Positions 1 through 24,812 of a stretch of DNA of 24,812 nt are shown here, in pieces. Under the pieces are notes generated by a model that worked only from the letters and a program-made list of their open reading frames with translations, did not search any database and was not told where the DNA came from. Every line of letters starts with the position of its first letter. Position 1 is the stretch's first letter. The DNA is from a virus: positions 1 through 24,812 of IMG/VR virus record IMGVR_UViG_3300011436_000005; one strand, given 5' to 3'. The translations under genes were made by a program, and so were the position numbers.

Positions 1-1
1 C

Positions 2-466
2 ATCGTTTCCTTCGGCACGGTCGTTCAGGGCGAAATCGGCGGATGGATCGAGGCCGAGGCAAACCTGCAGGTGTCCGGCAACGCGTGGGTGTACGGCAAC
101 GCGTGGGTGTCCGACAACGCGCGGGTGTCCGGCAACGCGCGGGTGTACGGCGACGCGCAGGTGTCCGACAACGCGCGGGTGTACGGCGACGCGCGGGTGT
201 ACGGCGACGCGCGGGTGTACGGTGACGCGGACTTCCTGCTGATAGGGCCTCTCGGTTCGCGCGGTGACCCCCTTTGTATCCATGCCGACCTGAAGCTCGG
301 CGTTCGCTTTACGACCGGATGTTTTTCCGGCACCGAATTGCAATTGAAAGAGGCGATCAGCAAAACTCACGGCGACAACGAATACGCGAAGCAGTACCGC
401 GCCGCGATTGAGCTTGCCTCGCTCGTCGTGCGGCCGGCGAAGGCCGAGAAAAAAGAGGCCGCGTAA
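2..466 (+). CDS. Hexapeptide-repeat (left-handed beta-helix) protein, 5' partial
   Basis: The frame is open from the window edge, so the start lies upstream; 154 residues are visible. The N-terminal part reads GEIGGWIEAEANL, the usual lead-in of phage hexapeptide proteins. About nine six-residue units of the type V-(S/Y)-(G/D)-(N/D)-A-(R/W) follow, encoded by an 18-bp tandem repeat. Such repeats fold into a left-handed beta helix. The C-terminal half is not repetitive and ends in a Lys/Glu/Ala-rich tail. Proteins of this type are common in phage early regions, but their role is unknown; no acetyltransferase catalytic residues are recognisable. The stop overlaps the next start by one base (TAATG), so translation is probably coupled. 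Confidence 0.85.
   Translation: MVSFGTVVQGEIGGWIEAEANLQVSGNAWVYGNAWVSDNARVSGNARVYGDAQVSDNARVYGDARVYGDARVYGDADFLLIGPLGSRGDPLCIHADLKLGVRFTTGCFSGTELQLKEAISKTHGDNEYAKQYRAAIELASLVVRPAKAEKKEAA
71..232 (+). repeat. 18-bp coding tandem repeat, nine units
   Basis: Nine consecutive 18-bp units of consensus GTGTNCGGCRACGCGNGG start at 71, 89, 107, 125, 143, 161, 179, 197 and 215. Each encodes one hexapeptide turn of the beta-helix protein. The units are very similar at DNA level, not only in protein, so copy number could vary by slippage or recombination. Confidence 0.9.
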
Positions 467-870
467 TGGACCGGGACATTCAGTTTCTTCAGACGGCAGG
501 TGAAGCGGTAAACGCCGCAGCGGTCGGCTTGCGGGAAGACAACGACCGCGCCGAGCGCCGCGCCGGGCTGAACCTTGCCGACGCGCGCGAGGAACTAACG
601 CTCCGCGACCAGGGCGTGATCGCCCTCGGCCTGTGCGCCACCACCCGCGCGTATTCCCAGGGATTGAAGGCGCTGGTGACGTGGGCACCTGACGCGCTCA
701 CCTTCACCTGCGAACACGACGACGAGCAGATCGCCCGGTGGGCCGGATTCAACGCCCTCGAAGGTGAGGACGATTTCGAAGAGCGCCGCATCAAATTGAT
801 CTGGATGGGCACAAGGCAGACCGAGCGCGGCACCTTCGCGGCGCAGTTCGAAGTGGTGGAAGCCGAATGA
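466..870 (+). CDS. Hypothetical phage protein
   Basis: This 134-aa acidic soluble protein has no recognised family, membrane segment or signal peptide. The N-terminal half is helical and Ala/Arg/Glu-rich. The C-terminal part contains an aromatic/charged stretch (FEERRIKLIWMGTRQTERG) that looks like a small alpha/beta fold. It starts inside the stop of the beta-helix gene (TAATG) and its stop overlaps the next start (ATGA), so it belongs to the left operon. The many flanking coupled genes support it as real despite unknown function. Confidence 0.75.
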   Translation: MDRDIQFLQTAGEAVNAAAVGLREDNDRAERRAGLNLADAREELTLRDQGVIALGLCATTRAYSQGLKALVTWAPDALTFTCEHDDEQIARWAGFNALEGEDDFEERRIKLIWMGTRQTERGTFAAQFEVVEAE

Positions 871-950
871 CCGGCGACGTTGCCGTGTCGTTCGTTGTTG
901 CCGCTGCTGGCCTGTTCGCCGTCGCCGACATTCTCTGGAGGTTCCTATGA
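867..950 (+). CDS. 27-aa membrane miniprotein
   Basis: This short ORF begins in an ATGA overlap with the preceding stop and ends in an ATGA overlap with the following start. It encodes 27 residues beginning MTGDVAVSFVVAAAGLFAV and ending ADILWRFL, which is one hydrophobic segment with a short charged tail. A Shine-Dalgarno-like TGGAGG near its 3' end serves the next gene. The perfect tiling between two coupled genes is the main evidence that it is translated; the role is unknown. Confidence 0.55.
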   Translation: MTGDVAVSFVVAAAGLFAVADILWRFL

Positions 951-1150
951 GCCGCATCCTCGACAAGTCGTTCAAGTACGTGCCGTCGCACGAAACGGAC
1001 CTGAAGAAGCGGTTCGCCAAGATGCGCGCCGAACTGAAAGCGAAGGCCGCGCGGGAAGCCGAACAGGCGCGCGTCCAAGCCGCGCAGAACGCCGCCAACG
1101 CTGCCGAGGCCAGCAGCAAAACCATTTCACTGAAAGCGAGGAAAAAATGA
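947..1150 (+). CDS. Small basic coiled-coil protein, hypothetical
   Basis: The protein has 67 residues and a TGGAGG ribosome site 7 bases before its ATG. The first 20 residues (MSRILDKSFKYVPSHETDLK) are followed by a long Lys/Arg/Glu/Ala helix with heptad character and a basic tail ending KARKK. It is probably a small helical nucleic-acid or protein-binding factor, but there is no recognised family. It overlaps ERF by ATGA, so it may be co-translated with the recombination genes. Confidence 0.65.
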   Translation: MSRILDKSFKYVPSHETDLKKRFAKMRAELKAKAAREAEQARVQAAQNAANAAEASSKTISLKARKK

Positions 1151-1956
1151 GCGCAGTTCTTGAGAAGGACACGAAGCCCGGCTCGACCGTCGTCGTCGCC
1201 GATACGCCGTACTCGAAGCGCGAGGCCGCGCCCGTGCCCACGCCAGTTCAGGACCAGACACCGATGCACATGCTGTCGGTCGCGGTACGAAACGGCATGG
1301 ACGTTGCCACCATCAAAGACCTGATGGCGCTGCAGGAGCGCTGGGACGCGAACGAAGCGCGCAAGGCCTTCAACGGCGCCTTCGCCGATTTCAAGTCCGA
1401 GGCGGTGAAGATCATCAAGCGCACCGAGGTCAAGGACGGCCCGCTGAAGGGGAAGTTTCACGCGAACCTGTTCGACGTGGTAGACGCCACCACGCCGCCC
1501 CTGTCGAAGCACGGCCTCACCATTTCGTGGAAGCTGACCAAGGACGATCCGGCATGGATGGAAGTGACGTGCACGCTGCGCCACGTCGGAGGTCACTCGG
1601 AATCGGTTTCGATGGGCGGGGCACCGGACACCGGCCCCGGCCGCAACGCCATCCAGGCGCGCGGCAGCGCGAAAAGCTACCTCGAGCGCTACACCGCCAC
1701 CGCGATCCTGGGCCTCGCCGCGCAGGACGCGGACAACGACGGCAAGGGTGGCAAGGACAACAAGCTGCCCGAGTACCAGTACCAGGCGTTCGTGAAGAAG
1801 ATCACGGACTGCACGACCGAAGAAAAAGCACTGAAGGCCTGGCGCGAAGGGCTCGCCGAGTGCGAGAAGTTGAAGGACAGCGACAGCGCGAAGGCGCTGC
1901 GCATCGTCCTGCGCGATCACCGCGCGTTCATCGCCAAAGCGAACAAAGCGGCGTGA
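1147..1956 (+). CDS. erf: ERF-family single-strand annealing protein
   Basis: ERF proteins anneal complementary single strands in phage recombination and genome circularisation. The start at 1147 (MSAVLEKDTK, ATGA overlap, GCGAGG upstream) gives 269 aa, the usual length; a longer open frame starting at 880 only runs through upstream genes. The ERF core spans about residues 50-190, with the helix EARKAFNGAFADFK, the strand region KFHANLFDVVDATTPPLSKHGL, and the typical GRNAIQARGSAKSYLERYT segment followed by GLAAQDADNDG. The C-terminal helical region (about 190-269) is lysine-rich. It lies next to a YqaJ-type exonuclease, the classic two-component recombination pair. Family assignment is by motif recognition. 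Confidence 0.9.
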   Translation: MSAVLEKDTKPGSTVVVADTPYSKREAAPVPTPVQDQTPMHMLSVAVRNGMDVATIKDLMALQERWDANEARKAFNGAFADFKSEAVKIIKRTEVKDGPLKGKFHANLFDVVDATTPPLSKHGLTISWKLTKDDPAWMEVTCTLRHVGGHSESVSMGGAPDTGPGRNAIQARGSAKSYLERYTATAILGLAAQDADNDGKGGKDNKLPEYQYQAFVKKITDCTTEEKALKAWREGLAECEKLKDSDSAKALRIVLRDHRAFIAKANKAA

Positions 1957-2588
1957 TGGACCTCTCCGCCAGCATTCTCATCCAAGGCTCCCCGGAGTGG
2001 CTGCAGGCCCGCTGCGGTCACGCCACCGCGTCAGAGTTTTCCTCGATCCTCGCGAAGGGTCAGGGCAAGATGCGCGCCTCCTACCTTCGGCGCGTGGTGG
2101 CTGAGCGCCTGACCGGCAAGCCATCGGAAAACTACAGCCACGGAGCATGGGCGAAGAATCTTGAGCGCGGCCAGGAGCAGGAACCGCACGCCCGCATGGC
2201 TTACGAGGCCCTCACCGGCAACCCGGTCGAGGAGGTCGGCTTCCTCAAGCATCGGGACCTGATGGCTGGCTGCTCGCCAGATGGACTGATCGGCACTGAG
2301 GGCGGCGCGGAAATCAAGAGCGTCATCCCAACCGTGCAGCTGACGACGATCCTCGATGGCGGCTATCCGTCCGAGCATCAGGCCCAGGTGCAGGGCTCGC
2401 TGTGGATCTCCGGTCGGAAGTATTGGGATTTTTGCTCGTTTTCTCCCGACATGCCGGCGAACCTGCGCTGCTACGTGCACCGCGTCGAGCGCGACGAGAA
2501 ATACATCCTCAACCTCGCGGCCGAGGTGACCGTATTCCTGAAGGAAGTCGATGCCCTGGTCGCGAAACTCATGGAGCGCAAAGCATGA
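1956..2588 (+). CDS. YqaJ/lambda-exonuclease family recombinase
   Basis: This 210-aa protein is the likely 5'-3' exonuclease partner of ERF; it would resect double-strand ends to expose single strands. The N-terminus (about residues 10-27) carries the family motif GSPEWLQARCGHATASEFS. A central SPDGLIG..GGAEIKS block supplies the Asp and Glu-x-Lys metal-binding residues of the PD-(D/E)XK fold. QAQVQGSLWISGRKYWDF is the usual following helix and strand. The start is fixed by the TGATG overlap with the erf stop; a longer open frame upstream is only readthrough of the wrong frame in erf. It overlaps the next gene by ATGA. Confidence 0.9.
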   Translation: MDLSASILIQGSPEWLQARCGHATASEFSSILAKGQGKMRASYLRRVVAERLTGKPSENYSHGAWAKNLERGQEQEPHARMAYEALTGNPVEEVGFLKHRDLMAGCSPDGLIGTEGGAEIKSVIPTVQLTTILDGGYPSEHQAQVQGSLWISGRKYWDFCSFSPDMPANLRCYVHRVERDEKYILNLAAEVTVFLKEVDALVAKLMERKA

Positions 2589-3514
2589 AACCCGGCGAAG
2601 AGATCGTTGCGTATTCCCCGACGAAGGCGGCACTCGCCGACCTGACGACCCGCTTCAAGGGCCTGGTGTTCGACGTCACCACGCCGAAGGGCATGCAGGA
2701 CGCCAAGGCCGCGCACAAGGAACTGGCCGCGCACCGCATCACGCTGGAGAAAGCGCGCGTCACCACGAAGGCCGAAGCCCTCGCCTACGGGAAGTACGTT
2801 GACTCCGAAGCGCAGAAGATCGCCGAGCAGCTGGCCGAGCTCGAGGACCCGATCAAGGCACAGATCGAGACTGAAACGAAGCGCGAGCAGCGCGAACGCG
2901 AAGCCGCGGTTGAGGCCGAGAAGCTGCGCCTCGCGCAGGAAGAGAACGCCCGTCGGGAAGCCGAGGAGAAGCGCCTGGCCGACGAGCGGGCGAAGAACGA
3001 GGCCGAAGCGAAGCGGCTGGCCGACGAGAAGGCCAAGTTCGAGGCCGAGCAGGCGGCAGCGCGCGCGAAGGTCGAAGCGGAAGAGCGCGAGCGCCGCGCC
3101 AAGGTCGAGGAAGAAGAGCGCGCCTCGCGTGCCCGCATCGAGGAACAGGAACGGGCAGCGCGCGCGGTGGTGGAACAGGCCGAGCGCGATGCCAAGGCCC
3201 TGCGCGATGCGGAACTGGAGCGCCAGCGGGTCGCCGACGAATCGCGCCGCAAGGCCGAAGCCGAGGCGGAAGCCAAGGCCAAGGCGGAGCGCGACGCCAA
3301 GGAAGAAGCGGAGCGCAAGACGCGCGCGGAAGCCGAGGCGAAGGCGAAGGCCGAGCAGGACCGGAAGGATGCCGAGGCGCGCGAGCGTCAGCGCCTGGTG
3401 CTGGAGAAGGCCGACTCCCGCACGTCCCTCGAAATCTGGCGGAACCGCTACGGACACATGCCGGAGTACGCCGGCGTGGTGAAGGTGATCGACGAATGCC
3501 TCGAAACTGCGTGA
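2585..3514 (+). CDS. Coiled-coil protein of the recombination cluster (DUF1351-like arrangement)
   Basis: The protein has 309 residues. The N-terminal domain (about 1-95) has the pattern SPTKAALADLTTRFKG, VTTPKGMQDAKAAHKEL and EKARVTTKAEALAYGK, which resembles phage proteins placed beside ERF/RecT genes. From about residue 96 to 280 it is an almost uninterrupted TolA-like coiled coil rich in Ala, Glu, Lys and Arg. The last 30 residues form a small globular tail (SLEIWRNRYGHMPEYAGV). It is coupled to the exonuclease by ATGA. It probably organises recombination proteins or DNA, but function is inferred only from position. The low-complexity coil will produce misleading database hits. Confidence 0.7.
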   Translation: MKPGEEIVAYSPTKAALADLTTRFKGLVFDVTTPKGMQDAKAAHKELAAHRITLEKARVTTKAEALAYGKYVDSEAQKIAEQLAELEDPIKAQIETETKREQREREAAVEAEKLRLAQEENARREAEEKRLADERAKNEAEAKRLADEKAKFEAEQAAARAKVEAEERERRAKVEEEERASRARIEEQERAARAVVEQAERDAKALRDAELERQRVADESRRKAEAEAEAKAKAERDAKEEAERKTRAEAEAKAKAEQDRKDAEARERQRLVLEKADSRTSLEIWRNRYGHMPEYAGVVKVIDECLETA

Positions 3515-3804
3515 ACGCGCTCGCCCGCCACCGCATGACCGTCGCCGCCCTCGGCTGCTTGCTTGGCCGGCGTGGCGTGGGCGGCTGCGAGGGCGCGACC
3601 GAACTCCACCACGTTGCCGAGGGCTCCGGAGTTCGCAACGAATGGGCGCTCGTCCCGCTTTGCGAAGGGCATCACCGCGGGCCCGCAGGACTTCACGGCA
3701 TGGGCCCGAAGGCTTTCAGCCGGCTGTACCGGCCGCCGGGAGATTCGGAATTCGGCCTGCTGATCTGGCTGCTGGAGTGCCTGGCGCACCGGAGGGCGGC
3801 GTGA
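3496..3804 (+). CDS. Ref-like HNH endonuclease (recombination enhancement function)
   Basis: The 102 residues match the P1 Ref type of HNH protein: RHRMTVAALGC, then ELHHVAEG, VPLCEGHHRGP and GLHGMG. The ELHH, PLCxxHH and LHGMG blocks carry the expected zinc and catalytic histidines. P1 Ref is a RecA-dependent nuclease that cuts displacement loops. The usual second Cys after GC is Gly here (GCLLGRR), and a Cys occurs eight residues later in GGCEG, so metal binding may differ. The ATG at 3496 overlaps the previous gene by 19 bp; an internal ATG at 3535 is an alternative. It is the last gene of the recombination module. Confidence 0.75.
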   Translation: MPRNCVNALARHRMTVAALGCLLGRRGVGGCEGATELHHVAEGSGVRNEWALVPLCEGHHRGPAGLHGMGPKAFSRLYRPPGDSEFGLLIWLLECLAHRRAA

Positions 3805-3805
3805 A

Positions 3806-4282
3806 ATGAACCTTCGCCGGTTCGTGCGCGACACGCTCAGACCAGCCATCGGCTTCGTGCTGGCCGGGCTCGGACTGACGGCCTTCCTGATTGGAGCGGC
3901 TGCGTTTCTTGTTTTCAGTTGCACACCGGCCCATGCCCAGGTCGAGATTCGCATGGCCTCCCGCCAAGGGGTTGACGGGAACATGGTGCCCGTCCTGCAA
4001 GTCCGTGGCTTGGAATGTCCGAATGCGCTGTCGAAAGGTGCGGCTTGGGAGGGTTGTTCCTATTTCGGTTATGTCAATTTCATCGGCGGCGGCGCCAACA
4101 TCGAACTTACCGCCCGACATGAGGATGACCACGTAGCCGGGATGAGGCATAGCCCGGACTGGCTGACTGCCGGGAGCGGCCACAAGTGCGTGGTGATTCT
4201 CGCTCAAGGGCACACGCAATGGAAGGCTGGGAATCTTCTCTGCCGACGTGGTGACGGCAGTTACTACCAAATTCAACCATGA
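3806..4282 (+). CDS. Exported protein with metzincin-like HExxHxxGxxH motif
   Basis: The protein has 158 residues. A basic N-terminus and long hydrophobic segment (about 14-38) end in CTPAHA before Gln45, a good signal-peptidase site; Cys39 makes a lipoprotein site a weaker alternative. The mature part contains HEDDHVAGMRH at residues 105-115, an exact HExxHxxGxxH zinc motif as in metzincin proteases. Cysteines at 71 and 84 and more near the C-terminus could form disulfides in the periplasm. No clear Met-turn follows, and the protein is small, so catalysis is unproven. It starts one base after the Ref stop. A periplasmic role on host proteins or envelope is inference. Confidence 0.7.
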   Translation: MNLRRFVRDTLRPAIGFVLAGLGLTAFLIGAAAFLVFSCTPAHAQVEIRMASRQGVDGNMVPVLQVRGLECPNALSKGAAWEGCSYFGYVNFIGGGANIELTARHEDDHVAGMRHSPDWLTAGSGHKCVVILAQGHTQWKAGNLLCRRGDGSYYQIQP

Positions 4283-4295
4283 CTCGGAGGACCAA

Positions 4296-4778
4296 ATGAC
4301 GCTGGACGAACAGATCAAATGCGTCGGCCGCGAGACCGGCCTGCGCAAGGCCGTGTATCCGCGCTTCGTCGCCTCGAAGAAGCTCACGCAGGAGAAAGCG
4401 GACTACGAGCTGGCGGCAATGGAGGAGGTCTACAAGACGCTGAAGGCGCTGAAGGCCGACAGCGGAGCGAAGGTTGCACCAAATGCCGCTCCGCAGGAAG
4501 TGCCCGAGTCTCGGATGGTTCATAGCCTCCCCAAAGGCGGGCCAACACCTGCGGCAGCGGCTCCGGAGGCGCGGGCGAAACTCAGCGCACCGCAGCAGAC
4601 GGAGCAGCCAGACCACAGCGAGTTAGTGGAGAGATTGCACGAACTCTATCGGCGCATGGGGCGTGACGAAGATTCGATAATTGGCGTTAGGGACATGAAA
4701 GTTGTGCTAGATGCCGCCTCCGCCCTCTCGCGCACCGGGGCTGCGGGCGCTGTTTCAGACGGAAAGGTGGAAGCATGA
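4296..4778 (+). CDS. Hypothetical phage protein with helical N-terminus
   Basis: The 160-aa product starts at 4296 because CGGAGG sits 6 bases before that ATG; an upstream in-frame start at 4248 lies inside the exported protein gene and lacks such a site. The N-terminus (LDEQIKCVGRETGLRKAVYPRFV, then QEKADYELAAMEEVYKTLKAL) matches a short phage helical domain that I recognise by pattern but cannot name. A Pro/Ala-rich linker (about 65-105) joins it to a C-terminal helical part (HELYRRMGRDEDSI). GC content drops in the last third and stays low in the next gene. Confidence 0.75.
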   Translation: MTLDEQIKCVGRETGLRKAVYPRFVASKKLTQEKADYELAAMEEVYKTLKALKADSGAKVAPNAAPQEVPESRMVHSLPKGGPTPAAAAPEARAKLSAPQQTEQPDHSELVERLHELYRRMGRDEDSIIGVRDMKVVLDAASALSRTGAAGAVSDGKVEA

Positions 4779-5152
4779 ATATTGATGAGGCTAAGAAATT
4801 TCTCAAACTCGCTGGTGTTTGCTACCCGCCTGACGACGAGACTCCGGGGCTTGTTCTAAACATGAATGACGTATGGGGATGGGCGACAGCGTGGGGCGAG
4901 GATGTTCCAGACGATCAGATAATGGAGGTTATCGTATTGCTGTGCAGATACGGGGATGCTGGCCTTCTATATTGGGTCAGTGAACGGAACGAATGTATGC
5001 GCTCAGAGTTCGAGGACATAAATCGATTCGTTGATTTTGTCCGAAACGAGGAGCGAATCAAGAAAGAGACGCCAGAATCCAATAAGCGCGCCTACAGGAA
5101 GGTAACGTACACGCTCGGCGCACCGATAGACAGCCGGAGCGCCAAGGGATGA
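4775..5152 (+). CDS. Hypothetical protein, relatively AT-rich
   Basis: This 125-aa soluble protein has an acidic, tryptophan-containing N-terminal half (NMNDVWGWATAWGEDVPDDQ) and a basic C-terminus. No family was recognised. Its codons use clearly more A/T at third positions than the recombination genes before it (for example ATT, GAT, AAA, TTT runs), which suggests separate acquisition. It starts in an ATGA overlap with the preceding gene and ends in one with the DUF4224 gene, so it is expressed as part of the same operon. Confidence 0.7.
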   Translation: MNIDEAKKFLKLAGVCYPPDDETPGLVLNMNDVWGWATAWGEDVPDDQIMEVIVLLCRYGDAGLLYWVSERNECMRSEFEDINRFVDFVRNEERIKKETPESNKRAYRKVTYTLGAPIDSRSAKG

Positions 5153-5349
5153 GCCTCTGCTTCACCCGCGAGGAATTGCAGGAAATGGCCGGCCGGACCC
5201 GCCGCTCGGCGGTCGTCCGGTGGCTCGATGCCCGGCAGATTCCCTACGTGCTGGACGCCGACGGCTGGCCGAAGGTGCTCCGGACCGCCGTCCTTGACCA
5301 GTCGCACGCGACCCCGCATCCTGCCGAACCCCAGCTCCGCTTTCAATGA
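5149..5349 (+). CDS. DUF4224 protein (integrase-adjacent small protein)
   Basis: The 66 residues match DUF4224: FTREELQEMAGRTRRSAVVRWL, IPYVLDADGWPKVLR. These small proteins are normally encoded directly upstream of phage tyrosine integrases, often overlapping them by ATGA, and have been proposed to act like excisionases. Here the stop lies in CAATGA, where an ATG in another frame overlaps the TGA exactly as an integrase start would. Instead of an integrase, a radical SAM cassette begins two bases after the stop. The same CAATGAAT is repeated beyond the cassette, followed by an integrase-like start. The C-terminal tail (ATPHPAEPQLRFQ) appears intact. Confidence 0.85.
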   Translation: MSLCFTREELQEMAGRTRRSAVVRWLDARQIPYVLDADGWPKVLRTAVLDQSHATPHPAEPQLRFQ

Positions 5350-5351
5350 AT
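5344..5351 (+). repeat. Left 8-bp flanking direct repeat (putative target duplication)
   Basis: CAATGAAT here is identical to 6460-6467. It contains the DUF4224 stop codon and abuts the left inverted repeat with no gap. Confidence 0.7.
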
Positions 5352-5392
5352 GGGAATTATATACTTGACTCCACCAAGCGAATCAGCGGGTT
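5352..5392 (+). repeat. Left inverted repeat of radical SAM cassette
   Basis: This 41-bp sequence matches the reverse complement of 6395-6435 at 34 positions without gaps. Its outer 13 bases also match the reverse complement of 6447-6459 perfectly. It ends one base before the radical SAM start codon at 5393. On the minus strand it contains a TATAAT hexamer. Confidence 0.75.
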
Positions 5393-6379
5393 ATGAACGT
5401 TAGATTGACTCAAATTGACGGCGCGTTACCGAATCTGGCGCTGATGAAACTCGCGCACTGGCATAAAGCGCAGGGCGACACCGTGACCGTGACGCGCCAC
5501 ATCGAGCCGCAGCTTGACGATCCGACCTATGACAAGGTGTACGGCTCCGCTATCTTCAAATTCTCGCAAGACCGCCTGATGAGATTCCAGCGGCAATGGC
5601 CGACCGCCATCGTGGGCGGGACTGGCACGCCATACGTTCACACCGTCGAGGACGTGATCGGCAAGCCTGAGCATGAGTTCTACGATTACAGCGGCTACCC
5701 AGACTTCAAAGACTCGCTAGGCTTCACGCAGCGCGGGTGCCGCCTCAAGTGCAAGTTCTGCGTGGTGCCGACGAAAGAGGGCAAGAATCGCGGACTTAAT
5801 CCCGTATCGGCAATCTGGCGCGGCGATCCCTACCCGCGCAACCTGAACATTCTTGATAACGACTTTTTCGGTCAACCGGACTGGCGACTGCGGATAGCCG
5901 AGATCATTGAAGGCAAGTTCCGAATCTGCCTTCAGCAAGGGATCAACGTCAGGCTCATTGACGAGGCCGCTGCCGCCGCGCTGGCGACCGTCCAGTACCG
6001 AGACACCAAGTTCAAGGAACGACGCCTATACACGGCCTGGGACAACCTGAAAGACGAAGGCGTGTTCTTCAAGGGCGTGGACATTCTGGAACGTGCTGGC
6101 ATCCCGCCGAAGCAACTGCGGGCATACATGCTGATCGGCTTCGACAAAAACGAAACTTGGGAGCGCCTATGGCACCGCTTCAACCGGATGGTCGAGCGCG
6201 GCATTGAGCCTTACCCGATGGTGTTCGACCGCAGCCGAAAGGATTTGACCAAGTTCCAGAGGTGGGTAATCACCGGCCTCTATCGGGCTGTCCCGTTCAG
6301 CGAGTACGACGCCAACATGAAAGGCTCTGCTGCCGAGAACGCTGAAAACGCGCAGAAACAAGCCCGGATGTTCGCGTGA
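5393..6379 (+). CDS. Phage-type radical SAM protein
   Basis: The 328-aa protein has Cys116-x3-Cys120-x2-Cys123 (RGCRLKCKFC), the 4Fe-4S/S-adenosylmethionine motif of radical SAM enzymes. The first 110 residues (MNVRLTQIDGALPNLALMKL..., YDKVYGSAIFKFS) resemble the B12-binding-like alpha/beta domain seen before some radical SAM cores, but there is no DxHxxG cobalamin motif. Later core pieces include NILDNDFFGQ, LQQGINVRLI, and YMLIGFDKNETWE. Proteins of this shape occur in phages; the substrate is unknown. It is the only gene of the inverted-repeat-bounded cassette and is not coupled to its neighbours. The site upstream (GCGGG) is a weak ribosome site. Confidence 0.85.
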   Translation: MNVRLTQIDGALPNLALMKLAHWHKAQGDTVTVTRHIEPQLDDPTYDKVYGSAIFKFSQDRLMRFQRQWPTAIVGGTGTPYVHTVEDVIGKPEHEFYDYSGYPDFKDSLGFTQRGCRLKCKFCVVPTKEGKNRGLNPVSAIWRGDPYPRNLNILDNDFFGQPDWRLRIAEIIEGKFRICLQQGINVRLIDEAAAAALATVQYRDTKFKERRLYTAWDNLKDEGVFFKGVDILERAGIPPKQLRAYMLIGFDKNETWERLWHRFNRMVERGIEPYPMVFDRSRKDLTKFQRWVITGLYRAVPFSEYDANMKGSAAENAENAQKQARMFA

Positions 6380-6385
6380 TGAAGC

Positions 6386-6416
6386 CCACTAGCCAAGCCG
6401 TTGAATCGGTTAGTGG
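6386..6416 (+). other. Hairpin after radical SAM gene
   Basis: CCACTAGCC (6386-6394) pairs with GGTTAGTGG (6408-6416) through nine pairs, one of them G-U, around a 13-base loop. No U-tract follows, so a classical intrinsic terminator is doubtful. It overlaps the inner part of the right inverted repeat. Confidence 0.5.
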
Positions 6417-6435
6417 AGTTAAGTATATAAGTCCC
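6395..6435 (-). repeat. Right inner inverted repeat of radical SAM cassette
   Basis: The reverse complement aligns without gaps to 5352-5392 (34/41). Differences are evenly spread single substitutions, suggesting an old duplication rather than a recent one. Confidence 0.75.
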
Positions 6436-6468
6436 AATGGAATCATGTATATAATTCCCCAATGAATC
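6423..6468 (+). repeat. Tandem duplication of the cassette right end
   Basis: GTATATAAGTCCCAATGGAA at 6423 is followed 24 bases later by GTATATAATTCCCCAATGAA at 6447. Both copies pair the terminal-repeat tip with an AATG(G)AATC flank, as if the end plus its target had been duplicated or two insertions had occurred side by side. Confidence 0.6.
6460..6467 (+). repeat. Right 8-bp flanking direct repeat (putative target duplication)
   Basis: This CAATGAAT is identical to 5344-5351. Its ATG (6462) is the start of the integrase-like remnant. Confidence 0.7.
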
Positions 6469-6503
6469 GCCCACGCAAGCGCGACCGGCACCTGCCGAAG
6501 CGT
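6462..6503 (+). pseudogene. Vestigial integrase N-terminus
   Basis: The frame beginning at 6462 encodes MNRPRKRDRHLPKR, a pattern typical of the first residues of phage tyrosine integrases that follow DUF4224 genes (basic, RPRK..., RHLP). After about 14 codons the similarity stops; the open frame continues to 6689 but only as the antisense of the endolysin. No integrase catalytic region (R..H.xxR..Y) follows. The likely cause is a deletion that fused the integrase start to the end of the lysis cassette. The identification rests on a very short stretch plus position. Confidence 0.5.
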
Positions 6504-6520
6504 GGTCGGAAATTCGACCT

Positions 6521-6997
6521 TCACGGGTTGGCCTCGACCATCTGCCAGGCGGCTTTGAAGAAACCGTCCCAGGTCTGCCGCCAAGGCTTGCCCGGGCGCC
6601 AGGCGTCGATGTACTGCGCCCACCCGGTGGCAGCGTCACCACGGGCAGGAAGTGCCGGCGACAGCGTCCACAAAAGACAGCGGGCGTAAGCGAAGGCCAG
6701 CACGTCGTTGTGCTCGATGGCCGTATAGCTGACGAACGGGTCGTTGTTGTAGTCGAGCCGCGCGAGCACCGCCTCGATGATCGGCCGGCTGGCGTGGTGA
6801 ATGAGCACGCCCTTGATGCCCCCAAGCTCGAACTGCCAGAAGCCGCGCGCTGGCCCCCGGATCTGTCGGCGTTCGTCCCAACGCGACTCCTGCATCGCGA
6901 TCGCCATCAGCATCGCCTTCGCCGCCGGAACGTCCATGTTGGCGGGAAGTAGCGCGGCGGCGGCCTTGTAGATCGGGCCGAAGGCGGTGAAACTCAC
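6521..6997 (-). CDS. Endolysin, transglycosylase/lysozyme-like
   Basis: The 158-aa product is read from a GTG at 6997 that overlaps the holin stop (GTGA); longer open frames only read through the holin gene. Residues 27-57 read AKAMLMAIAMQESRW...GPARGFWQFE, the lysozyme/lytic transglycosylase pattern with Glu37 as the likely catalytic acid. A long helical region with HNDVLAFAYARCLLW follows. There is no signal peptide, so export should depend on a holin. It is the last gene of the leftward block and its stop lies at the boundary with the integrase remnant. Confidence 0.85.
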   Translation of the reverse strand: MSFTAFGPIYKAAAALLPANMDVPAAKAMLMAIAMQESRWDERRQIRGPARGFWQFELGGIKGVLIHHASRPIIEAVLARLDYNNDPFVSYTAIEHNDVLAFAYARCLLWTLSPALPARGDAATGWAQYIDAWRPGKPWRQTWDGFFKAAWQMVEANP

Positions 6998-7266
6998 GGC
7001 GTCTTGTCCTCGGCGCGGGGCGCGTCTGGCGCAGGCGTGACGCCCATCGCTCGAATCGCGGTCGCGGTCGCCGAGTTCGCGCTGTCCTTGCTGAAGTACG
7101 CCTCGACGATCTTCGCCATGATGGTGCTCAGAATGCCGAGCAGCAGGACGAGGGTGTCCTTGTTCTCCTCCGGGAACGGCACGAAGAACGCAATGCAAAG
7201 CGCGGCGAAATAGCCCACCGTGTAGACGAAGGACAAAATATCAACGGTGCGCGGCTGGTAGCTCAC
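6994..7266 (-). CDS. Holin-like two-helix membrane protein
   Basis: The 90-aa product starts at a GTG (7266) overlapping the upstream stop. Two hydrophobic segments are visible, about residues 9-28 (ILSFVYTVGYFAALCIAFFV) and 36-53 (TLVLLLGILSTIMAKIVEAY), separated by a short acidic turn (PFPEENKD), then a polar tail. This is the usual class of small holin. It sits directly before the endolysin and is coupled to it, which supports a role in forming the membrane lesion. The ATG-started longer frame (from 7335) is an artefact of reading the previous gene. Confidence 0.75.
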   Translation of the reverse strand: MSYQPRTVDILSFVYTVGYFAALCIAFFVPFPEENKDTLVLLLGILSTIMAKIVEAYFSKDSANSATATAIRAMGVTPAPDAPRAEDKTP

Positions 7267-7508
7267 TTCAGCGGGACCTTCCCTGAGAGCCCGAGGTAAG
7301 CAAGCAGCGCAAGGCAGCCCGCCCCAATGATCCACAAAGCCGCCCGAACCACGTTGCGCCCGACCTCTTCGTAGACGAGCCGCAGGGCGTGTGCCGCCGC
7401 TCGTTGGGCAATTTCATTAATCTGATCTTTGGAAAGCCAGGTCGAGCGGCGACGCTCATCGGGATCTCGTCCATGATCTTCTTCCTCTTCAGTAGATCTC
7501 CCCGACAT
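7263..7508 (-). CDS. Small C-tail membrane protein of the lysis cassette
   Basis: This 81-aa protein has a charged N-terminus (MSGRSTEEEEDHGRDPDERR), an amphipathic helix (KDQINEIAQRAAAHALRLVYEEV) and one C-terminal transmembrane helix (about 56-75, ALWIIGAGCLALLAYLGL). Similar single-pass proteins are common beside phage holins. An overlapping frame (7268-7513) lacks any membrane segment and was rejected. The ribosome site before 7508 is weak. A better purine-rich site (GAAGAGGAAGAAG) lies inside the gene before an out-of-frame ATG. It may be a second holin, antiholin or anchor; this cannot be decided here. Confidence 0.65.
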   Translation of the reverse strand: MSGRSTEEEEDHGRDPDERRRSTWLSKDQINEIAQRAAAHALRLVYEEVGRNVVRAALWIIGAGCLALLAYLGLSGKVPLK

Positions 7509-7525
7509 GGCACCCCAGGCAGCTA

Positions 7526-7843
7526 TTACCTGTTCTTTTGTTCGGCTGCGTCTCGCTCGCGCTCCCAGGCGTCATGCTCGGCGACGCGCTGGTTTACTTC
7601 CGCCACTCCTGCCGCAATCGCCGCCGCGCTGCCCTCACGGTTCACTGCGGCCAGCTTCTCTGACGCTTTGCCTTCTGCGCGCCCGGCTTGCAGTGCCTCG
7701 GCCCTTGTTGCGGCGACAAGCGCATCCTTCATCGAGTTCGTGTTCTTCTCCACCTTAATCACTTTGAGCAGGCTGGCGACTGCTGTAATGGTGAGCGGAA
7801 TTGTCCCAAGGAAAGCACTGATGATGACTGTCCAGTCGATCAT
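7526..7843 (-). CDS. Membrane-anchored coiled-coil protein (lysis cassette)
   Basis: The protein has 105 residues. An N-terminal hydrophobic segment (about 5-27, TVIISAFLGTIPLTITAVASLL) is followed by a long Ala/Glu/Lys-rich coiled coil. This topology fits an inner-membrane spanin component or a holin-associated protein. No overlapping outer-membrane lipoprotein ORF with a lipobox is visible in another frame, so a complete Rz/Rz1 pair is not supported. The start overlaps the tail-fibre stop by ATGA. The order fibre, this gene, two small membrane proteins and endolysin defines the lysis operon. Confidence 0.65.
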   Translation of the reverse strand: MIDWTVIISAFLGTIPLTITAVASLLKVIKVEKNTNSMKDALVAATRAEALQAGRAEGKASEKLAAVNREGSAAAIAAGVAEVNQRVAEHDAWERERDAAEQKNR

Positions 7844-8952
7844 AGTTTTATCATCGTATTGAGGAACAGCGTCGGCTGCATGTTCGGGTGTGCGACGCCG
7901 TTGCCTTTTGATGTTGTGACGATACTGGGCGCGGGGCCAGAGCCATCACCGGACCAAAGATTGGGGGTTGCGCCGGCGACACTATTCTGATTCGCGGCCC
8001 ACGAGTGGGTGTGTGGTGTCAGTTCATTCTCGGTCAGTGCATGGGTTTCCACGCCAAAGGTTAGTGCCAATACGCGGGCCGTCAGGCCGGAACCTGCACC
8101 GTATGTCGCCAGCGCCCGCCCCAATGCCTTCGGCAAGGCAATGGTCTTGTTGACGGCATAATCAGCTGCGGCGCTCGCGCCGCGCCCTGTTGATACTGCG
8201 CATTGCGCGTCAGCGGTATTCGCCCAAAGTAGTGTGAATAAGTCCACTGTGTCGGCGTTCGCCCGGCCCGTTGCGCCGCTGGCGGCGTTACCGATAGTTG
8301 TATCGTCCATCAGGACCCAGCCAGCATCAGCCACGGTCTTAATCGTAAGTTTCACGTCACCAGTTGTGAAAGCTGAGCCAGAAGCGGCAGCACCAAGCGT
8401 TGCTCTTGCTGCCGCCGCATCGGCATCATCAAGCAGCGTCTCGATGAAAGCCGACACGGCAAGATTCCCCGCGGACGCCAGAGCGTAGAGCCCGAACACC
8501 GCGGCGGCGTTGAAGCCCAGGAACTTGGAGGCGCGCGCTGTCCATTCCGCTGATGTCAGCACCTGATCGGCCACCACCTCTACGGGGGCTTTGAACGCGC
8601 GCGCAACAGCCGCGGCGACCTGCTGAATCTGCATTTCCTCGGAATCGAAGTCCCGATCGACGGTCTCCTCGTCGAACGATCCGTTGCGCTGGTAGTCGGT
8701 GGCCCGCGTGTAGGGCCGCAGCCGCTGGATGATGACCGCCGAAAGGTTCGCAGGCGCGGCGACGAACGTGATGCTTCCGCCGCCTGCATCCCCTTCACCA
8801 GCCACGGTGTAGTGAGTCGTCAACGTCTGCAGCACGCCATCAACGGTGACCAGCAGGTCGGACTCGTCGATGATCCGGTAGCTGTAAGCGAAGACCGTCG
8901 TTACGCCGTTGCCGACGTGGCTATTTGGTCCGGGATAGGCTGCGACGGGCAT
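7840..8952 (-). CDS. Tail fibre protein: T7-like N-terminus, collar-type C-terminus
   Basis: The protein has 370 residues. The first 130 or so resemble the N-terminal virion-attachment domain of T7 gp17 (NGVTTVFAYSYRIIDESDLLVTVDG, the RLRPYTRATDYQRNGSFDEETVDRD pattern, then helical QIQQVAAAVARA). The C-terminal part has a tail-collar pattern (GWVLMDDTTIGNAASGATGR, DTVDLFTLLWANT) and ends with ...THSWAAN...HPNMQPTLFLNTMIKL, typical of collar/receptor tips. Residues about 180-195 (DDADAAAARATLGAAASG) are the linker often seen before such tips. It is expected to determine host-surface binding. The terminase gene ends 11 bases upstream. Confidence 0.85.
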   Translation of the reverse strand: MPVAAYPGPNSHVGNGVTTVFAYSYRIIDESDLLVTVDGVLQTLTTHYTVAGEGDAGGGSITFVAAPANLSAVIIQRLRPYTRATDYQRNGSFDEETVDRDFDSEEMQIQQVAAAVARAFKAPVEVVADQVLTSAEWTARASKFLGFNAAAVFGLYALASAGNLAVSAFIETLLDDADAAAARATLGAAASGSAFTTGDVKLTIKTVADAGWVLMDDTTIGNAASGATGRANADTVDLFTLLWANTADAQCAVSTGRGASAAADYAVNKTIALPKALGRALATYGAGSGLTARVLALTFGVETHALTENELTPHTHSWAANQNSVAGATPNLWSGDGSGPAPSIVTTSKGNGVAHPNMQPTLFLNTMIKL

Positions 8953-8963
8953 GGTTCAGCTCC

Positions 8964-10673
8964 TCAATGCAGATCGACACCGACTTCGATCGGCCCACCG
9001 GACGGCCGCCAGGTGTGCTTCTTCAGCTCTTTCACGTTGCCGATCACCTTACCGATCCTGATCGGCGTTTGCTTCACAGCCCCAGCACCGGAGTCGATGT
9101 AATCGTCGGCCTGGTTTAGGACCCCAGGAATCCAGTCGTTCATCTGGTCGATCAGCGGGCCGTCCCACATCGAGACGTGCGCCCACAGGTACTGCCCGGA
9201 GAGCGGGGGTTCGAGGGCATCGAGGATGTACTTATGCTTCTGCTGCTCGCTCGTCCTCACGACCTCGATCACGCCACAGCCGGTCCCGGCGAGCGCCTTC
9301 CTGAGAAGCGGTGGGATGAAGGTCCCCGGCCCGTTCGTCTCCAGGTGCACGTTCTCCAACTGGTACTTGATCGCTATTTCTCGGACCTGGTGGCACTGGC
9401 TCGCTTCCTTCGCGTCCTCGTCGAAGATGTCACCCGACAAGGCGTTCGTTCGGTGCCAGTAGAGATTGCCGCGCTCGTCGGTGAATACGAGTGAGGTCGC
9501 CGAAACGTGCGTGCCCTTCTTGCCCAGCGCCGGGTCCCAATACAGGACAGCACCGACAAGTCGGACATTCGCGAGCAGCATGCGCACTTCGCCGTTCGCG
9601 ATGGTGATCGCCGGGTCCATGTCGTAGGGGATCAGCCGGTTCGGGTCCAGCCGGATCTGATGCACCGGCTTGGCCTCGAGCTGGTACTGCGAGTCCCATG
9701 CATTTATCGTCCGGCACTCCTCGCGCCTGAACTTGATCTCCGCGCGGTCGAACCTCTCCGGCCAGTTGTTGCCCGCGTAGATGTCAACCAGCATGCCGGG
9801 CGAGCGCTCGAAGACCACGGCCTTCTTCACGACCTTGTAGTCCCGACCTTCGGTGAGCAGCTTCATCCCGCGAAAGACGTACAGGTCCTCGGCGTCGTCA
9901 GGCTCGAACGGGAAAAGGAACCGGCGCTGTTTCTTCGTCGCCTTGTCCTCGTAGCGCACGTGATGCTCGAAGAGCGCGAGCTTTAGCAACTCAGCCCCTT
10001 CATCGGCGAGCTGCTCGTAAAGCGAGTTATGGGTGTGCGGCGTCCCGACGTAGAGCTTGCGGCCGCCGGGCACGAGGATGTGCGTCTGCTCGTCCAGTCG
10101 CTCGCGCACCCGCTCCCGAGCCTCCGGGGTCCGAATGTTCTTCGGCACCTCGACGTCATCGTTGATCACCTCGTTCGCGCGCGAGGAGGTGACGTTCGAG
10201 GTGATGCCGTGGGCCGCAAGGGACGGATCGCGGGGGTCCTCGTTGCCAACGACCGAGAAGCGCTCGAGCGCCCAGTCAGCGGGGTTGATCATGTTTTCCG
10301 CCTGGAGCCATGGGTGCTTGCGGATCACGTCTTTGGCGTGACGACTCACCTTGCGCGCGAGCTTGTCGTCCGCGCCCTGCACAAGACCGTGGTAGTTGCG
10401 ATCCTTCCACACGCGAAAGGCGATCCAGCAGCCGACGATGTTTGACTTGGCGACACCGCGCCACGCGAGCAGCACGCCGATGCGCTTCACCGCCTCGATC
10501 CAGAGGCAGATTCGAACGTGCACCGCGGGCACTTTCCATTTTTTGTACTCCGCCCACTTCAGGAAGAACGCCAGAAATTCACTTTTCACCCCGCGCTTTG
10601 CGATGTCGATCGAGGATCGCGATCCCCTGCTTGGTGAGCGCCGCTGCTTCCGCTTCTCTTTCTTTCGTGCCAT
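8964..10673 (-). CDS. terL: Terminase large subunit
   Basis: The protein has 569 residues when started at the ATG at 10673, which has GGAG upstream. A GTG at 10589 overlapping the small-subunit stop would give 541 residues and drops a Lys/Arg/Ser-rich leader that may not be natural. A Walker A-like RGVAKSN is at about 72-78, as in T7 gp19, and Walker B with catalytic Glu is in EVINDDVE (about 168-175). The nuclease half contains YWDPALGKKG followed by SATSLVFTDERGNLYW, with the Asp of an RNase H-like metal site. It packages DNA into the prohead together with the portal. It follows the ejection genes and precedes the fibre, unlike T7, where it follows the lysis genes. Confidence 0.9.
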   Translation of the reverse strand: MARKKEKRKQRRSPSRGSRSSIDIAKRGVKSEFLAFFLKWAEYKKWKVPAVHVRICLWIEAVKRIGVLLAWRGVAKSNIVGCWIAFRVWKDRNYHGLVQGADDKLARKVSRHAKDVIRKHPWLQAENMINPADWALERFSVVGNEDPRDPSLAAHGITSNVTSSRANEVINDDVEVPKNIRTPEARERVRERLDEQTHILVPGGRKLYVGTPHTHNSLYEQLADEGAELLKLALFEHHVRYEDKATKKQRRFLFPFEPDDAEDLYVFRGMKLLTEGRDYKVVKKAVVFERSPGMLVDIYAGNNWPERFDRAEIKFRREECRTINAWDSQYQLEAKPVHQIRLDPNRLIPYDMDPAITIANGEVRMLLANVRLVGAVLYWDPALGKKGTHVSATSLVFTDERGNLYWHRTNALSGDIFDEDAKEASQCHQVREIAIKYQLENVHLETNGPGTFIPPLLRKALAGTGCGVIEVVRTSEQQKHKYILDALEPPLSGQYLWAHVSMWDGPLIDQMNDWIPGVLNQADDYIDSGAGAVKQTPIRIGKVIGNVKELKKHTWRPSGGPIEVGVDLH

Positions 10674-10917
10674 CGGTCTCCGCAGGCTTCGGATTGGCGT
10701 CGCCGCCCTGGTCGCCGACGTTGATTTCGCGGAGCACAGTCTGGATATTGGCCACCAGTCTCAGGGTCGCCAAAGCGTTTTTCTTGAACCAGTAGCGATC
10801 CCCCCGATCCTGCGCGGTCTTCATGCCAGGCATCCTTTTCGGCTCGGCTTCGGCGATGAAAACGTCGATCAGGGCTTCCTCGATCGCCGCCAGCCTGGTG
10901 ACTTGTTCCGGGCGCAT
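10579..10917 (-). CDS. Putative terminase small subunit
   Basis: This 112-aa mostly helical, charged protein has an N-terminal helix (MRPEQVTRLAAIEEALIDVFIAEA), a central helix around WFKKNALATLRLVANIQTVL, and a C-terminal Glu/Ala/Lys helix. Sequence alone does not prove the role. The call rests on size, helical make-up and its position directly upstream of, and overlapping, terL. Its ATG at 10917 overlaps the start of an opposite-strand membrane ORF. Confidence 0.6.
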   Translation of the reverse strand: MRPEQVTRLAAIEEALIDVFIAEAEPKRMPGMKTAQDRGDRYWFKKNALATLRLVANIQTVLREINVGDQGGDANPKPAETDGTKEREAEAAALTKQGIAILDRHRKARGEK

Positions 10918-11179
10918 GGCCTATACTCCTCGGCTCGTGAAATCACTCGCCGCCTTCGTCGCGGTCAATGCGTTCTTCGTGGCGCTGAACATTCTGTTCG
11001 CGGGGCTCATCTACGGCCTCTTCCGTCTCGGCCAGACCGTTGCGCCGGAACTCATGGAGATTCCGCTTTTCACGTACCTGCTCGGTCTCGCCTGCCTCGC
11101 CGCGACGATCTGGTTTGCGTGGAAGTCGATGCAGATCATGGGGCGGCTCGCCCAAGGTCGGGGGCGCGGTCGGGGCTGA
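10916..11179 (+). CDS. Opposite-strand two-helix membrane protein (putative)
   Basis: The reading frame from the ATG at 10916 gives 87 residues with two clear hydrophobic helices: about 10-32 (LAAFVAVNAFFVALNILFAG) and 50-70 (LFTYLLGLACLAATIWFAW), plus a Gly/Arg tail. A GTG at 10937 is an alternative start. It fills an otherwise empty 218-bp gap between terS and the large ejection gene and overlaps the 3' end of the latter by 44 bp in antisense. No good ribosome site was found. The minus strand has only an implausible charged ORF here. This is the only plus-strand gene in the late block, so expression is uncertain. Confidence 0.45.
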   Translation: MAYTPRLVKSLAAFVAVNAFFVALNILFAGLIYGLFRLGQTVAPELMEIPLFTYLLGLACLAATIWFAWKSMQIMGRLAQGRGRGRG

Positions 11180-13688
11180 ATTCCCCCGGCGACCACCACC
11201 AATCCTGCCCGTAGTCGCGCATCGTGCGCGAGCGGATCGACTGCAGGTATCCGGGCGACAGCGCCTCGAACACCTGCTGAAACACCATGTGGTCCAGAGC
11301 AGCTTTCGTGTACCAGATATTCCCGCCCGGGATGAAGCCCTTCAGGTCCTGCGCGGTCTGCGCGAGAAAGTGCGTTTCCTTGCCCTCGGATTTCTTGGCG
11401 ATGGCGTTCATGGGCTGCGTGAGGCCCAGCTCGAGCAAGGGGCCGATCGTCGGCCCTGAAATAGATTCGAGGATGCCAGAGCCGTACCGATTCTGATTCG
11501 TTCCGTACAGGAAGTCGCCGTAGATGCCCAGGGCTCCGCCTTGCAGGAAGGCCTTGCCCCAGAACTTCCACGCCCGTTCGTCGGTCATCGCGAGCGGATC
11601 TTTGCCGGAGAGCATTTCGCGCGTCTGCATCAACATCGCCCCGGCAAGGGTGGTCGAGGTAATGAGGAAAGCCGTCATCCCGGCCTTCGAGGTCATGCCC
11701 TCGCTGTTGGCCACCGCGTCGATTCCGCGCAGCAGCATCGTGTAGGGGAAGGCCTTGAACTGCAGCACCGAACGCCCGATCTCGCCCCAGACCGTACCGC
11801 GCTGCTTCCTGCCGTAGAAGGTGGCGCGCTCTTTCCAGCCCGGGGTGACGATGGCGAATTCGCTTTCGGTGTTCACCGAACCGAGAAGCTTCACGATCGC
11901 GTCCTGCCGCACCTTCGCCGCGGCCGCGGTGTCGATCGGCCCGGCGGGCAGGATCGCCGCGCGCTGCAGGTCCGCGTCCGAAATCCGGCTGATGCCCTCC
12001 GGGGTCAGCACGCCATCGACCCCGGCAATGCGCTCAAGGCGTGCCAGTTTCCACACGCCCCAGTCCGAGGCGTTGATGCCGTAGTTTCGAAGGAGCCGCA
12101 TGTCGGAAGCCGGCAGGTCGGCGAAGGCCCGGCCGCCGCTGATTTCGTTGCCGATCGCGGACATCAGCGACAGGCCGAAGCTCGCCTTGCGGATGTCGTT
12201 GATCGCCTGCATGCCGGTGACGCGCATCACCGCGTTCGCCATCTTCCCGGTGAAGCCGTTCTGCCCGAGCCCCTCGTAGAAACGGGTGAGCCCCGAGCGC
12301 ACGGAGTCGAGCATCAGGCCCTGCGTCTGGATCAACCGGCGGTCGGCCTTGTTCGCGGGGTTGAGCAGGGAAAGCTCGGTGCGCCACGATTGCAGCGCCG
12401 GCATGTTGTTCAAATGACGTACCGCTTCCATCATCGGCTTGTCCCCGAAGAGGGAGGCCAGGGCAGCGCCACCGAGTTTCCCGGCGGTGTTCAGGTGCGC
12501 GATTCCATCGGCCACCTTCGAAAGCGTCATGTTCGCGCTGGGCGTGATCCGGCCCGCAGCGTAGTCGTAGAGGATGTCCAGCTTCACCGCCCGGCCTTCG
12601 AGCGATTCGGTTTTCTTCGGGTCCGCCTTCGTCGCCTTGGACAAAGCAAGATCCCGCAGCGTCTGGTAGGTCACGTCCGGGTTCGGGCCGAAGTGCTCGA
12701 TGAACGCGATGTCTCTCGCCATCGTCTCGATGTGCCCGGTCAGGATGTCGAATGCGGCCTTCTCGCCAAAGCGCTCCCAGTAGCCGATCACCGCATCAGC
12801 ATCCTTGAAGTGGACCTGCCGGGATTCCGCGTGCCGGTTCGCCCGCTTGCCAGCGCCCTGCATGCCGGGCTCGGCGTTGGCGTGCCCGTTCGTCGCGATG
12901 GTCTCCCAGGCTTTGCCGAGGAAGTCGCGCACCCGTTGGTCCGTGAACGGCACGCCCGCGTCGTCCACGTAGCGCGCGCGATCGAGCAGCGGCATGATTT
13001 CCTGCGTCCAGGCGTCCTTGCCCGCGGCCGCGACGCGCTCCTGGCTGTGGTGCTGCGGCATACCCCAGTCGTCCAGCCGCCCGATGTCGCCGCCGGCCTG
13101 GTTGAAGGACTGGCGGGCTTTTTCTGCGGTGTCGTGGAACGCCTTCGCGCCGCGCGCGGCAAGCGGATTCCCGGTGTCTTCCCCCCGAAGCTCCTTCACC
13201 AGGTCGATCAGCTTCGCGCGGTCCTGAAAGAACCCGAGGAAGTCATTGCCGAGCGCTTCCCAAGTCTTGGTGAGATCGCGCCCCAAAGCGGCCCGATGCC
13301 CCGCAACCCGCTGCTCGATCGATTCGACGTTGACCCGTCCGGTGTAGTCCCGGGCAATTACCCGTTCCACCGCATCGAGGTGCGGGATGCCGGCGGCCGT
13401 CATGTCGTCCACGTTCCGGACCCTCGCGCCGAGGGCGACGAGCTGGTGGTGCGCCTGCTTCGCCTTCACCTCGGCCTCGTGAATGAGCTGGGCGGCGGCT
13501 TCACGGGCGGCGGTAGCGATGACGTTATCTACCGGTTGCCCCATCTTGGCGGAGCCCTGCGTGGTCCTGCCGGCTTTGATGTCCAGGGCGGCGCGGTGGA
13601 TTCTCTCGTAGATGTTCCTCACCTCGTCGTCGGTCAGGGCGCGGCCGGCGGCGGCGATCAGGCGGGCGGTGCAGTGGGCGTAGCTCAA
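11136..13688 (-). CDS. Large internal virion / DNA ejection protein (gp16-like position)
   Basis: This 850-aa mainly helical protein has scattered hydrophobic segments, for example GKLGGAALASLFG, GLSLMSAIGNEISGG, and AGMTAFLITSTTLAGAMLM near residues 665-685. It occupies the place of T7 gp16, the last of the ejection proteins, which form a channel across the host envelope. Unlike T7 gp16, I see no N-terminal lysozyme/transglycosylase motif, so peptidoglycan cleavage during entry may be done by another component. Its start overlaps the previous gene's stop (ATGA). Function is by synteny and composition, not by a motif. Confidence 0.7.
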   Translation of the reverse strand: MSYAHCTARLIAAAGRALTDDEVRNIYERIHRAALDIKAGRTTQGSAKMGQPVDNVIATAAREAAAQLIHEAEVKAKQAHHQLVALGARVRNVDDMTAAGIPHLDAVERVIARDYTGRVNVESIEQRVAGHRAALGRDLTKTWEALGNDFLGFFQDRAKLIDLVKELRGEDTGNPLAARGAKAFHDTAEKARQSFNQAGGDIGRLDDWGMPQHHSQERVAAAGKDAWTQEIMPLLDRARYVDDAGVPFTDQRVRDFLGKAWETIATNGHANAEPGMQGAGKRANRHAESRQVHFKDADAVIGYWERFGEKAAFDILTGHIETMARDIAFIEHFGPNPDVTYQTLRDLALSKATKADPKKTESLEGRAVKLDILYDYAAGRITPSANMTLSKVADGIAHLNTAGKLGGAALASLFGDKPMMEAVRHLNNMPALQSWRTELSLLNPANKADRRLIQTQGLMLDSVRSGLTRFYEGLGQNGFTGKMANAVMRVTGMQAINDIRKASFGLSLMSAIGNEISGGRAFADLPASDMRLLRNYGINASDWGVWKLARLERIAGVDGVLTPEGISRISDADLQRAAILPAGPIDTAAAAKVRQDAIVKLLGSVNTESEFAIVTPGWKERATFYGRKQRGTVWGEIGRSVLQFKAFPYTMLLRGIDAVANSEGMTSKAGMTAFLITSTTLAGAMLMQTREMLSGKDPLAMTDERAWKFWGKAFLQGGALGIYGDFLYGTNQNRYGSGILESISGPTIGPLLELGLTQPMNAIAKKSEGKETHFLAQTAQDLKGFIPGGNIWYTKAALDHMVFQQVFEALSPGYLQSIRSRTMRDYGQDWWWSPGEFSPDRAPDLGRAAP

Positions 13689-14986
13689 GCGGCCCCCAGC
13701 ATGCAGGCGGCGGCGACTTCGAAGAGCTTCGCATCGGCGTTCGCCTGCTTCAATTCCCCCTCGGCGTCCTCCATGAACTGCCTTGCCGTTTTCGTGATCG
13801 GCGTCCCGTCAGCGTTCTTCCCGACGGTGAGCGGCACGTCCGGATTCTCGGTTGCGAAACGGGAGGCCTCTGCCTGAAGGGGGTCGGCGCCGGCGACCTC
13901 GGGCAGAATGTTCGGCGTCTCTGCGCGCGGCGCGACGGGGGTGTCCCTGAGGTCGATCCCCTCGGCCTTCGCTACCCGGGCGGCTTCCTTTTGCAGGTCG
14001 GCGAACGTTCGTTCGGCGTCGGCCTGCCTTGCGGCATCGGGCTCGAACTTCGGCGCCGGCTGGTCCTCGACCTGCACCGGCTTGTCCTGCGCCAGCTGAT
14101 CCAGCGCCGTGCGCGCGCGGGCCGTGTTGGCGTCGATGTCCTCCAGACCGGACAATTTGCCCGGTGCTGTTTCGACGTTCAGGTGCTCACCGAGCCGCAA
14201 AGCCGCCAACGCATCCACATCGGACGGTTTAAGCCCCCGCGTCCAGTCTCCAATGCGTTTCCACGCATTTTCCCCTTGCGCCCGCTGTGCGGGGCTCAGG
14301 TGGGCGATGCCACCGAAGGCGACTCCCAGGAGCGCGTCCAGCGTCATCGCCTCCCAGTCGAAGGCCTTGAAGTCCTCCTCCGCTTTGGTCCCGGCGAGGA
14401 TCGTTCCGGACACCCCCCGGGTCGCAACTCCCTGCGCGACGTTGAAACCAGCCCCCCCGACCACCATGCGCTGCCAGCCGTTCGTGCCGAGGATCGGCGC
14501 CCAGATCCCCAAGCCAAGGCCCAGGCCCTGCGCCGCACCTACCAGGTTCGCCTTCAGCGGTTCCACGCCTTTGCGCGAAAGCTCGACCGCGATCGACATC
14601 TGGGTCGCCGCGACAGCCGCATGGGGAGAAGCGATGACCAGCGGCAGGGTCGAAAGGAGGGTTCCGGCGATCTGGGCAGCCACTCCGGTCTCCCCCGGCT
14701 TCGGGGTCCAGTAGTCAACCGCCGACTGAATGGTGTCCTCGTGGAACTTGAACACCGCATCGGAAAGCGTGGTGTCGATCGGCTTGAGCGGTTCTGGCCG
14801 GCGCAGCTTTTCAGCCCCCACGGCCAAGGCTCCAGCCGCCATCACCGGAAGACGGGCGGCCTCGGCAAAGCCCTTCATCGTGTACGTGCCCGTTCCGCTA
14901 AGGAAGTTGTCCCATGCGCCGGGCTGGGGTCGCATCACGCCCGGCAGGGACGGCAGGCGTTCGGAATCGACGAGATCGAAGCTCAA
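13685..14986 (-). CDS. Putative additional ejection/internal virion protein
   Basis: The protein has 433 residues. The N-terminal half has several hydrophobic, Gly/Ala-rich stretches (LPVMAAGALAVGA, AAQIAGTLLSTLPLVIASP, LGLGLGIWAPILG, DALLGVAFGGIAHL) typical of membrane-inserting phage ejection proteins. The C-terminal half is polar and helical. It is squeezed by ATGA overlaps between the gp15-like and gp16-like genes, a place with no T7 counterpart. It may be a split-off part of the gp16-like protein or an extra pore component. No family recognised. Confidence 0.6.
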   Translation of the reverse strand: MSFDLVDSERLPSLPGVMRPQPGAWDNFLSGTGTYTMKGFAEAARLPVMAAGALAVGAEKLRRPEPLKPIDTTLSDAVFKFHEDTIQSAVDYWTPKPGETGVAAQIAGTLLSTLPLVIASPHAAVAATQMSIAVELSRKGVEPLKANLVGAAQGLGLGLGIWAPILGTNGWQRMVVGGAGFNVAQGVATRGVSGTILAGTKAEEDFKAFDWEAMTLDALLGVAFGGIAHLSPAQRAQGENAWKRIGDWTRGLKPSDVDALAALRLGEHLNVETAPGKLSGLEDIDANTARARTALDQLAQDKPVQVEDQPAPKFEPDAARQADAERTFADLQKEAARVAKAEGIDLRDTPVAPRAETPNILPEVAGADPLQAEASRFATENPDVPLTVGKNADGTPITKTARQFMEDAEGELKQANADAKLFEVAAACMLGAA

Positions 14987-17103
14987 AGCCCGCTGCTCCT
15001 GCCCTTGCGCGTCACCGGACGCAGATCGACCTCCGGATCACCGGATGGGCGGAACGGCGCAGGCTCGTTGAAGTCGATCACCACCGGCCGCCGGTCCTTG
15101 TCCACAAGCTGCCCGTCTCCGATGCGGAAGATGTACCGGCCGTCCCCGACGTTCTGCAAAGGCAATCCGGCGAGCACGCTGCCCGTCCAGCCATTGTCCA
15201 GCCGACCGCTTGCCACGACATGCTCGGCGCGCGCGGCCAGTCCGTCCCTGAAGCTCGCCTCGCTGTAGCCGTGCGGCATCACCGCCCAGCGGCCGTTTTT
15301 CTTCGTGAAGCCGCCGGTGGCCGCTTCGATCGAATCCTCCCAGCGGCTTGAATTGACGACGCCGGACATATCCCCCGCCCGGTCGGTGCGCGCCGCGTAG
15401 ATCGCGCGCGCGGTCTGAAAGAACAGGTCCCCGGCTTCCGCGTTGTCGGCGAACGCATCGCGCGCGCGGGTCGCATAGACCTTCAGCAGGTCTCCGTCGA
15501 GCGGCATTTTCACGATGCCACCGGCGCCGGGCTTGCCGTCTTCCTTCGTGTTGGGCTTGAGCAGCTGCATGCCCCTGAAGATTTCGTCGGCAAGGAACCG
15601 GTCTTTCTGCGACTCGATCCCACGGCCTGCGGCAAGGCCTCCTGCGGCCATCACCGGGTTGTCGGGCGCGATCTGTTGCATCGTGGCCTTGAAGACCTTG
15701 TCGTCGCCGAACCCCTGCCGGAGCATGCCGAGGATCTGCCGCGCTTCCTCCGGCTTGGCCGTCTTCAGCATCTGGGACAGGCCCTGCAATTCATCGGGGA
15801 ACAATCCCTTCGGCGCGAATCCCGTGCGTTTCGCCTGCTCGGTCAGAACGGCCGTGCGAGCTGCGAGGTTCTGCGTCCACGATGCAGGAGCCGCCATATC
15901 CAGCCGCTCGACCTGAGCCCCGCCGCGCTCCACCGCGAAGGTGAGGGGCGATTCGGTGCCCATCTTGACCGTTCGGTCCGCAAAACGCTTGAGCTTATCG
16001 ACGTGAATGAGCTGCTCGCGCGACGGTGTGGGACCGTACTGCGTTTCGACCTCACGGATTTTTTCCTTCATCTTGAACGGCGACAGGCCCGACAGTTCGG
16101 TCACCGCCTTTTGTTCGGCGATGAGCGCGTCGGCGACCCCTGCGAATTCGGTGCCCTTCGAGGCTTTCACGAACGCATTGAATTCCGCCGGTGGGATGTC
16201 CTTGCCGTTTTCCACGTACCACGACAGGCGCTTCGATTGACGGTCGAGCGCGGAAAGCCTTCGGCGCTCCGCGATCTCGCCCTGCTGCGCGAGGTGCATC
16301 TGGTTGCGCTGGATCTTGCCCTCGAGGAAATTGCGTCGTTCCGGTGCGAGGTCGGCGAATTCAGGTTTCTGGAGGTCAGCCGCAGCCGCCTTCAGTCCTG
16401 CGGCGCTCGTCTGCGAGGCGCTGATGCGCCGGTCCAGGTCGGTGAACGTGACCTGCTCCTTGAACTCCTGCTTCACCTTGGCGATCTGCGCCGGGTCCAT
16501 CCCCGCGATAGGCCCCTTCGAATCGATCGCGCGCGTGAAATCGTCTATTGCCTTTGGCCTGTCCTGAAGTGCGTTGCGTTGCAGGGACTCGCGCAATTCG
16601 ATCAGCCCGGCGCCGATCTCCTGCTGGTTGCGCTTCGTGAGCGCGTCCCCCAGGGTATTGCGCAGCCGATTGCCCGTCGCCCGAACCTCCGCCTTCACCA
16701 GTTCCTGATGCGCGGGCGCCACGCCCCTGATCGCTTCGTCGATGTATTTCTGGCTGTCTTCGTCCCAACGCTTGAAGATGTCGTCCTTCGGCACCGTGCC
16801 GTCTCGCAAGCCGTTCGCCAGCTGGTCGTAAAGATCGGCCATGCCCCCGCCGATGTTGGCACGAGCGACCATCGACTTGACCTTGTCCGCTTCCTGCGCC
16901 GCGGCCTTGGCTTCCGCCGCCTTCACCCGCTCCTCGAGTTTCGCCTCGGCGCTCTCCTGGTCGATCCTCTGCCCGGCGATGGCCATGCCCTTCGCGCCGA
17001 TGTCGTTATCCGGATCGACGAACGCCGCGCGCGGGTTCGTCCTCGAGCCGTCAGGGACGGTCGGCGCGATCTTCCCGCCGTAGTCGCCGAGCTTGATTCT
17101 CAC
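14983..17103 (-). CDS. Internal virion protein, gp15-like position
   Basis: This 706-aa protein is hydrophilic, Lys/Arg/Glu-rich and almost wholly helical, with long heptad-like stretches (residues about 50-75, 180-330). It has no transmembrane helix or signal peptide. By length (T7 gp15 is 747 aa), composition and place between the gp14-like and gp16-like genes it is the likely gp15 analogue, part of the internal core ejected into the periplasm. Its start overlaps the gp14-like stop (ATGA). The C-terminal segment (RYIFRIGDGQLVDKDRRPVVIDF) looks like a small beta domain. Confidence 0.7.
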   Translation of the reverse strand: MRIKLGDYGGKIAPTVPDGSRTNPRAAFVDPDNDIGAKGMAIAGQRIDQESAEAKLEERVKAAEAKAAAQEADKVKSMVARANIGGGMADLYDQLANGLRDGTVPKDDIFKRWDEDSQKYIDEAIRGVAPAHQELVKAEVRATGNRLRNTLGDALTKRNQQEIGAGLIELRESLQRNALQDRPKAIDDFTRAIDSKGPIAGMDPAQIAKVKQEFKEQVTFTDLDRRISASQTSAAGLKAAAADLQKPEFADLAPERRNFLEGKIQRNQMHLAQQGEIAERRRLSALDRQSKRLSWYVENGKDIPPAEFNAFVKASKGTEFAGVADALIAEQKAVTELSGLSPFKMKEKIREVETQYGPTPSREQLIHVDKLKRFADRTVKMGTESPLTFAVERGGAQVERLDMAAPASWTQNLAARTAVLTEQAKRTGFAPKGLFPDELQGLSQMLKTAKPEEARQILGMLRQGFGDDKVFKATMQQIAPDNPVMAAGGLAAGRGIESQKDRFLADEIFRGMQLLKPNTKEDGKPGAGGIVKMPLDGDLLKVYATRARDAFADNAEAGDLFFQTARAIYAARTDRAGDMSGVVNSSRWEDSIEAATGGFTKKNGRWAVMPHGYSEASFRDGLAARAEHVVASGRLDNGWTGSVLAGLPLQNVGDGRYIFRIGDGQLVDKDRRPVVIDFNEPAPFRPSGDPEVDLRPVTRKGRSSGL

Positions 17104-17621
17104 GCGATCCTCACGGTGCCGTCAGAAAAATCACCCGTCCGCCCCCAGTCCATCGGCTTCGCCGCAGTTTTCCAGCCATCGCCCGCCATCTTCGCCCCGC
17201 CGGCAAGCACGGAACTGACCGCCCCCATGTAACCGGCGCTCGCCGCGCGCGAGCCGGCCGCGCGCTCCATCGCCGCGTTCTGATCGAGCCGCCGCCCCTT
17301 TCGATCTCCGTAAAGGATCTCGTTCAGCGCGTCTTCCTCGGCGTTGCGCGCGATCTGAGTCTGGATCTTCACAGGGGTGCCAGCGGTGACCTCGACACCG
17401 GAGGCGGCAAGCGCAGCCACGGCTTCAGACTGCGCGCTCTTGCCCGCGCGTCGCACCTTCGATGCCCGGACCTCCCCCGCCTCGCGCTCGGCTGTCGCGT
17501 CAGCTTCTGCCTGATCGGCCTGGAAGCGGTGAAAGTCCTGCTCCTGGTCGCCCTTGTTCATCGACTGCACCGCCGAGAATGCCATCGACGCGGCCATCAG
17601 CCACAGGTTTGGTGCGCCCAT
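17100..17621 (-). CDS. Internal virion protein, gp14-like
   Basis: This 173-aa protein has an N-terminal short hydrophobic helix (NLWLMAASMAFSAVQSM), a long charged coiled coil (about 22-70), the conserved-looking segment KSAQSEAVAALAASGVEVTAGTP, and a second Ala/Gly-rich helix near the C-terminus (GYMGAVSSVLAGGAKMA). This is the layout of T7 gp14-family ejection proteins, which insert in the outer membrane. Synteny after a gp13-position GNAT gene supports it. AAGGGG upstream of the ATG serves as ribosome site. Confidence 0.75.
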   Translation of the reverse strand: MGAPNLWLMAASMAFSAVQSMNKGDQEQDFHRFQADQAEADATAEREAGEVRASKVRRAGKSAQSEAVAALAASGVEVTAGTPVKIQTQIARNAEEDALNEILYGDRKGRRLDQNAAMERAAGSRAASAGYMGAVSSVLAGGAKMAGDGWKTAAKPMDWGRTGDFSDGTVRIA

Positions 17622-17622
17622 T

Positions 17623-18084
17623 TCAGAACCCCTTCAATCTGTAGAGACCACCGAACCGCTCGAACCCCATCCGCTCGTACAGCCGCCCGATGTCCTCCGA
17701 GTGCAGCCCGGTCGATACGCCGACCTGCACGTCCTGCGGCTCCAGGCCGATCCCCTCGCACCACGACTTCACCTCACCGATCAGACGAAAGGCCGCAAGC
17801 GTCGAACGCGCGGCCGGCGTGACGTAGAAACCGAGGTCGGCGAACATCCTCCGACGAGAGAACCACCACTCGCCCACCAGACCAACGAACGTCCCGTTGA
17901 TCTCGCCATCGTCACCGACATGCACCAGCACCACCCCGCTTTTCAGGCAACCGGTGAGCGTCTGCTCGACCTTCCCGGCGTCGAATTCGAAGACGCGCAG
18001 GACCGGCGACTCGGCATGCATCTCGCGCGCCATGTCGATCAGGCGCGGAAAATCTTCGGCGGCGGCGTGGCGCACGTTACCCAT
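17623..18084 (-). CDS. GNAT-like acetyltransferase fold protein (T7 gp13 position)
   Basis: The 153-aa protein has the GNAT order: N-terminal VRHAAAEDFPRLIDMAREMH helices, strand VVLVHVGDDGEINGTFVGLV, strand ADLGFYVTPAARS followed by a helix, and the C-terminal IGRLYERMGFERFGGLYRLKG. The acetyl-CoA loop (normally Q/R-x-x-G-x-G/A) is replaced by PAARSTLAA, so binding may be weak or lost. In T7 the gene after tubular protein B is gp13, also GNAT-like and needed for virion assembly, so a structural or assembly role is more likely than metabolism. It overlaps the tubular B stop by 8 bp. Confidence 0.75.
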   Translation of the reverse strand: MGNVRHAAAEDFPRLIDMAREMHAESPVLRVFEFDAGKVEQTLTGCLKSGVVLVHVGDDGEINGTFVGLVGEWWFSRRRMFADLGFYVTPAARSTLAAFRLIGEVKSWCEGIGLEPQDVQVGVSTGLHSEDIGRLYERMGFERFGGLYRLKGF

Positions 18085-20509
18085 CGTTGACGGAAAGCCT
18101 CGTGATGACGCCCAAGACCTGCATCGGCAACGGCTGGTCGCGCAGAATCGTCACCGTGCCGTCGGAGTCCCCGCTGCCGGCTTTCCCCCAGCCGAGGTTT
18201 TCGGCCCGCTTGTCGCCAGTGAATTCAGCAATCGGCTGGTTCAGCACCGCGCCGGTCCCGAATTTGCGCGTCGGCAGCGGTTGCCCGTTCACCTTCCCGC
18301 CCTTGGTCTTGTAGAACCGGACGATGATTTCATGGATGGAGAGGGCGTTCCCCTGCGCGGTCCCGGTCCCCGTCCCGACCTCCGGGGGCAGGGTTACGAT
18401 GCGCGCGTCAAAGTGCAAGCCGATCTCTACCACGTAGGCCGCCTTCGCCAGCGTCACCACACCACCGGCGCTGACAACCTGCTGCTTGCCGACGTAGCCA
18501 TCGGCCACGATGTCCACCGTTTTCAACGCGAGGTGCCCGTAGCCCGTCCAGGTCACCGTCGCCTTCGCCTCGGTGCCGAGCACGGTGATCGCCCCCGGGT
18601 CGGCCGCAAGCACCACGGTGTAGGTATCCGCGCCGGTCACCGTGATGGTGTACTCGTCGTCGATCACAGCAGGCGTGAAGCCCGAGAGCCTGATCGTGTC
18701 CCCGGTGCTCAGGCCGTGCCCGACGCGCGTCAGCGTGAGCACCCCGGCAAGCCAAGTGGCCACCGTCACCGCGTTCTCGGTCACCGCTCCGGTCAGGCAG
18801 CAATCGGTCTCAAGACCCTCCTCGAAGCGCTCGATGTAACGCACGGTCGAGCCATTGATGGTGCGCACCACCACCGCCCAGAGTTGCTCGATCTGTCCGT
18901 CAGCATCAGGAATCACCGACACGCTCTCGAACATCCCGTCGGTCTCGTGGCGCGCGAAGCCCACCGCGTCCTGGTCCCGGTCGATGGAAAGCGAGACGAG
19001 GAAGCCGTCCTCCCGCACAAACCATGCGACCTTGTCCGGCGACTTCTGATAGGCCGAATCAGTGAGACCGTCTCCAGTGATGTGCTCGGAGAGGACCGAA
19101 ATGTCCGGCGCGTTGTAACTGTCGTTTTCGACCCGATACCCAAGCGCCCGGATGACCTTGCCGCTCACATCGACGATGATCACCTCGTTCCCAATGCGTA
19201 AGGGGCGCACGATCGAGCAGCCGTAAGCGGTCTCCGGGTCGGCTTTCACGTTGGTCGGGGCGAGCGGCTTTTCGACCCCACCAAATAGCGACCACTCCTG
19301 CCCCTGCGTGAGCGGCAGGATCCGCTTCGTGGCCGGGAGGTGCTCGATCACGTCGAGCTGGTCGGAATCGAGCGGGAACACGAACCCGTCTGAGTCATCG
19401 ACCCCGTCGGCGAAGTTGAAGTACTCCGCCGTCCGGGTGCCCCAAACGAAATTCGGGAAGTTCGTGGTGCCACCAGCTATAAGACGTTGCTGGTACAGGC
19501 CAACAGCCCGTGGGTAGCCGTCCACCGCGTTCCACGCCACCTGACGCAGCAGCCACGCGCCCGACGGTGCCGCCGTGACGGCAGAAAGCACGCTGCGCAC
19601 GATGCCGGTTACGACGGTCGTGCTGGTGTAACCGGTGATCTCCACCAGTCCATCGTTGACCTCGACGTAGGACCCGACATGCACGTTCGCGGCGAGGTTC
19701 TTCCAGCCCGCAGCACCAAGGGTCAATGTGATCGCCACACCCACCGGCCCGACAATGCTCGGGGTCAGGGCCTGCTTTGGGCTTTCCGTGATCTTCCACG
19801 CTTGCGAGGCGACCGGCCCCACCGCGGCGAAGGCATCGGCCGCCGGGATATTCACGGTGACCACCGTCGAAGAAGTGTAGATCGTGACAATCCCCCTGCC
19901 CGCGCCGGATTCGATATAGCGCCCCACGTCCCCGGCCTCGAACGAAGCTGCAGCCGCTGTTGCGACCACCGCCGCACCGGAAGTCGCGGACAGCGTCACG
20001 GTGGTCGTAGGACGTTCCCCGATCTCCTCCGAGGGAGGGACCTCCCAGGTGACCTGCGATAGCTTCCAGCTCGTGTTCGAGAATCGCACCAGCTTTCGCA
20101 TCGGGTGGCTCGGATGCGCGAGGAACATCGTGTCCGCGCGCTGCACGTACTTCAGGTCGTCCAGCTCGGTGTCGTCCCACGGCGTGACGACCTCGATGGG
20201 GACCGCGCCGCCGTCCACGATCTGCCCGGCCGGCGTGAAAAAGCGCATGTACAACTCGCCAAGCTCGATCTGAAAAGCCTGCGTGCGGTTGAACACGAAA
20301 GGCACAAGGCGGGTCTGCTTCGTCGCGTTCTTCGCCGCCGCCGAATACTTCGACCCGCACCTGCTTCGAGCCCCACCGTGCACCAGGGAGTAGAAGTTGT
20401 AGAGTTCCTTCGCCCCGTTCGCGAACTTCGCCACATCGACACGCGCGAGCAGCCGCTCGGAGAGTTCCCCGGCGGTGAAGTTCGTCTTGATGACCGAGAG
20501 CTTCGGCAC
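18077..20509 (-). CDS. Tail tubular protein B (nozzle)
   Basis: The 810-aa beta-rich protein matches the T7 gp12/stabilisation family: N-terminal LSVIKTNFTAGELSERLLARVDVAKFANGAKELYNFYSLVHGGARSR-type sequence, then ADTMFLAHPSHPMRKLVRF, RLIAGGTTNFPNFVWGTRTAEYFNF, and FGGVEKPLAPTNVKADPETAYGCS. Two inserted beta modules are seen, near 165-330 and about 590-660; the second has the GHGLSTGDTIRLSGF pattern. It forms the tail nozzle that joins fibres and tail. It starts at a GTG (20509) just after tubular A (AGGTAA ribosome site). Confidence 0.9.
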   Translation of the reverse strand: MPKLSVIKTNFTAGELSERLLARVDVAKFANGAKELYNFYSLVHGGARSRCGSKYSAAAKNATKQTRLVPFVFNRTQAFQIELGELYMRFFTPAGQIVDGGAVPIEVVTPWDDTELDDLKYVQRADTMFLAHPSHPMRKLVRFSNTSWKLSQVTWEVPPSEEIGERPTTTVTLSATSGAAVVATAAAASFEAGDVGRYIESGAGRGIVTIYTSSTVVTVNIPAADAFAAVGPVASQAWKITESPKQALTPSIVGPVGVAITLTLGAAGWKNLAANVHVGSYVEVNDGLVEITGYTSTTVVTGIVRSVLSAVTAAPSGAWLLRQVAWNAVDGYPRAVGLYQQRLIAGGTTNFPNFVWGTRTAEYFNFADGVDDSDGFVFPLDSDQLDVIEHLPATKRILPLTQGQEWSLFGGVEKPLAPTNVKADPETAYGCSIVRPLRIGNEVIIVDVSGKVIRALGYRVENDSYNAPDISVLSEHITGDGLTDSAYQKSPDKVAWFVREDGFLVSLSIDRDQDAVGFARHETDGMFESVSVIPDADGQIEQLWAVVVRTINGSTVRYIERFEEGLETDCCLTGAVTENAVTVATWLAGVLTLTRVGHGLSTGDTIRLSGFTPAVIDDEYTITVTGADTYTVVLAADPGAITVLGTEAKATVTWTGYGHLALKTVDIVADGYVGKQQVVSAGGVVTLAKAAYVVEIGLHFDARIVTLPPEVGTGTGTAQGNALSIHEIIVRFYKTKGGKVNGQPLPTRKFGTGAVLNQPIAEFTGDKRAENLGWGKAGSGDSDGTVTILRDQPLPMQVLGVITRLSVNDG

Positions 20510-20512
20510 CGG

Positions 20513-21085
20513 TTACCTGCTTCGACGGGCAGCGAGCAGCGGGTAGTCGCCTAACTCCTCGGGCGGGTTCTCCAGGCCGTCGATGGTGCGGGCCTGCTGG
20601 AGCTTCAGCTTCCAGAGGTTCCCCATCGCCTCGAACATCGAGGCGGACTTCGTGATCGGGTACGCGCAGGTCATCGCCATGTAGGCCTCGGCCGCTTGCA
20701 CGAGCAGCGCGTCCCAGCTTGGAATGTCATCGTTGCGGTAGACGTAGCGCAGGTTCAGCAGCGCTTCATCGAACTGGACCTTGCGGCCCTCTAGCTCGAA
20801 CTGCGGGTTCTCGCCCCTCTCCCCCACGCTCAGGATCCGGAGGCAATCCCCTGGAAGAGCGAACTGGTAGGCGTAGTCGAAGGGCGGGGTCGCAGCGTCA
20901 GGCGCAAGCTGCACTCGCTGGATCGCACAATTCCACGGGTGCGACCGGAGAATCGCTTCGAGTGCGTTCGGCCACAGGTTCGCGACCAGCAGTGCCCGGT
21001 CGGATTCATCGTCGAACGAGTTGATCGTCTGCGCGCCGAGCAGCAGCAGCGCGTTCGAGCACACCTGGACTGCTGAGGTCGCCAT
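20513..21085 (-). CDS. Tail tubular protein A (gatekeeper/adaptor)
   Basis: The 190-aa protein begins VQVCSNALLLLGAQTINSFDD and contains LWPNALEAILRSHPWNCAIQR and YAYQFALPGDCLRI, the recognisable pattern of T7 gp11-type adaptor proteins. Homologues form a dodecameric ring between portal and nozzle. It ends three bases before the tubular B start. A perfect hairpin lies just upstream of its ATG (21088-21104). Confidence 0.9.
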   Translation of the reverse strand: MATSAVQVCSNALLLLGAQTINSFDDESDRALLVANLWPNALEAILRSHPWNCAIQRVQLAPDAATPPFDYAYQFALPGDCLRILSVGERGENPQFELEGRKVQFDEALLNLRYVYRNDDIPSWDALLVQAAEAYMAMTCAYPITKSASMFEAMGNLWKLKLQQARTIDGLENPPEELGDYPLLAARRSR

Positions 21086-21087
21086 GA

Positions 21088-21136
21088 GCGCCTACGAGAG
21101 GCGCCCGGGGCGGGCGGTTCGCCTTCTTCCCCGGGC
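21088..21136 (-). promoter_or_regulatory. Stacked hairpins before tail tubular A start
   Basis: On the minus strand a perfect 8-bp stem (21129-21136 with 21103-21110, GCCCGGGG/CCCCGGGC) encloses a smaller GGCG/CGCC stem. It is followed by, and overlaps, a second 6-bp stem (21099-21104 with 21088-21093) ending two bases before the ATG. The second stem covers AGGCGC, the only ribosome-site-like sequence. The two stems are mutually exclusive at their shared bases, so one could switch the other. No U-tract is present. Function is inference. Confidence 0.45.
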
Positions 21137-21144
21137 AATCCCGT

Positions 21145-21777
21145 TCAGGTCCCGTCGGTGTAGCGAAGGCGCAAGGCTCCTACCGCCGTCGCATCCGACG
21201 CCGCGGTGAGCGTCAGCGCGATGTCGTACCAGATCTTCGGGTCCTCGGTCAGCCCGAGCTGCTCCCAGATCCTGGTGTCCATGTTGGTCGGCGTGATCAC
21301 CGCGCTTTCGCGCGTGATGATGCTGTTCGCCAACGCGCCGCCGGAGAGCGACAGGGCCGATGCGAAGAAGTCCGCATCCACCACCGCGCCGCCGTCTGCT
21401 GCGGTCTTGTACAGACCAACGTCCGCGATTCCCGTGGTGCCCATGTCCGGGGAGTCGATGATCAGGTCGCTGATCCGCCAGCCAGACCACACGCGAAGCA
21501 CGCGGTAGATCGACGCGATGTCGTCGCCGTTCGTGGAGCCGAACGATTCCACCATTTCGCGCAGCCGGCCGTGGTGCGCATAGGCCGGATGCTCGACCAC
21601 CGGGGCCGCGTCCATGTTGGTGATCATCGTGCTCTTCGTGAGCGCGACCGCGAGCATCACGCCAGCGATGGGCGCCACTGACGCCGCGTATTCCGGCGAG
21701 ATCAGGAACGTCACCACGAGCGCGACGAGCATCAGAAGCTGGTAGAAATTTTCTTGGCAGTACGCTTTCAGTTTCAT
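21145..21777 (-). CDS. Membrane-anchored putative structural protein
   Basis: The start at 21777 has GAGGAG 6 bases upstream and gives 210 aa; a longer open frame to 21810 lacks such a site. Residues about 8-50 hold one or two hydrophobic segments (YQLLMLVALVVTFLI, VAPIAGVMLAVALT). The rest is soluble and beta-rich, with WRISDLIIDSPDMGTTGIADVGLY and a Ser/Thr/Ala-rich region ending GALRLRY, similar in feel to minor virion or head-decoration proteins. It lies between capsid and tail adaptor, where T7 has no gene, behind the capsid terminator. A virion protein with a membrane segment here is unusual; the role is unknown. Confidence 0.7.
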   Translation of the reverse strand: MKLKAYCQENFYQLLMLVALVVTFLISPEYAASVAPIAGVMLAVALTKSTMITNMDAAPVVEHPAYAHHGRLREMVESFGSTNGDDIASIYRVLRVWSGWRISDLIIDSPDMGTTGIADVGLYKTAADGGAVVDADFFASALSLSGGALANSIITRESAVITPTNMDTRIWEQLGLTEDPKIWYDIALTLTAASDATAVGALRLRYTDGT

Positions 21778-21783
21778 TTGAAT

Positions 21784-21789
21784 CTCCTC
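21784..21789 (-). promoter_or_regulatory. Ribosome binding site fixing the 21777 start
   Basis: GAGGAG on the minus strand ends 6 bases before the ATG at 21777, deciding against the longer frame from 21810. Confidence 0.7.
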
Positions 21790-21825
21790 TGTGGGCCTCA
21801 TACCCAGCATTGAACTTCGGACTTC

Positions 21826-21849
21826 AAAACCGGGAGCCGAAGCCCCCGG
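21826..21849 (-). terminator. Rho-independent terminator after major capsid gene
   Basis: On the minus strand CCGGGGGC pairs with GCTCCCGG (one G-U pair) around a TTCG tetraloop and is followed by TTTT. It lies 14 bases past the capsid stop, a standard place to limit expression of downstream tail genes relative to capsid. Confidence 0.8.
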
Positions 21850-21863
21850 GGTTCTTCACTTCG

Positions 21864-22724
21864 TTACTCGACGCATGCCGTTTCGACGACCTTCGCCTCT
21901 TCGATGCGAACCGCGCCGATGGACATGCAGGCGTAGGGCTGCATCGCGTAGGACTTGTCCGCGCGCTCCGTCAACCGGGTCATGATCTCCGCCCCGATAC
22001 CGAGTGCTACACCGGACTTCGCCCAGCTGCACAGGAAGCGGTCGTTCCCGACCTTGCTCGCACGCTCGAACGGCACCCACTCGAAGCCCGCCCACATGCC
22101 CTTCAGGTCGCCCGACTGCAGCATGTTCACCTTGAGGAAGTCGCCCGAGGTCAGCGTGGTGTCCCCGAGCACGTCCTCGAGCGCCTCGCTCGAATACATG
22201 TGGTAGAGCTTCTCGCCGTTTTCCTCGTCGGCCTCGTTGGCACGGAAGAGCTTGCGCGCCCCGATGATTTTCGCCTTGGTCAGCCCCGTGGCCGCGACCG
22301 CGATCTTCTGGCCCGCGGTGAGGGCCGTCGTGCCCGACAGCGTCCGCGCCGAGCCGCGCATCGCCGCGTAGGTCACGTCGTCCTTCGAGCGGTTCATCGC
22401 CGCCACACCGGCCTTCATGTACTCGGATGTCGGGTCTGCCAGCATCTTCTTCTTGTCGAGCTGGTCAACCAGATCGGCCCACTCGTAGTCGTCGAGGTCG
22501 ATCCACCGCGTGCTGTGCGGCGTCTCGATCAGCGGCGTGTCGCCGTGGCGCGTGGTCTTCTTCTGCGCGGCGGTGGCGCCGATGCGGTTGATCTTCTTCG
22601 AATCGCCGACGATGCCGGATTCGACCCGGACCCGCGACTCGAGGCGCGAGGTGCTCTGCTGCGCCAGATGCAGGAAGTTCGTGCTGAACGCCTGCACGAA
22701 GGCTTCGGTTACTTGAAAGCTCAT
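21864..22724 (-). CDS. Major capsid protein
   Basis: The 286-aa protein shows the pattern of a podovirus-type phage capsid family: MSFQVTEAFVQAFSTNFLHLAQQSTSRL-type N-terminus, RHGDTPLIETPHSTRWIDL, DYEWADLVDQLDKKKMLADPTSEYMKAG, and a middle domain with KAKIIGARKLFRANE. These fit the HK97-fold coat proteins of such phages. It is shorter than T7 gp10 (about 345 aa). The scaffold gene precedes it and an intrinsic terminator follows it. The start has GGGAGCAGG upstream, and a 6-bp hairpin (22745-22764) lies just before that. Confidence 0.85.
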   Translation of the reverse strand: MSFQVTEAFVQAFSTNFLHLAQQSTSRLESRVRVESGIVGDSKKINRIGATAAQKKTTRHGDTPLIETPHSTRWIDLDDYEWADLVDQLDKKKMLADPTSEYMKAGVAAMNRSKDDVTYAAMRGSARTLSGTTALTAGQKIAVAATGLTKAKIIGARKLFRANEADEENGEKLYHMYSSEALEDVLGDTTLTSGDFLKVNMLQSGDLKGMWAGFEWVPFERASKVGNDRFLCSWAKSGVALGIGAEIMTRLTERADKSYAMQPYACMSIGAVRIEEAKVVETACVE

Positions 22725-22987
22725 GGCCTGCTCCCGTAAAAGTTGAAAAGTTCACTACCTTTTCCGGGTTGTGCCGCCATTTAGCGCTCGCGCGCCGACG
22801 GGCCCAGCGCCTGCTCGCTCCGCTGTTTAACGCCCTGCGGTGCTCGGGCGGCGGGCTGGCTCGCGCCAGTTGTTCCGCTTCCACCGGTGCTGCGCGCAGG
22901 CCCTTGTGGGGTTGTTCGGCGCGCAGCGCTCACGGTCTGGACGGGTTTTACCCCCGGGGTTGAGCGCCCCGGGTCGCCATTGCGTTT
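22725..22987 (-). ncRNA. Structured non-coding region between scaffold and capsid
   Basis: No plausible gene was found in these 263 bases on either strand; open frames here are Arg/Ala-rich noise. On the transcribed (minus) strand several stems can form: a perfect 7-bp CCCGGGG stem with a 7-base loop (22953-22973), a perfect 9-bp GCTGCGCGC stem with 21-base loop (22889-22927), a CTGGC stem with a GCGA tetraloop (22856-22869), and GAAAAG/CTTTTC (22745-22764) by the capsid ribosome site. GAACAAC occurs twice between stems. It could be a structured leader, an RNA-processing site or a discrete small RNA; none matches a family I recognise. Confidence 0.4.
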
Positions 22988-23956
22988 TTATGCAGCCTTG
23001 CGCTGCCTGGCTTTCGCCGTCGCCTCGTGGTGCGCCATCACCTGCGCCTTCACTTTTGCATGCCGCGCGTCGGTCGGATTCCAGTACGGCGAGTCCTCTT
23101 TGTCAGGAGCCCCACGCATCAACGTCTCCAGGCTCCCGCCATCGAGGATCGCGTCCGGATTGACGCCCGGGTCCTCGCGCATGTCCTTGTGCACCTTCGC
23201 GAGGATCCGAACCACCGCCGGAATGTTCCCGATCGAGTCGATCATCCCCTGGTCCTTCTCGTCGGCGTACGCCATGAACGCCTGATAGGCGGAGCGCACC
23301 GCACCGTTCATCGCCTCCTCGGTCTTGTAGTGCGTCATCAGTTCGGTGCGGGCCGTGTCGTGCGAAAACTGGCTCACCTGGTTCGCAAGCGCCGGGATCT
23401 CTTCGAGGTACACCCCCATCACCCCCTCGAATTGCTTCTGGTTCAGGCCGAGCGCGTGCGCCTTCTCGCGAAAGCCCTTGTGCTTCGCCGGGGCGAGGTC
23501 GAACCCGGTGTCCTTCAGTGCTTTCGGGATCTCGAACTTGTACTCGCTCGCCTCCTTCGGCGGCAGGCCGATCGTGCGCATGCGGGTTTCAAGCTCAGTT
23601 GTTGACTTCGCCCAGGCAGCGTGATTCACCGCCCCTTTTTCAGCGTCCCAGTATTTCGCCGGGACTTCCTTCGGGCGACGGTCGTCCTTCTCCGCTGCGT
23701 CAAGCGCTTTGGCCTCCGGCGTGTCCGGCGCGGGCGGCGGCGGTGCGGCCGGCGGCTGCTTCTCACCCTTGCCGAGCTGTTCCATCAGGTTGGGCTCTTT
23801 TGCGGGCGGTGCTGCAGGTGGCGCTGCGGGCGGTGCGGCCGGCGGGGGCGCGGCAGGTGGCGCAGCTGGCGGAGGTGCGGCCGGCGGGGGCGGCTCCTGC
23901 GCCACGGCGGTGAGTGAGAGCGCGAGCAGCAGCGCAGCGATGGTGGTTTTAAGCAT
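22988..23956 (-). CDS. Scaffolding protein with N-terminal signal peptide
   Basis: The protein has 322 residues. From about residue 90 on it has the pattern of phage capsid-assembly scaffolds (EVPAKYWDAEKGAVNHAAW, ELETRMRTIGLPP, EYKFEIP, then FREKAHALGLNQKQFEGVM). The gene stands just before the capsid gene. The first 19 residues (MLKTTIAALLLALSLTAVA, then Gln) look like a cleavable secretion signal, followed by a Pro/Ala repeat to about residue 50. The start is well supported by CAGGAG upstream. A scaffold is expected in the cytoplasm, so the signal is odd. An internal start at MEQLGKG (about residue 58) would give a plain scaffold. Confidence 0.8.
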   Translation of the reverse strand: MLKTTIAALLLALSLTAVAQEPPPPAAPPPAAPPAAPPPAAPPAAPPAAPPAKEPNLMEQLGKGEKQPPAAPPPPAPDTPEAKALDAAEKDDRRPKEVPAKYWDAEKGAVNHAAWAKSTTELETRMRTIGLPPKEASEYKFEIPKALKDTGFDLAPAKHKGFREKAHALGLNQKQFEGVMGVYLEEIPALANQVSQFSHDTARTELMTHYKTEEAMNGAVRSAYQAFMAYADEKDQGMIDSIGNIPAVVRILAKVHKDMREDPGVNPDAILDGGSLETLMRGAPDKEDSPYWNPTDARHAKVKAQVMAHHEATAKARQRKAA

Positions 23957-24185
23957 CCGATTTCTCCTGTTCGATTTGCCCGAGCTTGCGTAGAATGAAT
24001 CCCACGACTTCTTTCTGCGCCGCGCGCGCCTCGGTTTCGCGCTGCGCTTCGATCCCGCCCCGCACGTACACCGGGCGGTCGTGAAAACGTGCCAGCAGGT
24101 CTTCGAGAACGTGCGTCCCCGGCTTGAAGCCCTCGAACGTCTGCTTGTAATCCTCGGGAGTGGCGAGCTCCCCGTCAGACCTCAT
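23949..24185 (-). CDS. Bbp19-like small phage protein
   Basis: The 78-aa protein starts at 24185, where its ATG overlaps the previous stop. The segment PEDYKQTFEGFKPGTHVLEDLLARFHDRP followed by GGIEAQRETEARAAQKEVVGFILRKL fits the small Bbp19-type family named after Bordetella phage BPP-1, found near scaffold/portal genes. Function is unknown. Its last codons contain the ribosome site of the scaffold gene, so the two are probably coupled. Confidence 0.7.
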   Translation of the reverse strand: MRSDGELATPEDYKQTFEGFKPGTHVLEDLLARFHDRPVYVRGGIEAQRETEARAAQKEVVGFILRKLGQIEQEKSDA

Positions 24186-24430
24186 TTCTTCGCTTCCTCT
24201 TTCTCGCACGGCTTGCCGCACAACTTCCGCGTCTCGGCGTGCCGGTCCTGTTCGGCCTTCAGGGCTGCTTTGGCTTCTTCGAGGGCTCCGGCCAGGCTCG
24301 CGGCCCTTGTTCCGGCGGCGTTGCGCTGCGCCTCCAGTTCGGCAACGAACCCCTGCACCATGGCGTCAGAGGGCTTCTGCTGCGCCAAGGCAATCAGCGG
24401 GAGGAACAGCAGGACGATCAGGATTCTCAT
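24182..24430 (-). CDS. Exported coiled-coil protein with Cys pair
   Basis: The protein has 82 residues. Residues 1-16 (MRILIVLLFLPLIALA, then Gln) form a compact signal peptide. The mature part is a coiled coil (about 28-65) and ends with CGKPC and a Lys/Glu tail. It resembles a small periplasmic or spanin-like protein, but it sits among head genes, far from the lysis cassette. The start at 24430 overlaps the preceding stop by ATGA; the longer frame from 24613 reads through the neighbouring gene and is rejected. Confidence 0.65.
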   Translation of the reverse strand: MRILIVLLFLPLIALAQQKPSDAMVQGFVAELEAQRNAAGTRAASLAGALEEAKAALKAEQDRHAETRKLCGKPCEKEEAKK

Positions 24431-24684
24431 GATGTCGGCGCGCTCATCGTGGCGCAGGAAGCGACGACGCGGATTACCCCGGTGCCATCGAAGTTCCCCC
24501 CTGCTGCAGTCAGTACGACGTTGTTCGCGGCAGTGAACCATCCCGTTGGATCGGCGGTCGCATCGGCCTGACCGCTGGAAGTTCCGGCAATGGTTCCCAC
24601 GATGTCGCCCCATCGGTTCGCATCGACGCCATCACCGACCGCGTAACCCGTCGTGCCCGTACCCGCGCCGAGTTCCGTAGTCAC
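24427..24684 (-). CDS. Small beta-rich phage structural-type protein
   Basis: The 85-aa Gly/Thr/Ala-rich protein contains GAGTGTTGYAVGDGVDANRWGD and ADPTGWFTAANNVVLTAAGGNFDGTGVIRV, a beta-rich pattern seen in small phage structural proteins near scaffold genes. It begins at a GTG (24684) that overlaps the stop of a 5-codon ATG ORF having a strong ribosome site. The same frame continues sensibly upstream (TYEATRV), so the natural start could lie in a lost or shifted ATG. Confidence 0.65.
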   Translation of the reverse strand: MTTELGAGTGTTGYAVGDGVDANRWGDIVGTIAGTSSGQADATADPTGWFTAANNVVLTAAGGNFDGTGVIRVVASCATMSAPTS

Positions 24685-24698
24685 GCGAGTCGCTTCAT
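24681..24698 (-). CDS. Five-codon minigene coupled to the 85-aa protein
   Basis: ATG at 24698 encodes MKRLA and stops at a TGA overlapping the GTG start at 24684 (GTGA). AGAGGAG lies 8 bases before the ATG, so ribosomes should load here and could re-initiate at GTG. It may instead mark a one-base indel in the real start of the 85-aa gene. Confidence 0.35.
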   Translation of the reverse strand: MKRLA

Positions 24699-24719
24699 AG
24701 GTAGGACTCCTCTTTGAAT

Positions 24720-24812
24720 TTATGCATGGCCCACCTCGTGGATCACGATGGCACCCTTGCCCCCGACGAACACCGATGGCTGCGGCACGTACTTGTCCCC
24801 TTGGGCTTCCCG
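24720..24812 (-). CDS. Unidentified protein, C-terminal 30 residues (partial)
   Basis: The frame enters from the right edge and ends at a TAA (24720-24722). Only 30 residues are visible; they include YVPQPSVFVGGKGA and end IVIHEVGHA. HEVGH fits the HExxH zinc pattern, but it is at the extreme C-terminus, so a functional protease site is unlikely. By position it could be a virion or assembly gene upstream of the scaffold region. A 10-codon ORF (24695-24727) overlaps its end. Confidence 0.5.
   Translation of the reverse strand, partial: REAQGDKYVPQPSVFVGGKGAIVIHEVGHA

Follow-up and report, generated by a model that had tools for sequence, protein, structure and literature searches.

A 1,108-bp phage-borne element that carries a single radical SAM gene and no transposase is, as a whole, very probably best explained as a nonautonomous cassette of the IS1595 insertion sequence family, with a gene body that was exchanged between constant ends and a cargo that may well modify DNA. 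The element occupies positions 5352 to 6459 of the window, i.e., the whole stretch of 24,812 nucleotides (nt) of IMG/VR record IMGVR_UViG_3300011436_000005 that was analyzed, and it has exact 13-bp inverted ends with an exact 8-bp duplication, CAATGAAT, abutting them. Together with similar elements in other viral contigs, it suggests that genes for DNA modification pass between phages in mobile cassettes of a plug-in type.

The element and its insertion site

The features of the element and its flanks, with window coordinates and strand where one applies, are as follows:
5149 to 5349 (+), DUF4224/excisionase-like gene, upstream of the insertion
5344 to 5351, left 8-bp target duplication CAATGAAT, which keeps the DUF4224 stop codon
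5352 to 5392 (+), left terminal inverted repeat; the outer 22 bp are an IS1595-type end, and the repeat of the cassette subfamily is 41 bp
5393 to 6379 (+), cargo gene for a 328-aa radical SAM protein (phrog_9298) with C116-x3-C120-x2-C123
6359 to 6435 (+), 77-nt 3' module, identical to that of the N6/N4 methyltransferase cassettes L122 and L178
6383 to 6420 (+), hairpin (−15 kcal/mol) that follows the stop codon and resembles a terminator but lacks a T run
6395 to 6435 (−), inner right terminal repeat of the GGGACTTATATACTTAACTCC type, the same as the right ends of L122 and L178
6438 to 6459 (−), outer right terminal repeat GGGAATTATATACATGATTCCA, the end on which the most recent transposition acted
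6460 to 6467, right 8-bp target duplication CAATGAAT, which supplies the integrase ATG
6462 to 6500 (+), integrase N terminus MNRPRKRDRHLP, truncated in the window; the full reading frame is present in the relative L282

The first-pass annotation had described perfect 13-bp inverted repeats with an octamer touching both ends without a gap. Both observations were confirmed: GGGAATTATATAC matches exactly at 5352 to 5364 (+) and 6447 to 6459 (−), and the window contains just two copies of CAATGAAT, 5344 to 5351 and 6460 to 6467, each abutting one end of the element. A third copy of GGGAATTATATAC, with one mismatch, lies just inward of the right end (6423 to 6435, −). The inverted repeat is longer than 13 bp, with arms of approximately 41 bp pairing 5352 to 5392 with the inner right end (6395 to 6435) at 83% identity. 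The right end is doubled into 24-bp units at 6414 to 6437 (inner) and 6438 to 6461 (outer). Cassettes L122 and L178 have right ends identical to the inner unit, whereas the outer unit is the same as one end of the transposase-carrying elements L161 and L177. Because the exact duplication abuts the outer unit, it was this unit that served in the most recent transposition. A complex history of the window copy is evident from its doubled right end.

The octamer was correctly recognized at the outset as the junction between the DUF4224 stop codon and the integrase start codon. In relative L282, whose DUF4224 protein is 63% identical, DUF4224 runs straight into a full integrase gene and the insert is absent, representing an empty junction, albeit in a different phage whose octamer has only the ATGAA core in common with that of the window. 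The accompanying claim that the codons of both neighboring genes were kept is true of the junction, but the integrase itself is truncated. From 6462 to 6523, the window contains approximately 13 integrase codons (MNRPRKRDRHLP) followed by an antisense transglycosylase-like gene; therefore, either the integrase has been lost from this phage or there is a join in the contig at this point. An insertion preference for gene borders gave no signal, with open reading frames (≥100 aa) spanning 38 of 52 joined flanks against 35 to 42 expected, in a test dominated by spurious reading frames, and we therefore do not claim the tidy ATGA junction of the window as a rule.

Matching ends and the IS1595 transposase

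The exact 18-mer end GGGAATTATATACTTGAC was found in at least 119 stretches of IMG/VR viral contigs, in many cases as inverted pairs, spaced 39 bp to 3.5 kb apart among the matches listed. Of the 512 candidate end pairs in the loci retrieved, 94 were abutted by an exact 8-bp duplication; shifting the right flank as a control gave 0.25 on average, with a maximum of 5. Chance is excluded by 94 exact duplications versus 0.25 expected, which upholds the earlier judgment that such a coincidence of repeats and octamers was unlikely. The octamers are AT-rich, with A most common in the first positions and T in the last. The same duplications rule out an explanation without any insertion, in which the repeats would be phage operators or promoters that flank the gene by coincidence: the end contains TTGACT and, when reversed, a TATAAT-like sequence, as that explanation would have it, but the empty site in L282 and a transposase encoded inside the same ends also speak against it, leaving it with a negligible probability.

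Closely similar elements were found at unrelated sites without any flank similarity, namely, L133 and L187 (99.7% identical), L161 and L177 (96%), and L085 and L196 (94%). The same is true of the transposase-less pair L155 and L159, which are 91% identical. A scan with AATCAGCGGGTTATGA returned several unrelated loci besides cassettes. Individual loci were arranged in other ways. L100 (270 to 317; 48 bp) and L185 (6144 to 6182; 39 bp) are cargo-free, consisting of little beyond the two ends, and both elements have an exact 8-bp duplication. In L093 (7107 to 8583), a 476-bp cassette lies within the end of a 1,477-bp DHH phosphoesterase cassette. One gammaproteobacterial metagenome genome (contigs CATOTD01...; L211 to L275) contains over 20 matching stretches, most of which are a 1,457-bp insertion sequence of the same family.

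Among the proteins encoded between these ends, the largest cluster (~305 aa) matched DDE_Tnp_IS1595 (8e-47), the IS1595 zinc ribbon, and the NCBIfam IS1595 transposase (6.5e-61), with conservation of the zinc-ribbon cysteines and of D141, D210, and E246. The terminal inverted repeats of the window element and its relatives start with GG, as is typical of the IS1595 family. Among the matches listed, the transposase was present in 29 of 52 distinct viral elements and lacking in 23, and all 31 elements from bacterial and archaeal species genomes encoded it. When only matched 21-mer ends were counted, excluding one IS-rich genome, the numbers with and without transposase were 21 and 11 for viral elements versus 15 and 0 for bacterial elements (Fisher P = 0.009); thus, transposase-less copies are mainly viral in the sampled set. 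Three further elements (L286, 3433 to 4595; L291, 3342 to 4534; and L295) carry a TnpB/OrfB_IS605 gene in IS1595-type ends with the start codon at nt 31, and no clean 8-bp duplication was seen in these three.

The window element does lack a transposase, as first noted, and no IS1595 transposase is encoded anywhere in its 24.8-kb record. Most cassette-bearing records, many of which are fragments, likewise lack one. Phage record G013 carries a cassette and an IS1595 element together, with somewhat different ends, and records from the phage collection yielded no close transposase (best identity, 35 to 37%) and thus offered no ready-made laboratory phage. One could regard the window element as a fossil, i.e., an IS1595 copy whose transposase was deleted, leaving one immobile gene that is maintained as a phage moron; the record without an IS1595 transposase and the doubled, mixed right end would agree with such a history. 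However, its 8-bp duplication and outer 13-bp repeats are exact, cassette-only relatives occur at unrelated sites, and many different cassette-only elements have perfect duplications, making a fossil distinctly unlikely.

The first-pass annotation had suggested looking for the same ends elsewhere with other cargo or a transposase, and among the matches listed they occur with both. Its suggestion of a new class of mobile cassette went too far, because these ends bound IS1595-family insertion sequences with 8-bp duplications and about half of the viral elements with such ends encode the IS1595 transposase. With IS-type ends, a target duplication, an unrelated reading frame, and no transposase, the window element fits a mobile insertion cassette (MIC) or a transporter insertion sequence derivative of IS1595. 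At 1,108 bp with a gene for 328 aa, it is not the short, noncoding element that a MITE is. It is an unusual variant in that it is phage-borne and combines constant coding ends with DNA-modification cargo and exchanged gene bodies; a search of the open-license literature yielded no account of IS1595 cassettes borne by phages.

Constant ends, exchanged bodies, and the radical SAM cargo

In approximately 14 phage cassettes, that of the window among them, the position of the start codon within the element is exactly nt 42. Cargo of this subfamily comprises N6/N4 methyltransferases (L122, L178, L206, L290, and G027, with G026 and G028 partly seen), D12 methyltransferases (L155, L159, and L209), a C5 methyltransferase (L167), Mom (the second cassette of L122), a 73-aa protein (L294), and the radical SAM protein of the window. 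Of the two cassettes on the L122 contig (1658 to 2462 and 11961 to 12588), one encodes an N6/N4 methyltransferase and the other encodes a DNA modifier of the Mom type.

The window element and cassettes L122, L155, L159, L167, and L178 have 46 to 51 nt of their 5' ends in common at 89 to 94% identity. Against L178, the window element is 96.8% identical over the 3' 94 nt and 89% identical over the 5' 46 nt, with no similarity between these regions within the cassette; against L122, the 3' side is 96.6% identical over 88 nt. The 77 identical nucleotides at 6359 to 6435 encode QARMFA, the stop codon, the hairpin, and the inner right repeat, giving the radical SAM protein and the methyltransferases of L122 and L178 a common QARMFA C terminus. 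N6/N4 (L206) and D12 (L155, L159, and L209) enzymes are likewise linked by a second 3' module, QERLFA followed by GCGCCGTGGGAGT, and neither of the two modules was found outside such cassettes in IMG/VR. Identical nucleotides argue against convergence of the peptides and point to replacement of the body via recombination. Because unrelated enzymes have the ends and some last codons in common, bodies have been swapped between constant ends. An apparent body swap was also observed between L098 (108 to 2383) and L188 (1673 to 4441), which have both end regions in common and different methyltransferases (C5 versus N6/N4).

On contig G017 (60.9 kb; loci L178 and L002), the closest radical SAM relative (70%) lies 11 kb from the 3' module that is most similar to that of the window, making a contig of this kind a plausible donor type for body exchange. 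This proximity, and the near identity of the 5' and 3' modules that flank unrelated genes, could also mean that the ends serve mainly as homologous-recombination anchors for body exchange and that transposition is minor today. Yet every cassette has its own distinct 8-bp duplication and unrelated flanks, so that transposition of the assembled cassette is needed, and we consider a mainly recombinational role unlikely.

The radical SAM assignment was made through PHROG (1.5e-48), the Pfam match being below its cutoff, and the CX3CX2C cysteines (C116, C120, and C123) are invariant in 43 aligned sequences. For the predicted structure (pLDDT, 89), the nearest viral fold was a methylthiotransferase (E value of 7e-6; TM score of 0.58 by query length), a likeness at the fold level only, which would relate the protein in fold to a nucleic acid-modifying class of radical SAM enzymes. 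A fold search of PDB returned nothing below an E value of 1e-3. Nothing credible emerged from a sequence search of solved structures, where pentatricopeptide matches were probable artifacts of designed-protein repeats, with no single stretch passing. Among the matches listed, radical SAM cargo occurs in one cassette only, and approximately 80 related genes lie outside such ends. Within the family (L002 to L081), the C-terminal motif Q-x-x-[LMIV]-[FLM] is present in 20 of 54 distinct tails, compared to approximately 1 in shuffled sequences; we take these tails to resemble sliding-clamp-binding peptides.

Since nearly all identifiable cargo of the nt-42 subfamily modifies DNA, the radical SAM protein may do so as well, and the company of methyltransferase and Mom cassettes, the fold, and the tail motif point in the same direction. 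The radical SAM body would most likely be another phage DNA-modification (antirestriction) enzyme; this is guilt by association and the weakest step of our interpretation, and we rate the chance of a DNA-modification role at about even. A more ambitious reading, in which a dedicated phage cassette system with IS1595 ends, a constant start region and tail (Q-x-R-[ML]-F-A), and a swappable body spreads antirestriction DNA-modification enzymes, with radical SAM as a new DNA-modifying type, is tentative and somewhat doubtful. Its tail, too, presumably resembles a sliding-clamp-binding peptide.

Proposed mechanism and comparison with known systems

We propose that a related full-length element in the same cell, whether in a phage, a prophage, or the chromosome, supplies the transposase, which would act in trans. 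The transposase would recognize the 22-bp ends, and the cassette would enter an AT-rich octamer, with duplication of 8 bp. In the window, the landing site was the DUF4224/integrase overlap of a temperate podovirus-like phage, whose junction the duplication preserved. Transposase-carrying elements obtain their −35 sequence (TTGACT) from the repeat, and 36 of 69 autonomous ends, versus 1 of 30 cassette ends, have a −10-like hexamer (TATAAT-like) at a distance of 17 bp from the TTGAC of the repeat; therefore, cassette cargo probably depends on phage transcription. The left repeat of the window (5352 to 5392) contains TTGACT (−35-like), has no −10 at 17 bp, and stops directly at the start codon of the cargo gene, which is codirectional with DUF4224 and integrase. 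Having lost the autonomous-type promoter, the cassette would have its gene read from the phage operon. The constant parts of the subfamily are the outermost 41 bp, which reach up to the start codon, and in many cases also the final codons with the 3' hairpin and the repeat; the gene body between them is exchanged by recombination, as seen from near-identical DNA ends flanking nonhomologous genes.

Small "moron" genes and genes for DNA modification make phages mosaic, and their route of arrival is rarely visible, whereas here the vehicle can be seen. In many phages, interchangeable enzymes, most of which modify DNA, are carried between identical transposon ends that are bordered by fresh 8-bp duplications, and many of these copies are transposase-less. 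The constant ends offer a simple DNA search handle for phage counterrestriction genes, including unknown ones, and the large, uncharacterized phage radical SAM family gains a testable prediction.

Several known systems are comparable. Like MITEs, the window element is transposase-less with terminal repeats and a target duplication, and members of 39 to 48 bp (L185 and L100) are cargo-free; unlike MITEs, it carries a full gene. Like integron gene cassettes, elements of the window type are promoter-poor, single-gene modules passed between genomes, but they have inverted ends, an 8-bp duplication, and a DDE transposase family instead of attC and an integron integrase. Transporter insertion sequences with passenger genes, including members of the IS1595 family, appear as known elements in PMC3129680 (citing Siguier et al. 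2009), which also presents mobile insertion cassettes such as the "modular" MIC231 of Bacillus cereus (citing De Palmenaer et al. 2004). Elements that encode a transposase of the IS1595 family (ISXO2-like) have the same terminal repeats and 8-bp duplication, with passenger genes in autonomous copies, whereas the window element has one passenger gene only and neither a transposase nor a transposase promoter. MIC231 likewise combines insertion sequence ends with unrelated passenger genes, lacks a transposase, and is presumed to be mobilized in trans. It belongs with a different transposase family, that of IS231, a relative of IS4. In contrast to MIC231, the window cassette type is phage-borne, its cargo consists mostly of DNA-modification enzymes, and it has a fixed start-codon distance and a coding tail within its constant end.
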